A stretch of DNA of 64,000 nt from Dokdonella fugitiva (lineage in GTDB: Bacteria > Pseudomonadota > Gammaproteobacteria > Xanthomonadales > Rhodanobacteraceae), in NCBI RefSeq assembly GCF_014138265.1, contig NZ_JACGXL010000001.1, forward strand, positions 1,062,525 to 1,126,524, given 5' to 3'. The first letter of the stretch is position 1, and each line of letters begins with the position of its first letter. This document shows, piece by piece, positions 1 through 64,000 of the stretch. The position numbers were made by a program, and so were the translations under genes. The notes below the pieces were generated by a model that made no database searches, had not been told where the DNA came from, and was given only the letters and a program-made list of their open reading frames with translations.

Positions 1-315
1 CTGTCGCCGACCACCGTCCTCGCGGGCGTCGGCCTCGCCGGCTACGACGACGTGCCGACGCGCAAGCTGTCGGCGGGCCAGAAGAAGCGCGTCGCGCTCG
101 CGCGCGTGCTGCTCGCGCCGGTCGGCCTGTGGCTGCTCGACGAGCCGTACGCGAACCTCGACCGCGACGGCATCCAGCTCGTCAACCGCCTCCTCGAGAA
201 CCACGCGAACCGCGGCGGCGCGGCGCTGATCACCTCGCACGGCGCGTACGCGTACACGTCCGGAACGCCGCGCAGGATTCCCCTGCGCGCAGACGCGAAT
301 CGGAGCGACGCATGA
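1..315 (+). CDS. ccmA: CcmA, heme exporter ATP-binding subunit (C-terminal part)
   Basis: The 5' end lies outside the window; reading frame 1 is open from base 1. The visible 104 residues carry the ABC signature LSAGQKKR, the Walker B stretch [12 protein letters not shown] and the H-loop ITSHGAY. CcmA powers the CcmAB(CD) transporter that releases heme-loaded CcmE in cytochrome c maturation. The assignment rests on these ABC motifs plus the immediately following ccmB, whose ATG overlaps this stop codon (ATGA). Confidence 0.95.
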
Positions 316-995
316 GGTCCGGCTCGACCGCCGCCGCCTGCGCCGCGCTCGTGCGGCGCGACCTCACGCTGGTCTGGCGCCGGCGCGGCGATGCCGCCAA
401 CCCGATCCTGTTCGCACTGATCGTCGTCGCGCTGTTCCCGCTCGCGCTCGGCCCGGAGCCGGAACAACTACGCCGCATCGCCGCGGGCGTCGTCTTCGTC
501 GCGATCCTGCTCGCCGGGCTGCTCGCGCTCGACACGCTGTTCCGCAGCGACTACGAGGACGGCTCGCTCGAACAACTCGTGCTGTCGCCGCATCCGTTGT
601 CGCTGCTGCTCGCATGCAAGATCGCGGTGCATTGGTTCACCACCGCGCTGCCGCTGATCATCGTCTCGCCGCTGCTCGGCGAACTGCTGCACCTCGCCGA
701 GCCGCTGCGCGGGCTGCTGCCGCTCGCGCTGCTGCTCGCGACGCCGCTGCTGAGCCTGCTCGGCGCGGTGTGCGTCGCGCTCACGGTCGGCATGTACCGC
801 TCTGGTATGCTGCTTGCGCTGCTCGTGTTGCCGCTGTACGTGCCGGTGCTGATCTTCGGCGCGGGCGCGTGCAATGCGGCGCAGGCGGGACTGCCGTTCG
901 CGGCGCCGCTGCTCTGGCTCGGCGCGGCACTCGTGCTCGCGCTCGTGCTCGCGCCGCTCGCCTGCGCGGCGGCCCTCAGGATCTCCCTTTCGTGA
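312..995 (+). CDS. ccmB: CcmB, heme exporter membrane subunit
   Basis: 227 residues, the normal CcmB size, with about six hydrophobic segments and the family-typical stretch [16 protein letters not shown] after the second helix. It is the permease partner of CcmA in the inner membrane. The ATG at 312 overlaps the ccmA stop, which fixes the start; the longer open frame upstream runs antiparallel to conserved CcmA codons and is not used. The gene is followed 10 bases later by ccmC. Confidence 0.95.
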
Positions 996-1005
996 ACGCG
1001 CCGAC

Positions 1006-1770
1006 ATGAACGCGCTGACCCTCTGGTTCCACAAGACCGGCTCGCCGCCGACCGCCTATCGCCTCGCCGGCCGGATCATGCCGTGGTGCTACGGCCTCGG
1101 CCTCGTGCTCGGCCTCGTCGCGCTGTACGGCGGGCTCGTGCTCGCGCCGCGCGACTACCAGCAGGGCGACGCCTACCGCATCATCTTCATCCACGTGCCG
1201 TGCGCGTGGATGAGCCTGTTCGCATATTTCTTCATGGCCGCGAACGCGTTCATCGCGCTGGTCTGGCGCATCAAGCTCAGCGAAGTGCTGGCGATGGCGG
1301 CGGCGCCGATCGGTGCCGCGTTCACGTTCATCACGCTCGTCACCGGTTCGATCTGGGGCAAGCCGATGTGGGGCACCTGGTGGACCTGGGACGCACGCCT
1401 CACCTCCGAGCTCGTGCTGCTGTTCCTCTACCTCGGCGTGATCGGCCTGCATGCGGCGATCGAAGACCGTCGCCAGGCCGCGCGCGCCGCCGGCTTCCTC
1501 GCGCTCATCGGCATCGTCAACATCCCGATCGTGCATTTCTCGGTGAACTGGTGGAACACCTTGCACCAGGGCTCGACCGTGCGCCTCATGGGCCCGTCGA
1601 AGATCGACGCGTCGATGATCTGGCCGTTGCTGCTGATGGCGCTCGCCACGCACGTATGGTTCTTCGGCAGCGTGCTCGCGCGCACGCGCATCGGCCTGCT
1701 CGAACTCGACGGCGGCAAGGACTGGGTGCGCGCGATCGCGCTCGACGACGACAAGGAGGCGCACGCATGA
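1006..1770 (+). CDS. ccmC: CcmC, heme delivery protein to CcmE
   Basis: 254 residues with six membrane segments and the tryptophan-rich WWD heme-handling motif at about residues 117-131 (WGKPMWGTWWTWD). Histidines flanking it at about 63 (FIHVPCAW) and 177/187 (VHFSVNWWN, TLHQG) are candidates for the two axial heme ligands known in the family. It loads heme onto CcmE in the periplasm. The start at 1006 gives normal length; the stop overlaps ccmD. Confidence 0.96.
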   Translation: MNALTLWFHKTGSPPTAYRLAGRIMPWCYGLGLVLGLVALYGGLVLAPRDYQQGDAYRIIFIHVPCAWMSLFAYFFMAANAFIALVWRIKLSEVLAMAAAPIGAAFTFITLVTGSIWGKPMWGTWWTWDARLTSELVLLFLYLGVIGLHAAIEDRRQAARAAGFLALIGIVNIPIVHFSVNWWNTLHQGSTVRLMGPSKIDASMIWPLLLMALATHVWFFGSVLARTRIGLLELDGGKDWVRAIALDDDKEAHA

Positions 1771-1943
1771 ACGATTTCCTCGCGATGGGCGGCTACGGAG
1801 CCTACGTCTGGAGTGCGTACGCGGTGTTCTTCGTCGTGCTCGCGTTGGAGGCGCTCGCGCCGCGCGCGACCCGCCGTCGCGTGCTCGCCGACCTGCGCGG
1901 CCGCCTCAAGCGCCGCGACGCCCGCAACGAGGCTTCCGCATGA
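1767..1943 (+). CDS. ccmD: CcmD, small heme exporter subunit
   Basis: 58 residues: a short N-terminus (MNDFLAMGGYGAYVW), one transmembrane helix and a strongly basic cytoplasmic tail, the usual CcmD build. CcmD stabilises the CcmABC-CcmE complex. Start codon 1767 overlaps the ccmC stop and its own stop overlaps the ccmE start, so translation is probably coupled. The identification relies on size, topology and position between ccmC and ccmE. Confidence 0.9.
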   Translation: MNDFLAMGGYGAYVWSAYAVFFVVLALEALAPRATRRRVLADLRGRLKRRDARNEASA

Positions 1944-2389
1944 CCCCGACCCGCAAGCGCCGCCTCATCGTCGTCTCGCTGATCCTCGCCGCGGTCGGCG
2001 TCGCCGCCGGCCTGACCGTGCTCGCGCTGCAGCAGAACATGACCTATCTCTACTCGCCGAGCGAGATCGCCGCGGGCCACGCGCCCGCGGGCGCGCGCTT
2101 CCGCCTCGGCGGGGTGGTGCTCGAACAGTCGATCCAGCGCGCGAAGGATTCGCTCGACGTGCATTTCGTCGTCACCGACCGCTTCAAGGACATGCCGGTC
2201 GAATACACCGGCATCCTGCCCGACCTGTTCCGCGAAGGTCAGAGCATCGTCGCGACCGGCGCGCTCAAGGACGGTCATTTCGTCGCGACCGAAGTGCTCG
2301 CCAAGCACGACGAGAGCTACATGCCGAAGGAAGTGAAGGACGCGATCGAAAAGGCGAAGCAGGCGCACGCGGACAAGCCGACCGGCTGA
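1940..2389 (+). CDS. ccmE: CcmE, periplasmic heme chaperone
   Basis: 149 residues with an N-terminal membrane anchor (residues 9-30) and a periplasmic OB-fold domain. The heme-binding HxxxY motif is visible as HDESY, His123 and Tyr127; the histidine forms the covalent heme bond in known CcmE proteins. The ATG overlaps the ccmD stop. It ends this part of the ccm cluster; ccmF, its downstream partner, lies about 15.5 kb away at 17972. Confidence 0.97.
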   Translation: MTPTRKRRLIVVSLILAAVGVAAGLTVLALQQNMTYLYSPSEIAAGHAPAGARFRLGGVVLEQSIQRAKDSLDVHFVVTDRFKDMPVEYTGILPDLFREGQSIVATGALKDGHFVATEVLAKHDESYMPKEVKDAIEKAKQAHADKPTG

Positions 2390-2502
2390 CGACGGCGACA
2401 CGCCCTGCCGACCCCTCCCGGAGCAGGGCGACCGCCGATTCGCCATGCGTGCGGTATTGGTATACCGTTGGCCGGCACACTCGACACCTGGGGAGGGGTA
2501 CC

Positions 2503-3744
2503 GTGGAGAAGCGCACCGTTCGTTCCGCCCGTTGTTCGACGATCGCCGCCTGCATCGCGATCGCCCTGCCGTCCCTCGCGTTCGCGCAGGCGACCGAGGA
2601 AGCCGGCACGATAGAGAACATCCTCGACCTGCAATCGACGCAGGCTCCGCTCGCGATCTGGCTGCCGCCGGCCGACGTGCTGTTCAGCAATGGCGCCTTC
2701 GCCGACGGTACGCAGGCATCGTGTTCGGGTGACGCCGGCAACGCCAGCATCCTCGAGGCGGCTACGCTCAACACCACTTACGGCTTCAACGTCTCGCTGA
2801 CGGCAAGCACGAATTACCGCATCGCCGACCAGTTCACCGTGCCTGCCGGCCCGGGCTGGAACGTGACGAACGCGTACGTGCTCGCCTACCAGACCGGCTC
2901 GACCACGACGTCGACGATGACGGCCGTCAACTTCCGCCTCTGGAACGGTTCTCCGGCGGATGCGGGTTCGACCGTCCTCTGCGGCGACGGCACGACCAAT
3001 GCGATGAGTGCGACCGAATTCAGCGGCGTATACCGCATGACCGACACCGGCCCCGGCTGCACGCGCCCGGTGATGGTGCAGACCGTGTCGCTCGCGGGCT
3101 GCCCCGCGCTCGCCGCGGGAACCTACTGGCTCGACTACCAGGTCGCAGGCACGCTTGCGAGCGGCCCGTGGAGTCCGCCGGTCGTGGTCCTCGGCTCGGC
3201 GGGTTCCGGCGACGCCGTGCAATTCGACGGCAGTGCATGGAATCCGATGATCGACACCGGCAGCTCCACGCAGCAGGACGTTCCGTTCTTCATCGCGGGC
3301 ACGTCGGCGAGCGCGCTCGAAGTCGATACCGCGAGCGCGGTCGTGACGGACCACTGCGCCACCGCGCCAGGGCAGGACAACGGCGTCGTCGAACCGGGCG
3401 AGCACGTGATGATCAGTGTTCCGGTCGACGCGGTCGGCGGCAACTTCACCGCCGTGAACGCGTCGCTCGGCCTGCCCGCACCGGTCGGCGTCACCTACGT
3501 CACGTCGAGCGCGGTGCTCGGCGACATCTCGGCCGGCAATTCGGCGACGGCGAACTTCGAAGTCGCGGTCGACGGCGGTTTCGCCTGCCTCGCCACGTTC
3601 ACGCTGCCGATCGCGATCAGCGCAACCGAAGGCAATGCCGCCGGCTCGCTCGACGTCGATGTCGGCAGCGCGGGTAACTGCACGGTGTGCGTCGACGCGG
3701 CCGACCTGATCTTCCGCGACGGCTTCGAAAGCCCTGCTCCCTGA
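2503..3744 (+). CDS. Secreted protein with C-terminal IFRDGFE tail
   Basis: 413 residues from a GTG start preceded by a GGGGAGGGG ribosome binding site; the start also puts a clean signal peptide (ALPSLAFA, cleavage near residue 28) at the N-terminus. The mature part is Thr/Ser/Gly-rich and beta-like, with paired cysteines (ASCSGD, VLCGD, PGC, LAGC, CTVC) expected to form disulfides, and an acidic region near residue 290 (QDNGVVEPGE) of the kind seen in extracellular Ig-like domains. It ends in DLIFRDGFESPAP, a motif shared with other secreted proteins in this window. Function unknown. The longer upstream open frame is a shadow of ccmE and is rejected. Confidence 0.8.
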   Translation: MEKRTVRSARCSTIAACIAIALPSLAFAQATEEAGTIENILDLQSTQAPLAIWLPPADVLFSNGAFADGTQASCSGDAGNASILEAATLNTTYGFNVSLTASTNYRIADQFTVPAGPGWNVTNAYVLAYQTGSTTTSTMTAVNFRLWNGSPADAGSTVLCGDGTTNAMSATEFSGVYRMTDTGPGCTRPVMVQTVSLAGCPALAAGTYWLDYQVAGTLASGPWSPPVVVLGSAGSGDAVQFDGSAWNPMIDTGSSTQQDVPFFIAGTSASALEVDTASAVVTDHCATAPGQDNGVVEPGEHVMISVPVDAVGGNFTAVNASLGLPAPVGVTYVTSSAVLGDISAGNSATANFEVAVDGGFACLATFTLPIAISATEGNAAGSLDVDVGSAGNCTVCVDAADLIFRDGFESPAP

Positions 3745-3766
3745 AGGCAACGCGTTGTCGCTGCTT

Positions 3767-3794
3767 GCAACGGCCGGGCATGCCCGGCCGTTGC
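3767..3794. terminator. Perfect 28-bp palindrome between convergent genes
   Basis: Arms 3767-3780 and 3781-3794 are exact inverse complements (GCAACGGCCGGGCA and its complement) with no loop mismatch. It lies 22 bases after the stop of the forward secreted-protein gene and 49 bases beyond the stop of the reverse one, the place expected for a bidirectional terminator. Only short T runs follow. Confidence 0.7.
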
Positions 3795-3843
3795 GTTTCC
3801 GGCCGATGCGCGTGCCCGCAAGCGCGCTCGGCAGCGGCGTGTT

Positions 3844-4917
3844 TCAGTCCATTCCGGTGCGGAAGATCGTGTCGAACAGCGCACCGATGTCGCCCAAGCT
3901 CCGGTACGGCGCACTCGGATGCCCCTCGGCGTCGTGCCCACCGAAGCCGTCCGGTGCGAAGCCGAGCGCGGGCGACGTGCTCTTCAGGTGGAAATCGCCG
4001 CTCGCTGCATCGACGAACTGCGGATTGACGGAAATGACGCTGTTCTGCGACGACGGAGCGGCACCGTCGAGCGTACCGACGTCGTCGTAGTCGAGGTGCA
4101 CGTTCGAGTTGCCGAGGAACAGTCCCGCCTGCGTGTTTCCCCACAGGATGCTGTCGTCGACGCCGCAGCTGGAACCGCTCGCGCCCGCGACGCGAAGGCC
4201 GCCGACGCCGCCCGCGAGCGTGGTCGTGTTCTGCGCGACGGTCAGGTTGCCGATCGACGCGGGGCCACCCGCGATCACGCTGCCGGCGCCGAAGCCCGAG
4301 TCCGCGCTGTTGCCGATGACGAGGCTGTCGAGCACGAGCAGCAGGTCACCGGGGCCGCTCTGCACGAAGAGCCCGCCCGCCGTCGCGCTCGTATGGTTGT
4401 CGCGGATGATCAGGCCGTCGAGCGTGGCCTGCGAATCGTCGCCGGCGAGCCGGTTCGCGCTGATGCCCGCTCCCGCCTGGTCGCTCTCGCCGTTGCGCGC
4501 GGTGAACCAGGCGAGGTCGATCGGACCGTTGGTGCTGTGCACCTCGAGCACCGCGGTCGCGTGATCGCCGTCGAGGATCGACTGGCGCGGATCGCGGGAC
4601 GTCGCGTTGCAGTTGGCATCGTAGCCGCCGAACAGGTCGAAGTGGCGCGACGACGAGCCGTGGTAAAGGAACGGCCCATGGGCCGTGGCTGCGCCGGTCT
4701 TGAACGTACCGGCGGTGAGAAGGATCACGTTGTCCTCGTCGTCGTGTGCGCCCCCGTCGGACGCCTGGGTGAGCGCATCCTGCAGCTGCGCGGCCGTGGA
4801 CACGCAGTAGAGATGCGCGCTCACGGGGCCGCCTGCGCCGATGCCGACGGCTGCGCCGAAGATCCAGCAAGCGTGCCTGTGCCGGCGTCGTGCCGGCGGC
4901 CATTTCGTCGATTTCAT
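3844..4917 (-). CDS. Secreted parallel beta-helix protein with IFRTGMD tail
   Basis: 357 residues. The ATG at 4917 has a GGGAG site 7 bases upstream and is preferred over the ATG 27 bases earlier. A basic n-region (ARRRHRH) and hydrophobic core give a signal peptide ending near VSA-H. The body has repeated Asn/Gly/Asp turns (ILDGDHA, LIIRDNHTS, LVIGNSADS, LTVAQNTT, SILWGNTQ) typical of pectate-lyase-like beta-helices with a choice-of-anchor Q-like C-terminal part (NPQFVDAASGDFHLKSTSPA). It ends FDTIFRTGMD, a variant of the tail on its convergent neighbour. Substrate or partner unknown. Confidence 0.78.
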   Translation of the reverse strand: MKSTKWPPARRRHRHACWIFGAAVGIGAGGPVSAHLYCVSTAAQLQDALTQASDGGAHDDEDNVILLTAGTFKTGAATAHGPFLYHGSSSRHFDLFGGYDANCNATSRDPRQSILDGDHATAVLEVHSTNGPIDLAWFTARNGESDQAGAGISANRLAGDDSQATLDGLIIRDNHTSATAGGLFVQSGPGDLLLVLDSLVIGNSADSGFGAGSVIAGGPASIGNLTVAQNTTTLAGGVGGLRVAGASGSSCGVDDSILWGNTQAGLFLGNSNVHLDYDDVGTLDGAAPSSQNSVISVNPQFVDAASGDFHLKSTSPALGFAPDGFGGHDAEGHPSAPYRSLGDIGALFDTIFRTGMD

Positions 4918-5054
4918 GCCGATGCTCCCGTTCTTGCACCGCACGCAGGCGGGCTCGATTCACTGGTACGACGAAACGACGGAAATCCGGGTGCCGACGA
5001 ATTCGCGCCGTACGCGCGGAAACCGTGCACGATCCGCATATGCGAAAAAATCTG

Positions 5055-5084
5055 TTGACAGAATTCAGGCGGGCGTGGTTTGCT
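5055..5084 (+). promoter_or_regulatory. Candidate ilv operon promoter
   Basis: A consensus -35 TTGACA at 5055-5060 is followed after 18 bases by TTTGCT (5079-5084), a weak -10. This would start transcription very near the leader-peptide ATG at 5091. The surrounding bases are AT-richer than the rest of the region. The -35 is convincing, the -10 is not. Confidence 0.5.
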
Positions 5085-5090
5085 CGAACC

Positions 5091-5234
5091 ATGACGCAGC
5101 GCAACAGCCAGCCGCTCCTCGACGACACGTCCTTCGACGTGCCGCGCGCGCTCGGCGGCCACATCGCTGCGGTGCTCGTCCTCGTACTCGTCCTTATTAC
5201 CGTGACCACCAGCGCGGGAATCGGGTTTGCGTAA
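5091..5234 (+). CDS. ilv leader peptide (BCAA attenuation)
   Basis: A 47-codon frame ending in TAA just before the attenuator hairpin. Residues 28-40 read VLVLVLVLITVTT: four Val-Leu pairs, then Ile, Thr, Val, Thr, Thr, i.e. codons for all three branched-chain amino acids and their precursor threonine (5172-5210). This is the signature of a ribosome-stalling leader, as known for ilv operons of enterobacteria and Xanthomonadales. No clear Shine-Dalgarno precedes the ATG; with a transcription start close to 5091 the message may be nearly leaderless, or an internal GTG may be used. Confidence 0.88.
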   Translation: MTQRNSQPLLDDTSFDVPRALGGHIAAVLVLVLVLITVTTSAGIGFA

Positions 5235-5304
5235 GTAACACCACCAAACCCAGGTCGAGAGAACCAAGACCCCGCGCCCGAAAAGGCGCGGGGTTTTTGT
5301 TTTT
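5212..5304 (+). promoter_or_regulatory. ilv attenuator: terminator and competing antiterminator
   Basis: The terminator is CCCCGCGCC (5270-5278), a six-base loop and GGCGCGGGG (5285-5293), followed by TTTTTGTTTTT (5294-5304). The competing pairing is GCGCGGG (5212-5218) with CCCGCGC (5271-5277). GCGCGGG starts right after the last control codon of the leader. A ribosome stalled on Val/Leu/Ile/Thr codons leaves it free to pair and stop terminator formation; a ribosome that runs to the stop codon at 5232 covers it. An upstream pairing GGGTTT (5223-5228) with AAACCC (5246-5251) could act as an additional sequester. Confidence 0.88.
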
Positions 5305-5340
5305 CGGGCCCTGGGTTTCCGCTTCGAGGAAACCAGGAAC

Positions 5341-7065
5341 GTGAAAAGCGACGCGATCAAGCAAGGCCCTTCCCGCGCACCCGCGCGCGCGATGCTGCGC
5401 GCGACCGGACTCGACGACGAGGCGATCGCCAGGCCGCTGGTCGCGGTCGTGCACACGTGGTCGGACGTCTCGCCGTGCAACCTGACCCTGCGCGACCTCG
5501 CGCAACACGCGCGCCAGGGCGTCGTCGCCGGCGGCGGCACGCCGATCGAGTTCAACACGATCGCGGTTACCGACGGCATCGCGATGGGCAGCGAGGGCAT
5601 GCGTGCCTCGCTCGTCTCGCGCGAGACGATCGCCGACTCGATCGAACTCGCGGTCGCCGGCCACTGCCTCGACGCGATGGTGCTGCTGGTCGGTTGCGAC
5701 AAGACCATACCCGCCGCGGCGATGGCCGCGGCGCGGCTCGACATCCCGTGCGTGATCCTCTACGGCGGCACGATCATGCCGGGCCACTGCCCTTCGCGCG
5801 ACAGCGACGCGACGCGCGCACTCACCGTGCAGGACGTGTTCGAGGCAGTCGGCGCACACGCCGCGGGCCGCATCGACGACGACGAACTGCACCGCATCGA
5901 GACCTGGGCCTGCCCCGGCGCGGGCGCGTGCGGCGGCCAGTTCACCGCCAACACGATGGCGATGGTGCTCACCTTCCTCGGCCTGTCGCCGCTGCAGGCG
6001 AACGACGTGCCCGCGCTGCACGCGGACAAGACCGAGGTCGCGTACGCGTGCGGCGAACTCGTCATGCAACGCCTGCGCGCGGGCGCGCCGACGCCGCGCG
6101 AACTGATCACGCCCGCTTCGTTGCGCAACGCGGCGCGCGCGGTGTCGGCCACCGCAGGCTCGACCAACGCGGCGCTGCACCTGCTCGCGATCGCGCACGA
6201 AGCGGGCGTGCCGTTCGACCTCGAGGAGTTCGAGCGCGCCGCGCGCACGCCGGTGATCGCCGACCTCAAGCCCGGCGGCCGCTACACGGCGGCCGAACTG
6301 TTCGCGTTCGGCGGCAGCGCGCTCGTCGCGCGCGAGTTGCGCATCGCCGGCCTGCTCGACGATATCCCGACGGTCACCGGCCGTTCGCTGTTCACCGAAC
6401 TCGATGCGTGGCGCGACCGCGGCGGAGCGGCCGCCGCGCAGGACGCCGTGCGCCCGGTGGCCGATCCGCTCAAGCCGCGCGGCGGCTGGTCGATCCTTTA
6501 CGGCGACCTCGCACCCGAGGGTTGCATCGTCAAGCTCGCCGGCCACGGTCGCGAACGGTTCGAAGGCCCGGCGCGCGTGTTCGATTCCGAGGAAGCCGCT
6601 TTCGCCGCGGTGCAGTCGCGCGCGATCCGCGCCGGCGACGTCGTCGTGATCCGCTTCGAAGGTCCGGCCGGCGGTCCCGGCATGCGCGAGATGCTCGCGG
6701 TCACCGCTGCGCTCGTCGGCCAGGGCCTCGGCAACGACGTCGCGCTCGTCACCGACGGCCGCTTCAGCGGCGCGACGCACGGATTCATGGTCGGCCACGT
6801 CGCGCCGGAAGCCGCGCGCGGTGGTCCGCTCGCGCGCCTGCGCGACGGCGACCGCATCCGCATCGACGTCGCCACGCGGCGCATGGACGTCGACGCCGAT
6901 CTCGCGCGACGCGCGCCGCGCCGCATCCCGCCGCGCGTGACGACCGGCGTGCTCGCGCGCTATGCGCGCGACGTCGGTTCGTCCGCGCGCGGTGCGGTCA
7001 CCGCGCCCGGGCCGCTCGACGCACCGAGAAGCATCGCAGCCACCTTCGTCGCGGAACCCGCCTGA
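5341..7065 (+). CDS. ilvD: Dihydroxy-acid dehydratase
   Basis: 574 residues from a GTG start 36 bases after the attenuator T run. It dehydrates 2,3-dihydroxy acids to the 2-oxo acids for valine and isoleucine. The iron-sulfur cysteines are at Cys46 (SPCNLTLR), Cys119 (VGCDKT) and Cys197 ([12 protein letters not shown]), the pattern of IlvD/Edd enzymes; the C-terminal [11 protein letters not shown] motif is also present. A hairpin at 5311-5336 overlaps the ribosome binding region. It is the first structural gene of the BCAA operon. Confidence 0.96.
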
Positions 7066-7086
7066 ACTCATTGATGGATCAATGCA

Positions 7087-7140
7087 GGAGCGGCTTCAGC
7101 CGCGATCGTCCGACGAAAGCATCGCGGCTGAAGCCGCTCC
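7087..7140. repeat. REP-like inverted repeat between ilvD and ilvC
   Basis: Perfect 20-base arms, GGAGCGGCTTCAGCCGCGAT at 7087-7106 and its complement at 7121-7140, around a 14-base loop. Related elements with the same GGAGCG...GCGATGC logic occur at 10251, 16970 and 25514. Inside a polycistronic message such a hairpin could stabilise the upstream segment or lower downstream expression. Confidence 0.85.
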
Positions 7141-7189
7141 ACGAATACACCGCCACGACATTCCCTGTCTCGACCACGAGGACCGCACC

Positions 7190-8193
<1,004 letters not shown>

Positions 8194-8194
<1 letters not shown>

Positions 8195-10011
8195 TGAGCC
8201 CGCCCGGGCGGCCCCCGCACGCCGGCGTGGACGTGCACGCACCGTCCGCCGCGCGTGCGCGCAACGGCGCGCGCTGGCTCGTCGACGCGCTCGTCGCGGA
8301 AGGCGTCGACACGCTGTTCGGCTATCCCGGCGGCGCGATCATGCCGTTCTACGACGCGCTGCACGGCGCGCCGTTGCGCCACGTGCTCGTGCGCCATGAG
8401 CAGGGCGCCGCATTCGCCGCGAATGGCTATGCACGCGCGAGCGGCCGCGTCGGCGTCTGCGTCGCGACATCCGGCCCGGGCGCGTCGAACCTCGTCACCG
8501 GCATCGCCGACGCGATGCTCGACTCGGTGCCGCTCGTCGTCATCACCGGCCAGGTCGCGACCACGCTGATGGGCACCGACGCGTTCCAGGAGCTGGACGT
8601 GTTCGGCATGACGATGCCGATGGTCAAGCACAGCTTCCTCGCGCGCCGCGCCGAGGACCTGCCGCGCATCGTCGGCGAGGCGTTCCGCATCGCGCGCACG
8701 GGTCGGCCGGGACCGGTGCTCATCGACCTGCCCAAGGACGTGCAGGTCGCACCCGCCGAGCACCTGCCCGCGCACGCGCGGTCGCCCGTCGATGCCGTGC
8801 CGCGGCCACCCGACGCCTCGCTGCACGAAGCGCTCGCGCTGATCTCGCAGGCGCGGCGCCCGGTCGCCTACGGCGGCGGCGGCATCGTGCTCGCCGACGC
8901 GGTGGCCGACTTCCGCACCTTCGTCGACGCGACGCAGATGCCGACCGTGCTCACGCTCAAGGGACTCGGCGCGCTGCCGTCGGAGCACCCGCTCAACCTC
9001 GGCATGCTCGGCATGCACGGCAGTCGCGCAGCGAACACGGCCGTGCAGGAATGCGACGTGCTGGTCGTCGTCGGCGCGCGCTTCGACGACCGCGCGACCG
9101 GCAAGCTCGCCGAGTTCGCGCCGCAGGCGCGCGTCGTGCACATGGATTTCGACGCGAGCGAGATCGGCAAGCTGCGCCGCGCCGACGCCGGCGTGCGCGG
9201 CGACCTGCGCCGCACGCTCGCCGCGTTGACCCTGCCGTGCGCCGCGCACCTGCACGCACGCCACGGCGCGGCGCGGCGGCAATGGCGCGCGGCGTGCCAG
9301 CAGCGCGCGCATGCGCATGCCGCGCGCTACGACGCACCCGGCGACGCCGTGCACGCGCCGACCCTGCTGCGACGCCTGTCCGCGCTCGCGCCCGCGGCGA
9401 TCGTCGCCTGCGACGTCGGCCAGCACCAGATGTGGGTCGCGCAGCACTGGCGCTTCGACGACCCCCGCAAGCACCTCACGAGCGGCGCGCTCGGCGCGAT
9501 GGGCTTCGGGCTGCCGGCCGCGATCGGCGCGCAAATGCAGGATCCGCGGGCGCAGGTGATCTGCGTCAGCGGCGACGGCTCGTTCCTCATGAACGTGCAG
9601 GAACTCGCGACGCTGCGCCGCTACGACCTGCCGGTGAAGATCGTCCTGCTCGACAACCAGGCGCTCGGCATGGTGCGGCAGTGGCAGGAGCTGTTCTTCG
9701 AGCGCCGCTACAGCGAGATCGACCTGTCCGACAACCCGGACTTCGTCGCGATCGCGCGTGCGTTCGGCATAGAGGCACTGCACGTCGAGCGCGCCGCCGA
9801 CGTCGATCATGCGCTCGACGCGCTGCTCGCCGCGCGCGGTCCCGCCCTGCTGCACGTCGCAATCGACACCGCCGCCAACGTCTGGCCGCTCGTGCCGCCG
9901 AACCACAGCAACGCGCAGATGCTCGACGCCGACGACGTCGCCTCGCTGCCGCTCGCCATGCCCGAATCCGCCACGCCGCCACCGGAGAAGCCCCATGCGC
10001 TACCAGCTTGA
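8194..10011 (+). CDS. ilvG: Acetolactate synthase large subunit
   Basis: 605 residues with the three domains of ThDP-dependent acetohydroxyacid synthases. The catalytic glutamate is Glu69 (VRHEQGA), following the FGYPGGA motif; the C-terminal ThDP site is GDGSFLMNVQEL...LLDNQALGM at about 455-485. It condenses pyruvate with pyruvate or 2-oxobutyrate. Its last 17 bases overlap the small-subunit gene. Because the partner is a short IlvM-type subunit, ilvG is the better name, though ilvB is commonly used. The N-terminal ~20 residues are Pro/Ala-rich and may not be essential. Confidence 0.94.
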
Positions 10012-10228
10012 CCTCACCCTGCGACACGCCGAAGGCGCGCTCGCGCGCGTGCTCGGCGCGACCGAGCGCCGCGGTTTCCGCCCGCTGTCCGTCGACGGCG
10101 AAGCGCAGCCCGATGGCGATCGCTGGCACCTGCGCATCACGGTCGAAGGCGAGCGCGGCGAGCAGGTGCTCGAAGGACAGCTCGCCAAACTGTACGACTG
10201 CCTCGCAGTGCAGGTGTCGCCGTGCTGA
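9995..10228 (+). CDS. ilvM: Acetolactate synthase small subunit, ACT domain
   Basis: 77 residues forming a single ACT domain (YQLDLTLRHAEGALARVLGATERRGFRPLSV...LYDCLAVQV). This is the IlvM length; the longer valine-sensitive IlvN/IlvH subunits have a second domain that is absent here. It starts inside the end of the large-subunit gene, so the two are translationally coupled. It regulates and stabilises the large subunit. Confidence 0.9.
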   Translation: MRYQLDLTLRHAEGALARVLGATERRGFRPLSVDGEAQPDGDRWHLRITVEGERGEQVLEGQLAKLYDCLAVQVSPC

Positions 10229-10250
10229 CCCGCGGCGAGGCGAGTGTCCC

Positions 10251-10319
10251 TGTGGGAGCGCCGGAAGGCGCGATGCTTTCGCCCGACCCAGGCGCATCGC
10301 GGCTTCCGCCGCTCCCACA
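10251..10319. repeat. REP-like inverted repeat between ilvM and ilvE
   Basis: Arms 10252-10276 and 10294-10318 (starting GTGGGAGCGCCGGAAGGCG) match with two mismatches in 25 bases. It is nearly identical to the copy at 25514-25587. The element is wholly contained in the open frame 5' of the conserved ilvE region, so it is either untranslated or encodes a non-conserved N-terminal extension. Confidence 0.85.
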
Positions 10320-10338
10320 AGAGCAGCGACGCGCACGC

Positions 10339-11187
10339 GTGTGGTTCGATGGAGAACTCGTCGACCCCGACGACGCTCGCGTCGGCCTCACGACCCACGC
10401 GCTACACTACGGCAGCGGCGTGTTCGAAGGCATCCGCGCCTACGCGACGCGCGACGGCGCGGCGGTGTTCCGCCTCGCCGACCATCTCGAGCGCATGCGC
10501 AAGGGCGCCGCGCTGCTCGGCATTGCATTCGACGCGGCAATCGCGACCGACGCGATCCTCGCGACGCTGCGCGCGAACCGCCAGCGCGACGCCTACGTGC
10601 GCCCGCTCGCCTGGGTCGGCGCCGGCGGCTTCGGCCTCGACGTCGCCGACCACGCGCAGCACCTCATGGTCGCGACGACGCCGACGACCGTGCACCTCGG
10701 CGGCGTGCGTACGCGGCTCGGCGTGTCGCCCTGGCGGCGCAATCCCGCGCGTTCGCTGCCGCCGCTCAAGCTCTGCGGCGCGTACGTCAACTCGATTCTC
10801 GCCAAGCGCGAGGCGAAGTCGCGCGGCTACGACGAGGCGCTGTTCGTCGACGACGACGGCTTCGTGGTCGAATGCACGGGTGCGAACGTGTTCGCGGTCA
10901 GCGGCGACCGCATCGTCGCGATCGAGCACGCGGATGCGCTGCCCGGCATCACGCGCGACACGCTCGTCGCGCTGTCCGGCGCCGAATGCCGTGCGATGAG
11001 CCTTGCCGAACTGCGCGACGCCGACGAGGTGTTCGTCTGCGGCACGGCCGCCGAAGTCGCGCCGATCGCTTCGCTCGAAGGACGCGAGTACGGTGCCGGG
11101 CCGGTCGCGCGCGAACTCGCTGCGCTGTACGCGCGCGTCGTGCGCGGCGACGCGGCCGCGCCGTCGGCGTGGCTGACGGCCGCCTGA
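10339..11187 (+). CDS. ilvE: Branched-chain amino acid aminotransferase
   Basis: 282 residues from the GTG at 10339, where homology starts ([32 protein letters not shown]), the usual N-terminus of class IV BCAA transaminases. A GTG at 10222 would add 39 residues, but these would be encoded by the REP element and look non-native. PLP-related motifs include [14 protein letters not shown] and ECTGANVF. It performs the last amino transfer to Val, Leu and Ile. No good ribosome binding site precedes 10339, so the exact start is uncertain. Confidence 0.9.
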
Positions 11188-11189
11188 CG

Positions 11190-12271
11190 ATGGACACGAT
11201 CGAGCCCGAGGTACGCGCGGTCGGCTTCGCCGACGTGCTCGTCGCGCAGGCGCGCCTGCGCGCGCACCTCGTGCCGACACCGGTCCATCACGCCGCGCGC
11301 TTCGGCTGCTGGCTCAAGCTCGAGAACCTGCAGCGCACCGGCTCGTACAAGGTGCGCGGGGCGCTCAACGCATTGCTCGCCGCGCGCGAACGCGGCGACC
11401 GCCGCGCGATCGTCGCTGCCTCCGCCGGCAACCATGCGCAGGGTCTCGCCTGGGCCGCCTGGCGCCTCGGCGTGCGCGCGATCACCGTGATGCCGCGCTC
11501 CGCGCCGGCGACGAAGGTCGCCGGCGTCGCCCACTGGGGCGCGACCGTACGCCTGCACGGCGACACCTACGACGAAACCAAGGCGTTCGCGGCTGCGCTC
11601 GCGGCGCAGCACGACTGGCGCCTGCTGCCCGCGTTCGACGACCCGGACGTGATCGCCGGACAGGGCACGGTCGGCCTCGAGCTCGCCGCGCTCGCGCCCG
11701 ACGTCGTGCTCGTGCCGATCGGCGGCGGCGGCCTCGCCGCCGGCGTCGCACTGGCGCTGAAATCGCTGCGCGGCGCCCGCGCGCGCCGCGTGCGGGTGAT
11801 CGGCGCGCAGGTCGAAGGCGCCGACGCGATGGCGCGCGTGCTGCGCGGCGAGGATGCCGCGCGCGATCCCGCGCCGACGCTCGCCGACGGCGTGCGCGTG
11901 AAGGAACCGGGCCGGCTGACCCGGCGCGTGCTCGCCGAACTGCTCGACGACCTCGTCATCGTGCGCGAAGCCGAACTGCGCGAGACCCTCGTGCGCCTCG
12001 CGCTCGAGGAGCACGTGATCGCCGAAGGCGCGGGCGCGCTCGCGCTCGCCGCAGGCCGCCGCGTCGCCGGGCGCCGCAAGTGCGCGGTCGTCTCCGGCGG
12101 CAACGTCGACGCCGCCGTGCTCGCGCGCCTGCTCGCCGACGTACGGCCGCGTCCGCCCCGCCGCCCGCGCCGGCGTGCGCGCGAAGGCGACGGCGAGGCC
12201 GCGCCGGCCGCCGTATCCCCCGCCTTTCACCCATCCGTGTCCACTCGTCCCCTGCCCGAGGAAACCCCCGC

Positions 12272-12275
<4 letters not shown>
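11190..12275 (+). CDS. ilvA: Threonine dehydratase, catalytic domain only
   Basis: 361 residues. The PLP lysine motif [11 protein letters not shown], the ASAGNHAQG loop and the phosphate-binding GGGGLAAG glycines are present. It makes 2-oxobutyrate for isoleucine. After about residue 320 the chain becomes Pro/Arg-rich ([12 protein letters not shown]) and there is no C-terminal ACT-type regulatory domain as in biosynthetic E. coli IlvA; by length it resembles TdcB-like dehydratases. Its place in the operon argues for a biosynthetic role. The stop overlaps the leuA ATG. Confidence 0.9.
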
Positions 12276-13819
<1,544 letters not shown>

Positions 13820-13843
13820 CCCCCTCCCCATCCGACCAAGACC

Positions 13844-15256
13844 ATGCAACCGAGAACCCTGTTCGACAAGTTGTGGGACGCGCATGTCGTCGTCCCGGAA
13901 ACCGACGCGGCGCCCGCGACGCTCTACGTCGACCTGCACCTCGTGCACGAAGTCACCTCTCCGCAGGCGTTCGCCGAGCTCGACGCGCGCGGGCTCTCCG
14001 TGCGTCGCCCCGAGCGCACCAAGGCGACGCTCGATCACTCGACGCCGACCCTGCCCGCCGGCGCGGACGGCCGGCTGCCGTACGCGAGCGCCGACGCGCA
14101 GGCGCAGGTCGAGGCGCTGCGCCGCAACGCCGCGAAGCACGCGATCGAGCTGTTCGACTTCGACGGCGGCGAGCGCGGCATCGTGCACGTCGTCGGCCCG
14201 GAGCTCGGCCTCACGCTGCCCGGCACGACGATCGTCTGCGGCGACAGCCACACCGCGACGCACGGTGCGTTCGGCGCGCTCGCGTTCGGCATCGGCACGA
14301 GCGAAGTCGCGCACGTGCTCGCGACGCAATGCCTGCTGCAGCGCAAGCCGAAGTCGCTCGCGATCACCGTCGAGGGTGAGTTCGGCCCGGGCGTCGGTGC
14401 GAAGGACCTGATCCTGCACGTGATCGGCGTGATCGGCGTCAACGGCGGCACCGGCCACGTGATCGAGTACCGCGGCAGTGCGATCCGCGCGCTGTCGATG
14501 GAACAGCGCATGACCGTCTGCAACATGTCGATCGAAGCCGGCGCACGTGCGGGCCTGGTCGCACCCGACGAGATCACGTTCGACTATCTCGCGCGCACGC
14601 CGCGTGCACCGCGCGGCGATGCGTTCGCGCGCGCGGTCGCGCACTGGCGATCGTTCGCCGGCGATCCCGGCGCACGCCACGACGCCGAGGTGCGCATCGA
14701 CGCGCGCGACGTACGGCCGACCGTGACCTGGGGCACGCATCCTGGCCAGGTCGCGGCGATCGACGCGCGCATCCCGCCGGCCGCCGACGCCGACACGGCC
14801 AAGGCGCGCGACTACATGGGCTGGAGCGAAGGCGCCGCGGTGGCGGGCCGCGCGGTCGACGTCGTCTTCGTCGGCAGCTGCACGAACGCGCGCATCGGCG
14901 ACCTGCGCGAGGTCGCGCGTGTGCTGCGCGATCGCCGCGTGCACCCGCGCGTGCGCATGCTCGTCGTTCCGGGCTCCGAGCGCGTCAAGCGTGCGGCCGA
15001 GGACGAGGGCATCGATCGCATCGTGCGCGCGGCAGGCGCCGAGTGGCGCGAACCCGGCTGCTCGATGTGCATCGCGATGAACGGCGATCTCGTCGCGGCC
15101 GGCCAACTCGCGGTGTCGACGAGCAATCGCAACTTCGAGGGCCGCCAGGGCAAGGGCGCGCGCACCGTGCTCGCCTCGCCGCTGACCGCCGCGGTGTGCG
15201 CGGTCACCGGCGAAATCACCGACCCGCGCGCGTTCCTGTCGACGGAGGCCGCATGA
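13844..15256 (+). CDS. leuC: 3-Isopropylmalate dehydratase large subunit
   Basis: 470 residues, aconitase superfamily. Start motif [16 protein letters not shown] is typical. Cysteines for the [4Fe-4S] cluster are in VGSCTNARI (about 346) and GCSMC (about 406-409); [22 protein letters not shown] is also conserved. It works with LeuD to isomerise isopropylmalate. It is separated from leuA by 24 bases; its stop overlaps the leuD ATG. Confidence 0.97.
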
Positions 15257-15882
15257 GCACGCCCGCGTCCTCCTCGCCTGCGCGCGATGCCGTGCGCTTC
15301 AGCTGGCGCAGTGTCGTGCTGCCCCAGCGCAACATCGACACCGACCAGATCATCCCCGCACGCTTCCTCACCACGACCGAACGGCACGGACTCGGCCGGC
15401 ATGCGTTCGCCGACTGGCGCACGCGCGCTGACGGTTCGCCGAATCCCGACTTCCCGTTCGGCCGTGCCGAGAACGCAGGCGCCGCGATCCTCGTGGCGGG
15501 CCGCAACTTCGGCTGCGGATCGTCGCGCGAGCACGCGCCGTGGGCGCTCGCCGATCTCGGCCTGCGCGCGATCGTCAGCAGCGAGATCGCCGACATCTTC
15601 CGCAGCAATGCGCTGAAGAACGGCCTGCTGCCGATCGTGCTCGACGACACGATCGTCGACGAACTGCTCGCGCGGCCCGGCCTCGAACTCGTCGTCGACA
15701 TCGCCGCCTGCACGCTCGCGCTGCCCGACGGACGTACGTTCGCGTTCCCGCTCGACGCGTTCGCGCGCACCTGCCTGCTCGAAGGCGTCGACACGCTCGG
15801 CTACCTGCTGCGCCAGGACGCCGCGATCACCGCTTACGAATCCCGCCTTCCCGCCCACGAGGAATCCACTCATGCACGCTGA
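15253..15882 (+). CDS. leuD: 3-Isopropylmalate dehydratase small subunit
   Basis: 209 residues of the swivel-domain type, with [13 protein letters not shown], the substrate-binding loop [16 protein letters not shown] and the family-typical [12 protein letters not shown]. It completes the LeuCD heterodimer. The ATG overlaps the leuC stop and the last 11 bases overlap leuB. Confidence 0.97.
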
Positions 15883-16957
15883 CATCGTCGTACTGCCCGG
15901 GGACGGCATCGGGCCCGAGGTGACCGCTGCCGCCGTCGCGGTGCTGCGCGCGGTCGCGCGCGTGCACGGCCATCGCTTCGACCTGCACGAGCATGCGATC
16001 GGCGGCGCCGCGATCGACGCGAGCGGCGAACCGCTGCCGGCGGCGACGCTCGCCGCGTGCCGCGCCGCCGACGCCGTGCTGCTCGGCGCGGTCGGCGGAC
16101 CGAAGTGGTCCGATCCGAATGCGAAGGTGCGTCCCGAACAGGGCCTGCTCGCACTGCGCAAGGGGCTCGGCCTCTACGCGAACCTGCGTCCGGTGCAGCC
16201 GCACGCGGCGACGCTCGGCGCGGCGCCGATCAAGCCGCACCTGCTCGCCGGCGTCGATCTCGTCGTCGTGCGCGAGCTCACCGGCGGCATCTACTTCGGC
16301 GACAAGACGCGTGACGGCGACGGCGCGAGCGACCTGTGTGCATACAGCGTCGCCGAGATCGAGCGCGTCGTGCGGCGCGCGTGCGCGCTCGCGCGGACGC
16401 GGCGCCGGCACGTGACGTCGGTCGACAAGGCGAACGTGCTCGAGACCTCGCGCCTGTGGCGCGACGTCGCCACGCGCGTCGCGCGCGAGGAGTTCCCCGA
16501 CGTGACGCTCGAGCACCAGCTGGTCGACTCGATGGCGATGCACCTGCTCGCCAAGCCGCGCGCGTTCGATGTCGTCGTCACCGAGAACATGTTCGGCGAC
16601 ATCCTCACCGACGAGGCGTCGATGCTCGCCGGCTCGATGGGACTGCTGCCGTCGGCCTCGCTCGGCGACGGACGCGCGGGACTGTACGAACCGATCCACG
16701 GTTCGGCGCCCGACATCGCCGGTCGCGGCATCGCCAACCCGGTCGGCGCGATCCTCAGCGCGGCACTGCTGTTGCGCCACTCGCTCGGGCTCGACGAGGA
16801 AGGCGCGCGCATCGAGCGCGCGGTGTCCGACGCGCTCGATGCCGGCGTGTTCACTGCCGACCTGTCACCCTATCGCGCAGCGACGACGGCGGAGATGACC
16901 GCAGCGGTGATCGACCGGCTCGTCGCGCCGTGCGCGGTGGTCGACCTGCGCGACTGA
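15872..16957 (+). CDS. leuB: 3-Isopropylmalate dehydrogenase
   Basis: 361 residues. NAD and substrate motifs: [10 protein letters not shown] at the N-terminus, [52 protein letters not shown] and the GSAPDIAG loop. It oxidises and decarboxylates 3-isopropylmalate to 2-oxoisocaproate, the last leucine-specific step before IlvE. It is the last gene of the operon and is followed by a degenerate REP element. Confidence 0.97.
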
Positions 16958-16969
16958 AGCGCCTCTTTC

Positions 16970-17058
16970 GCAGAAGCGGCTTCAGCCGCGATGCTTCCCG
17001 TCGAATCGGTCCATGTCGAACCGGTCAATGAATCATCGCAGCGCAAGCCGCTCCTGCA
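16970..17058. repeat. Degenerate REP-like inverted repeat after leuB
   Basis: Left arm near 16970-16995 (AGCGGCTTCAGCCGCGATGC) and right arm near 17033-17057 (CATCGCAGCGCAAGCCGCTC) are related to the perfect element at 7087 but have diverged and are separated by about 37 bases. It may serve as operon 3' end processing signal. Confidence 0.65.
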
Positions 17059-17119
17059 AGAGTCCTGTCGACCGACCTTGCGTTGCCAGCCCGGCGAAAC
17101 CGGCGCTTCGCGCGAGGCG

Positions 17120-17824
17120 TCAGAATTTTTCCAGCGCAATGTTCGACTCCACCGCCCTTTCGGGTGCATCGCTGCGATCCTGGAATAGAAACACGTAAAA
17201 CATATGGAAGCGCCCGGCGTACATGAACTGGGCATGCAGGCGGGTACCTTCGGGCTGGGACGCCGGAACGAGATCGAACCGGAACGTAGCCACCACGCCC
17301 TTCTCCTTCTGCCATTTGTCGGACAGGGCGGGAGCGGTGCTCAGGGTCTTGTCCAGGAAGAAGGACAGGGCGTCGCGGTCGTGCCCTTGCGGCCCCTTGA
17401 TGTCGAGGTGCAGCAGCGACGCACCGCCGAACTTTTCGGTCATCTCGTCGAAGACGTCGAGAACCGCCTGTTTGGCCTCGCCAAAGTCCTTGCCTTCGTA
17501 TTTCCAGATCTGGATGAAATCCAGCCGATCGTTCTCGAAAACGAAGGAGACGCCCGACTTCCGGCCGTTCAGCTGCGCATTGCGCACCTCCAGACCACCT
17601 GTAGCGGCCACGTTCTCGTACGGGCCGTACTCGGCGAACGAAGCTACCTGCACGCGCGTCATGCCCAGCCGCCAAGATCCGATCTCGTAAGGCGCAGCGG
17701 TCGCGCCCGACCAAGGGATGAGCAGCGCCACGACAAGGGACGCCCATGTCCGAATTTTGCGTGTCAACGGGAAATCCAGTTCCGGCGCTCCGGAAATCAT
17801 CCCTATCGCTTGCCGGGCGGTCAA
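17120..17824 (-). CDS. Secreted protein of unknown function
   Basis: 234 residues. A hydrophobic segment after KIRTW (SLVVALLIPWSGATAA) reads as a signal peptide, but it begins unusually late (around residue 28), so an internal start such as the ATG at 17800 or a later alternative codon is likely. The mature part is mixed alpha/beta, soluble and without a motif I recognise (WRLGMTRVQVASF, GRKSGVSFVFENDRLDFIQIW). Base composition is less GC-extreme than the neighbours. It sits alone between leuB and ccmF on the opposite strand. Confidence 0.72.
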   Translation of the reverse strand: MTARQAIGMISGAPELDFPLTRKIRTWASLVVALLIPWSGATAAPYEIGSWRLGMTRVQVASFAEYGPYENVAATGGLEVRNAQLNGRKSGVSFVFENDRLDFIQIWKYEGKDFGEAKQAVLDVFDEMTEKFGGASLLHLDIKGPQGHDRDALSFFLDKTLSTAPALSDKWQKEKGVVATFRFDLVPASQPEGTRLHAQFMYAGRFHMFYVFLFQDRSDAPERAVESNIALEKF

Positions 17825-17971
17825 GGCCCGCTCGCCTTCTCCAGCATGAGGCCCGCCCGCCCCGTGCCAATGCGGCTATGCGCCGTTCTGCCACAGCGGC
17901 TCGAGAGGCACGTCCGACGATCCATGGCGGAAGTCGCGTAAGCTTGCGGTTTCGTTTCCGGCGTCGCCCCG

Positions 17972-19963
17972 ATGATCCCCGAACTCGGCCAATTCGCCCT
18001 GATCCTCGCCTTGCTGCTCTCGGCGGCGCAGTGCGTGCTGCCGATCCTCGGCGCACAGCTTCGCAACCGCGCGCTGATCGCGGTCGCGCGGCCCGCGGTC
18101 GCCGGCCAGGCGGTGTTCGTCGGGCTCGCGTTCGCGATCCTCACGTTCGCGTTCGTCACGCAGGACTTCTCGGTCGCCTACGTCGCGCAGAACTCGAACT
18201 CGGTGCTGCCGTGGTACTACCGCTTCACGGCGGTGTGGGGCGCGCACGAGGGCTCGATGCTGTTGTGGGTGCTGGTCCTCAACCTCTGGACCGTCGCGGT
18301 CGCCGCGTTCAGCCGCCGCCTGCCCGACGACTTCATCGCCCGCGTGCTCGGCGTGCTCGGCTTCATCAGCTTCGGCTTCCTGCTGTTCATGGTGCTGACG
18401 TCGAACCCGTTCCTGCGCGAACTGCCGATGCCGGCCGACGGCAACGACCTCAACCCGGTGTTGCAGGATCCCGGCATGATCGTGCACCCGCCGATGCTCT
18501 ACATGGGCTTCGTCGGCTTCTCGGTCGCCTTCGCGTTCGCGATCGCGGCGCTGCTCGGCGGCAACCTCGACGTCGCCTGGGTGCGCTGGGCACGTCCGTG
18601 GACGAACGTCGCGTGGTCGTTCCTCACGCTCGGCATCGCGCTCGGCAGCTGGTGGGCGTACTACGAACTCGGCTGGGGCGGCTGGTGGTTCTGGGATCCG
18701 GTGGAGAACTCCTCGTTCATGCCGTGGCTGGTCGGCACCGCGCTCATCCATTCGCAGGCGGTGACCGAGAAGCGCGGTTCGTTCCGCGCATGGACGCTGC
18801 TGCTCGCGATCTTCGCGTTCTCGCTGTCGCTGCTCGGCACCTTCCTCGTGCGCTCGGGCGTGCTCACGAGCGTGCATTCGTTCGCGGCGGACCCGAAGCG
18901 CGGCCTGTTCATCCTCTCGTTCCTCGCGATCGTGATCGGCGGTTCGCTGCTGCTGTACGCGCTGCGCGCGCCGAAGGTCGCCGGAGGCGAACCGTTCGCC
19001 GCGGCGTCACGCGAGACCCTGCTGCTCGTCAACAACCTCATGTTCACGGTCGCCGCGGCGATGGTGCTGCTCGGCACGCTGTTCCCGATGATCGGCGACG
19101 CGTTCGACCTCGGTCGCATCTCGGTCGGCCCGCCCTACTTCGGCTTCATGTTCGTGCTGCTCATGCTGCCGGTCGTGCTGCTGTTGCCGTTCGGGCCGTT
19201 CGTGAAATGGCGCAGCGGCGATTTCAAGGCCGCGTTCAGGCACCTGCGCCCCGTGCTGTTGCTGCCGTTCGCGCTTCTTCTCGCCGCATGGCTGCGCGGC
19301 GGCGATCTTTCCGCGTGGGGTCGCGCCTACTGGGGCGTCGCCGCGTCGCTCTGGGTCGGTCTGGGCATCGTGCTGTACGCGCTGCACCGCTGGCGCACCT
19401 TGCCGCGTGGTCGGCGCTACACGCCGGAAATGCTCGGCATGATCTGCGCGCACTTCGGCGTCGCACTGTTCCTTGCCGGCGTGCTCGTCGTCGAGGCGAC
19501 CAGCGTCGAGAAGGACGTGCGCCTCGCGCCGAACCAGAGCGTGACGATCGGCACGCTCGCGTTCCGCTTCGACGGCGTGAAGGAGGCGCAAGGCCCGAAC
19601 TTCCGCGCGCAACAGGGCACGGTCAGCGTGCTCGAAGGCGACCGGGTCGTCGCGACGTTGCAGCCGCAGAAGCGCGTCTACGCGCGCAACCAGCAACCGC
19701 AGACCGAGTCGGCGATCGATCCCGGCCTGTTCCGCGACATCTACGTCGCGCTCGGCGAACCGGTCGGCGACGACGGCGCCTGGGCCGTGCGCGTCTACGT
19801 GAAACCGTTCGTGCGCTGGATCTGGCTCGGCGCGCTGTTCATGATGTTCGGAGGCCTGCTCGCCGCCGCCGACCGCCGCTTCCGCCGCCTGCCCGAAGGC
19901 GCGCCGGCGCCTGCCGACGCGAACACGACGACCGCGACGGGTGTCGCCGGAGCGACCGCATGA
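17972..19963 (+). CDS. ccmF: CcmF, cytochrome c heme lyase core subunit
   Basis: 663 residues with about 14-15 membrane segments. The WWD domain (YELGWGGWWFWDPVENSSFMPW) is at about residues 230-252 and family histidines lie in AHEGSMLLWV, IVHPPMLYMG and ALIHSQ. CcmF receives heme from CcmE and attaches it to apocytochrome c with CcmHI. It starts the second ccm block, separated from ccmE. The stop overlaps ccmG. Confidence 0.97.
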   Translation: MIPELGQFALILALLLSAAQCVLPILGAQLRNRALIAVARPAVAGQAVFVGLAFAILTFAFVTQDFSVAYVAQNSNSVLPWYYRFTAVWGAHEGSMLLWVLVLNLWTVAVAAFSRRLPDDFIARVLGVLGFISFGFLLFMVLTSNPFLRELPMPADGNDLNPVLQDPGMIVHPPMLYMGFVGFSVAFAFAIAALLGGNLDVAWVRWARPWTNVAWSFLTLGIALGSWWAYYELGWGGWWFWDPVENSSFMPWLVGTALIHSQAVTEKRGSFRAWTLLLAIFAFSLSLLGTFLVRSGVLTSVHSFAADPKRGLFILSFLAIVIGGSLLLYALRAPKVAGGEPFAAASRETLLLVNNLMFTVAAAMVLLGTLFPMIGDAFDLGRISVGPPYFGFMFVLLMLPVVLLLPFGPFVKWRSGDFKAAFRHLRPVLLLPFALLLAAWLRGGDLSAWGRAYWGVAASLWVGLGIVLYALHRWRTLPRGRRYTPEMLGMICAHFGVALFLAGVLVVEATSVEKDVRLAPNQSVTIGTLAFRFDGVKEAQGPNFRAQQGTVSVLEGDRVVATLQPQKRVYARNQQPQTESAIDPGLFRDIYVALGEPVGDDGAWAVRVYVKPFVRWIWLGALFMMFGGLLAAADRRFRRLPEGAPAPADANTTTATGVAGATA

Positions 19964-20505
19964 ATGCACGCCTGCTGCCGCTCGCGGGCTTCCTGCTCGT
20001 GCTCGCCCTGCTCGGCTTCGGCATCTGGTGGAGCGGCACGCACGACCTGCGCGAGGTGCCGTCGCCGCTGATCGGCAAGCCGGCGCCGACGTTCTCGCTG
20101 CCGCTGCTCGACGATCCGTCGAAGTCGCTCGGCAGCAAGGAACTCGCCGGCAAGCCCTACCTGCTCAACGTGTTCGCGAGCTGGTGCGTGGCGTGCCGCG
20201 ACGAGCATCCGATCCTCATGCGCGAAGGCAAGCGCCTGGGCATCCGTCTCGTCGGCTTCAACTACAAGGACCCGGCCGACGACGCCAGGCGCTGGCTCGC
20301 GCAGTACGGCAACCCGTACGACGACATCGTCGCCGACCTGCCCGGCGACGTGGCGATCGACTTCGGCGTGACCGGCGCGCCCGAGACCTTCCTCGTCGAT
20401 GCCGACGGCATCGTGCGCTACAAGTACATCAGCCCGATCACGCCGCAGGTGATCGCGACCGAATTGCTGCCGCGCATCGCGAAGCTGCAGCAGGGGGCGA
20501 AATGA
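19960..20505 (+). CDS. ccmG: CcmG/DsbE, thiol:disulfide oxidoreductase
   Basis: 181 residues: one N-terminal membrane anchor, then a periplasmic thioredoxin fold with active site WCVAC (Cys76, Cys79), the acidic insertion and GAPETFLVDADG cis-proline loop. It keeps apocytochrome c cysteines reduced for heme ligation. Overlapping ATGA junctions link it to ccmF and ccmH. Confidence 0.96.
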   Translation: MNARLLPLAGFLLVLALLGFGIWWSGTHDLREVPSPLIGKPAPTFSLPLLDDPSKSLGSKELAGKPYLLNVFASWCVACRDEHPILMREGKRLGIRLVGFNYKDPADDARRWLAQYGNPYDDIVADLPGDVAIDFGVTGAPETFLVDADGIVRYKYISPITPQVIATELLPRIAKLQQGAK

Positions 20506-20948
20506 GGCGCGTCCTGCTCGCGCTCGCGTTCGCGCTGGCCGCAGCGTCGGCCGGCGCGGCGGTCGATCCGCTACCGTTCAAGGATCGCGCCGAGGAAGTG
20601 CGCTTCCAGAACCTGACCAAGCAGCTGCGTTGCCTCGTCTGCCAGAACGAGAGTCTCAACGATTCGAGCGCGCCACTCGCGGCCGACCTGCGCCGCGACG
20701 TGTTCGAACAGATGCGTGCCGGCAAGAGCGATGCCGAGATCAAGCAATGGCTGACCGCGCGCTACAGTGACTTCGTGCTGTACGACCCGCCGCTGCGCGG
20801 CGGCACCTTCCTGCTCTGGTTCGGCCCGCTGCTCGTACTCGGCGCGGGCGCCGTCGTGGTCGCGCTGAACGTGCGACGCCGCGCGCGCAACGCCACCGCG
20901 CAGCCTCCGGCGCGGCCCGCGTCGACCGACGTCGAGGAAGACTGGTGA
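20502..20948 (+). CDS. ccmH: CcmH, apocytochrome c thiol-reductase subunit
   Basis: 148 residues: signal peptide, the helical-bundle domain with LRCLVCQN (Cys44, Cys47), YSDFVLYDPPLRGGTFLLW and a C-terminal membrane helix. This is the short CcmH; the TPR half found fused in E. coli CcmH is the separate next gene, ccmI. The stop overlaps the next start. Confidence 0.96.
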   Translation: MRRVLLALAFALAAASAGAAVDPLPFKDRAEEVRFQNLTKQLRCLVCQNESLNDSSAPLAADLRRDVFEQMRAGKSDAEIKQWLTARYSDFVLYDPPLRGGTFLLWFGPLLVLGAGAVVVALNVRRRARNATAQPPARPASTDVEEDW

Positions 20949-22183
20949 TGGCGATCTTCGTGTTGTGCGCGGCGTCGATGATCGCCGCCGCGCTCGCGTT
21001 CGTGCTCGTGCCGCTGCTGCGCCATCGCCGCAGCGCCGCCGACGGTGGCCTCGCGGCACGGCAGCGGCGCGCGCTCGACGAGGCACTCGCCGCGGGCGTC
21101 ATCGACGCCGACGAACATGCGCGCAAACGCAGCGCGCTCGCGTCCACGGCCGGCGCGAGCACGGCACCGTCTCGCACCGCCTTCGCGGCGCTGCTGCTCG
21201 TCGCCCTGCTGCTGCCCGCATCGGCGCTGCTGCTGTACCGCTTCGTCGGCACGCCGCAGGCGCTCGACCCCGCCAACCGCGTCGCTGCCGACGGCGAGCA
21301 CGGACCGGACATGGAACAGGCGATGGCTGCGCTCGCCGAACGCCTGAAGGCGCAACCCGACGACGTCGAAGGCTGGGCCCTGCTCGCGCGCGCGTACCAG
21401 GCGACCGGCCGTGCGCAGGAATCGCTCGACGCCTACCGGCGCGCGCACGAACTGGCGAAGGACAACAGCGCGCTCACCGTCGAATACGCGCAGGCGCTCG
21501 CGGTCGCCGCACCGGGCCATCGCATCGACGGCGAGGCGCGCATGCTGCTCGACGGCGTGTTGAAGGCCGATCCGACCAACCAGCGCGCCCTCTGGCTCGC
21601 CGGCATCAGCGACTTCCAGGGCGCGCAGTACGACGCCGCGATCGCGCGCTGGAACACGTTGCTGCCGCTGCTCGGCGCCGGCGAGGTCGCCGACAGCGTG
21701 CGCGAGCAGATCGCACTCGCACAGGCACGACGCGACGGCAAGGAACCACCCGAAACCGCGCCCGCGGCGATGCCACGACCCGAAGGCACCGCCGCGTCCG
21801 CCGCTCCCGCGGCCGCGACGCCGGACGCCGCGAATGCGCCGAAGCTCACCGTGCAGGTCGCGCTCGATCCTAAGCTCGAGGATCGCCTCGACCCTTCGGC
21901 GACGTTGTTCGTGTTCGCACGCGCCGCCAGCGGCCCGCCGATGCCACTCGCGATCCAGCGGCTGAAGGCGTCGCAGCTGCCGCTCACGGTCACGCTCGAC
22001 GAGAGCAACGGCATGCTGCCGAACCTCAAGCTCTCGATGTTCCCGCAAGTGGTCATCGGCGCACGCGTGTCGAAGTCCGGCAACGCGATGCCGCAGGGCG
22101 GCGACCTGCAGGTGCTGTCGCCGCCGATCGACGTTCACCGCCGCGAACCGGTCGCGCTCACGATCGACCAGGTCGTACCCTGA
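20948..22183 (+). CDS. ccmI: CcmI, TPR-containing cytochrome c biogenesis protein
   Basis: 411 residues from ATG 20948 (a GTG one codon earlier is equally possible). Two membrane helices at the N-terminus flank a cytoplasmic loop with heptad-like ADEHARKRSAL; TPR repeats follow (DDVEGWALLARAYQATGRAQESLDAYRRA) and a C-terminal beta domain (LTVQVALDPKLEDRL). It binds apocytochrome c and presents it to CcmFH. An Ala/Pro linker sits at about 275-300. It is the last gene of the second ccm block. Confidence 0.93.
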   Translation: MAIFVLCAASMIAAALAFVLVPLLRHRRSAADGGLAARQRRALDEALAAGVIDADEHARKRSALASTAGASTAPSRTAFAALLLVALLLPASALLLYRFVGTPQALDPANRVAADGEHGPDMEQAMAALAERLKAQPDDVEGWALLARAYQATGRAQESLDAYRRAHELAKDNSALTVEYAQALAVAAPGHRIDGEARMLLDGVLKADPTNQRALWLAGISDFQGAQYDAAIARWNTLLPLLGAGEVADSVREQIALAQARRDGKEPPETAPAAMPRPEGTAASAAPAAATPDAANAPKLTVQVALDPKLEDRLDPSATLFVFARAASGPPMPLAIQRLKASQLPLTVTLDESNGMLPNLKLSMFPQVVIGARVSKSGNAMPQGGDLQVLSPPIDVHRREPVALTIDQVVP

Positions 22184-22210
22184 CCGCGCCGTGGGCGCGT
22201 GCCCGCGGCG

Positions 22211-22675
22211 TCACGAACGCGAACGCTTGCCCGCGCGACGCGCTCCACCCGCAGGCCGGGGCAGCGGCGCCACCGCGTCGAACGCACCGGCGGCCGCCGC
22301 GCGCAACAGGCGGCGGAACGTCGGGCATTCGAGGTGGCTCGGCGCACGGCACACCGCGGCGTGGCGCAGGCCGTCGCGCATCGCACCGAGCGTGCGGATC
22401 GTCGCATCGAGTTCGTCCGCGCGCGCGACGAGACGCGCGCGATCGATGCGCGGGCGGCCGTCCGTCGCGAAGATCGACGCGATCTCCTCGAGCGCGAAGC
22501 CTGCCGCGCGCCCGAGCGCGACGAGCGCGAGTCGCTCGAGCACGGCCTCGTCGTACTGGCGGCGCAGGCCGCGCCGGCCGATCGGACGGACCAGACCGAT
22601 CTCTTCGTAGTAACGCAGAGCCGACGCCGACACGCCCGAGCGTCGCGACACCTCGCCGATGTCCAGTTCACGCAC
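22211..22675 (-). CDS. MerR-family transcriptional regulator
   Basis: 154 residues from a GTG at 22675. The N-terminal winged helix is clear: DIGEVSRRSGVSASALRYYEEIGLVRP followed by LRRQYDEAVLERLALV; then a dimerisation helix. One region HLECPTF contains a cysteine but no metal-binding set, so the effector is unknown; it is close to the SoxR/CueR-like subgroup with a C-terminal Arg/Ala-rich tail. It is divergent from the methyltransferase operon, with which it shares an operator at 22682-22701. Confidence 0.9.
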   Translation of the reverse strand: MRELDIGEVSRRSGVSASALRYYEEIGLVRPIGRRGLRRQYDEAVLERLALVALGRAAGFALEEIASIFATDGRPRIDRARLVARADELDATIRTLGAMRDGLRHAAVCRAPSHLECPTFRRLLRAAAAGAFDAVAPLPRPAGGARRAGKRSRS

Positions 22676-22679
22676 GGGC

Positions 22680-22710
22680 TTGACCTCAAGTCGACTTGAA
22701 GTCGTACCTT
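22680..22710 (+). promoter_or_regulatory. MerR-type promoter with 19-bp spacer and palindromic operator
   Basis: -35 TTGACC (22680-22685) and -10 TACCTT (22705-22710) are separated by 19 bases, longer than the usual 17, as in promoters remodelled by MerR regulators. Inside the spacer lies the perfect palindrome TCAAGTCGACTTGA (22686-22699), extending to a 20-base palindrome with one mismatched pair, similar to SoxR-type boxes (CTCAAG..CTTGAG). Confidence 0.85.
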
Positions 22711-22750
22711 GCTCTCCCTGCTTCGCGCAAGCAAGCACCGGAGACCGATC

Positions 22751-23617
22751 ATGCATCCCGAACGCCCAGAATCGATCGACCAGGCCGCACTGTGGAACGG
22801 CAGCGCCGGACAGGCCTGGGTCGACGCCCAGGCGCTGCTCGACGCGCTGTTCGAACCGATCGAGCGCCGGCTCGTCGACGACGCGTGCCGCCGATCCGCA
22901 CGCCGCGTGCTCGACATCGGCTGCGGCAGCGGCGCGACGACACTCGCGATCGCTCGCGTGCTGGCTGCCAGGGGCCGCTGCACCGGCGTCGACATCTCGC
23001 AGCCGCTGATCGCTGCCGCACGCGCTCGCCCGGGCGCAGGCGCGGACGTCGACTTCGTGTGCGCGGACGCGCAACGCCACGCGTTCGACGCCGGCGCACA
23101 CGACCTGCTCGTCTCGCGTTTCGGCCTCATGTTCTTCGACGATCCGGTCGCCGCGTTCGCGAACCTGCGCCACGCCGCGACGCACGACGCCGCGCTGTGC
23201 GGCTACGCTTGGCGCAGCGCGGCCGAAAACCCGTTCATGACGACCGCCGAACGCGCCGCTCGCCCCTGGCTGCCGCGGATGTCCGTCGCCGATCCGCATG
23301 CACCGGGGCAGTTCGCGTTCGCCGAACGCGACCGCGTCGCGCGCATCCTCGCCGGGGCCGGCTGGGCCGACGTGGAGATCGACGCGCTCGACGTGCCGAT
23401 GCGCTTGCCGACCACGTCGCTCGAGCACTATTTCACGCGGCTCGGACCGCTCGGGCGCACGCTGGCGGACGTCGACGCGACGACGCGTGCGCGCATCGTA
23501 TCGGCCGTGCGCGAGGCGTTCGAGCCGTTCGTGCACGGCGACGACGTGCGCTTCGACGCAGCATGCTGGCGCATCGTCGCGCGATCGACCACGGTGGCAG
23601 GCAGTGGAGTCCGGTGA
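22751..23617 (+). CDS. Class I SAM-dependent methyltransferase
   Basis: 288 residues. Motif I VLDIGCGSGATTLAIA, motif II GVDISQPLIAAARARP and the post-I acidic CADAQ identify the Rossmann fold. The substrate is not evident; the C-terminal half (RVARILAGAGWADVEIDALDVPM) is of the UbiE/arsenite-methyltransferase-like small-molecule type. ATG 22751 is chosen over an upstream in-frame start that would lie in the promoter. It is the first gene under the MerR-type promoter; its stop overlaps the next ATG. Confidence 0.9.
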   Translation: MHPERPESIDQAALWNGSAGQAWVDAQALLDALFEPIERRLVDDACRRSARRVLDIGCGSGATTLAIARVLAARGRCTGVDISQPLIAAARARPGAGADVDFVCADAQRHAFDAGAHDLLVSRFGLMFFDDPVAAFANLRHAATHDAALCGYAWRSAAENPFMTTAERAARPWLPRMSVADPHAPGQFAFAERDRVARILAGAGWADVEIDALDVPMRLPTTSLEHYFTRLGPLGRTLADVDATTRARIVSAVREAFEPFVHGDDVRFDAACWRIVARSTTVAGSGVR

Positions 23618-24117
23618 TGAACCGCATCGACCAATACCTGATCCATGCCGTCCCGATCGGCCTCGTCGCGACCGCCTTCATGGACCTGTTCGCGCTTGCG
23701 CGTCGGCGCGTGTCCGGCACGCCGCTGCCCGACTACGCACTGGTCGGCCGCTGGATCGCGCATATGCGCCGCGGCCGTTTCCGTCATGCGGCGATCGCGA
23801 AGACGCCTGCGGTTCGCACGGAACGCGGGCTCGGCTGGGCAGTGCACTACGCGACCGGCATCGTGTTCGCGGGCGCACTGCTCGTGCTCGCGGGCATCGA
23901 CTGGGCGCGCGATCCGACCCTGTTGCCTGCACTCGCGATCGGCATCGGCAGCGTCGCCGCGCCGTTCCTGCTCATGCAGCCCGGCATGGGCGCGGGCATC
24001 GCCGCGCGGCGCACGGCGGACCCGACGACCGCGCGTGTGCGCAGCCTGGTCGCGCATGCGGTGTTCGGTGTCGGCCTGTACCTCGCCGGCTCGGTGCTGC
24101 GATTCGTCGCGGCGTGA
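23617..24117 (+). CDS. DUF2938-like membrane protein
   Basis: 166 residues with four predicted membrane helices. The N-terminus (AVPIGLVATAFMDLFALARRRVSG), GWAVHYATGIVFA and PFLLMQPGMGAGIAARR are characteristic of the uncharacterised DUF2938 family. The ATG overlaps the methyltransferase stop, so both are presumably under MerR control. Function unknown; often found near regulators of redox or toxic-compound responses. Confidence 0.82.
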   Translation: MNRIDQYLIHAVPIGLVATAFMDLFALARRRVSGTPLPDYALVGRWIAHMRRGRFRHAAIAKTPAVRTERGLGWAVHYATGIVFAGALLVLAGIDWARDPTLLPALAIGIGSVAAPFLLMQPGMGAGIAARRTADPTTARVRSLVAHAVFGVGLYLAGSVLRFVAA

Positions 24118-24204
24118 CGTCTCGATGTCGGCGTGCGCGATACGGTTTCGCCCTTGTGCGCCACCGCGACGGCCCCAAGCTTTCGGCTCGTCCCTGACCC
24201 GACG

Positions 24205-24657
24205 ATGTCCGTCATGCCGCCAGCAGTACCCGTCACCGGCACCGGTGCCGCGAATGCACGCACGCGAGACGTGCCGTCGAGGGCGTTCGTGGCGCTCGTC
24301 GCGGTCTACTTCGTCGCGAGCCTCGCCCACTTCGCGCACAACGCCGAGTACATCTCGATCTACCCGAACATGCCCGCCTGGCTCACGCGCGAGAAGGTCT
24401 ACCTCGCCTGGCTCGCGGTCACCGGTGTCGGCGTGGCCGGGCTCGGTCTCGTGCGGTCCGGCCTGCACGCGCTCGGGCTCGCATTGGTGAGCGCGTACGG
24501 CGCACTTGGCGTCGACGGCCTCGGTCACTACACGCTCGCGCTCTGCTCCGCGCACACGCTCGCGACGAACGCGACGATCCTGTTCGAAGTCGCCAGCGGG
24601 TTCACGCTCATGCTGGTCGCCGCCGTCGCGGCGACGCGACGCGCCACCGCGCGATGA
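24205..24657 (+). CDS. Four-helix membrane protein, unknown
   Basis: 150 residues from ATG 24205 (an ATG at 24133 would add a poor 24-residue N-terminus). Four hydrophobic segments; notable polar residues inside or next to them (ASLAHFAHNAEYI, DGLGHYTLALCSAHTLATNATILFEV) suggest histidines clustered near the membrane face. It follows DUF2938 by 87 bases and may be in the same operon. Confidence 0.75.
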   Translation: MSVMPPAVPVTGTGAANARTRDVPSRAFVALVAVYFVASLAHFAHNAEYISIYPNMPAWLTREKVYLAWLAVTGVGVAGLGLVRSGLHALGLALVSAYGALGVDGLGHYTLALCSAHTLATNATILFEVASGFTLMLVAAVAATRRATAR

Positions 24658-24664
24658 CGACGGA

Positions 24665-25327
24665 TCAGTGGACCGCAGCGGCCACGCGCGGACGGCGGTG
24701 CACTTTCACGAGCCAGTAGACCATCACCGCGAGCACGAGCAGCACCGGCGCGACGAGCAGCGGCAGCTTGCGCAGCGGCTCGGGTATGAACTTCGCCTGG
24801 CCGAGGAAGGCCGACGTCGTCGCGATCCACATCGCGTAGCTCATGCGCCAGAGATGGCGCGCGAGTCGACGCGCGCCTTCGATCCGGCCCGCCTGGAGCA
24901 TGCGCAGGTCGCCGAACGCGGCGAGCAGCGCGACGGTGCCGAACATGAACAGCGGCGGCGCGGGAATGCCGTCGACACGATGCGTCGTCGACGACAGGGC
25001 TTCGGCGCCGAGCGCGAGCGCGTGCGCACCGACGGCGACCGCGACGAGCATGAGCCCGGTCGCGCGCAAGCGCATCTGCGGCACGGTGCGGCGCACGGCC
25101 AGCACGCCGGTCGCGACGAGGTAGAACGTGAGCACGGCGGCGACGACGTTGACGCGGTTCGGCGAGAAGAATTGCGCGATCACCGCCGCGGTCGTCGTCA
25201 TCGTCGCCATCGCGACCGCGAACATCCAGCCGCTGCGCCGATGCAGCGGCGAGCCCTTCGTCGCATAGAGCGCGACCGCGCCAGCGACGAGCGCGAGCAG
25301 CCCGGCAATGATATGGATGGCTTTCAT
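24665..25327 (-). CDS. DUF2306-like membrane protein
   Basis: 220 residues with about seven hydrophobic helices. The start IIAGLLALVAGAVALYATKGSPLHRRSGWMF is typical of DUF2306/DUF2306-like proteins, where a GxxHRxxG motif follows helix 2. It converges with the preceding gene (8 bases apart). A second relative lies at 27508. Function unknown. Confidence 0.8.
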   Translation of the reverse strand: MKAIHIIAGLLALVAGAVALYATKGSPLHRRSGWMFAVAMATMTTTAAVIAQFFSPNRVNVVAAVLTFYLVATGVLAVRRTVPQMRLRATGLMLVAVAVGAHALALGAEALSSTTHRVDGIPAPPLFMFGTVALLAAFGDLRMLQAGRIEGARRLARHLWRMSYAMWIATTSAFLGQAKFIPEPLRKLPLLVAPVLLVLAVMVYWLVKVHRRPRVAAAVH

Positions 25328-25513
25328 GGCGTCCCCTGCGCGACCGTGATCGCTGCAGGGTCCGGCGCGGCCGCGCGCGCGACAAGGCGGCATGTGACGG
25401 ACCACGAGGCGGAGATGACGAACGACGACAGAGACGGATGATCGTCGGCCAGAATCGCGGCTTCCACCTTCCACATGCGCGGGCCTCCAGTTCGCGTACC
25501 GCCGGCGCGCATT

Positions 25514-25587
25514 TGTGGGAGCGCCGGAAGGCGCGATGCCTTTCGTTCCGTCCAGGAAAAAGCATCGCGGCTTCCGCCGCTCCCACA
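25514..25587. repeat. REP-like inverted repeat
   Basis: Arms 25514-25539 (TGTGGGAGCGCCGGAAGGCG...) and 25562-25587 are inverse complements with two mismatches and a 22-base spacer. It is the same element as 10251-10319. It sits just after the stop of the response regulator gene. Confidence 0.85.
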
Positions 25588-25596
25588 TGTGACCTG

Positions 25597-26379
25597 CTAC
25601 ATCTGGCGGAACAGGTGCAGGTAGCTGCGGCTGACCGGCAGCACGCCCTTGCGCCCGCGCAGGTGTACGTCGGCGGTCTCGTTGTCGCCGCGCGTGACGT
25701 GGCTGACCGCGCGCAGGTTGACGACGACGGAACGATGCACCTGGGCGAACTGCGCCGGGTCGAGTTGCACGAGCAGCTCCTTCAGCGGCGTGCGCACGAG
25801 CGCCTCGCCGGGCTGGCCGTCGTCGCCGCGCCAGGCGACGAGCGTGTACTTCGTGTCCGAACGCAGGTAGTCGATATCGTCGATCGCGATGAGCCGCAAG
25901 GTCTGCCCGACCTGCGCGCGGATCCAGCGCAGCGGTGCCGGCGCGGCGCCGCGCTGCAACTGCGCGGCGAGCTGCTGCAGCAAGGCTTCCGTATCGATCG
26001 CGGGCTGTGCCGCGCGCAGGCGCTCGCGCACGCGTGCGACGGTCTCGGCGAGGCGCTCCATCTCGACCGGCTTGACCAGGTAGTCGAGCACGCCCTGCGC
26101 GAACGCCTGCACCGCGTACTGGTCGTACGCGGTGACGAACACGAGGTGCGCGCGGCAGCCTATGTGGCGCGCGGCTTCGATGCCGGAGATGCCCGGCATG
26201 TGCACGTCGAGGAAGCAGACGTCGGGCATGCGCGCGTCGAACAGGCGGATCGCCTCGCGCCCGTTGCGCGCGAGCGCGACGATCTCGAGTTCCGGCCACG
26301 CCTGCGCGAGCTGGCGCGCGAGTGCGTCGCGCAGCAACGGTTCGTCTTCGGCGATCAGCGCGGTCGGGCGGGCGTTCAT
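25597..26379 (-). CDS. LytTR-family response regulator
   Basis: 260 residues. Receiver domain 1-120: acidic pair EDE, phospho-acceptor Asp58 (VCFLDVHMPGISG), Lys103 (DYLVKPVE). The C-terminal LytTR DNA-binding domain (about 150-260) shows IDYLRSDTKYTLV, LVRTPLKELL, FAQVHRSVVVNLRAV and the terminal YLHLFRQM. The ATG lies within the end of the kinase gene (4-base overlap), so they form one operon. No target site is evident. Confidence 0.93.
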   Translation of the reverse strand: MNARPTALIAEDEPLLRDALARQLAQAWPELEIVALARNGREAIRLFDARMPDVCFLDVHMPGISGIEAARHIGCRAHLVFVTAYDQYAVQAFAQGVLDYLVKPVEMERLAETVARVRERLRAAQPAIDTEALLQQLAAQLQRGAAPAPLRWIRAQVGQTLRLIAIDDIDYLRSDTKYTLVAWRGDDGQPGEALVRTPLKELLVQLDPAQFAQVHRSVVVNLRAVSHVTRGDNETADVHLRGRKGVLPVSRSYLHLFRQM

Positions 26380-27452
26380 GCGCGGGCCTCGCGCGCGGGC
26401 AGGTCGAGCTCGGCTTCGACGCCGTGCGGCACGACGCCGTCGAGGCGCAGGCGGGCGGCTTCGCCGAACACGAGCTGCAGGCGCTCGCGCAAGGTGTCGA
26501 GCCCGGTACCGAGGCCGTCGCCGCCAGCGCCGAGGCCGACGCCGGTATCGCGCACGCGCACGAGGCAACGGTCGGCGCGCCGACGCACCTCGATGTCGAT
26601 GCGCCCGCCCTCCTCGCTCGGATCGATGCCGTGGCGCACCGCGTTCTCCACCAGCGTGAGCACGCTCATCGGCGGCAGCACGAGGCCGCGCGCGAGCGGG
26701 TCGACGTCGAGCGCGAACTGCAGGCGGTCCGGCATGCGCATGTGCATGACCTCGAGGTAGGCGCGCACGAGTTCGATCTCCTGGCCGAGCGTCGTCGACG
26801 GCTCGTGCAGGCGCGGAACCGCCGCGCGCAGGTAGGCGATCAGGCTGCCGAGCACGCTCGACGCCTGCGGCGAACCGCGGTCGACGAGTTCGCGCACGTT
26901 GGCGAGCGTGTTGAACAGGAAGTGCGGCTCGACCTGCGCCTGCAGCAGGCGCAGGCGCGCGTCGAGTGCCCGGCGTTCGTATTCGCTGCGCTCGAGTTCG
27001 AACGCGAGCGCCTGCTTCTGGGCGACTTCCTTGATCTGCCGCAGCAGCGCGGCGACGGCGATCCACGGCGAGGTGAGCAGGGCGAGCATCGTCATCGCCG
27101 AGTAGCCGCCGAGGCGATCCTTGTCCTTGTACCAGGGCGGATCGAGGCCGAGCGTCGTGAGCCAGTACGCGATCGCGACGACGAACGGCACCGCGATCGC
27201 GACCGTGATCACCTGCAGCGCCCAGCGCGCGAACCAGCGCGGCAGGCGCCGCGGCCAGCGCTCGAAAACGCCGAACACGCACAGCAGCGCAAGCGCGATG
27301 AAGAACACGCGACCGTACAGGATCGCGTACGAAACCTTCCATCCCGGCGCGAGCGGCAGGCTGATCACGGCGGCGGCGATCAACACGGCGCGCACGCGCC
27401 GCCAGCCGAAGATCGGCGCTGGCGGCTCGTCGATGGGCGCGTTCGTGTTCAT
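26376..27452 (-). CDS. LytS/AlgZ-type membrane histidine kinase
   Basis: 358 residues from ATG 27452. Four N-terminal membrane helices, a coiled linker (KQALAFELERSEYERRALDARLRLL) and the His_kinase domain with the phospho-acceptor QVEPHFLFNTLANVREL; the ATPase domain has LVENAVRHGID (N box) and DTGVGLG. No separate sensor domain is visible, so the signal is probably perceived in the membrane. It pairs with the overlapping LytTR regulator. Confidence 0.92.
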   Translation of the reverse strand: MNTNAPIDEPPAPIFGWRRVRAVLIAAAVISLPLAPGWKVSYAILYGRVFFIALALLCVFGVFERWPRRLPRWFARWALQVITVAIAVPFVVAIAYWLTTLGLDPPWYKDKDRLGGYSAMTMLALLTSPWIAVAALLRQIKEVAQKQALAFELERSEYERRALDARLRLLQAQVEPHFLFNTLANVRELVDRGSPQASSVLGSLIAYLRAAVPRLHEPSTTLGQEIELVRAYLEVMHMRMPDRLQFALDVDPLARGLVLPPMSVLTLVENAVRHGIDPSEEGGRIDIEVRRRADRCLVRVRDTGVGLGAGGDGLGTGLDTLRERLQLVFGEAARLRLDGVVPHGVEAELDLPAREARA

Positions 27453-27507
27453 GGCACGAGCATAGTGCAGCCGGGCCGCGCGTGGCGGCCGCACCGCGCC
27501 GGCCGCA

Positions 27508-28362
27508 TCAGATGCGCGGCAGCCAGAGGATCGCGCCCGCGGCCGCGATGCCGCCTGCCATCACGAGCGTCGCCGCGCCGAGTCCGAATGCCATCGCGAG
27601 CTGCACGCGCGCGCTGCCGCGCTGCGCGCGCAGGTAGAGTTCGAGCAGCGCGAGCGGCACGAGGTACTGCGCGAACGCGAGGAACGACAGGAACGGCCCC
27701 GAGAACGTCTTCGGATCGAAGCCGGCCGGCCCCTGGTTCGCGACGATCCACGCCATCAGGCCGATGCGGAAGAACCAGACGCCGCCGACCGCGAGGAACA
27801 GGCGCAGCGCCCAGCGCCGATGCACGTCGTAGCGGCGCGCGCGCGCGGCACGCACGGCGAGGAACGCGAAGACGAGGATGAGCACGGCGTCGAGACTGAT
27901 GCCGAGGTGCTGCACGAACTGCTCCGGCTTCGGATGGCTCCACACCATGAACAGGCCGCCGAGTGCGGCGATGACGCCCGCCGTCGCGAACACGCGACCG
28001 TTCCAGCGATGCACCGCAGGCCACCGGCTGCGGATGCGCGGCACGAGCTGCAGCGCTCCGCCCGCGACGACCGCGAGGGCGAACACGAGGTGCGATGCGA
28101 ACACGAGGTTGCCGACCGTGTCGCCGGGCGCGTAGGCGCCCTTGACCACCGCATTCCACGCTTCCGGCCGGCCGGCGAGCGCGCTGCGCGCATAGAACGT
28201 CACGATGTAGAACGCGAACAGCAGCTGGCCCGCGACTGCAACCACCCACCAGGTCGCGGCGACGCCGCGCAGGGCCCTGCCGCCCGCCCGTGCTGGCGCT
28301 TGCGGCATCGCAACGGCTTCGGCGGGTTCGAGCGTATCGGCGGTGGCGACTGACGGCGGCAT
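27508..28362 (-). CDS. DUF2306 membrane protein
   Basis: 284 residues, eight or so helices, with the DUF2306 hallmarks ASHLVFALAVVAGGALQLVPRIR, PAVHRWNGRVFATAGVIAALGG and RRYDVHRRWALRLF. It is upstream of, and on the same strand as, the kinase and regulator genes, 55 bases from the kinase start, so it could be the first gene of that operon. Function unknown. Confidence 0.85.
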   Translation of the reverse strand: MPPSVATADTLEPAEAVAMPQAPARAGGRALRGVAATWWVVAVAGQLLFAFYIVTFYARSALAGRPEAWNAVVKGAYAPGDTVGNLVFASHLVFALAVVAGGALQLVPRIRSRWPAVHRWNGRVFATAGVIAALGGLFMVWSHPKPEQFVQHLGISLDAVLILVFAFLAVRAARARRYDVHRRWALRLFLAVGGVWFFRIGLMAWIVANQGPAGFDPKTFSGPFLSFLAFAQYLVPLALLELYLRAQRGSARVQLAMAFGLGAATLVMAGGIAAAGAILWLPRI

Positions 28363-28542
28363 GCGAGCATCCTCGATGAGATGCGCGCAGCCTAGCGACG
28401 CCTTGCTCGCGCACGAACCCGCGTGCGACGAGCGACGGTGGCGACGGCACGAACGACGTCCCTGCGCGACGGAACGCGCGGCAGGGATCCGCCCTTCAGC
28501 CCGCCCGGCGTACCCGTCCGTGGTCCCGCGCCCGGTTTCGCA

Positions 28543-30255
28543 TCATTGCGTGCAGCCGCTCCACCAGCACGGATTCGCATCGATGAAGCCGAGCAGCGCC
28601 TGCTGCTTGGGCGTGTCCTGCGCATCGAGGTATTCGACCGCACCCCAGCTGCCGAACTTGCCGTAACCGCTCGACGCCGTGAAGTTCATGAACAACTCGC
28701 CGCCGTGCTCGCGCCAGTCGACGAGGTGCTGCGCGTACGCGGCGCCCATGCGCGCGTCGCGATTGGCCGACGTGAACAACGCGGTGATCGCGTCGTTGTT
28801 TTCGACGCCGAGGATGCCGACGAGATGCTGGCCGCCTTCGTAGCTCACCAGACGCAGGCTGCGCGCGACGGCGGCGCCGTGGTGCGCATCGATCCAGCCA
28901 CGCACGTCGGCCAGCGCACCTCCGGGAGGGCCGCCCGCGACCTGGCCCCCGTTCGTGAGCTCGGCGAACAATGTCGTCGTCGTCCAGCCCTGCACGGTCG
29001 CCGCGGTATCCGGGCCGTCGAGGTAGCCACCGAAGTACGGCGCGATCGCGACGGCATCGATGCCGTGCGCGCTGCACGGTGCGCCCGCGCTCCACAGCGG
29101 GCAGTCGGCCGACTGCGTCTGCGTGTACGCGTTCGCGGCCTGGGCGCCGAGCACGCAGGTCACGCGCGAGGCTTCGCCGCCCCACGCGGCCTTCCACAGG
29201 TCGCACATCTGCGCGGTGCGTTCGCCGTGCCAGTTGAGACGCCGATCGAAGCCGGAGCCGACGTTGCCATACTCGGCCGTGCCCATCGCCTCGACGTACG
29301 CGCCCTGGCCGAACTGGCCGTTCCACACCTCGTTGGAGTACTCGACGTAGACGCGCAGGTCGCGTCGCAACAGCGCCTTCACGCGGAGGGCGAACTGCGT
29401 GATGTAGTCGTCCGTGGCGCGGTGCGGCATATTGAACCACGGCTGCGCGTCGGTGCGATTGGCGAGTTCGACCATCATCTCGAGCGGCACGCCGTGCTCG
29501 GTCCAGCGCACGTCGTCGAGCATCGGGCGGTCGACGAAATCCTGCTGCGCGGAATTGTTGGTCTGCATCCAGTCCATGAAGCGCAGCACCTTGTTGCGTC
29601 GGACCAGCGACAGGAAATCCGGATGGAACAGCTGCGACGGACCCGAGTGCTCGTCGTAGCCGGGCATCCAGACGTGGATGTCGCGCGGCGGGTCCGCCGC
29701 GTCGATCGCATCGAAGCGCATCATCCAGCCGCCCGATCCCGCGTCGACGTCGAGCACGTCCCGTCCAGGCGTCGACAGCGCCGCGTTGCGATGCGCGGCG
29801 AAGAAATAGCTGATCGTTCCCTGGCCTTGGTAGGTGACGACGTAGCGGCCACTCGGATAGTGGCCCGGAAAGTCGCCGAAGAAGAACAGGGTCGCGACCG
29901 CGTTGTACGACGTACCCGCGCATCCCGGTCGGCTCGCCACCGGCGCGAGCGTGCGCAGGTAGCCGTTGGCATCGAGGTCGAGGCAGTCTTCCTCGCCGGT
30001 GTCGAACACGCCGCTGCCGGTGGTGTCCTGGGTGATCCAGGCGCGCGACTGCTTCATCGCGTCGACGAAGTTGTAGCTGGTCGAATAGTCGACCACGCCG
30101 TCGAGGTTCGCGCCGAGCGGCGAATCGTAATTGAGCGGATGCTCGAAGCCATTGCGGAACAGCGTGTCGAACGCGCGCGCCTCGCGCACGCCGGCGAACA
30201 TCGCCAGCAGCGCCAGCACGACGTGCGCGCCCCTTCCCTGCGTGATTGCCCGCAT
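28543..30255 (-). CDS. Secreted glycoside-hydrolase-like protein
   Basis: 570 residues; GGAGG site before the ATG and a signal peptide ending AREARA-F. The mature protein starts directly with FDTLFRNGFE, the motif that other secreted proteins here carry at the C-terminus. The central part resembles uncharacterised TIM-barrel cellulose-binding/hydrolase proteins: FMDWMQTNNS, GVPLEMMVELANRT, YVEYSNEVWNGQFGQG (candidate acid/base Asn-Glu pair), and SLRLVSYEGGQHLVG (candidate nucleophile Glu). Enzymatic activity is inferred from this layout only. Confidence 0.75.
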   Translation of the reverse strand: MRAITQGRGAHVVLALLAMFAGVREARAFDTLFRNGFEHPLNYDSPLGANLDGVVDYSTSYNFVDAMKQSRAWITQDTTGSGVFDTGEEDCLDLDANGYLRTLAPVASRPGCAGTSYNAVATLFFFGDFPGHYPSGRYVVTYQGQGTISYFFAAHRNAALSTPGRDVLDVDAGSGGWMMRFDAIDAADPPRDIHVWMPGYDEHSGPSQLFHPDFLSLVRRNKVLRFMDWMQTNNSAQQDFVDRPMLDDVRWTEHGVPLEMMVELANRTDAQPWFNMPHRATDDYITQFALRVKALLRRDLRVYVEYSNEVWNGQFGQGAYVEAMGTAEYGNVGSGFDRRLNWHGERTAQMCDLWKAAWGGEASRVTCVLGAQAANAYTQTQSADCPLWSAGAPCSAHGIDAVAIAPYFGGYLDGPDTAATVQGWTTTTLFAELTNGGQVAGGPPGGALADVRGWIDAHHGAAVARSLRLVSYEGGQHLVGILGVENNDAITALFTSANRDARMGAAYAQHLVDWREHGGELFMNFTASSGYGKFGSWGAVEYLDAQDTPKQQALLGFIDANPCWWSGCTQ

Positions 30256-30345
30256 CGCGTCGCCTCCCCGGTTCGATCGTGCGGCGATCCTAGCCGCGCG
30301 CGCGGAGCGGGACTGTGAGCCAGCGCCGCATTGCAGCGCGCCGGC

Positions 30346-31890
30346 TCACGGCGCGGCGGAACCGGCTTCGACCGCGCCCGCGTCGCACGCGCTGCCGCTG
30401 CGCCGCGCATAGCCGCGCTGGTCGACCGGCATCGACAGGCAGCCGTAGTCGGTGCCCGCGTCGATCGCGATGCTGCCGGCGGCGGGGAGATAGGTGAGCG
30501 TAGGGCCGCCGTGGTCGCCGAGCGTGCCGAGCGCGAGCGCCGCCTTGGTCGCGTGCACGATGTTCATCGCCGCATCGAAATGGCAGCGATCGTCGCCGGT
30601 GCCGACATTGCCTTCGGCATGGTCGAGCACGAGTCCGCTCGCGCAGCTGCCTTGCACGATGCTGTTGTAGATGCGCAGTTGCGCCTGCGCCGCGCTGCCG
30701 TAGCCGCCGATCGCCGAGCCGTTGATGCCCGTCGCGAAAACCTCGGGAGCGACCACCGTCGTGCCGATCAGGCGCAGGATCGTCTGCGCCGGACTGCCGC
30801 GATAGCCGACCGCGCCGCCGCGCGGGCCGCTCGCCGCGATGGCCGTGCTGAACGTGTTGCCGGAGAAGGTGCTCTGCGTGATCACGAGTGCGGCGCCGCT
30901 CTCGACGAGCGCCGCGCCGCCGGCGTCGGCCGTGCCGCGGTTGCGCTCGAACGTGGAGCGGTCGACGCCGACGATCGCACCCGCGCCATGCACCCACAAC
31001 GCGCCCGGCTGGGCGGCGCCGTCGAGCGCGACGTTGCGCGCGAACGTGCTGTCGCGCAGCAGCACCGCGGCGTCGCCGCTGATCTCGACGGGCTCGCTGT
31101 TGCCGGTGTACGTGAGCCTGTCGACGACGACGCCGGGCGAATCGCCGGCGATGACGAAGCCGTAGCGCGTGTCGCGCACGGTGACGTCGGCGAGTTCGAC
31201 GTCGCCGAGCGAATCGATGCGCAAGCTCGAACTCGCGTAGGTCGCGCCGTCGACGGCGACGCGCTCGAGGCTCGTCGTGTACGGCGTCGGGTTGCCGGCA
31301 TGGTCCTGCGCGATCGACAGCTTGCCGAACGTGCTGTCCTCGACGATCACGTCGATCGCACCGTCGACGACGACCGACCCGGCGACGTGCGTCGCGCGGA
31401 TCGTCGTGCCGCAGCCGTACGCGTCCTCGATCCACACCTTCGCCGCTACGTTCGGCAGGTCGACGCCGTCGAGGGTGATGCAGGAATTCGCGAGCCCGCG
31501 CAGCTCGTAACCGCCGCTCGCGTTGAGCGAGAGGTCGCGCAGGCCGAACCACATCGGCGTCGCCTCGTCGATCTGCAACGCGGGATACAGCGCCGCGGTC
31601 GTCGTGATGCGCGTCGAACCGGCCCCGACGCCGGTGATCGTCATCGAGTTGCGCACGCTCAGCGTGCTCTTGAGGATGTACGTGCCGGTGCCGAGCTGCA
31701 CGACGTCGTGGGTCGGATAGCGGCCCGATTCGGTCACCGCCTCGCGCAGCGAGCAGTCGGTCGGGCGGCAGCCGTCGGGCACCGGGTCGTCCGTGCGCGT
31801 GACGACGTAGGTCACGTTCGGCGGTGCTGCGTGCGCGCCGTGCGCGACGACGGCGGCGAGGACGGTGGCGACCAGGGTGATGCGCGGCAT
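30346..31890 (-). CDS. CSLREA-domain secreted beta-helix protein
   Basis: 514 residues from ATG 31890 (GGAG 6 bases upstream). Signal peptide ends near AHGAHA. The N-terminal CSLREA domain reads VTRTDDPVPDG...DCSLREAV. A right-handed beta-helix follows with many short Ile/Val/Asp repeats, and a C-terminal choice-of-anchor Q-type block (GDHGGPTLTYLP, SIAIDAGTDYGC, DQRGYARR, CDAGAVEAG). Unlike its paralogue at 37190 it lacks the IF..GF tail and ends at GSAAP. Probably a surface or extracellular protein of unknown role. Confidence 0.82.
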   Translation of the reverse strand: MPRITLVATVLAAVVAHGAHAAPPNVTYVVTRTDDPVPDGCRPTDCSLREAVTESGRYPTHDVVQLGTGTYILKSTLSVRNSMTITGVGAGSTRITTTAALYPALQIDEATPMWFGLRDLSLNASGGYELRGLANSCITLDGVDLPNVAAKVWIEDAYGCGTTIRATHVAGSVVVDGAIDVIVEDSTFGKLSIAQDHAGNPTPYTTSLERVAVDGATYASSSLRIDSLGDVELADVTVRDTRYGFVIAGDSPGVVVDRLTYTGNSEPVEISGDAAVLLRDSTFARNVALDGAAQPGALWVHGAGAIVGVDRSTFERNRGTADAGGAALVESGAALVITQSTFSGNTFSTAIAASGPRGGAVGYRGSPAQTILRLIGTTVVAPEVFATGINGSAIGGYGSAAQAQLRIYNSIVQGSCASGLVLDHAEGNVGTGDDRCHFDAAMNIVHATKAALALGTLGDHGGPTLTYLPAAGSIAIDAGTDYGCLSMPVDQRGYARRSGSACDAGAVEAGSAAP

Positions 31891-32063
31891 GACGGCTCCG
31901 GAGGTGGGAAGCAATGCTTCCTCACACGCAGTGCCGCATCGCGAAGGGCCAGTCGACGCGCGGAGGGCGGACGGAACACGTCTATCCGCCGTCGGGACTC
32001 CCGGCGTGCGGTCGTCGGGATGCCGCGCGTGACTCCCCTCACCCGCCGCGCTGCACGCGTCGA

Positions 32064-32085
32064 CCTCTCCCGCGCGCGGGAGAGG
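32064..32085. repeat. Palindrome of the CCTCTCCC family
   Basis: Perfect 22-base palindrome: CCTCTCCCGCG (32064-32074) and its complement (32075-32085). Related copies are at 36478-36499 and 36625-36648. It lies in the 271-base gap between two reverse-strand genes and could terminate transcription or be a dispersed repeat; the rest of the gap shows no gene. Confidence 0.75.
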
Positions 32086-32161
32086 CGAACACCGGTGCGC
32101 TGCTTCGCCGCGCGAACCACTTCGTCGCGAACGGCCTCGTCGCGAACGGCTTCGTCGAGCG

Positions 32162-34204
32162 CTACTTCGCCGCAGGCGGCGGCGTCGCCGGCAATGTCAC
32201 CTTCGGCGCAGGCGCGAACGGCTCGATGCCGAACTTCGGATACGCCTCGGCCGGGTAGTAGAACGTGCCGTCCTTGACCACCATCGCGATCGTCTTGATC
32301 GCCTTGAGGTCCTTGGTCGGGTCGCCGGGCACGAGGAAGAAGTCGGCGAGCTTGCCCTTCGCGATCGAGCCCGTTCGCTGGTCCTGGCCGAGGTACTGCG
32401 CACTGTCGAAGGTCGCGCGCTTGAGGATCTCGGGCGCGCTCATGCCGGCCTTCTGGTACAGCTCGAGTTCGCGGTGGTAGGTGAACGAACCGCCGGTGTC
32501 GGTGCCGAACACGATGAACACGCCGCGTTCGTGCAGGCGGCGCACGACGTCGACGAGCTTGTCGAACGCACCGCGGTACGCCTCGTCGTCGCCGGGCGCC
32601 GACGTGTCGGCGAGCTGCTTCATCGCGTCGCGACGCGCGCCGACCGGCAGGTGGCCGAGGTAGTCGACCGCGCCCGGCGGCACCTGGCCGTCGCGATTGA
32701 GCAGCAGCATCTCGTGGATGCCGAGCGTCGGATCGATCGCCTTGTGGCCCTTCACCATGAGGTCGATCGTGTGCTGCACCTTGGGGCTGTCGAGGTCGAG
32801 CGCGGGCAGGCGCTTCAAGGCGGTGAGGCGGAACAGGGTGCGCGTGTCCTCGCCGGGGCCGATCACCCAGCCGAGCGCGAACTGGTTGATGTGCGTCATC
32901 TCGTCGTAGCCGGCCTCGATCATCTGGTCGGCGGTCGCGAACGCGGGCACGTGGCCGGCGACGCGCATGCCGAGACGATGCGCCTCGGCGACGATCGCGG
33001 GCACCCACGCCGGGTTCATGCTGTTGTAGACCTTGATCTGCCAGTAGCCGCGCGCGCCGTACCAGCGCACCGCGTCGATCGCCTTGTCCTGGCTGTCGAC
33101 GACGAAACCGTTGTTCGCGCTGAACGGGCTCTTGCCTTCGATGAACCCCGAACGCACGACGCGCGGGCCGGCGGTCTCGCCCTTGTCGATGCGTTGCACC
33201 AGCGCGTCGAGCACGGCGTTGTCGTTGCCCATGTCGCGCACGGTCGTGATGCCCGCGAGCAGGTTGAGCAACGCGGCATTCTGGCCGAGGTGCGCGTGCA
33301 TCTCGACCATGCCGGCGACGAGCGTGCCGCCGCCACCGTCGATCGTGACTTCGCCCGGGGTCGCGGGGCTGCCGAGCGGTTCGATCGCGGCGATCTCGCG
33401 TCCGTTGACGAGCACCGCGACGGGATCGCCGAGCGCACTCGTGACCGGATCGAACACGCGCACGTTGCGGATGCGCACCGGCGCGCCGTACGAATGCGCG
33501 ATCTCGCGCTGGATCGTCGCGTAGCGCTCGGTGGTCCAGTCCGCGGCGAGCTTGCGCAGGCGCACTTCCTCGCCTTCGTAACCTTCGCGCACGAGGATGA
33601 ACGACGGCGACACCGCGGCGAACAGGCGGTTGTCCGCGTCGAGCAGCATCGTCTCCGGTTGCGTGTCGATGCCGGACAGGTCGTAGCGCATGACCTGCAG
33701 CTTGCCGCCCTTGCCGTCGACGTCGAGCGTCGCGCCTTTCTCGAGTCGCAACGTGCCGCCCGGCAGCGCGGGCATGCTGAGGTCGTGCCGCTTCAGCAGC
33801 GCGCGCGCGTACACCTCGTCCGACCACGGGCTGCCGCTCTGCGAGACGTAGATCGCCGGCGCATCGACCTTCGCCGTGCCCTTGCCGGTCGAGTCGACCC
33901 AGCTCGCGTTGGCGCCGCTGCGCTCGAACCGCTCGTCGACCTTGCTGCCGAACGTGGTCGTGCCCTTGATCGCCCACGCCTGCGGCAGGCCGTCCTCGCC
34001 GAGCGTGACCGTCTCGGCGATGGTCGGGCCGCGGCCGTTGTTCTTCACGTCGTAGTCGATCGTGCTGGTGTCGCCCTTCGTCGTCACGAACACGTGGCCG
34101 ACGTTCTTGCCGCCGAAGATCGCCGTGTAGCGCGCGCCGTCGGCCGCGACGGCCGGCAGGGGCGCGAGCGCGCAGAGGACGGCGAAGGCGAGGCGGTGCT
34201 TCAT
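32162..34204 (-). CDS. Secreted metal-dependent amidohydrolase
   Basis: 680 residues from ATG 34204 with signal peptide (APLPAVAA). An N-terminal beta domain of about 250 residues precedes an amidohydrolase barrel: EMHAHLGQ (HxH metal site), GITTVRDMGN, GHVPAFA, MTHINQF and FGTDTGGS (final metal aspartate), then the small beta domain GSIAKGKLADFFLV. This is the imidazolonepropionase-like/prolidase-related type often seen as periplasmic peptidases. Substrate unknown. An upstream in-frame ATG would add an Arg-rich stretch and is rejected. Confidence 0.87.
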   Translation of the reverse strand: MKHRLAFAVLCALAPLPAVAADGARYTAIFGGKNVGHVFVTTKGDTSTIDYDVKNNGRGPTIAETVTLGEDGLPQAWAIKGTTTFGSKVDERFERSGANASWVDSTGKGTAKVDAPAIYVSQSGSPWSDEVYARALLKRHDLSMPALPGGTLRLEKGATLDVDGKGGKLQVMRYDLSGIDTQPETMLLDADNRLFAAVSPSFILVREGYEGEEVRLRKLAADWTTERYATIQREIAHSYGAPVRIRNVRVFDPVTSALGDPVAVLVNGREIAAIEPLGSPATPGEVTIDGGGGTLVAGMVEMHAHLGQNAALLNLLAGITTVRDMGNDNAVLDALVQRIDKGETAGPRVVRSGFIEGKSPFSANNGFVVDSQDKAIDAVRWYGARGYWQIKVYNSMNPAWVPAIVAEAHRLGMRVAGHVPAFATADQMIEAGYDEMTHINQFALGWVIGPGEDTRTLFRLTALKRLPALDLDSPKVQHTIDLMVKGHKAIDPTLGIHEMLLLNRDGQVPPGAVDYLGHLPVGARRDAMKQLADTSAPGDDEAYRGAFDKLVDVVRRLHERGVFIVFGTDTGGSFTYHRELELYQKAGMSAPEILKRATFDSAQYLGQDQRTGSIAKGKLADFFLVPGDPTKDLKAIKTIAMVVKDGTFYYPAEAYPKFGIEPFAPAPKVTLPATPPPAAK

Positions 34205-34355
34205 GGCGTGTCTCCGGCGCGGCGGGGGTGCGGCATTGTGACGGAGCCGCCGCCGCGCCTCCACCCGACGAACGTCACGCCACCCGCTTCGCCGCGTTGC
34301 CGCAGCGCCGCATCGGATCGACAATGCGGCTCCCCCGCTGAAGGACGTCGCACCG

Positions 34356-34718
34356 ATGCGCCTGGATCACCGGTTTGCCGTCGCCGTGCTCGCGCTGTTC
34401 GCGTCCGCTCCTGCCGGCGCGACCTCGTCGCTGTCGTTCGACGGTGGCGGCTATTCGATCGAGCTCGAAGTCGGCGACAGCACGCGGCCGGTGATCGCTT
34501 CGGTGCGCTTCCACGCGCCCGGTGATCGCGAGGGCGTCGTGCTCGCGCGCGATCGCGTCACGGTCGAGGCGTTCGATGTCGTGCGCCGGGTCCTCGTCCT
34601 GCATCATGCGGCGGGCAGGGACGGCGTCGCTGCGTTCACGCTCTCGGTGCACGGCGCGGAGGCGGTGTTCGAGACGGGCACACGCCGCACGACGTCGATG
34701 TTCGACTGGTCCATGTAA
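34356..34718 (+). CDS. Small secreted protein, unknown
   Basis: 120 residues with a signal peptide ([14 protein letters not shown]). The mature 98 residues are beta-rich and acidic/basic mixed ([36 protein letters not shown]). No family recognised. It precedes the VOC gene by 11 bases, so the two may be co-transcribed. Confidence 0.7.
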
Positions 34719-34729
34719 GGAACCGAGGC

Positions 34730-35143
34730 GTGATTTCCCTGCTCGTGAACATCGACGTCGACGACCTGCCGCGTGCGGTCGCGTTCTACACCGGCGCGTT
34801 CGACCTGCGCGTCGGCCGACGCTTCGGCGCGGACGGCGTCGAACTGCTCGGCGCATCGGCGCCGATCTACCTGCTCGTGAAAGCCGCGGGCAGCCGCCCG
34901 TGCGCGCACCTGGACGCGCCACGCGACTACGCGCGGCACTGGACGCCCGTGCATCTCGACCTCGTCGTCGACGACATCGAGCGCGCGACCGCGCGCGCGG
35001 TCGCGGCCGGCGCCACGCTCGAGCAGGTCGCGCGCACGCACCGCTGGGGCAAGCTCGCGCTGCTCGCCGATCCGTTCGGCAACGGCTTCTGCCTGGTTCA
35101 ATTCCTCGGCCGCGGCTACGACGAGATCGCGACGCAGGCGTGA
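34730..35143 (+). CDS. VOC/glyoxalase-fold protein
   Basis: 137 residues from a GTG (GAGG site upstream). Two beta-alpha-beta-beta-beta modules: [25 protein letters not shown]...; [26 protein letters not shown]...; [15 protein letters not shown]. Candidate metal or substrate ligands are His in TPVHLDLV and the terminal FCLVQF strand. These proteins include glyoxalases, dioxygenases and antibiotic-binding proteins; no substrate can be assigned. Confidence 0.85.
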
Positions 35144-35254
35144 GCCGCGACGAGCGCTCCGCCACGCGCATCGGGCGCGTGCTTTCGCCGGCTCCGCTTG
35201 CGCCGACCGTCACCGTCTCGCATGCTCGCACGCATCGACGTTCCCTCACTCGCC

Positions 35255-35581
35255 ATGCACGTCCTCTTCATCTGCACGCGCAACCGCCTCCGCAGCCCGA
35301 CGGCGGAGCAGGTGTTCGCCGATCGCGCCGGCGTCGAAACACGGTCCGCCGGCCTGGCTCGCGACGCGGACACGCCGGTCTCGCCGGAACTGCTCGCCTG
35401 GGCCGATGTCGTATTCGTGATGGAGAAGGTGCACCGGACCCGGCTGACGCAGAAGTACCGCCCCCACCTCGGTGGCCGGCGCGTGATCTGCCTCGACATC
35501 CCGGACGACTACGACTACATGGACCCGGAGCTCTTTCGCCTGTTGAACGCGAAGGTGCCGCGCTTCCTGCGCACAGACTGA
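35255..35581 (+). CDS. Low-molecular-weight tyrosine-phosphatase-like protein
   Basis: 108 residues. The N-terminal P-loop is [15 protein letters not shown], which keeps the C-x5-R-S phosphatase signature after a VLFI beta strand. The second half ([32 protein letters not shown]) matches the family but is shorter than classical LMW-PTPs (about 150 residues) and the general-acid DP motif is embedded in DYMDPEL. Start at 35255 was preferred because it begins exactly at the conserved strand. It may act on phosphotyrosine or be a regulatory homologue. Confidence 0.8.
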
Positions 35582-35616
35582 CCGCGCCGTCGCGGTCCGC
35601 AACGAGAGGCGACGCC

Positions 35617-36117
35617 ATGCCCGAAGCGATCGCGATCGACGTGCTCGAACCCCGATCCGTCGCGCGCCTGCGCGACATGCTCGCGATGTTCGGTCGCGCG
35701 TTTGACGACCTGCCGACCTATACCGCGCGCCAGCCCGACGACGCCTACCTGCGCGAACTCCTCGCGAGCCCGACCTTCGTCGCGATCGCCGCGCTCGCGG
35801 GCGACGCCGTGATCGGCGGACTCGCCGGCTACGTGCTGCCGAAGTTCGAGCAGGCGCGATCGGAGTTCTACCTCTACGACCTCGCCGTCGACGCACGCTG
35901 GCGCCGCCGCGGTGTCGCGACCGCACTGATCGCGCGGCTGCACGAGATCGCCGCGCAACGCGGCATTTACGTCGTGTTCGTGCAGGCCGACCATGGCGAC
36001 GATCCCGCGGTCGCGCTGTACACGAAGCTCGGCACGCGCGAGGACGTGATGCACTTCGACCTCGACAACCCCGGCGATGCCGGTGCGCGCGCCGACGCCA
36101 CGGAGCCGCCACGATGA
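35617..36117 (+). CDS. AAC(3)-I-type GNAT acetyltransferase
   Basis: 166 residues. The sequence closely follows the aminoglycoside 3-N-acetyltransferase type I family: [55 protein letters not shown] (acetyl-CoA loop RRRGVAT) and [21 protein letters not shown]. It has the usual high GC of the region, no attC site, and sits between a phosphatase-like gene and a gamma-glutamylcyclotransferase-like gene whose ATG overlaps its stop. So it looks like a resident chromosomal member of the family rather than an acquired cassette; whether it acts on aminoglycosides is not shown. Confidence 0.85.
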
Positions 36118-36458
36118 TCGAGCGCCTGTTCGTCTACGGAACGCTCGCGCCCGGCAAGCCGAACGCGCACGTGCTCGCCGACGTGCGCGGTACGTGGCAG
36201 CCCGCGAGCGTGACCGGCCGCCTGCTGCCCGAAGGCTGGGGCGCGGCGCTCGGCTATCCCGGCATCGTCCTCGACGACGACGGCGACCTCGTGCGCGGTC
36301 TCGTCTTCAGTTCGGACGAACTCGCCGCCCATTGGCCGCGCCTCGATGCGTTCGAAGGCGAAGGCTACGAGCGCGTGCTCACGGTCGCACGGCTCGACGA
36401 CGGTGCGACGGTCGATGCCTACATCTATCGCCTGCGCGAAGGCCCGCCCGGTCGCTGA
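36114..36458 (+). CDS. Gamma-glutamylcyclotransferase-like (AIG2) protein
   Basis: 114 residues. The start [16 protein letters not shown] is the substrate-binding loop of the GGCT/AIG2 fold and Glu in [12 protein letters not shown] is the candidate catalytic acid; the end has VDAYIYRL. The ATG overlaps the acetyltransferase stop. Members cyclise gamma-glutamyl peptides or amines; the substrate here is unknown. Confidence 0.86.
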
Positions 36459-36477
36459 CGGATCTCATGGTTTGTCA

Positions 36478-36499
36478 CCTCTCCCACGCGTGGCAGAGG
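36478..36499. repeat. CCTCTCCC-family palindrome, first copy of an inverted pair
   Basis: CCTCTCCCACG (36478-36488) and CGTGGCAGAGG (36489-36499) form a palindrome with one mismatched pair. It is followed by GCGGGTGAGGG, the inverted counterpart of the CCCTCACCC that precedes the next copy at 36625, so the two face each other across about 125 bases. Confidence 0.65.
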
Positions 36500-36624
36500 T
36501 CGCGCCGCAGGCGCGGGTGAGGGAACACGAAGCCGTGCGCCGCAGGGAACGCGCTCGCGGCGAACCGACCATCGTTGGGCGATGTGCGTACGCGCGACGC
36601 CGCGCTCCGTTTTCCCTCACCCTA

Positions 36625-36648
36625 CCCTCTCCCGCAAGCGGGAGAGGG
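36625..36648. repeat. CCTCTCCC-family palindrome, second copy
   Basis: CCCTCTCCCGC (36625-36635) and its exact complement (36638-36648) around a two-base loop. With the copy at 36478 it fills much of the 301-base gap 36459-36759, which contains no gene I can support. It may also end transcription of the preceding operon. Confidence 0.72.
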
Positions 36649-36759
36649 GAAGAACCGGTCCATTCGTTCGAGCGATACGTCGGACTGCAGGCACGGCTTC
36701 TCCCCGCTGCTTCGGTAAGGAACAATCCGCGCGTGACGTCACGGGAGCCATGCCGAACC

Positions 36760-37197
36760 ATGCCTGCGATCGCCGATCTCGACACGCTCCTCGCGCAGAT
36801 GCAGCCGGCGCTCGATCCTGGCCGCTACGCGTTCGTCGTGCTGCCGCCCGGCATCTCGCCCGATCCCGCGAGCGTGATCGCGACGATGCGCGAACCGGAA
36901 GGCCTGTCCGCCGTGCTCGCCGAACACGAAGCGATCGCGCTCGGGCTGCCGATCACGTTCACCGCGGCGTGGATCACCCTCACCGTGCACTCCGACCTCG
37001 CCGCGGTCGGCCTCACCGCCGCGTTCGCCGACGCGCTCGCGCGGGCGGGCATCAGCTGCAACGTCGTCGCGGGCGTGCATCACGACCATCTGTTCGTGCC
37101 GGTCGAGCGTGCGCAGGATGCGATGGAGGCGCTGCACGCGTTGCAGCATTCGGCTGCTGCGCGAGAGGATTCGGCGCCCCGCGCGACGTTCAGTTGA
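36760..37197 (+). CDS. ACT-domain protein
   Basis: 145 residues from ATG 36760. Two ACT-like halves: LDPGRYAFVVLPPG...PEGLSAVLAEHEAIALGL and WITLTVHSDLAAVGLTAAFADALARAGISCNVVAGVHHDHLFVPVERAQDAMEAL, the arrangement of the ACT_3/ACT_7 proteins. These are presumed small-molecule sensors; ligand unknown. The last 8 bases overlap the end of the convergent CSLREA gene. Confidence 0.8.
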   Translation: MPAIADLDTLLAQMQPALDPGRYAFVVLPPGISPDPASVIATMREPEGLSAVLAEHEAIALGLPITFTAAWITLTVHSDLAAVGLTAAFADALARAGISCNVVAGVHHDHLFVPVERAQDAMEALHALQHSAAAREDSAPRATFS

Positions 37198-38749
37198 ACC
37201 CGTTCGCGAAGATGCCGTCGCCGCTCTCGATCGCACCCGCGTCGCAGGATCCGCCGGCGGGGCGCGGCAGGCCGCGCTGGTCGGCGTCGAGGCAGCCGAG
37301 CGAGACGCCCGCGTCGACGACCACACTGTTCGCACCCGGCAGCATCGTCGCGGTCGGGCCGCCGTGGTCGCCGAGCGCGCCGAGCGCGACGTCCGCGCGC
37401 GACACGCCGAGCCGGTTGCCGCTGCTGCCGAAGCCGCAGTTGTCGCCGGACGTCTTCACGTTGCCGATCGCATAGTCGGGCACCGCATCGGCGCGGCAAC
37501 TGCCGACGAACACGCTGTTATAGACGTTCAGGGTCACGCCGCTGCCGCTGCCGCGCCCGCCGAACGCCCAGCCTTCCATGCCGGCCGGCGCGACGTTCGG
37601 CGCGTCGATCGTCACGTTCTGCAAGGTGAGCACGGTGTCGTTCGACGCGGCGCGATAGCCGACCGCGCCGCCACGCGCACCGGCTGCCGCGGCGGTCGCA
37701 GTGAACGAGTTGCCGTGGAACGTGACGTTGCGCAGCGACAGCTCGGCGCCGCCTTCGACGAGCACCGCGCCGCCGGTGTCGCCCGTGCCGGTGTTGTCGG
37801 CGAAGGTCGAGTCGGCGACGACGACGTGCGAGCCACCGGACGTGATCCACAGCGCGGCCGGCTCGTCGGGCTCGTTGACCTCGGTCGCGCGGTTGTCGCG
37901 GAATTCCGCGTGCACGAGCGTGAGGTCCGCGCCCGAGACCACCTGCATCGGCGCCTGGTTGCGCAGGTAGCGCAGGCCGTCGATCGTGAGCGACGCCGGC
38001 GCCTCGTCGATGTAGAAGCCGTAGCGCGTGTTCTGCACGGTGACCTGGTCGAAGAACACGTCGCCGGCCGAGTCGAGGCGCAGCGCGCTGTTGTCGCGCG
38101 CGCTGCCGTCGACGACGACGCGCGACAGGCCGAGCTGGTAGGTGACGCCCGGATCGGCCTGCAGCAGCGCCAGGCGCCCGAAGCGGCTGTCGTTGATCCA
38201 GGCGATGCGCGTGCCGTAGAAGCCGAAGAGACCGGCGATCTGCGCATCGTCGACGTTGACGATGCCGCCCTCGGCCGCGTACTCGAGGTAGATGCCGCCG
38301 TCGGGATTGGGCAGCGCGACGTGGTCGAGCGCGAGCGTCGCGCTCGCCTTGCCGGCTACCTCGTCGCCGCCGAGCGCGTCGAGCGAGAGATTCATCAATC
38401 CGAGCGTCGGCGGCGCGACTTCGTCGAGATGGAACAGCGTATCGACGGCGACGGACGCCGCCGTCACGTTCGTCTGCGCGATGCCCGCGCCGATGATGCG
38501 CACCTCGCCTTCGACTTCGACCGTCGAGCCGAGCACGTAGGTGCCTGCGGCGAGCATCACGTCGTCGAGCCCCGCGGACGCATTCGCCGCGAGCATCGCT
38601 TCGCGCAGGGAACAATCGCCGGGGACGCAACCGTCGGGCGCGGGATCGTCGGTGCGCGTTACCGCGTAGCTCTCGTACGCGCGGGCGTTGCCGGACAATG
38701 CGCCGAGGGCGAACAACGCGAGGGCGCGAACGAATGCCGATGAAGTCAC
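37190..38749 (-). CDS. CSLREA-domain secreted protein with IFANGFN tail
   Basis: 519 residues from a GTG at 38749; longer in-frame starts give an Arg-rich implausible N-terminus. Signal peptide ends near GNARA-Y. CSLREA domain: VTRTDDPAPDGC...DCSLREAMLAAN. Beta-helix body and C-terminal block (GDHGGPTATMLPG, SVVVDAGVSLGC, DQRGLPRP, CDAGAIESG) are paralogous to the protein at 30346, but this one continues with DGIFANGFN at the end. Probably exported and extracellular. Confidence 0.82.
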   Translation of the reverse strand: MTSSAFVRALALFALGALSGNARAYESYAVTRTDDPAPDGCVPGDCSLREAMLAANASAGLDDVMLAAGTYVLGSTVEVEGEVRIIGAGIAQTNVTAASVAVDTLFHLDEVAPPTLGLMNLSLDALGGDEVAGKASATLALDHVALPNPDGGIYLEYAAEGGIVNVDDAQIAGLFGFYGTRIAWINDSRFGRLALLQADPGVTYQLGLSRVVVDGSARDNSALRLDSAGDVFFDQVTVQNTRYGFYIDEAPASLTIDGLRYLRNQAPMQVVSGADLTLVHAEFRDNRATEVNEPDEPAALWITSGGSHVVVADSTFADNTGTGDTGGAVLVEGGAELSLRNVTFHGNSFTATAAAAGARGGAVGYRAASNDTVLTLQNVTIDAPNVAPAGMEGWAFGGRGSGSGVTLNVYNSVFVGSCRADAVPDYAIGNVKTSGDNCGFGSSGNRLGVSRADVALGALGDHGGPTATMLPGANSVVVDAGVSLGCLDADQRGLPRPAGGSCDAGAIESGDGIFANGFN

Positions 38750-38940
38750 GGGCCGCTTCCCGTCACGGCGCCGATCGCGCCTTGCCCGATTCCACGGAGC
38801 ATCGCGGCGCTGGGGGCCATGAGCTACCCGTGCACGTCGCACGGGCGTGCTTCGGCGGGCATCTTGCTGCAACATGGCGTTGCGTGGCGACGACGGCCTG
38901 GTGTATTCGACGAAGTCATTCCGCTCGGTGAAGGCGCCCC

Positions 38941-39348
38941 ATGAACGATGCAGTATCAGGTTCCGGACTCGTGTTGCCCGGCGTTCTGGCGGCTCTCTTC
39001 GCCTGCTCGCTCGCGCCCATCTTCTGGCCGGCTGCCGTCGCCGTTCGTCGTCGGCCGACGCTGCCGCGTCGAGGCCTGTTCGTATTCGTCGTCGCTGCGC
39101 TCTGCCACGGAACGCTGGGCGTGCTTGCGGCGCTGATCGTCCTGCCGGTCAGCGCCCTGCTCGTCTACGTCGTACCGCAGGTCGAAGCCGCCGGCGCGCA
39201 TTCCGGCGAGCCGATCGCCTCCATCGCGCGTCTCGTCGCGGAGTACTGGTGGATCGCGTATGGCCCTGCTTTGGTCGTACTGGCCGGGACGATGACGCGC
39301 TGGCTCGCCGCACGATGGACACGCATCGTCTCGGCCATGGCGAGCTGA
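38941..39348 (+). CDS. Small membrane protein, unknown
   Basis: 135 residues with three or four hydrophobic segments (LPGVLAALFACSLAPIFW, LFVFVVAALCHGTLGVLAAL, YWWIAYGPALVVLAGTM). ATG 38941 follows a weak GAAGG. No family recognised. It is followed by another small membrane protein. Confidence 0.6.
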   Translation: MNDAVSGSGLVLPGVLAALFACSLAPIFWPAAVAVRRRPTLPRRGLFVFVVAALCHGTLGVLAALIVLPVSALLVYVVPQVEAAGAHSGEPIASIARLVAEYWWIAYGPALVVLAGTMTRWLAARWTRIVSAMAS

Positions 39349-39459
39349 CGGTCTCGAGCGTCGCATCGCAGGCCGCGCGCTTGCACAGGCGCCACGGCGT
39401 ACCGACAATCCGGACGGTACACGCCGGTCGACGGCGTCAGTGCTCGATCCGTAGGACGC

Positions 39460-39807
39460 ATGGACTTCACGGCCTTGTTCATCATCGGCGCCGGGGCGAT
39501 CGTCGTCGGCGCATTGCTCCTCGCGATCGCCCTGCCGTTGGCCCGGCGCTACGCGCGACGCGTGCCTCCGACGCGACGCACGTACGTGACCCGGAGCGGC
39601 GTGATCTTCTACCTCGTCCAGACACTGGTTGCACTCGCCATCGTCGGCATCGGGCTGTTTCAACCGGAGACACTGCTCGGCCGGGCCGTGACAAAAGTCG
39701 GTGCAACGACGGTCATGGTGCTGGCGTGCCTGTGCCTGTGTCCGATCGCGCATCTGCTGCAGCGGCGCGGCGTGCTGCTCCTCTATCGCCGACCTTCGCA
39801 GGAGTGA
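39460..39807 (+). CDS. Small membrane protein, unknown
   Basis: 115 residues, three hydrophobic helices (FIIGAGAIVVGALLLAIALPL, VIFYLVQTLVALAIVGIGLF, VMVLACLCLCPIAHLL) with a basic cytoplasmic segment LARRYARRVPPTRR. No family recognised. Overlaps the following short frame by 4 bases. Confidence 0.6.
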   Translation: MDFTALFIIGAGAIVVGALLLAIALPLARRYARRVPPTRRTYVTRSGVIFYLVQTLVALAIVGIGLFQPETLLGRAVTKVGATTVMVLACLCLCPIAHLLQRRGVLLLYRRPSQE

Positions 39808-39947
39808 AAACGGACGCGGCACGCAGCCCATGGCTCGCGCTCGGCGGCACCGCCTCGTTCCTCGCGGCGGCTTTGCATCTCGCCTGCATCGCGTGTGAAT
39901 CCTCGCGGTATCTCGCGCTCGGAGCAGGCGGGTCGCTTGCGCAGTAA
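39804..39947 (+). pseudogene. Possible 5' remnant of a membrane protein gene
   Basis: A 47-codon frame from GTG 39804 overlapping the previous stop. It reads WLALGGTASFLAAALHLACI followed by SSRYLALGAG, which resembles the first helix and loop of a family of four-helix membrane proteins (LHxxxI...YRxxGAG). It stops after 47 residues and the REP-like element at 39994 begins soon after, so the gene looks truncated. This is a pattern-based judgement. Confidence 0.4.
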
Positions 39948-39993
39948 GGGCGCGCCCTGCGCACGATCGCGCCGTTCGTCACGGGGGATTGCC

Positions 39994-40080
39994 GGTCGCC
40001 CACAGGGTGGGCTCCTACCGTCGAGGCGACCTCGCAGCGCGCATCCCTCGCCGTTGTAGGAGCGCACCCTGTGCGCGACC
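39994..40080. repeat. REP-like inverted repeat, TGTAGGAGCG type
   Basis: Left arm 39994-40018 (GGTCGCCCACAGGGTGGGCT) and right arm 40056-40080 (GTAGGAGCGCACCCTGTGCG) are near inverse complements. The GTAGGAGCG...CGCGACC core is a widespread REP type in gammaproteobacteria and differs from the other repeats in this window. No RAYT transposase is visible nearby. Confidence 0.8.
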
Positions 40081-40224
40081 GCACCGTCGCATCCATCGAC
40101 GTCCCCAGTCGCAACCCGTGAGACCGCCCCCTGGTCCAATCCCTCCATGCCGCAAGGCATCCGGTCGGCAAGCACAGGGCTTGGCCGGTCGGTCAATCGG
40201 AAAGACAGACAGGAGAGCACCACC

Positions 40225-40695
40225 ATGACGCAGAACCTCGTTTCGCTCAGCTTCGACGACGCCCAGCTCCAGGCCGTGGACGCGGCCCTTTCGGAACTGG
40301 AAACCCGCCTCGCCGGATTGATCGCGCTGAGTCCCGCCCAGAAGCGCACGATGCGCCGCATGGGCGAGAAGTCCGAGGCGTTCTGCCGGCAGGCCTTGCG
40401 CGTGCTGGAGCAGAACCCGCAGATGGTCCCCGCCAACGTCGGCCTCGCCGACGCGCAGGCGGATCTCGCCACGATGGACCACCTGCGCCCGCGCCTGGTG
40501 CGCCTGTCGCGACTGAGCGAACGTGCGAACGACACGGACGCTGCGCTCGGCAGCGACGTGATGGACGTCGCGCTGCAGGCCTATAGCCTGCTCAAGGTCA
40601 CCGGCCGCACCGAAGGCCTGACCGCGCTGCGCAAGGAACTCGGCAGCCGCTTCGCCAAGTCGCCGCGCAAGCCGAAGGACGCGAAGACCGCGTAG
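40225..40695 (+). CDS. Conserved helical protein, unknown
   Basis: 156 residues from ATG 40225 with an AGGAGA site 9 bases upstream. Predicted all-helical and soluble (DDAQLQAVDAALSELETRLAGLIAL, MGEKSEAFCRQALRVLEQNPQMVPA, MDVALQAYSLLKV), ending in a Lys-rich tail. No motif known to me. It has its own terminator at 40732 and an AT-richer leader, consistent with an independent well-expressed gene. Confidence 0.85.
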   Translation: MTQNLVSLSFDDAQLQAVDAALSELETRLAGLIALSPAQKRTMRRMGEKSEAFCRQALRVLEQNPQMVPANVGLADAQADLATMDHLRPRLVRLSRLSERANDTDAALGSDVMDVALQAYSLLKVTGRTEGLTALRKELGSRFAKSPRKPKDAKTA

Positions 40696-40731
40696 CACCG
40701 TCCACTGGGTCATCCCCTGCAAGAACGTCCG

Positions 40732-40754
40732 AGCCGCAGCGATGCGGCTTTTTT
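40732..40754 (+). terminator. Rho-independent terminator
   Basis: AGCCGCA (40732-40738), loop GCGA, TGCGGCT (40743-40749) and a run of six T (40749-40754). It lies 37 bases after the preceding stop codon. Confidence 0.88.
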
Positions 40755-40864
40755 CGTGCCCGGAATTGGGGTTGCGCGACACGAGGCAGCGCCGCGGACG
40801 TGTGGGTGAGCGCGAACCTGCATGCGTGCCGGTTTTACCGACTCGACGTCGCGCCGACGCCTCT

Positions 40865-41060
40865 CCGGAATACCGGCGACCTCCTCCGTAAAGTCGCCGG
40901 CCTGAACCAAAGCAGGTTTCCGCTGATGCGGAATCCGCCTCACCTGATCCATAGCAGGCTTTTCCTGACACGAAAGAGGCGTGCCCGCTATCCGGAATCC
41001 CGGCGACCTGCTCAATAAGGCCGCGGACCTGATGCAAAGGAGGTTTCCGCCGATGCGAAG
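40865..41060. repeat. Imperfect direct repeat block next to the integron
   Basis: The segment 40865-40932 recurs at 40992-41059 (period 127 bases, roughly 80% alike by eye: CCGGAAT.CCGGCGACCT, AGGTTTCCGC.GATGCG). A third partial copy of the inner motif (CCTGATCCATAGCAGG) is at 40943. The remainder of 40755-41405 holds no gene I trust; frames on both strands here are repetitive and lack start signals. Function unknown. Confidence 0.6.
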
Positions 41061-41405
41061 CACGAAGAACCTGCGTTCGGTCAGCAAGAACCTGCTATCG
41101 ATCAGCTCGGGCGCATTCCATTGATGCTTTTCTGATCAACGAAGGCGCTTTGCAGATATCCACTCCTGCCATGGGGCCCCGGGATGCCGTGGGCCCGCCG
41201 TCCGCCTAGGCATTGCGCCCGCTCATTCGAACGTATACGTCGTAACGCCCGCATGCGGGGTGTCGTGCGGAAAACCTCGGCGGCCGCGCCTGGGTTCCAG
41301 CGGATCGCTCTGCCATCCCACCGATGACGAAGTGCGATGTCGTGGATTCGCCCAGCCGACATCCGCACCCGATACGCTGCGCCGGTCGTGTCGCGGACGA
41401 GCCAC

Positions 41406-42410
41406 TCAATCCAGCGGACTGACGACGCCGCGTCCACCGCGATTCAACACGTGCGTGTAGATCTGCGTCGTCGACACGTCCTTGTGGCCGAGCAATTCCT
41501 GGATCGTGCGCAGGTCGTAGCCGCCTTCGAGCAGGTGCGTCGCAAAGCTGTGCCGCAGCGAATGGGCGCTCAGCGGTTTCGTGATCCCGGCGACCTGGCG
41601 TGCGCGGGCGAGCGCGCGTGCGAGGACCGCGTCGTCGAGATGATGGCGCCGCTCCGTGCCGTCGAGCGGATCGCGCGATCGTTGCGCCGCTGCGAAGACG
41701 AACTGCCAGCCGAACTCGCAGGCCGCCCGCGGGTACTTGCGCGCCAATGCATGCGGCAGTCGCGTTGCGCCGCGGCCGTCGGCAAGATCCAAGGCGTGCA
41801 ATCGGCGAGCACGCTCGATCTCGCGCTGCAGCGATTCGATCAGCGAACGCGGCAGCACCGTGCGACGGTCCTTGCCGCCCTTGCCGTCGCGCACGAGGAT
41901 CTCGTTGCGCGCGAAGTCGATGTCCTTCACGCGCAGGCGCAGGCATTCCATCAGCCGCATGCCGGTGCCATAGAGCAGGCTCGCGAGCAACCAGGTACGC
42001 CCGTCCATCGCCGCGAGCAACCGGCTCACCTCGTCCTTCGACAGCACCACGGGCAGACGACGCGGACGCTTCGCGCGCACGACGTTGTCAAGCCATGGCA
42101 GGTCGACGCGCAGCACCTCGCGATACAGGAACAGGATGGCCGACAGCGCCTGGTTCTGAGTGCCCGCCGCGACGCCACCTTCCGTCGCCAGCGAACTGAG
42201 GAACGCCTCCACCTCTGCGGCACCGAGTCCGCGCGGATGCTGCTTGCCATTGGCCAGGATGAATCGGCAGATCCACCCCAGATATGCCTGCTCCGTGCGC
42301 AAGCTGTAGTGTTTGAGCCGCATCCTGCGTCGAACGTCGTCCAACAGGCGCGGCGCCCGCGATGGCATCGAGCCATCCGTTACACCCGTGTTTCCGAATG
42401 CGTAATCCAT
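41406..42410 (-). CDS. intI: Integron integrase (tyrosine recombinase)
   Basis: 334 residues from ATG 42410, which has AGGTGAGG just upstream; later ATG at 42368 is possible. N-terminal SAM-like domain [17 protein letters not shown]; catalytic domain with Arg in [14 protein letters not shown], [15 protein letters not shown] (LSAHSLRH), GH in LLGHKDV and the tyrosine in TTQIYTHV. The extra segment specific to integron integrases is present ([29 protein letters not shown]). It recombines attC with attI. It is transcribed away from the cassettes, as usual. Confidence 0.96.
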
Positions 42411-42545
42411 TACGCCCTCACCTCGGGGATGTTGCGCGGCAGTGTCGTTGCTGCAGCCAGCTGCCCGCGATCGGCCAGGTGATTGATTGCGCGTAGGAAA
42501 ACGGCTTGACCGGCCGCCCGTCAACCAGCACGATGCCGTGCAACG

Positions 42546-42576
42546 CCCCGCTTACGGGGTCTATTTGTAGTTAGGT
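42546..42576. other. attI-like site and first cassette junction
   Basis: The core site GTTAGGT lies at 42570-42576, with recombination expected after the G. It is preceded by a short hairpin CCCCG-CTTA-CGGGG (42546-42559). It lies 136 bases upstream of intI and 16 bases before the first cassette ATG. attI sites have little sequence conservation, so only the core and position support the call. Confidence 0.65.
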
Positions 42577-42591
42577 GTCGCTGGGCAAGGT

Positions 42592-42888
42592 ATGACTTGG
42601 CGCAACGAACAACCTAGAGAGTCGCCGCCTCATAAGCCAGCCGGGTCAAAGGTAGTGGCTGTTTTGAGGGCTCTAACGTTCATCTTCTTGTTTATTGCTG
42701 CAGCAGCTGCTGCTCTCTCGGTCTCGGCGGTCTATTCGCTCAACGATCTTCACAACTGCACTGCAGGGCAGTTGTTGCATATGGCATGGCTGGATTTTCG
42801 GTACTTCGTCGTTTGGCCACTCATTCCAGCTGCCGTCGCTTTCGTCGCTTGGCGGGTATCCGAGAGGCATTCCGGAGGCGTCACCTAA
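42592..42888 (+). CDS. Cassette 1: two-helix membrane protein
   Basis: 98 residues with helices at about 22-46 (VVAVLRALTFIFLFIAAAAAAL) and 70-86 (FVVWPLIPAAVAFVAW), and a loop with one cysteine (HNCTAG). The TAA stop lies inside the left core of attC1. No family recognised. Its GC content is clearly lower than chromosomal neighbours. Confidence 0.75.
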   Translation: MTWRNEQPRESPPHKPAGSKVVAVLRALTFIFLFIAAAAAALSVSAVYSLNDLHNCTAGQLLHMAWLDFRYFVVWPLIPAAVAFVAWRVSERHSGGVT

Positions 42889-42978
42889 CTATTCGTTCAA
42901 GCGGACCGCTGCGGAGTGAGCGCGTCTGTTCTATCATGCGCGTGCGGCCGCAGCGGCCGTTTAACTCAAGCGTTAGAC
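42883..42978. other. attC1
   Basis: 96 bases from ACCTAAC (42883-42889) to GTTAGAC (42972-42978). Internal TTCAAGCGGAC and GTTTAACTCAAGCG are the paired inner boxes; the variable centre contains CGGCCGCAGCGGCCG. Confidence 0.88.
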
Positions 42979-42984
42979 CCCAGA

Positions 42985-43356
42985 ATGGAACTCGTCGCGC
43001 TCTTGAACTCCCTGAAGCCGGAGGAGCTTCGCTTCATCGCAGCGCTCGACTACGGTCAGGATGAGGAGCAGCACTTCCAAGCACTTAGCACGGTCATCGA
43101 GCGCGGCGGGCGTTTCGTACAAGGCGAGCACTGGCACCCGTACGAGGTTGTTGAACTGGGAGCTCACGCGCTAGTGCCCGGTCACGAACGGGAATTTGCG
43201 GCCTGCGCACTTCTGGTCATCGCCGCGGTCGCATCGGGCTTTGATCTGTCCACGGACCTCGCAGATAAGTTCGACAATTTGGCGGAAGCATATGGCAACC
43301 TTGCTCCGCCGCTGCGTGAGTCCATTTTGTCGGCGTATGTCGCGGCTGGGCTCTAA
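42985..43356 (+). CDS. Cassette 2: soluble acidic protein, unknown
   Basis: 123 residues from ATG 42985, six bases after the attC1 core. Helical (MELVALLNSLKPEELRFIAAL; DKFDNLAEAYGNLAPPLRESILSAYVAAGL), acidic, two-layer-like, with one Trp-His pair (EHWHPYEVVELGAH). Its TAA lies inside attC2. No known family. The longer upstream frame reads through attC1 and is rejected. Confidence 0.8.
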   Translation: MELVALLNSLKPEELRFIAALDYGQDEEQHFQALSTVIERGGRFVQGEHWHPYEVVELGAHALVPGHEREFAACALLVIAAVASGFDLSTDLADKFDNLAEAYGNLAPPLRESILSAYVAAGL

Positions 43357-43410
43357 CAGTCCGTCCAAGCCGACGCCGCTTCGCGGCGCGGCTTAACTCA
43401 GGTGTTAGGC
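43351..43410. other. attC2
   Basis: 60 bases from CTCTAAC (43351-43357) to GTTAGGC (43404-43410), with inner boxes GTCCAAGCCGA and CGGCTTAACTCAGG and the central stem GCCGCTTCGCGGC. Confidence 0.92.
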
Positions 43411-43413
43411 GTC

Positions 43414-43620
43414 ATGACAAGGCTCAATCGCAATCTGCTAAGAGCGGCATCATGTCTCCCGGCCTTTGTGTCTGGCTGGTATTTCCTTAGGACTTGGTTC
43501 GCGCCAGACGCCTGCCTAGATTTAGGAGGCAGTTTCGACTATGCGGCATGGCGCTGCAGCCACGTCGAGGATCACGTCTTCATCGACATGCCGGCATACC
43601 ATTTCGCGTCGTTCTGGTAG
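43414..43620 (+). pseudogene. Cassette 3: membrane protein gene with premature TAG
   Basis: 68 codons from ATG 43414 to TAG 43618-43620. The protein has one N-terminal membrane segment (LLRAASCLPAFVSGWYFLRTW) and a cysteine-containing loop (APDACLDLGGSFDYAAWRCSH). The frame continues after the TAG with LLLSLIFALAVFVWLRPRR, a convincing second membrane helix, up to the attC3 site. So the intact gene probably had about 90 codons and the TAG is a nonsense change after ASFW. A functional 68-residue form cannot be excluded. Confidence 0.65.
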
Positions 43621-43682
43621 CTTCTCCTGAGCCTTATCTTTGCACTGGCGGTATTCGTCTGGCTCCGGCCCCGTCGAATGCC

Positions 43683-43742
43683 GCCTAACAATTCATTCAA
43701 GCCGAACCCGCTTCGCGGGTTGGCTCAATTCTGGTGTTAGGC
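43683..43742. other. attC3
   Basis: 60 bases from GCCTAAC (43683-43689) to GTTAGGC (43736-43742), inner boxes TTCAAGCCGA and TTGGCTCAATTC, central stem CCCGCTTCGCGGG. Same length and layout as attC2. Confidence 0.92.
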
Positions 43743-43746
43743 TTGC

Positions 43747-44073
43747 ATGAAACGCCTTCTCGCCCTGAGCGCCTTCTTTTTCACCGCGCGCTCCGCATTT
43801 GGCTACTCGTGTCCGAACGAAGAAGCCATAGCCGCACACAACGTCCCGTGCGTATCTAGCACAAAAGCCGCATGCCTTGATCCCTCGCAGGCAGAAGCTA
43901 TTGCGCGTTCAACATTTCGCCTCAAGCACGTTGCGCTTGCTAGCAGCACCAACCTCGAATCGTTGTTCTCCTGCTCGGGCTCCACTTGTGCGTGGGTCGT
44001 GCTTGCTCCTGGTGGCTTCGGCGTCACTATCAACGACGCAACATGTCAGGCAACATTTCACCCCGCCCTGTAG
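43747..44073 (+). CDS. Cassette 4: small secreted cysteine-containing protein
   Basis: 108 residues. Signal peptide MKRLLALSAFFFTARSAFG with cleavage near residue 19. Mature part contains six cysteines (YSCPNEE, VPCVSS, AACLDP, LFSCSGSTCAW, ATCQATF) expected to pair in the periplasm or outside. ATG lies four bases after the attC3 core. No family recognised. Confidence 0.78.
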   Translation: MKRLLALSAFFFTARSAFGYSCPNEEAIAAHNVPCVSSTKAACLDPSQAEAIARSTFRLKHVALASSTNLESLFSCSGSTCAWVVLAPGGFGVTINDATCQATFHPAL

Positions 44074-44078
44074 CGCAA

Positions 44079-44169
44079 GCCTAACTATGTGTTCAAGCCG
44101 ATCGCCGTACAGACGTTGCGTTCTTTCCAACCGCTGCCGCGCGGCGGCGGCTTAACCCGTAGAGGTATG
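44079..44169. other. attC4, right core degenerate
   Basis: Left core GCCTAAC (44079-44085) and inner boxes GTTCAAGCCGA and CGGCTTAACCCG are clear, but the right end reads GAGGTATGC where GTTRRRY is expected. The site may no longer recombine. Confidence 0.7.
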
Positions 44170-44170
44170 C

Positions 44171-44524
44171 ATGGAATGCTTTTCTCATCCGAACGAAAGC
44201 GCCGTTGGTCTGTGCAAATCTTGCGGCAAGGGTGTCTGCCGCATGTGCACTATCGAGGTCGAGCGCGGCCTCGCATGTTCCGAGGCTTGTAAGTCTTATG
44301 CTCAGGCATTGTCTCGGCTTCAAGTCACCTCTATCCGTAACATTGGGCTGTATTCCGTCCAGCGCTTAGTGCAGCCGCTCATGGCACTGGTGTTTCTCTG
44401 TACTGGCTTCTACCTCTTGTACTGCTATCCAACAGATGCTTTTACTTGGTTCGTGCTCGCTAGCGGTGCCGTGCTTACACTGGTAAGTGTGGTGTCCTGG
44501 CTGAGGCTTGGTCGCCAAAGGTAA
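44171..44524 (+). CDS. Cassette 5: B-box-like zinc-binding membrane protein
   Basis: 117 residues. N-terminal CFSHPNESAVGLCKSCGKGVC followed by RMC and LACSEAC gives a cysteine/histidine series like bacterial B-box zinc-binding modules. Two membrane helices follow (LVQPLMALVFLCTGFYLLYC; FTWFVLASGAVLTLVSVVSWL). Such proteins are widespread and unexplained. It starts directly after the degenerate attC4. Confidence 0.8.
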   Translation: MECFSHPNESAVGLCKSCGKGVCRMCTIEVERGLACSEACKSYAQALSRLQVTSIRNIGLYSVQRLVQPLMALVFLCTGFYLLYCYPTDAFTWFVLASGAVLTLVSVVSWLRLGRQR

Positions 44525-44535
44525 CTTCGTGCAAC

Positions 44536-44626
44536 CCCTAACAATTCGCTCAAGCGGACTGCCGGTGTCGGTCTGCGCTAGGATCGTGGCGTTCGCGGCA
44601 GCAGCCGCTTAGCTCAAGCGTTGGAC
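44536..44626. other. attC5
   Basis: 91 bases from CCCTAAC (44536-44542) to GTTGGAC (44620-44626), inner boxes GCTCAAGCGGA and CGCTTAGCTCAAGC, with a longer variable centre as in attC1. Confidence 0.86.
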
Positions 44627-44634
44627 GTATTCAC

Positions 44635-45081
44635 ATGGCTAGCAGGAAGCGTCTACGGAGCGTGTGTCACAGCATCGCCCACCATGCCGTCAGCGGTTTG
44701 TCGTACATCCATCCTCATGTGCTTCGCGCTTGTCGCAGCGGCGGCATTTCCAGCATGGAGGTCAACTTGCTCGATACAGAGCCATGCCCAAAGACGTTTT
44801 GGCGTATCGAACCGTTGCGAGCGTCACTCAGCGGCGTCAAGAAAAAATTCGAGACCATTCTTTCCTCTGAGGGATTTAGCAGCGCCGATATCGTCGTTGC
44901 TACGCTGCGCTTCTCTCCAGACCATTCCATGCATGATGATCATTGCAGCGTCTGTCATGCCGTCGTTCAAGGAAGAGAAGGTGATCCTGTGGAGTGCACC
45001 ATAGACTACCTGGGAAGAAAATGCGTCCAACATTCGGTTCAAGGCCCGACGTCCCCGCCTTCGGCGGGTCCGCGACCTTAA
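44635..45081 (+). CDS. Cassette 6: unknown protein
   Basis: 148 codons from ATG 44635, eight bases after the attC5 core; an ATG at 44755 would give 108 residues. The core from 44755 is mixed alpha/beta with SLSGVKKKFETILSSEGFSSADIVVATLRFS and a CSVCHAVVQG stretch. The last ~18 codons are encoded by the attC6 site. No family recognised. Confidence 0.65.
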   Translation: MASRKRLRSVCHSIAHHAVSGLSYIHPHVLRACRSGGISSMEVNLLDTEPCPKTFWRIEPLRASLSGVKKKFETILSSEGFSSADIVVATLRFSPDHSMHDDHCSVCHAVVQGREGDPVECTIDYLGRKCVQHSVQGPTSPPSAGPRP

Positions 45082-45095
45082 CCTAGGCGTTAGGC
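45025..45095. other. attC6
   Basis: 71 bases from GTCCAAC (45025-45031) to GTTAGGC (45089-45095), inner boxes GTTCAAGGCCC and GACCTTAACCTAGG, central stem CCCCGCCTTCGGCGGG. Confidence 0.9.
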
Positions 45096-45098
45096 GGC

Positions 45099-45263
45099 AT
45101 GAGGCCCTCTCTCACTTTTCGCATCAGCAACCTGGGCGGGCGAACCACGCGCACGAGGGCGATACTCCCGCCGGGTCGTCACCGCTGGTTATCGCGTCGC
45201 CATCATTTCAGCCGATGCTGTAGCAAGGCCAACCAAGTGTTCGAGCCTCGCACCTGTGCGTAA
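45099..45263 (+). CDS. Cassette 7: short frame at the array end
   Basis: 54 codons from ATG 45099, four bases after the attC6 core; Arg/Cys-rich (RRHHFSRCCSKANQ), with no similarity I recognise. It runs into a half attC (GGCCAAC, GTGTTCGAGCC at 45227-45246) that lacks a right core. It may be a genuine small gene or the remnant of a cassette cut by deletion. Confidence 0.4.
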   Translation: MRPSLTFRISNLGGRTTRTRAILPPGRHRWLSRRHHFSRCCSKANQVFEPRTCA

Positions 45264-45267
45264 CGCA

Positions 45268-45774
45268 ATGGATAGACCTCCGGAGTTCGCGCCGATGTAC
45301 ACGCCGCGCGAACGCATTCGATTCGTGGCCTTCGGCGTGGCTGCCGGTCTGTTGGCCATCGGCATTTCGAAGCTTTGGTTCTTCCCCTGGCTCCACGCGT
45401 TCGCCGCGTCGGCGCCGTGCCGGACGGTGTTCGGTCACGGCGGCACCGCCGCGCTCCTGTACGGCGTGTTCGTGGGCCTGCCCGGTTTCATCGGACTCGT
45501 CATGGCCGCTACTTTCGGGCGCCGTGGCATGAGGATTCTTCGCGATGGCCAGGTTCCACCGCTCGGCGAAAAATCGTTTCGATTGACGAGGATTCGGCGT
45601 GGCGGCCGTGCAACGGTCATCGGCTACTTGCATATCGTGATGTTCGTACCGTTCGTCGCGCTCGCGCTCTGGGGGTCCGTGCAGGCGACGGCACTGACCA
45701 GGCAAGTGCAGCGCAAGGCGGTCGACTGCACGGCAGCGGCGAATCCTTTCCGCGCACTCGCGCGGTTCGCGTAA
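45268..45774 (+). CDS. Membrane protein, unknown
   Basis: 168 residues from ATG 45268 (a GTG at 45256 is possible). Three hydrophobic segments (FVAFGVAAGLLAIGISKLWFF; LLYGVFVGLPGFIGLVMAAT; TVIGYLHIVMFVPFVALALWG) and a basic cytoplasmic loop with GEKSFRLTRIRRG. High GC, so it belongs to the chromosome rather than the cassette array. Confidence 0.7.
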   Translation: MDRPPEFAPMYTPRERIRFVAFGVAAGLLAIGISKLWFFPWLHAFAASAPCRTVFGHGGTAALLYGVFVGLPGFIGLVMAATFGRRGMRILRDGQVPPLGEKSFRLTRIRRGGRATVIGYLHIVMFVPFVALALWGSVQATALTRQVQRKAVDCTAAANPFRALARFA

Positions 45775-45896
45775 CGCGTAGCCTTGCCGGCGGCGACGCG
45801 CAGGCCCAGCGATCGCAAGCGCTCGATCCGTGTCCGCGTACACTCGGCCGGGGCGGAGCGGCAGCGGTGACATTGAACGGATATATACTTCGTCGC

Positions 45897-46397
45897 ATGA
45901 AGGCCTTCCTGCGCGCATTTTCGATCCTGCACGCGTTGATGGCGGCGCTGTTCGCGCTCGCCGCGGTCGGGCTCATCCTGGTGGCGGGCAAGATCGGCTT
46001 CGGCGTGCTCGCGGGCGACATTGACCTCGGCGCGGCAGAGCGCATCATCGAGGCGATGGGCGTCCTCGCGGCGGCGGTCGTCGCGTTGCAGATTGCACAG
46101 ACGATTGCCGAAGAAGAGGTCGTGCGCGATGCGCACGTGAGCGGACCGACGCGCGTGCGCCGCTTCCTTTCGCGTTTCCTCGTGGTGGTGGTCGTCGCGC
46201 TCGCGATCGAAGCGCTCGTCGCGACGTTCCGCGCGCACGAAGATTCCGCGCAGCTCGTGCACGTCGCGGCCGTGGTCGGCGCGATCGGCGCGCTCCTCGC
46301 GGGCTGGGGCGTATTCGTCCACCTGAATCGCTCCGCGGAAGAACTCGAGCCCGAGGCGATGCAGGAAGCGAAGAGCGAAGACAGCAAGCTCAAGTAG
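45897..46397 (+). CDS. Membrane protein, unknown
   Basis: 166 residues with four hydrophobic stretches (LMAALFALAAVGLILVAGKI; AERIIEAMGVLAAAVVALQIAQT; FLVVVVVALAIEALVATF; VAAVVGAIGALLAGWGVFV) and an acidic tail. An AT-rich promoter-like stretch (GGATATATACTT) immediately precedes the ATG, unusual here and suggesting a short leader. Family unknown. Confidence 0.78.
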   Translation: MKAFLRAFSILHALMAALFALAAVGLILVAGKIGFGVLAGDIDLGAAERIIEAMGVLAAAVVALQIAQTIAEEEVVRDAHVSGPTRVRRFLSRFLVVVVVALAIEALVATFRAHEDSAQLVHVAAVVGAIGALLAGWGVFVHLNRSAEELEPEAMQEAKSEDSKLK

Positions 46398-46512
46398 CAA
46401 TCCCATATCGCGCGGCGGCGATCGAAGCGCTGGGAGAATCGCAGGCCGCGCGACAGCAGGACGCGCCCCCGACTGGGGATGCCGCGGAGCCGGGGCCCGC
46501 AAGCGACGGCCG

Positions 46513-47154
46513 TCACGTCCAGTCCGCGTGCTTCTCCTCGAGCGCAAGCTGCGCCATCGCGTGGCGGTAGCGTTCCATGTACGCAATGCGGTCGCCGTCG
46601 AAGTGCAGCGGCTCGCCGACGAAGATGTCGACGAAGAACGGCACGATCATCCATTCGCCTTTCGGCAGGGCCTTGCCGAGTCCGTAGGTGTAGACGGGGA
46701 CCACGGGGACGTCGGGCCGGCGTTCGGCGATGCGCGCGAGGCCGGTCTTGAATTCGGCGAGTTGCTCGGGTTCGCCGCGCGAGCCTTCCGGGAAGAACAC
46801 GAGGATCTCGCCGCGTTCGAGCGCGGCGGCGATCGGCGCGAGCAGGTCTTCCTTGTCGTGCGTGCGCTGGCGGTTGAGCGGGACGATGCCGACGACGTTG
46901 AGCGCGAACCACGCGAGCAGCTTGTTGCGCAGGAAGTAGTCGGCGGCGGCGACCGGGCGCACCTTGGGCAGCAGGCGCAGCGGCAGCAGGCTGATCATCG
47001 CCATCGCGTCGAGATGGCTGTTGTGGTTGGCGGCGAGGATCGCCGGCCCGCGCTTGGGCAGGCGTTCGCGATGGCGCACGTTGAGGCCGAGCACGAACAG
47101 CACGACGAGGCGCACGAGCACGCCGTAGAAGAACAGTCGCAGCAGGTAGCCCAT
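46513..47154 (-). CDS. 1-Acylglycerol-3-phosphate acyltransferase-like (PlsC family)
   Basis: 213 residues from ATG 47154. The HX4D catalytic motif is NHNSHLDAM, and the substrate motif VFFPEGSRGEPEQL follows; an N-terminal membrane anchor precedes. It transfers acyl chains in phospholipid synthesis. It is the last gene in a reverse-strand group with two phospholipid enzymes upstream, 79 bases from the CdsA-like gene. Confidence 0.88.
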   Translation of the reverse strand: MGYLLRLFFYGVLVRLVVLFVLGLNVRHRERLPKRGPAILAANHNSHLDAMAMISLLPLRLLPKVRPVAAADYFLRNKLLAWFALNVVGIVPLNRQRTHDKEDLLAPIAAALERGEILVFFPEGSRGEPEQLAEFKTGLARIAERRPDVPVVPVYTYGLGKALPKGEWMIVPFFVDIFVGEPLHFDGDRIAYMERYRHAMAQLALEEKHADWT

Positions 47155-47233
47155 CGTTGCCGTTGCTCCGGTGCATGCCACCGTGCGTCGCCGCCATCCG
47201 CTTTCGCGGGAACGACGCCGGGTGGAGGCTGCT

Positions 47234-48183
<950 letters not shown>

Positions 48184-48187
<4 letters not shown>

Positions 48188-48801
48188 GCGGCATCTCCTT
48201 TCGTGCGCACTTCCAGCAGCGCGCGGCGCGCGCGCGTGACGATCGCGAGTGCTCCGAGCGCGACGGCAATCCACAGTGGCCAGCCGAGCCACGCGAGCGG
48301 CGCCCAGCCGAATCCGTACACGAGGCCGATCGCGCCGACGACGAACGCGCGGTCGCTCTTGCCGAAACCGTCGTAGCGGCGACTCGCGCCGATCTGCACG
48401 CCGATCACGCCGGTCATCTCGACGACGACCCCGAGCAGCACGAACACGACGATCGCGGCCACCGGGAAGCCGGGCCGCAGGGCGAGCGGCAGGTACATCG
48501 CGGCGTCGCCGACGACGTCGCCGAGTTCGTTGAGGATCGCGCCGAGTTTCGACTGCTGCGCGTGCTCGCGCGCGAGCATGCCGTCGATCGCGTTGAACGC
48601 CATGCGCAGGAACAGCGCGACCGGCAACAGCAGCAGGATGCGCGGATCGTCGACGAGCGCGAGCGCGGCGCCGACCGCCGCGCACAGCACGACCGCGAGC
48701 ACGGTGACCTGGTTCGCGGTGACGCCGGCGCGCGCGAGCGCGTTCACGAGCGGGCGCAGCAGCCCCTGGAAGGCCGGTTTCAGCTGATAGATGCTCGGCA
48801 C
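48184..48801 (-). CDS. ynbA: CDP-alcohol phosphatidyltransferase, YnbA-like
   Basis: 205 residues from GTG 48801, chosen because the homologous region begins IYQLKPAFQGLLRP; an ATG at 48849 adds 16 doubtful residues. The CDP-OH motif reads NAIDGMLAREHAQQSKL then GAILNELGDVVGD: the first aspartate of the usual DxxDG is asparagine, and the GxxxD position is GAILN. This substituted pattern is also that of E. coli YnbA. The product headgroup is unknown. Confidence 0.85.
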
Positions 48802-48897
48802 GCGTGCGTGTCCATCGGACGCCGGGCCGGCGTCCCTCCCCGCGCCCATCCTACCCGAGCGCGACGCGGACGCGTCAAGGATGCCCGCACGCAGCGG

Positions 48898-51117
48898 TCA
48901 CTTGCGCGCGGCTCTCGCCTTCGTTGCCGCCTTCGCGCGCGGTTTCGCTTCCGGCTTCGCGCCCTTCCTGCCGACCTCCGCCAGCAGCGGCGCGCACTGC
49001 TTCTCCTCGTCGCTGCCGGGTGCGATCAGCGGCACGACCGCGGCCGCCGGCGCGGCCGCGACACCGAGGCCGATCGCCGCGCCGACGCGCAGCAGCAGCT
49101 GCTTCTTCTCGACGCTGACGTCGACGTGCTCGAAGGTGCCGGCGACGCGCAACGGCGAGCGCAGGGTGAGCATGCGCAAGCCGCTCGCGCGCGGGCGCAA
49201 CACGAGGTCGAGCTTTTCGTCGCCGAGGTCGATGGCGCCCTCGATGTCGATGCGCGCGTTCTCGGTGTCGAACACGAACAGGTCGGCGACCGCACGCCCG
49301 TCCTCGACCGTGAACACGGCCGCCGCGCAATCGATATGCACGGGCGGGTCGCCGCGCAGCTTGGCGAAGAACGTGTTGAGCACGTTGAGGCCTGCCTTCT
49401 CGATCGTCGACTCGCTGACCTCGCCGTCGGCCATGACGACCTTGAGCGAACCGTCGGCGCTGCCGAGGATCGCCGCGATCGAATTGCCGGTGCCGTCGAG
49501 CTCGATGTCGCCGTTGACCTGGCCGAGGCTCTTGGAGAGACCGTCGCTCGCCTCGAACAGGCGCGCGAGCGCGAGCCTGCGTGCGGCGAGTTTCACCGAG
49601 CCCTTCGCCGGGTGCGGCCCGGAATCGATGCGCACGCGACCGTCGACGCGACCGCCGGCCATGCCGAAGCGCAACGGTTCGAGCGTGAGCACGCCGTCCT
49701 GCATGCGGATGCGCGTGTCGACGTCGCTGATCGGCTGTTCCTCGTTGCGGATCACGCGCTTGCCGCTGAAATGCACGTCGGCGTCGGCCGCGTGCCAGTG
49801 CTGGACGTCGAACGGCTCGGTCGGCAGCACGCGGCCGGCCGGCTGCGCGGCGTGGTCACCGCGCGCGGCACGGTCCTCGGCGCTGCCGGCGCCGACCACG
49901 GCGCCGAGGTCGCGCAGGCGCAGCAGCGTCGAGTCGACGTCGCCGCTCAAGGTCGGACGTGGCTCGCCGGAGCGATAGGTGAGCGTTCCAGCCAGATCGC
50001 TGCCGCCGACGCGCGCGCTGAAATCCTCGTAGCGCAGCGAGGTCCGGTTCGGACGGAAATGTCCGGCGAGCCGGCCGACCGTCGCGTACGGCGGCGATTT
50101 CGGCAGTGCGATGCCGAGGATGTCGTAGAGGTTCGCGAGGTTGCGCCCGCTGATCCACAGGCGCATGTCGACCGCGTCGGGACTGGTCGGGTCGGTGACC
50201 GTGCCGGTCAACGCGATCTGCGTGGAACCGACGTCGATGTCGGCGCGCAACGGGAACGGTTCCGGCTTGCGCAGCGCGAGCACGCCGCCGAAGCGACCCT
50301 TGCCCGACAGGGCCATGCCGGCGAGCGTGCCCTTCACGTCGAACGCGAAACGATAGGGCGGCGGCTTCACCGCCTTGCCGCGTTCCTCGCGGCGCTGCTC
50401 GCGTTCGCGGGCCGCGTCGCGCAGGCGTTCGGCCGCGGCCTTGCCGACGCGCTGGATCACCTCGCGGCGCGTGCTCGGGTCGTCGCCGTCGACGCGCTCG
50501 CCGAATTCGACCGGCGCCGCGAGCGGTTCGATCGTCGCGTGGACGTCGAGCCGGCGCTGCGCGTCGTGCACGTCGACGTCGCCGGCGCCGAAGACGATGT
50601 CGCCGAGCGCGACGCTCCACGCGCCTGGGGCGCCGTCGGCGGCGTCGAAGGTCCAGTTGTCGCTGCCGTCGGCGCGTCGCTCGACGTCGATGCGCGGCCC
50701 GCTGATGCGGATCGTCGGCAGGTCGATGCGGTGCCACAGCAGGGGCCACGCGCGCACGTCGGCATCGAGGCCGTCGAGCTCCGCGGCCGTGGGCGCGCGT
50801 GCCCAGTCCGCGTTCGCCACGCGCACCCCGGATGCGCGCACGTGGAAGCCCGGCGACCAGACCGTGTCGTCGCCGTCGGCGCGTTTCCATTGCCAGGCGA
50901 CCGCGAGATCGCCGTCGATCGTCACCGTGCGACCGAGCGCGCTGCCGGCATGACCGGCGAGCCAGGGCTTGGCGCGATTCCAGTCGAACGTCGCGACGAA
51001 CGCGAGCAGCGCCAGCGGCAGCAGCACCACGGCCGCTGCAGCGACGAGCACTACGCGCCCGAAGCGCGCGGCGCGCGGCGTGGATGCCGTGCCTGGCCCC
51101 GGCTCAGGCGTCGACAT
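48898..51117 (-). CDS. AsmA-family protein
   Basis: 739 residues: one N-terminal membrane helix (VVLVAAAAVVLLPLALLAFV), then an AsmA N-terminal domain (LAGHAGSALGRTVTIDGDLAV) and a long beta-repeat region ending in the AsmA C-terminal domain (GEVSESTIEKAGLNVLNTFF, DLGDEKLDLVLRPRA). A Lys/Ala-rich tail follows. AsmA proteins sit in the inner membrane and act in lipid trafficking to the outer membrane. Neighbouring phospholipid genes fit that role. Confidence 0.88.
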   Translation of the reverse strand: MSTPEPGPGTASTPRAARFGRVVLVAAAAVVLLPLALLAFVATFDWNRAKPWLAGHAGSALGRTVTIDGDLAVAWQWKRADGDDTVWSPGFHVRASGVRVANADWARAPTAAELDGLDADVRAWPLLWHRIDLPTIRISGPRIDVERRADGSDNWTFDAADGAPGAWSVALGDIVFGAGDVDVHDAQRRLDVHATIEPLAAPVEFGERVDGDDPSTRREVIQRVGKAAAERLRDAAREREQRREERGKAVKPPPYRFAFDVKGTLAGMALSGKGRFGGVLALRKPEPFPLRADIDVGSTQIALTGTVTDPTSPDAVDMRLWISGRNLANLYDILGIALPKSPPYATVGRLAGHFRPNRTSLRYEDFSARVGGSDLAGTLTYRSGEPRPTLSGDVDSTLLRLRDLGAVVGAGSAEDRAARGDHAAQPAGRVLPTEPFDVQHWHAADADVHFSGKRVIRNEEQPISDVDTRIRMQDGVLTLEPLRFGMAGGRVDGRVRIDSGPHPAKGSVKLAARRLALARLFEASDGLSKSLGQVNGDIELDGTGNSIAAILGSADGSLKVVMADGEVSESTIEKAGLNVLNTFFAKLRGDPPVHIDCAAAVFTVEDGRAVADLFVFDTENARIDIEGAIDLGDEKLDLVLRPRASGLRMLTLRSPLRVAGTFEHVDVSVEKKQLLLRVGAAIGLGVAAAPAAAVVPLIAPGSDEEKQCAPLLAEVGRKGAKPEAKPRAKAATKARAARK

Positions 51118-51321
51118 GCGGGGTGCTCGGGCCCGGAGCGACCTTCAAGGCCCGGTGCCGGGGCGGCGATGCGGGCAACACGGTACGGCGGCAGGTCGGC
51201 ATGCATCCTCGCGGCGCGGGATCGGTGGCCCGATGCTAGCCCGCGTAGTCTGAGCGCTGCCCGACTTGGCGGACGCGGCCGCCGCCGCTACATTGCGCGT
51301 CCGCTCCATCGTGTGTGCCGC

Positions 51322-52443
51322 ATGTCCGACGCCCGCCAGTGGTTCGCCCTGCCCTCGCCGTTCCGCATGAAGCGCGGCGGCGACATCGTCGGCGCGCGCC
51401 TCGCCTACGAAACCTGGGGTGCGCTCTCCACCGCGCGCGACAACGCGCTGCTGGTCCTCACCGGCCTTTCGCCGAGCGCGCACGCGGCCTCCAACGTGGC
51501 CGACCCCTCGCCGGGCTGGTGGGAGGAGATGATCGGACCGGGCAAGCCCATCGACACGAACCGCTGGTTCGTGATCTGCGTGAACACGCTCGGCAGCTGC
51601 AAGGGCTCGACCGGCCCGGCCGACGTGAACCCGGCGACCGGCGAGGTGTATCGCCTCGACTTCCCCGAGCTCACGCTCGAGGACGCCGCCAACGCGGCGT
51701 TCGAACTCGTGCGCGGGCTCGGTATCGAACGCCTCGACTGCCTGCTCGGCAATTCGATGGGCGGCATGACCGCGCTCGCCTACCTCGCGCAGCACCCCGG
51801 CAGCGCGCGCCGCCACATCAGCATCTCGACCGCGCCGCAGGCGCAGCCGTTCGCGATCGCGATCCGCTCGCTGCAGCGCGAGGCGATCCGCCTCGACCCG
51901 AACTGGAACCAGGGCCGCTACGACGACGACCACTACCCCGAAGCGGGCATGTCGATCGCGCGCAAGCTCGGCGTGATCACCTATCGCTCGGCGATGGAAT
52001 GGGTCGGGCGCTTCGCGCGCATCCGGCTCGAGTCGGACCAGCGCGACGACGATCCGTTCGGCTTCGAGTTCCAGGTCGAGTCCTACCTCGCCGGCCACGC
52101 GCGCCGCTTCGTGCGCGGCTTCGACCCCAACAGCTACCTCTATCTTTCGCGCGCGAGCGACTGGTTCGACCTCGCCGAGCATGCGGCGACGGGGCCCGGC
52201 CCCGGCAGCGTCGAGTCGGTGCTGAAGGGACTCGCGGTCGAACGCGCGCTCGTGATCGGCGTCGAAACCGACATCCTGTTCCCGCTGCCGCAGCAGGAGC
52301 AGATCGCCGACGGCCTGCGCGCCGGCGGCGCCGAGGTCGAGTTCGTCGCGCTCGACAGCCCGCAGGGGCACGACGCGTTCCTCGTCGACATCGCGCGTTT
52401 CGGCGCGGCGATCTCCGCGTTCCTCGACCGCACGGCGCGCTGA
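51322..52443 (+). CDS. metX: MetX-family O-acyltransferase (serine or homoserine)
   Basis: 373 residues, alpha/beta hydrolase fold. The nucleophile elbow is GNSMGGM; NTLGSCKGSTGP and the terminal catalytic pair ETDILFPL and GHDAF are present. MetX enzymes acetylate homoserine, but some Xanthomonadales members are serine O-succinyltransferases acting in cysteine synthesis; the SCKGSTG loop seems closer to these than to the GGCxGTTG of acetyltransferases. The specificity remains undecided. Upstream, divergent asmA leaves a 200-base promoter region. Confidence 0.85.
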   Translation: MSDARQWFALPSPFRMKRGGDIVGARLAYETWGALSTARDNALLVLTGLSPSAHAASNVADPSPGWWEEMIGPGKPIDTNRWFVICVNTLGSCKGSTGPADVNPATGEVYRLDFPELTLEDAANAAFELVRGLGIERLDCLLGNSMGGMTALAYLAQHPGSARRHISISTAPQAQPFAIAIRSLQREAIRLDPNWNQGRYDDDHYPEAGMSIARKLGVITYRSAMEWVGRFARIRLESDQRDDDPFGFEFQVESYLAGHARRFVRGFDPNSYLYLSRASDWFDLAEHAATGPGPGSVESVLKGLAVERALVIGVETDILFPLPQQEQIADGLRAGGAEVEFVALDSPQGHDAFLVDIARFGAAISAFLDRTAR

Positions 52444-52598
52444 CCGCCGCGTCGCGCGGCGATCCTTCCCACCCGGATGCTCCGCCGCCGCGGCCGGCCC
52501 GTCGCAGCGCGTTGTCCCCTCGCGGCACGCGCTTCCGTTGGCTTGGACAGGCGCGGGCGGAACGCCCGGCGTCGACCGCTCCGCCGACGGGATCGTCC

Positions 52599-52904
52599 AT
52601 GCGCACACGCACGCCGTCCACCTTTCGCGCCACTCGCCAGCGACGCGTCATCGCCGTCGCCGCGTTCGTCGGCCTCGCGACCTGCGGCCTCGCCGCGGCG
52701 CAGGTCGTCGCGAACGTGATCGCCGGTGGCGGCGGCGTCAGCCATTCCGCGGGCGGTTGCCGCACGCTCGAAGGCAGCGTCGGCGAACCCGTGGTCGGCG
52801 TGTCGTCCGGCGCGGGCTTCTCCGTACATGCGGGTTACTGGGCCGGAGCGGGCGGCGCGCATCGCGATTCCCTCTTTCGCAACGGCTTCGAGGAATGCCA
52901 ATGA
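52599..52904 (+). CDS. Small secreted protein with LFRNGFE tail
   Basis: 101 residues from ATG 52599. Signal peptide TRQRRVIAVAAFVGLATCGLAAA. The mature 65 residues contain GGGGVSHSAGGCRTLEGSVGEP and GFSVHAGYW, a compact glycine-rich motif, and end HRDSLFRNGFEECQ. The stop overlaps the next gene's ATG, so it is co-expressed with the repeat protein downstream. Function unknown. Confidence 0.72.
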   Translation: MRTRTPSTFRATRQRRVIAVAAFVGLATCGLAAAQVVANVIAGGGGVSHSAGGCRTLEGSVGEPVVGVSSGAGFSVHAGYWAGAGGAHRDSLFRNGFEECQ

Positions 52905-53782
52905 ACCGACCGATGCCCCTCCCCGCGCGGCTTCGCCTGCGGAGCGCGCTCCTCGCGCTCGCGCTCGCGGCGACGCCGGCCTTCGCCGCTCCGCAGTTGC
53001 CCGACTTCGTCTACCAGGGTCGCCTGCAGGAGAACGGCGCGCCGGCGGACGGCCACTTCGATCTGTCCTTCGCGCTCTACGACGCGCCGAGCGGTGGCAA
53101 CCAGGTCGGCGTCGCCATCGATGAAATCGACTACCCCGTCGACGACGGCGTCTTCAGCATCTCGCTGGGTTTCCCGGGCGCATTCACCGGTACGCAGCTC
53201 TACCTGCAGGTGTCGGTCGAAGGAATACCGATGCTGCCGCGCCAGCCGGTCGCGACGACGCCGGTCGCGCAGTTCACGCTGAGCGGCACGACCGGACCCG
53301 CGGGCGGCGACCTCGCGGGCACCTATCCGAATCCGTCGATCGCGTTCGGCGCCGTCACCAACGGCAAGCTCGCCGCCGGCTCCGTGACCGGCTCGAAGAT
53401 CTTCGATGGCGCGGTCACGGCCAGCAAGATCGCGACGGGCGCGGTCGGTTCCGACGAGATCGCCAACGGCGCGGTCGGCACCAGCCAGATCGCGAGCGAC
53501 AGCGTCACGCGCGGCAAGATCGCCGGCGGCTACTCCAACGGCGCGATCGCGATCACGGTCTCCGCGCACGACTGCAACGACTACAACATCAGCGTGCCGG
53601 GAACGCAGGCCGGCGACATCCCGATCTTCGTGACGCAGGCGGGCGCGACGATGCCGGGCGGCATGATCGTCACGGCGCTGAATGCGCCGAGCGCCGGCAC
53701 GGTGAAGCTGCGTGCGTGCAATACGACCGGCGCCACGCTCTCCTCCGGCGACGTGCCGGTCTACGTCATCACCCTGCGCTGA
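52901..53782 (+). CDS. Secreted protein with six decapeptide repeats
   Basis: 293 residues; signal peptide ends near TPAFA-A. Residues 33-130 form a domain (VYQGRLQENGAPADGHFDLSFALYD) seen in many exported proteins; GGDLAGTYPNPSI, common in tail-fibre-like proteins, is at about 136-147. Residues 151-210 are six ungapped ten-residue repeats of the pattern xVTxxKIxxG. A C-terminal beta domain follows. The repeat likely forms a beta-solenoid stalk. Partner or substrate unknown. Confidence 0.8.
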   Translation: MNRPMPLPARLRLRSALLALALAATPAFAAPQLPDFVYQGRLQENGAPADGHFDLSFALYDAPSGGNQVGVAIDEIDYPVDDGVFSISLGFPGAFTGTQLYLQVSVEGIPMLPRQPVATTPVAQFTLSGTTGPAGGDLAGTYPNPSIAFGAVTNGKLAAGSVTGSKIFDGAVTASKIATGAVGSDEIANGAVGTSQIASDSVTRGKIAGGYSNGAIAITVSAHDCNDYNISVPGTQAGDIPIFVTQAGATMPGGMIVTALNAPSAGTVKLRACNTTGATLSSGDVPVYVITLR

Positions 53783-53982
53783 CCGCTCGACCGAGGCCGC
53801 CTGCGCGGTGGGCAGGATCGTCCCATGCGCGATCCATGGACGGATCCACCTCCGGGCATGCGGGAACCGCCGTCCGACGCAGGCCGCTCGCGGGATCGCG
53901 GCGCGCGCAGGACCCACCATCGCGACACCCTGCTAGAATCTGCGCCACCGACTCAACGCCCTGTCCGTCCGGGTATACCACC

Positions 53983-54561
53983 ATGCTCTCGCTCGAATTC
54001 CCCGGCGCCCGCCAGCTGATCGCCGCGATCGACGCAGCCGTGCTGCTGCCCGACGAGGGCGCGACGACCGACGCGCTGCGCCACGCGCTGTGCAAGCTCA
54101 TCCGCGACCCGAACGTGCAACTGCCCGCGTGCGTGTTCGAGCGCGAGGACGACCACTACGCGCGGCGCGAGCTCTACCGCAGCGAAGAACACGGCTACAG
54201 CGTCGTCGCGATGACCTGGGGCCCGGGCCAGGGCACGCCGATCCACGACCACGCCGGCCAATGGTGCGTCGAGGGTGTCTGGCAGGGCTTCCTCGAGATC
54301 ACGCCGTACGAGCTCGTCGAATCGCGCGACGGCCGCTACCGCTTCGAGCCGCGCGGCACGATGAACGCGGGCGCGGGTTCCGCGGGCAGCCTGATCCCGC
54401 CGCACGAGTACCACACGATCCTCAACCCGAGCGACGACGCGAACGCGGTGTCGCTGCACATCTACCGCCGCACGCTCGAGAACTGCCTCAAGTTCTACCC
54501 GACCGGCGCCGGCTGGTACCGCTGCGACGAGTGCCAGCTCGCCCTCGACAGCACGCACTGA
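53983..54561 (+). CDS. Cysteine dioxygenase-family protein
   Basis: 192 residues, cupin fold. The iron-binding histidines are His88 and His90 (PIHDHAGQW) and His144 (PHEYH). Cys95 and Tyr161 occupy the positions of the Cys-Tyr crosslink of mammalian enzymes, and Arg61 (HYARREL) the carboxylate-binding arginine. It converts cysteine or a related thiol to a sulfinic acid. ATG 53983 is preferred to the longer frame upstream. Confidence 0.88.
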   Translation: MLSLEFPGARQLIAAIDAAVLLPDEGATTDALRHALCKLIRDPNVQLPACVFEREDDHYARRELYRSEEHGYSVVAMTWGPGQGTPIHDHAGQWCVEGVWQGFLEITPYELVESRDGRYRFEPRGTMNAGAGSAGSLIPPHEYHTILNPSDDANAVSLHIYRRTLENCLKFYPTGAGWYRCDECQLALDSTH

Positions 54562-54611
54562 CGGCTTTGCCGTATACTGCGCGACCCCGCGCGGGCGCCT
54601 CGCGCGGTCCG

Positions 54612-54696
54612 TGCCGAAGTGGCGGAATCGGTAGACGCAGCGGACTCAAAATCCGCCGCCCTTAAAAGCGTGTGGGTTCGAGTCCCACCTTCGGCA
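54612..54696 (+). tRNA. tRNA-Leu (anticodon CAA)
   Basis: 85 bases from GCCGAAG (acceptor) to CTTCGGC plus discriminator A at 54696. The D arm (GGCGGAATCGGTAGACGC), anticodon stem-loop GCGGA-CTCAAAA-TCCGC with CAA at 54647-54649, a long variable arm and the T loop GGTTCGAGTCC are present. Reads UUG codons. CCA is not encoded. Confidence 0.97.
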
Positions 54697-54849
54697 TGAC
54701 CCAACGGTTTCGCTGCACCCGGTCCCGTCCCGCAGCGTACAGAGGTCGGATCGAAAGCCTGCAAAACGCGGGCTGTCCCCAAGCGTCCGGCAATACCCGG
54801 GTTCCGGTCCTTGCAGCCGGCGCGCAATGCGAGGGTCTCGTGCGTGACC

Positions 54850-54990
54850 CGGAGCCTCCTCCTCCGAAGAGTTCGCCCACGCTCGCTTCTGCGCGGCCTT
54901 CTTCGAGACGCCGTGTTTCTCGTATCCCTCCTCGATGTGCTAGGCCTGGCGCTTCTGCTTGGAGCCATAGCTCGATTTGTCCCCGCGTGG
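54850..54990 (-). pseudogene. Broken small cationic protein gene
   Basis: On the reverse strand a frame reads SSYGSKQKRQA, stop, HIEEGYEKHGVSKKAAQKRAWA, matching a widespread small basic protein (KRQAEHIEEGYEKxGVS...RAWATV) with its glutamate codon changed to TAG at 54940-54942. No initiation codon in frame is convincing, and the C-terminal part diverges into an acidic stretch. So it is a dead copy or fragment. The rest of 54697-55029 contains nothing else I can support. Confidence 0.65.
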
Positions 54991-55029
54991 CCTGTTGACC
55001 TCCGGCGCTGGGCGCTGATCGAAACGAAC

Positions 55030-55353
55030 TCAGGAAGCGTGCAGACAGGCATCCTGCCAGTGCACCAGAATCCCGATCGAGGCCAGTCGCGGCGCTACGC
55101 ACGCGCGCAGGTCATCTGCAATGTCCTCGACGTCGATGTACTCACCGTAGATGCCGACGATTTCATCCACCGAATGGTCGGCTGCGTAAGCGGTGGGCTG
55201 CGCAATGACGTTGCCCTGGCGGTCGATGAACACCGTTGTCGGTACGCCGAAATTGCGAATCGCCTTGCGCGCGTCCTTGGCGAGGCGTCGAGGTTCAGCC
55301 GAGATCATCCCCAGTTTCGCCGGCGAGAAAAGCGAATCGATCATGTCGTGCAT
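55030..55353 (-). CDS. Small protein, unknown
   Basis: 107 residues: an N-terminal basic region (AEPRRLAKDARKAIRNFGVPT), a beta core (TVFIDRQGNVIAQPTAYAA) resembling a thioredoxin-like strand pair without cysteine site, and an acidic helical C-terminus (YIDVEDIADDLRACVAP). The C-terminal EDI.DDLRA stretch recurs in the gene at 63498. No cofactor or catalytic motif. Confidence 0.6.
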   Translation of the reverse strand: MHDMIDSLFSPAKLGMISAEPRRLAKDARKAIRNFGVPTTVFIDRQGNVIAQPTAYAADHSVDEIVGIYGEYIDVEDIADDLRACVAPRLASIGILVHWQDACLHAS

Positions 55354-55513
55354 GGCGAGTCCTCAATGTTCATGGCGGGAACGAACCCTAGCCAGCTGAA
55401 CAATCGCTCGACAACAGGAAAAAATTTCCGTTCATCTTCGCGTTCAGATTGGCTCGAAGAACGGCGACCGCCATCACGGCGATTCGAGATGCTTTCACGA
55501 GCCACGCACGCCT

Positions 55514-55783
55514 CTAGTCGGATCTGGCCAGCGTTGCCTCGCAATAGCCGCGCAACCGCACGAGCGAGAGCTGCGCGTATTGCGACATGACTGCCGCAGG
55601 CCCGAGGCGAAGCTCGTGCACAGCGTCCAGGCATTTGGACTTGAGCACGGCGTCGTCGGTGCACGTCAAGATCACGCTGAGGAGGTCACAGATGGCGTCT
55701 TCCGGCACATATTCGCCTTCCGCCCTGAGGAGCAGGTCGAGGGCTTCACGGTGATACTGGAACCGATCCGCAGCCATGCCCAT
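55514..55783 (-). CDS. Small helical protein, unknown
   Basis: 89 residues (ATG at 55783; a second ATG two codons on). All helix, acidic, one to three cysteines (DAICDLLSVILTCTDDAVLKSKCLDAVHELRLG). Four bases from the next reverse-strand gene, so likely co-transcribed. No family recognised. Confidence 0.62.
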   Translation of the reverse strand: MGMAADRFQYHREALDLLLRAEGEYVPEDAICDLLSVILTCTDDAVLKSKCLDAVHELRLGPAAVMSQYAQLSLVRLRGYCEATLARSD

Positions 55784-55786
55784 AGC

Positions 55787-56005
55787 TCAGATGTCCAGCG
55801 CTTGCACCTTACTCAAAGCCCGGCGGAACTCGGCCCATTCGAGGAATGTCGGCGCGTAGACGGTCGCGCTCGGCAACGCCTGCACCTCGCTCACCTCGTA
55901 GACCACTCGACCGCCGTGTTGGTCGAAAGCTTCGATGTGCGCAGGAGTGCCGTCGACATTGAGCACGATTCCGTGCGCTGGCCCGCCCACCAGTACGATT
56001 CGCAC
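55787..56005 (-). CDS. 72-residue protein, first of a paralogous pair
   Basis: 72 residues from a GTG at 56005. The start is chosen because the paralogue at 57822 has exactly the same length and aligns without gaps from VRIVLVGGPAHGIVL to the end (FRRALSKVQALDI). About half the residues are identical by hand count. The N-terminal VGGPAHGIVL looks like a beta hairpin of a small ligand-binding or structural domain. Longer in-frame starts are rejected. Confidence 0.75.
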   Translation of the reverse strand: MRIVLVGGPAHGIVLNVDGTPAHIEAFDQHGGRVVYEVSEVQALPSATVYAPTFLEWAEFRRALSKVQALDI

Positions 56006-56292
56006 CAAGCCCCCAGAACTCAGTCCGTGGGCGTACATTACATCCGCCAACGGGCCCATGTGTAGTCCAGCGGGTTCCGCGGCAGCAGGGACGATCGGCG
56101 TGCGATTGGGCCGACGCGTCGACCACGAACCTGCGGCGTGATCGCAAGCCCGGTGCCTGATGCACCGACGCGCGCCGGACGCTGCCGGACGACGCAACCC
56201 GACGCAGCCGGCGCGGTACTCATCCAGGACGGCGGCAGCTCTGCGGCCGGGGCGGCCATATGCCGCATCTCCGCCTGCGGGCCTCGGGGATA

Positions 56293-56703
56293 ATGGGCGA
56301 CGTGGACATCCGACGGTTCCGACGACAGCGCTGGAGTGCGTGGCTGGCGATCTTCGCCATGCTGCTGCTCGCGCTCGCGCCGACCGTATCGCAGGTGCTC
56401 GGAGCGCATGCTCCGCATCACGCGCACGCCGGGCACGCCATTGCCGCGTCCGCGCACGCGGACCATGCGGCGCTCGCGTCGCACCTGCAGCTGCAGGCCG
56501 ACGACGACTGCGCCGGGGATTGCTGGCGCAAGTGCGGCTACTGCGACTTCCTCGCCCACGCGCCCGCGCTCGCCACCGTCGCCCACGCGATCGTCGTCGC
56601 GCCGCTGCGAGCCGCGGCGCCGGCGACACGGCATCGAAGCGAACCCCGCGTCGTTCGACCGTACTCCCTCGCGCAGCCGCGCGGCCCGCCCGTCCTCGCC
56701 TAG
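56293..56703 (+). CDS. DUF2946-like protein
   Basis: 136 residues. One N-terminal membrane helix (WLAIFAMLLLALAPTVSQVL) then a His-rich stretch (GAHAPHHAHAGHAIA) and CAGDCWRKCGYCDFLAHAPAL, the cysteine arrangement of DUF2946 proteins, which are found near metal-efflux genes. ATG 56293 is chosen; an earlier in-frame ATG at 56260 is possible. It precedes the outer membrane protein gene by 66 bases. Confidence 0.75.
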   Translation: MGDVDIRRFRRQRWSAWLAIFAMLLLALAPTVSQVLGAHAPHHAHAGHAIAASAHADHAALASHLQLQADDDCAGDCWRKCGYCDFLAHAPALATVAHAIVVAPLRAAAPATRHRSEPRVVRPYSLAQPRGPPVLA

Positions 56704-56769
56704 CACGACCATCGATCGTTTCCACGGATCGCCGCTGCCTGCGGTCCGTCCACGTGCTTCGAGGACACC

Positions 56770-57765
56770 ATGAAGAAGATCCCGATCCGACGCGCGCCGC
56801 TCGGCGCGTTGCTGTTGTGCGCCCCGCTCGCGAATGCGTGCGACCTCTGCTCCGTCTACACCGCCGGCATGGCGCACGGCGAAACGTCCGGCTGGCTCGC
56901 CGGCGTGTCGGAACAGTTCACCCGCTACGACGACCTGCGCGAGGAGGGGCATGCCCTTCACGACGACGCGGGCCAGTATCTCGACAGTTCGATCACGCAG
57001 CTGTTCCTCGGCTACGGCATCACCGATCGCCTGACCGTGCAGGTCAACGTGCCGTACATCCACCGCTCGTTCGAACGCCCCGAGCACGGCGGCATCGACA
57101 AGGGCACCGAAGCGGGCCTCGGCGACGTCACCGCGTCGGCGCAGTACACGCTCGTGCGCACCGACGACGGCGATCACACCTTCGTCTGGCGCGTCCTCGG
57201 CGGCGTCAAGTTCGGCACCGGCGACAGCGACCGCATCGCGGAGGAGCTCGATGAAGGCGACGACGAAGGCCATGCCGATGCGCCCAAGCACGGCGGCCAC
57301 GACGACGACGGCCCGATCAACGGCATCCACGGCCACGACCTCGCGCTCGGCTCGGGCTCGACCGACTTCGTGGCCGGAACGTCCGCGTTCTATCGAAGCG
57401 GACGCTGGTACGGCAGCGGCGACGTGCAGTACGCGATCCGTCGCACGGGCGACTTCGACTACCGCTTCGGCAACGACCTGCAGTGGACGCTGTCGGCGGG
57501 ACGTTACCTCGTGCTCGAGCACGATCGCACCGTGTCGCTGCAGGTGAACCTCTCCGGCGAGGACAAGGACTACGACGAACTCGCCGGCGCGAAGCTCGAC
57601 GACACGCATTCGCGCGTGCTGTTCCTCGGGCCGCAGGTCGATTTCACGTTCGGTCCGCGGGCATCGCTCGAACTGCGCGCGGAAGCACCGATCGACACCG
57701 ACAACAGCGCGATCCAGACGACCGCGAGCTGGCGCCTGCGCGCCGCGCTCGTGACCCGGTTCTAG
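56770..57765 (+). CDS. Outer membrane beta-barrel protein, metal-related
   Basis: 331 residues. Signal peptide ends APLANA-C; the mature protein starts CDLCSVY, a cysteine pair of the kind present in a family of putative metal-responsive outer membrane proteins. The chain has alternating amphipathic strands and ends in an aromatic residue (ALVTRF), as beta-barrels do. An acidic His-rich loop (DEGHADAPKHGGHDDDGPINGIHGHD) could bind metal. It follows DUF2946, together suggesting copper or another divalent metal. Confidence 0.8.
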   Translation: MKKIPIRRAPLGALLLCAPLANACDLCSVYTAGMAHGETSGWLAGVSEQFTRYDDLREEGHALHDDAGQYLDSSITQLFLGYGITDRLTVQVNVPYIHRSFERPEHGGIDKGTEAGLGDVTASAQYTLVRTDDGDHTFVWRVLGGVKFGTGDSDRIAEELDEGDDEGHADAPKHGGHDDDGPINGIHGHDLALGSGSTDFVAGTSAFYRSGRWYGSGDVQYAIRRTGDFDYRFGNDLQWTLSAGRYLVLEHDRTVSLQVNLSGEDKDYDELAGAKLDDTHSRVLFLGPQVDFTFGPRASLELRAEAPIDTDNSAIQTTASWRLRAALVTRF

Positions 57766-57821
57766 TCGTTGCGCAGGCCGCCTCCTCCGTGGAGATGGCG
57801 GCCTCGCGCCGTGCGCGATCG

Positions 57822-58040
57822 TCAGACGCTGAGTGCCTGGATTTCCGTGAGCGCCCGCCGAAAAGCGGGCCAGTCGATCAACGTCGGTGCGTAGACGACG
57901 GCGCCGGGAATGGACGAGCGTTCCCACGGCTCATAGCGCTCGGACCGGCCGTCCATGTCGTGCGCCAGGATGCGCTCGGGAAGCGCATCGAGCTCCAGCA
58001 CGATGCCGTGCGCGGGACCACCAACGAACACCAGGCGCAC
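57822..58040 (-). CDS. 72-residue protein, second of a paralogous pair
   Basis: 72 residues (MRLVFVGGPAHGIVLELD ... VVYAPTLIDWPAFRRALTEIQALSV). Ungapped paralogue of the gene at 55787. Both lie on the reverse strand on either side of the DUF2946/outer-membrane pair. Function unknown; no membrane segment, mixed beta/alpha. Confidence 0.78.
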   Translation of the reverse strand: MRLVFVGGPAHGIVLELDALPERILAHDMDGRSERYEPWERSSIPGAVVYAPTLIDWPAFRRALTEIQALSV

Positions 58041-58440
58041 CGGGATTCTCCAGCAAAGACTCGTGTCTCCGCTTTATGCCAATGCCGATGGCGCAGCGCC
58101 AGCACATGCCACAAAGTTCAACGATTTAAAATGCGATATGCATCACATCGCGTGCCTGGGAGGATGGCGCTCGGCTCGAAAGGAGAGCGTTCGTCGAACG
58201 ACGGACCGATGCGCTTCGTGCCTTCGCGGCACGGACCTGCGCATTCGCAACCTCGAATGACGAATGTCATCGACGAAACCGCGCGCAGGCTGGCCGGAAC
58301 GACGCAGCCGTCGCCATGCTCGCTGTTCGTTCGTGAACCGGATGGATCGAGGAACGTCTTGCAGAGACGAAATTCCTGCGTTCAGGAACCCTTGGGCACC
58401 ATGCTGACCTGCCTCGCCATGCTTGCCGGAGAACACGCCC
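58041..58440. other. Intergenic stretch with an AT-rich island
   Basis: No gene is supported on either strand. An AT-rich patch at about 58120-58145 (ACGATTTAAAATGCGATATG) is unusual here and may hold promoter elements for the genes on one side; no defined -35/-10 pair with good spacing is visible. The ATG at 58423 could extend the next gene but has no ribosome binding site. Confidence 0.45.
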
Positions 58441-58680
58441 ATGCAACGATACGTCATGCATCTGGCCCACACGAATTTCGACGGGCTCTGGCATCTGCAC
58501 CGCGACGGCATGGCGCTCGCCGCCTACGAAACGAAGGCCGAAGGAGAGGCCGCGGGCCAGGAGCAGGCACGCGAGCTGTGGTCCTCAGGACAACCTGCGC
58601 AATTGGTCGTGCATCGGAAAGACGGTTCGATCGAATGCGAGTACACCTACGGCGACGATCCGGAGCGTTCTTCGGATTGA
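58441..58680 (+). CDS. DUF2188-like protein
   Basis: 79 residues from ATG 58441 (GGAG 10 bases upstream). The pattern FDGLWHLHRDGMALAAYETKAEGEAAGQEQA followed by QLVVHRKDGSIECEYTYGDDP is that of DUF2188 proteins, small single-domain proteins in which a Gly-Trp core is followed by a helix and a strand. Role unknown, often linked to stress genes. Confidence 0.8.
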   Translation: MQRYVMHLAHTNFDGLWHLHRDGMALAAYETKAEGEAAGQEQARELWSSGQPAQLVVHRKDGSIECEYTYGDDPERSSD

Positions 58681-59031
58681 ACATCGGCGTCGCCGAACGG
58701 CTACGCCTGGATCGATATCCCGGTCGACTTCCCGCTCGGCGTGAAGCTGCAGCGCGTATCGCCCGTGCCGTGCTCGAGGAACTTTCCGCGGGCCTCGACA
58801 GGAAGCCGGTCGTCCTGCCACGCGGCCATACCCACATCGCCAGCGCGCACCGCGACCGCGATCTGCCCGGACGTAAACGCTTGTCGGCGTCCGGCGCGGC
58901 ATGCCGCGCCCCCGAATGCGCGGGGAGCGCGCGCGACTACGCTTCGTCGGCCGGCATCACATCGCGCCCGCGGTTCACGATCGCGAGCCTATGCTTGCGG
59001 AGTCCAATAGGGACGGCCGCCGCGAACGACG
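58681..59031. other. Intergenic stretch, no gene supported
   Basis: Forward frame fragments such as ARREAAARIARAVLEELSAG look protein-like but have no start signal and run out of recognisable features, which is common in GC-rich DNA. Nothing else noted. Confidence 0.4.
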
Positions 59032-59403
59032 ATGTCGAATCGAAGGAAACAGGTGCGTGCAACGACGGATCTCGCCCAGCTCGCCATGCTGGCGCCCGTC
59101 GTGGTCGCGCAACGCACGGCGAAGATGGCGCAGCGAGGAACGAACGCGAATGCGCGTGAAGGGCGCCGGATGGTCACCGAAAAGATCAGTGCGTCGAGCG
59201 AATCGCTGTTCCATGTCGCGATAGCTGTGGCGCGCACGCAGGCGCGGTTCTCCTCGCTGTTGCTGCGCACATGGTTCATGCCGACGGCGAGCAGCATGGT
59301 GTCGTCGATGCGGGCATCGGCCCTTGATCTTTCCAGCAGCGCCGTGTCGCCCTACCTGCGCAAGGTCAAGGCGAACGCCAAGCGGTTGCGTCGCGCCCAG
59401 TGA
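59032..59403 (+). CDS. Small helical protein, possibly phasin-like
   Basis: 123 residues, almost entirely helical with long Ala/Ser/Thr-rich amphipathic stretches (TTDLAQLAMLAPVVVAQRTAKMAQ, MVTEKISASSESLFHVAIAVARTQARF) and a basic C-terminus (YLRKVKANAKRLRRA). Phasins and other granule- or surface-associated helix proteins look like this; the assignment is only structural. Confidence 0.55.
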   Translation: MSNRRKQVRATTDLAQLAMLAPVVVAQRTAKMAQRGTNANAREGRRMVTEKISASSESLFHVAIAVARTQARFSSLLLRTWFMPTASSMVSSMRASALDLSSSAVSPYLRKVKANAKRLRRAQ

Positions 59404-59428
59404 GGCCGGCCGCCCGTTCGCGGCAGAA

Positions 59429-59635
59429 TCACGCCGCAGCGTGGTCCCGCGCGTGGAGAAGGTCCGCAAGCCTCCACGTACCGACCCGCTCCACCTCGTA
59501 ACTCGTCCAGCGCGAACGGAAGACCTGCCGCGTGTACGTCCCTTCGATCGCGATTTGGCGATGATCGAGGACGAATTCCACCGGCTGCCCTTCGTGCGGC
59601 AGGGCGATGGAACTTGGGATCCACGGGGTATGCAT
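59429..59635 (-). CDS. Small conserved-looking protein, unknown
   Basis: 68 residues. The centre LPHEGQPVEFVLDHRQIAIEGTYTRQVFRSRWTSYEVERVGTWR has the regular strand pattern of a real small beta domain, and Trp/Tyr positions typical of a conserved family. The start ATG at 59635 lies right after an AT-richer stretch. Not recognised by name. Confidence 0.6.
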   Translation of the reverse strand: MHTPWIPSSIALPHEGQPVEFVLDHRQIAIEGTYTRQVFRSRWTSYEVERVGTWRLADLLHARDHAAA

Positions 59636-59833
59636 ATCGCGCTCCAGTGACCAGGATTCCGCAGAGCTGGCGAAATCCGACCGCTCGCGAATGGGCCTTC
59701 AGTATGCGCACGGAAGCGAAAGGCTTCCGTGCGATAGCGAACGCATGCGCGGTGCGCTATGCGCGCCAGCGCACCGCGAAATCCTCCGTGATCGCGCTAC
59801 AACGGGGATCTCGATTCAACGAGGACGGCGAAC

Positions 59834-60655
59834 ATGAAACGTATCTTGTGCACGACAGCCCTGCTCTTTTCGATCTTCGCGCTCCGCCCGGCCTTCGGCG
59901 GTGACGGTTACGTGACCGGTGACGCGACCCTCCGCGCCGGTCCCGACAGGAGCTATCCGAACGTCGCGATGCTTCCCGCAGGCGCCGAAGTCGTCATCGA
60001 AGGCTGCGTCGACGGCTGGTCCTGGTGCGACGTGACCGCCGGGAATGATCGCGGCTGGGTGGCGGGATACCTCCTGCAGGAAGACTACGAGGGACGGCGT
60101 GTCCGCATACCGGAATACGGCGTACGCATCGGCATTCCCGTCATCGCCTTCGTGTTCGGTACGTACTGGGACGACAACTACCGCAACCGTGCCTGGTACG
60201 GCGAACGCGATCAGTGGAGGCGCATCACACCGCGCCACCATCCCGGAACGGTGCCGGGCTACCGGTACGAAGACGGGCGCGGGGATCATCACAGCCAGCC
60301 GCGACGTGCCTCGACGGATGCCTATGCCCCGCGGCGCGCCGCGCTCGCGGCCCCGCGTGCAACGAGGCAACACGAACCGACCCGCGTTCGCGAAACCCGC
60401 GTCGACACGCAACACAGACGGGGTTCGTCGCACGTAACGTCCATCGAGTCGAAGGCTGCGACTCGCAATGCGGACACGTCGGCCGGGCCACGGGCGCGGG
60501 ATTCCAGAACATCCCAGCCGGGAAGGATCGCTGCCCGCAACGTTCCGCTGCGTGACAACCGCGGCAAGCACGAAACGGCGGATTCAAAAGTTGCGCGCGA
60601 GCCGGCGCAGCACGGGAAGTCGACGGACAAGAATGATGACAAGCAAAAGAAATAG
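59834..60655 (+). CDS. SH3b-domain secreted protein
   Basis: 273 residues. Signal peptide MKRILCTTALLFSIFALRPAFG; SH3b domain at about 25-80 (VTGDATLRAGPDRSYPNVAMLPAGAEVVIEGCVDGWSWCDV, NDRGWVAGYLL). A middle segment FGTYWDDNYRNRAWYGERDQWRR follows, then a long Arg/His/Thr/Ser-rich low-complexity tail (150-273). Probably an envelope protein binding peptidoglycan. Tail length and composition are unusual. Confidence 0.85.
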   Translation: MKRILCTTALLFSIFALRPAFGGDGYVTGDATLRAGPDRSYPNVAMLPAGAEVVIEGCVDGWSWCDVTAGNDRGWVAGYLLQEDYEGRRVRIPEYGVRIGIPVIAFVFGTYWDDNYRNRAWYGERDQWRRITPRHHPGTVPGYRYEDGRGDHHSQPRRASTDAYAPRRAALAAPRATRQHEPTRVRETRVDTQHRRGSSHVTSIESKAATRNADTSAGPRARDSRTSQPGRIAARNVPLRDNRGKHETADSKVAREPAQHGKSTDKNDDKQKK

Positions 60656-60749
60656 TCGGAAAGCGACCCGTCCGGTCGCACGCTTGCGAAGTCGATGCGG
60701 GTTGTTCGATCGGTACGGCGGATGGGAACGAGAGCGCTAGGAGAACGAA

Positions 60750-60908
60750 ATGTCGATTGGCCTGATTCTCTTGATCGTCCTGGTCCTGCTGCTGGTCGGA
60801 GCCATTCCGACATGGCCGCACAGCCGGGGATGGGGCTACGTGCCCAGCGGCGGACTGGGACTGCTGCTGCTCGTCATCGTCGTGCTGATACTGAGTGGAC
60901 GCCTGTAG
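60750..60908 (+). CDS. DUF3309-like small membrane protein
   Basis: 52 residues, too short for many gene finders. Sequence MSIGLILLIVLVLLLVGAIP, then TWPHSRGWGYVPSGGLGLLL and VIVVLILSGRL, matches the small hydrophobic DUF3309 proteins: two helices joined by a WPHSxxWGYxPSGG loop. AGGAGA lies six bases upstream of the ATG. Often present near general-stress genes; function unknown. Confidence 0.88.
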   Translation: MSIGLILLIVLVLLLVGAIPTWPHSRGWGYVPSGGLGLLLLVIVVLILSGRL

Positions 60909-60994
60909 GACTTCCAACGCACGCGCTCGCTTCACCTCGGAGCGCTGACGCGTGCAGCATTGGCTCGCAGCTGCGAATGGACGACGGAGGAATC

Positions 60995-61951
60995 ATGGCA
61001 ACGGATGCAATCCACGCAGGGGATACGACCCCGGGGTTCGATGACCCGGCGTCGCAAGAGCCGTTTGGTTCGCATCTGGAACGCATCGAGGCACTGCCGA
61101 CACTGGGCCCTCGGGTGCGAACGGCGCTGCGGATCAGGCGCGGGATCGACGGCTGCGTGGATGCGCTGCTGACGCTTGCAAATCGTTTGCGTGACGGCCG
61201 CATGGGAGGCTCGGAGCGAATACGGGCGACCCCGATGCATGCCGAGGACAGCGTGGCGGCGTGCGTGGCCGGGTTGCAGTCACTGCGCGCCCAGTTGGAG
61301 GCGAGTCTTTGCCTCGGCCATCATCTCGACAACGAGCTACGGCTCGCACGGAGAATGCTGCAGCGGATGCGCGAAGATCTCCGCAGGGCAGAGATGCGTT
61401 GCAAGCAGGCTTCGCATGCGGCACTCCACGATCCGTTGACCGGGCTGCCGAACCGCACTTCATTCGAGGAGCGATCCCGCCGGGCGCTGGCCTTGCACGG
61501 GCCGCGCGCGCTCGCGTTCAGCGTCGCGTACATCGACCTCGACGGATTCAAGGCGATCAACGACGTCCATGGTCATGCCATCGGTGATCGACTGCTCAAG
61601 GTCATCGGTCGGAGGCTCATGCATGCCGTGCGCGCGGAGGATTCCATCACCCGCCACGGCGGAGACGAGTTCGCTTGCCTGCTGCTCGACATCCAGAGCG
61701 AGGCCCACGTCACTTCGATCGCGCACAAGCTCTTCGACGCGATATCGGCGCCTTGCATGCTGGGGACTCTCACGCTCCATGTACGGGCGAGCGTCGGCGT
61801 AGCGCTCTATCCGAAGGACGGCGCCACCGTCGAAGCACTCCTGCAGAGTGCGGACATCGCCATGTTCTGGGCGAAGAAGCATAGGCTCGGCCATGCCTTC
61901 TTCAGTCATGTTCCGACGGACCGCCTTTCGAAGCCGACGGCATCCGGCTGA
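60995..61951 (+). CDS. Diguanylate cyclase (GGDEF)
   Basis: 318 residues from ATG 60995 (GGAGG site at 60985-60989). Residues 1-150 are a helical/coiled sensor-like region without a recognised domain. The GGDEF domain runs from HDPLTGLPNRTSFEE (about 162) through FSVAYIDLDGFKAINDVHGH to HGGDEFACLLL; an RxxD inhibitory site (RAED) precedes GGDEF by five residues. It makes cyclic di-GMP and is product-inhibited if the I-site works. The input signal is unknown. Confidence 0.92.
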   Translation: MATDAIHAGDTTPGFDDPASQEPFGSHLERIEALPTLGPRVRTALRIRRGIDGCVDALLTLANRLRDGRMGGSERIRATPMHAEDSVAACVAGLQSLRAQLEASLCLGHHLDNELRLARRMLQRMREDLRRAEMRCKQASHAALHDPLTGLPNRTSFEERSRRALALHGPRALAFSVAYIDLDGFKAINDVHGHAIGDRLLKVIGRRLMHAVRAEDSITRHGGDEFACLLLDIQSEAHVTSIAHKLFDAISAPCMLGTLTLHVRASVGVALYPKDGATVEALLQSADIAMFWAKKHRLGHAFFSHVPTDRLSKPTASG

Positions 61952-62393
61952 TCCAGGGCGCCCGCGGGCGCGTGTCCCACGCAACAGTCATGCCGGCGCC
62001 GAATCGACATTGCGGCGCAGATGAACGAAAACCACGGCGACGAGTCGATCGGTGCACACGATGACTCGCATCGCTCCATCCGCAGCCGACCGCGACGCGG
62101 GCATCCATCCGCAAGCAACCCGGCCGGCTCGAAGTGCGATCTTCGAGGCGCGCCGGCCGGGCCGCACCTCCGTGGCGCCGGGCGACGGATACCGCGCCGA
62201 CCCCACGCTCCCTTGGCGCGCGCGAAGGATGTCCGCCCGCCGGTGTTTCCGTCCGTGCGGTTGCCAACATAACGGAACGCCGCGTGTACGGTTTCGCACA
62301 TATCGCTCGTATTGGCTCCCCGGATGATCTAGGCTGGCAGCGTCGCCGTCTGTCGACGTCAGGAAAGACACTGCGGAAAGGATCCGATCATCC
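61952..62393. other. Intergenic region before the Crp/Fnr gene
   Basis: 442 bases without a supported gene. Lower-GC patches near 62290-62335 (TTCGCACATATCGCTCG) may contain the promoter of the regulator. Frames seen on both strands are Arg/Pro-rich shadows. Confidence 0.5.
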
Positions 62394-63113
62394 ATGTCCG
62401 CCACCCACGACCCGCGCCAGAACCACCTCATGCGCGCGCTGCCCGCGTCCGAATGCGAGCGCCTCATTCCTCACCTCGAACTCGTGCCGATGCCGCTCGG
62501 CGACGTCTTGTACGAATCAGGCAGCCAGCTGCGCTACGTCTATTTCCCGACGACGTCGATCGTGTCGCTCCTGTACGTCCTGGAAGACGGCGCGTCGGCC
62601 GAGATCGCCGTGGTAGGCAACGACGGCATGGTGGGCGTCGCGCTGTTCATGGGTGGGGAGACGACGCCGAGTCGGGCGGTCGTGCAGAGCGCAGGGCACG
62701 CTTATCGGCTCAGAGGACAAGTCCTGAAGGACGAATTCCATCGCGCCGCGGCGCTGCAGCATCTGTTGCTGCGATACACGCAGGCGTTGCTCACGCAGAT
62801 GGCGCAGACGGCGGTGTGCAACCGGCATCATTCGATCGACCAGCAGTTGTGCCGGTGGCTGCTGCTGAGCCTGGATCGCCTGCCTTCGCCGCATCTTGCG
62901 ATGACGCAGGAACTCATCGCCAACATGCTCGGCGTGCGTCGCGAAGGCGTCACCGAGGCGGCGGGCAAGCTGCAGGTCGACGGCCTGATCAGCTACAGCC
63001 GCGGTCGCATCACCGTGCTCGATCGGCCGCGCCTCGAGGCGCGCGCCTGCGAGTGTTACCAGGTGGTCAGGAAGGAATTCGACCGCTTGCTGCCCGATGT
63101 CGTCATGGCGTGA
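62394..63113 (+). CDS. Crp/Fnr-family transcriptional regulator
   Basis: 239 residues. N-terminal cyclic-nucleotide-binding-like domain (PLGDVLYESGSQLRYVYFPTTSIVSLLYVLEDGASAEIAVVGNDGMVGV); C-terminal winged helix with ELIANMLGVRREGVTEAAGKL and the recognition helix at about 180-200. The PRGE..RTSA phosphate-binding cassette of Crp is missing, so the ligand is probably not cAMP. No cysteine cluster for iron-sulfur, unlike Fnr. Confidence 0.92.
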   Translation: MSATHDPRQNHLMRALPASECERLIPHLELVPMPLGDVLYESGSQLRYVYFPTTSIVSLLYVLEDGASAEIAVVGNDGMVGVALFMGGETTPSRAVVQSAGHAYRLRGQVLKDEFHRAAALQHLLLRYTQALLTQMAQTAVCNRHHSIDQQLCRWLLLSLDRLPSPHLAMTQELIANMLGVRREGVTEAAGKLQVDGLISYSRGRITVLDRPRLEARACECYQVVRKEFDRLLPDVVMA

Positions 63114-63279
63114 GGCGATCGCGCTATTCGACCGGCGGCGAATGACCTATGTGCGTCTACGCACGGACGTCATGCCTTCCCGACCGTACATTCCGTCGAC
63201 CGCGTGGCCGCTGCGACATACCGCGCACGACGCCACGCGCCAGTGCGCCCTGCAATGCGCGCCACTTCCGGAGTCCGGC

Positions 63280-63501
63280 ATGCTGCACAACGCGCTCGTT
63301 TTCCTTGTGGCGGCCGTCGTCGCGGGGCTGTTCGGATTCACACGCATCGTCGGTACTCCGTTCGGTGTCGCCAAGATCCTTTGCGTGACGTTCGCCATCC
63401 TTTGCATCGTTTCGTTGTACCTGATGCGACGCGCCCGCGCGCGCGCGCGAGCCGTGGATCGCGGGCGCGCCGAGGCGGACACGAACGGCTCGCAAGGCTA
63501 G
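63280..63501 (+). CDS. DUF1328-like small membrane protein
   Basis: 73 residues from ATG 63280 (CGGAG site upstream). MLHNALVFLVAAVVAGLFGF...GVAKILCVTFAILCIVSLYLM matches the two-helix DUF1328/YtjA pattern, followed by an Arg-rich tail. In the longer frame the N-terminal ~60 residues are not conserved-looking and are left out. Stress-linked in many genomes; function unknown. Confidence 0.8.
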   Translation: MLHNALVFLVAAVVAGLFGFTRIVGTPFGVAKILCVTFAILCIVSLYLMRRARARARAVDRGRAEADTNGSQG

Positions 63502-63785
63502 TCGGCGATCCATGATCTCGCCCGCTCGCTGCGCACGGCCCGCAGGTCATCCTCGATGTCCTCGATCGGGGTGCCGACGCCGTACGTACCCATGATCAAC
63601 GACTCGACCATCGAAGGTATGTCGGCCGGCCGCTCCCCGTGGATGATCGACAGGTCGTCGATCCAGAACGTCAGGGTCGACGATACGCAGGCATCGAGGA
63701 TGCGACGTGCGCTGGCACCCGGATCGTCACGCAGCGAAGCGACCCCTCTCGCCTGGAACACATGGTTGCGCATTCGGTTGTCCAT
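63498..63785 (-). CDS. Small protein, unknown, EDI.DDLRA C-terminus
   Basis: 95 residues. It converges with the DUF1328 gene (4-base overlap of ends). N-terminal segment is basic; then TFWIDDLSIIHGERPADIPSMVESLIMGTYGVG and TPIEDIEDDLRAVRSERA. The C-terminal acidic stretch resembles that of the gene at 55030. The start could be the second Met (63773). Confidence 0.6.
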   Translation of the reverse strand: MDNRMRNHVFQARGVASLRDDPGASARRILDACVSSTLTFWIDDLSIIHGERPADIPSMVESLIMGTYGVGTPIEDIEDDLRAVRSERARSWIAD

Positions 63786-64000
63786 TCGTGATGGGTTACC
63801 GACTCGACGATGCCCATCCAGGGATGCTGCGCGGGACCCGCCGCCGGTGGCAAGCGAGCGTGTCGAACGCCCTCAGTCGCACGATACGCGTGAATCGGCG
63901 GCCGGTTCGTGCGGTGGCGTACGCAACGGAAACGCCGAGCGGAATCACCCGCACGACTACGTGCGATGGCGGACAGACGCGCGCGATCCGTAACAGCTAG
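63786..64000. other. Window end, nothing supported
   Basis: No start signal, RNA gene or repeat was recognised in the last 215 bases; a gene could begin beyond the window. Confidence 0.4.

Follow-up and report, generated by a model that had tools for sequence, protein, structure and literature searches.

A ribosome-mediated attenuator of ilvDCGMEA-leuACDB in Dokdonella fugitiva, probably built on a leaderless message

How is a leader peptide translated when its open reading frame (ORF) has no ribosome binding site? The question is raised by the 64,000-nucleotide stretch of Dokdonella fugitiva DNA analyzed here (the window; contig NZ_JACGXL010000001.1), in which a short ORF lies upstream of genes for branched-chain amino acid (BCAA) synthesis. 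In the ilvGMEDA and leu attenuators of E. coli, BCAA genes follow a leader peptide that is enriched in the amino acids under control, and the antiterminator and terminator are mutually exclusive. In Gammaproteobacteria, an ilv attenuator usually has a normal 5′ UTR and is led by a Shine-Dalgarno site. We propose, with a probability of roughly 0.85, that the D. fugitiva leader is a ribosome-mediated transcription attenuator of ilvDCGMEA-leuACDB built on a leaderless message. The leaderless reading would explain the leader ORF without a ribosome site, because the message appears to start at the first codon of the peptide. What we infer in this scheme is where transcription starts, that the leader is translated, and that ribosomes stall and the operon is read through.

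The genes downstream of the leader make the amino acids that it is proposed to sense. The first-pass annotation of this DNA had described a ten-gene operon; family matches bear out the gene content and the order ilvDCGMEA-leuACDB, and the contiguity of the ten genes suggests a single transcript. The features of the locus, together with a second leader from the same genome, are collected in Table 1.

Table 1. Positions and properties of the leader features and operon genes (window coordinates unless a locus is given).
Feature	Position	Strand	Remarks
-35 box TTGACA	5055-5060	+	begins 36 nt 5′ of the ATG
Probable -10 box TTTGCT	5079-5084	+	T-rich -13 to -8 block of aligned relatives; weak match to TATAAT
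Leader peptide ORF	5091-5234	+	47 codons from ATG 5091; stop TAA 5232-5234
Control codons VLVLVLVLI(T)	5172-5201	+	conserved LVLVLI(T) core; non-preferred codons; stall folding calculation
Spacer codons Val-Thr-Thr	5202-5210	+	not conserved; stall at both Thr codons should mask the arm
Antiterminator arm GCGCGGG	5212-5218	+	inside the ORF; 100% complementary to 5271-5277
Inner hairpin GGGTTTG/CAAACCC	5223-5251	+	extends the antiterminator in the Dokdonella fugitiva genome
Intrinsic terminator and T-run	5266-5305	+	stem 5266-5297, 13 pairs; arm 5271-5277 shared with the antiterminator
ilvD, first operon gene	5341-7065	+	GTG start, GAGGAAACCAGGAAC upstream; NF002068, E = 3.1e-213
ilvC, ilvG, ilvM, ilvE, ilvA, leuA, leuC, leuD, leuB	7160-16957	+	NCBIfam and Pfam matches; ilvC start approximate
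thr leader	L291 / G000:C5:224345-224384	-	TTGACA 37 nt before the ATG

The leader ORF (5091-5231 without its stop codon) translates as MTQRNSQPLLDDTSFDVPRALGGHIAAVLVLVLVLITVTTSAGIGFA, and the run VLVLVLVLIT lies within its 47 codons. Homologous leaders were sought starting from IlvC and ilvD neighbors. They are found in Lysobacter, Luteimonas, Thermomonas, Stenotrophomonas, Xanthomonas, Pseudoxanthomonas, Rhodanobacter, Dyella and Luteibacter, as well as in other families. A covariance model of the core and terminator, built after aligning 26 leaders, matches 326 of the 399 genomes of the order and 88 of its 98 genera (E ≤ 0.01); among the matches listed, most have E <1e-8. Those matches that carry a frame rich in Ile, Leu, Val and Thr, 149 in all, were studied further. 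In 142 of them TTGACA, with at most one mismatch, lies 35-38 nt before an in-frame ATG, and the seven exceptions are four weak matches outside the order and three antisense matches. The antisense matches are artefacts. Outside the order, the covariance-model matches with an ILV frame (L172, L173, L175 and L062) lack the leaderless spacing, and most others are weak and often cover the terminator only. Made non-redundant, the 142 leaders with the TTGACA spacing leave 138.

All 138 have an open leader frame and keep the core. The comparison with other Xanthomonadales leaders, which had been suggested as a check, thus finds the LVLVLI(T) codons conserved, and the annotated leader with its Val, Leu, Ile and Thr codons is upheld. 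The peptide had also been called unusually long; at 47 codons it falls instead within the range of the group, 36-63 codons with a median of 45.

The promoter of the leader is held at a nearly fixed distance from the ATG. The hexamer TTGACA is exact at 35-38 nt in 131 of the 138 leaders, and TTGAC(A) is present in all of them; the distance from the start of the -35 box to the ATG is 37 nt in 75 leaders, 36 in 42, 38 in 14 and 35 in 7. In the whole genome from which the window comes, TTGACA-N29-32-ATG occurs at 11 sites, against 18 for the reversed pattern used as a control, so background does not explain its presence at the start of the leader. The probable -10 box of the window, TTTGCT, was not reported by a strict promoter scan because it lacks the A at position 2; a TG lies upstream of it at 5076-5077. 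A usual spacer, the -10 box and a further 6-7 nt place the expected transcription start at the A of the ATG. The RNA 5′ end is therefore predicted at 5091, or within about one base of it. Shine-Dalgarno-like 4-mers occur in only two of the 138 leaders, and the window leader has none. The first-pass annotation was right that no clear ribosome binding site is present; its view that this is unusual holds less well, since 136 relatives are likewise without one. The leader ORF is best read, from sequence comparison, as the beginning of a leaderless transcript, a trait that would be common to the entire order.

The second half of the attenuator lies at the end of the ORF. A single base, 5211, separates the last Thr codon (5208-5210) from the GCGCGGG arm, in agreement with the earlier placement of the arm two bases after the last control codon. 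Its exact complement, CCCGCGC at 5271-5277, falls within the terminator's 5′ arm, so that the exact pairing that had been claimed is confirmed as well. The terminator sits between the leader ORF and ilvD and has a calculated energy of -26.9 kcal/mol alone. The attenuator stretch folds better than 200 of 200 dinucleotide shuffles (z = -4.9).

In most relatives the arm is GGTGCGGG, where it encodes Gly-Ala-Gly. It is found in all three reading frames, in 108, 18 and 4 leaders (giving GAG, GSG, and VRD or ERD, for example), which argues that the RNA, not the peptide, is under selection. Among 31 distinct arm sets, the third position of the arm pairs as UA in 15, AU in 5 and CG in 4. The covariation score of the antiterminator is 0.174 versus 0.063 in shuffles, with none of 500 as high, although relatedness is not corrected for in the shuffles, and complementarity helped to locate the arms, which favors pairing in this score. 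The terminator stem likewise scores above all 500 of its shuffles, to which the same disregard of relatedness applies. No Rfam model reaches its gathering score on this stretch. The nearest models are Leu_leader (RF00512) and Thr_leader (RF00506); membership in the former, the best match, was rejected at 25.3 bits against a curated gathering score of 50.

The consequences of ribosome position were calculated by folding the RNA as it would be before the 3′ arm of the terminator exists, with the downstream edge of the ribosome assumed to lie 12 nt past the first base of the A-site codon. Stalls at the tested codons in the range V5172 to T5199 give the antiterminator a probability of 0.99-1.0. 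The value is 0.78 for a stall at V5202 and 0 for stalls at T5205 and T5208. A ribosome at the stop codon covers 5212-5218, and the terminator can then form. Without any ribosome the probability is 0.35.

These values fit the following scheme. RNA polymerase would start at the leader ATG, or within about one base of it, and a ribosome would bind the 5′ AUG itself, with no need of a Shine-Dalgarno site. A shortage of charged Val-, Leu- or Ile-tRNA would halt the ribosome within VLVLVLVLI(T), leaving 5212-5218 free to pair with 5271-5277 once the latter is transcribed; this pairing would block the terminator, and the operon would be read. When the tRNAs are charged, the ribosome would reach the stop codon and cover 5212-5218, the terminator stem would form, and transcription would end before ilvD. 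Conservation, covariation and the folding calculation together give good support to attenuation of the BCAA operon by a Val/Leu/Ile leader. The attenuator itself is genuine, conserved in most genomes of the order and conventional in principle; its predicted leaderless start is unusual and is shared across the order.

A classical attenuator, with a start further upstream, a normal 5′ UTR and a leader translated from an unrecognized ribosome site or an internal start, would be the expected form in Gammaproteobacteria, and the weak -10 box of the window might be taken in its favor. So might L173, an ilv leader outside the order, which has AGGAG before its ATG and shows that ilv attenuators are not leaderless in general. 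We nevertheless regard the classical arrangement as unlikely here. The constant placement of TTGAC(A) relative to the same ATG in 138 non-identical leaders would allow no UTR, provided that this promoter is used; Shine-Dalgarno-like bases are confined to two leaders; and the codons right after the ATG are conserved, which marks ATG 5091 as the real start. An internal or Shine-Dalgarno-led start was rejected on the absence of such sites and the conserved ATG-promoter spacing. It is less probable still that the 47-residue peptide is a functional small protein and that the terminator is coincidental or constitutive. The first residues are conserved (M-S/T/P-Q-R-N), and a leader peptide of Sinorhizobium, peTrpL, does act in trans (PMC10117765), but in 31 leaders of the Rhodanobacteraceae type codons 2-28 evolve nearly neutrally, with dN/dS ~0.93 compared with 0.31 for the remaining codons, and on this ground the functional peptide was discarded. 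Its conserved Gly-Ala-Gly end is dictated at the RNA level, because the same nucleotides sit in other frames in relatives, and the antiterminator covaries with the terminator.

Within the preferred reading, that of an attenuator on a leaderless message, threonine requires separate treatment. The first-pass annotation had the leader respond to Val, Leu, Ile and Thr alike. The predicted response to the three branched-chain amino acids stands, on conservation, covariation and folding; the threonine claim is probably wrong. Thr follows the LI of the core in 108 of 137 relatives and is the substrate of the product of ilvA, an operon gene, both of which speak for an equal role. In the folding calculation, however, a ribosome halted at T5205 or T5208 prevents the antiterminator and should therefore cause termination: read-through is expected from a shortage of Val, Leu or Ile, but not from a halt at the last two Thr codons. 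Neither of these codons is conserved, as the three residues beyond the post-LI position form a variable spacer in relatives (SPT, NG, EPT, QPT). Among the Thr codons only T5199 could contribute, and its codon, ACC, is an ordinary one, which the control codons for Ile, Val and Leu are not. Roughly one relative in five has no Thr at this position, with Ile in 16, Ser in 7 and another residue in the remainder. That threonine is sensed equally with Val, Leu and Ile is thus doubtful, and threonine as an equal control amino acid was set aside on the folding calculation and the unconserved codons.

The first five codons of the leader (5091-5105 in the window, and their equivalents) read M-T/S/P-Q-R-N, about ATGnCGCAGCGCAAC in nucleotides, and are conserved despite the near-neutrality of codons 2-28. 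They are perhaps a signal for leaderless initiation.

The control codons differ from those of the operon they precede. Ile is encoded by ATT in 89% of cases in the leaders versus 1% in the operon genes, and Val by GTA in 58% versus 1%; for Leu, CTT accounts for 41% versus 1%, and CTG for 6% versus 43%. An ilvC baseline drawn from loci L112-L140 was left out of this comparison because it combines both strands. At the Ile of the LI core, 136 of 137 leaders have ATT. In the window, 5172-5198 likewise holds ATT, GTA and CTT, synonyms seldom used by the genes of the operon, as do the equivalent segments of relatives. A single tRNA normally decodes both AUU and AUC, so tRNA identity would not explain the choice of AUU. 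It may be a tuning of stalling through wobble decoding, or an RNA signal.

A second amino-acid leader in the same genome has a similar start. It encodes 49 residues with TTSTTTTTSTTIVV and lies upstream of an aspartokinase-type thrA gene. A pattern search for thr leaders with ACCACCACC gave no matches because the Thr codons are mixed; anchoring on thrA succeeded, and 10 of the 13 Thr-rich leader candidates found in relatives in this way show the 35-38 nt spacing. An obvious terminator with a U-run was not found at the D. fugitiva thr leader, so its mechanism may differ. On balance, we lean slightly toward a general proposal for the order (Lysobacterales / Xanthomonadales), namely that its attenuators of amino-acid operons, including at least those of ilv and thr, are leaderless, that a ribosome on the 5′ AUG leaving RNA polymerase would set the coupling of the two without a ribosome binding site, and that the control codons are held to unusual synonyms.

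How does this leader compare with known systems? With the ilvGMEDA and leu attenuators of E. coli it shares the amino-acid-rich leader peptide, the mutually exclusive antiterminator and terminator, and the BCAA genes. It differs in its predicted lack of a 5′ UTR, in having no Shine-Dalgarno site, in placing the antiterminator arm within the ORF directly after the control codons, in gene order, and in matching no Rfam model at the gathering level. Leaderless leader peptides of amino-acid operons are reported from Streptomyces lividans, where they include ilvL, leuL and trpL, one of them upstream of ilvBHC (PMC8079986). That species belongs to the Actinobacteria and its IlvL has 13 residues with few control codons (PMC8079986); the likeness drawn here is one of description. 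In Sinorhizobium meliloti, the trpL/rnTrpL RNA begins with the AUG of the leader ORF, and its translation was seen by Ribo-seq (PMC10117765). Both are proteobacterial attenuators with RNA starting at the AUG, as predicted here, but that of S. meliloti concerns Trp, has a peptide of 14 residues and is alphaproteobacterial. The ilvBNC operon of Corynebacterium glutamicum is a further case of BCAA operon attenuation by competing hairpins, and differs in phylum, gene set and hairpins (PMC11857589). In the searchable literature, leaderless attenuators come from Actinobacteria and Rhizobia, and none was found for the ilv leader of this order; an earlier mention in Xanthomonadales is possible. The present reading predicts an RNA controlling branched-chain synthesis in hundreds of species, including Lysobacter, Stenotrophomonas, Xanthomonas and Rhodanobacter. 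With one RNA arm in three frames and a fixed promoter-to-AUG spacing, these leaders form a large natural series for leaderless translation-transcription coupling.

The origin of the operon in D. fugitiva is a separate matter. Operon and leader (5091-16957) lie inside a cytochrome c maturation cluster, between ccmBCDE (129-2389) and ccmF (17972-19963). The window IlvC is ~90% identical to members of family f2, which are Lysobacter- and Thermomonas-like, and near 71-74% identical to most of its own family, f1. In the IlvC tree, the window sequence and that of genome G015 fall inside an f2 clade (branch 100/100), whereas the congeners G002, G004, G005 and G010 group with f1. Since the grouping of IlvC is with the Lysobacteraceae and away from the family to which the genome belongs, operon and attenuator were probably acquired together from Lysobacteraceae by transfer. 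A genome of the same family but a different genus, G387 (L137/L278), has a Lysobacteraceae-type IlvC too, which suggests a second transfer. Between ccmE and the ilv leader, the window has a minus-strand ORF (3844-4944) with a sub-threshold DUF5123 match only; at this site G015 (L002) has instead a CcmE-like reading frame that ends directly before the leader.
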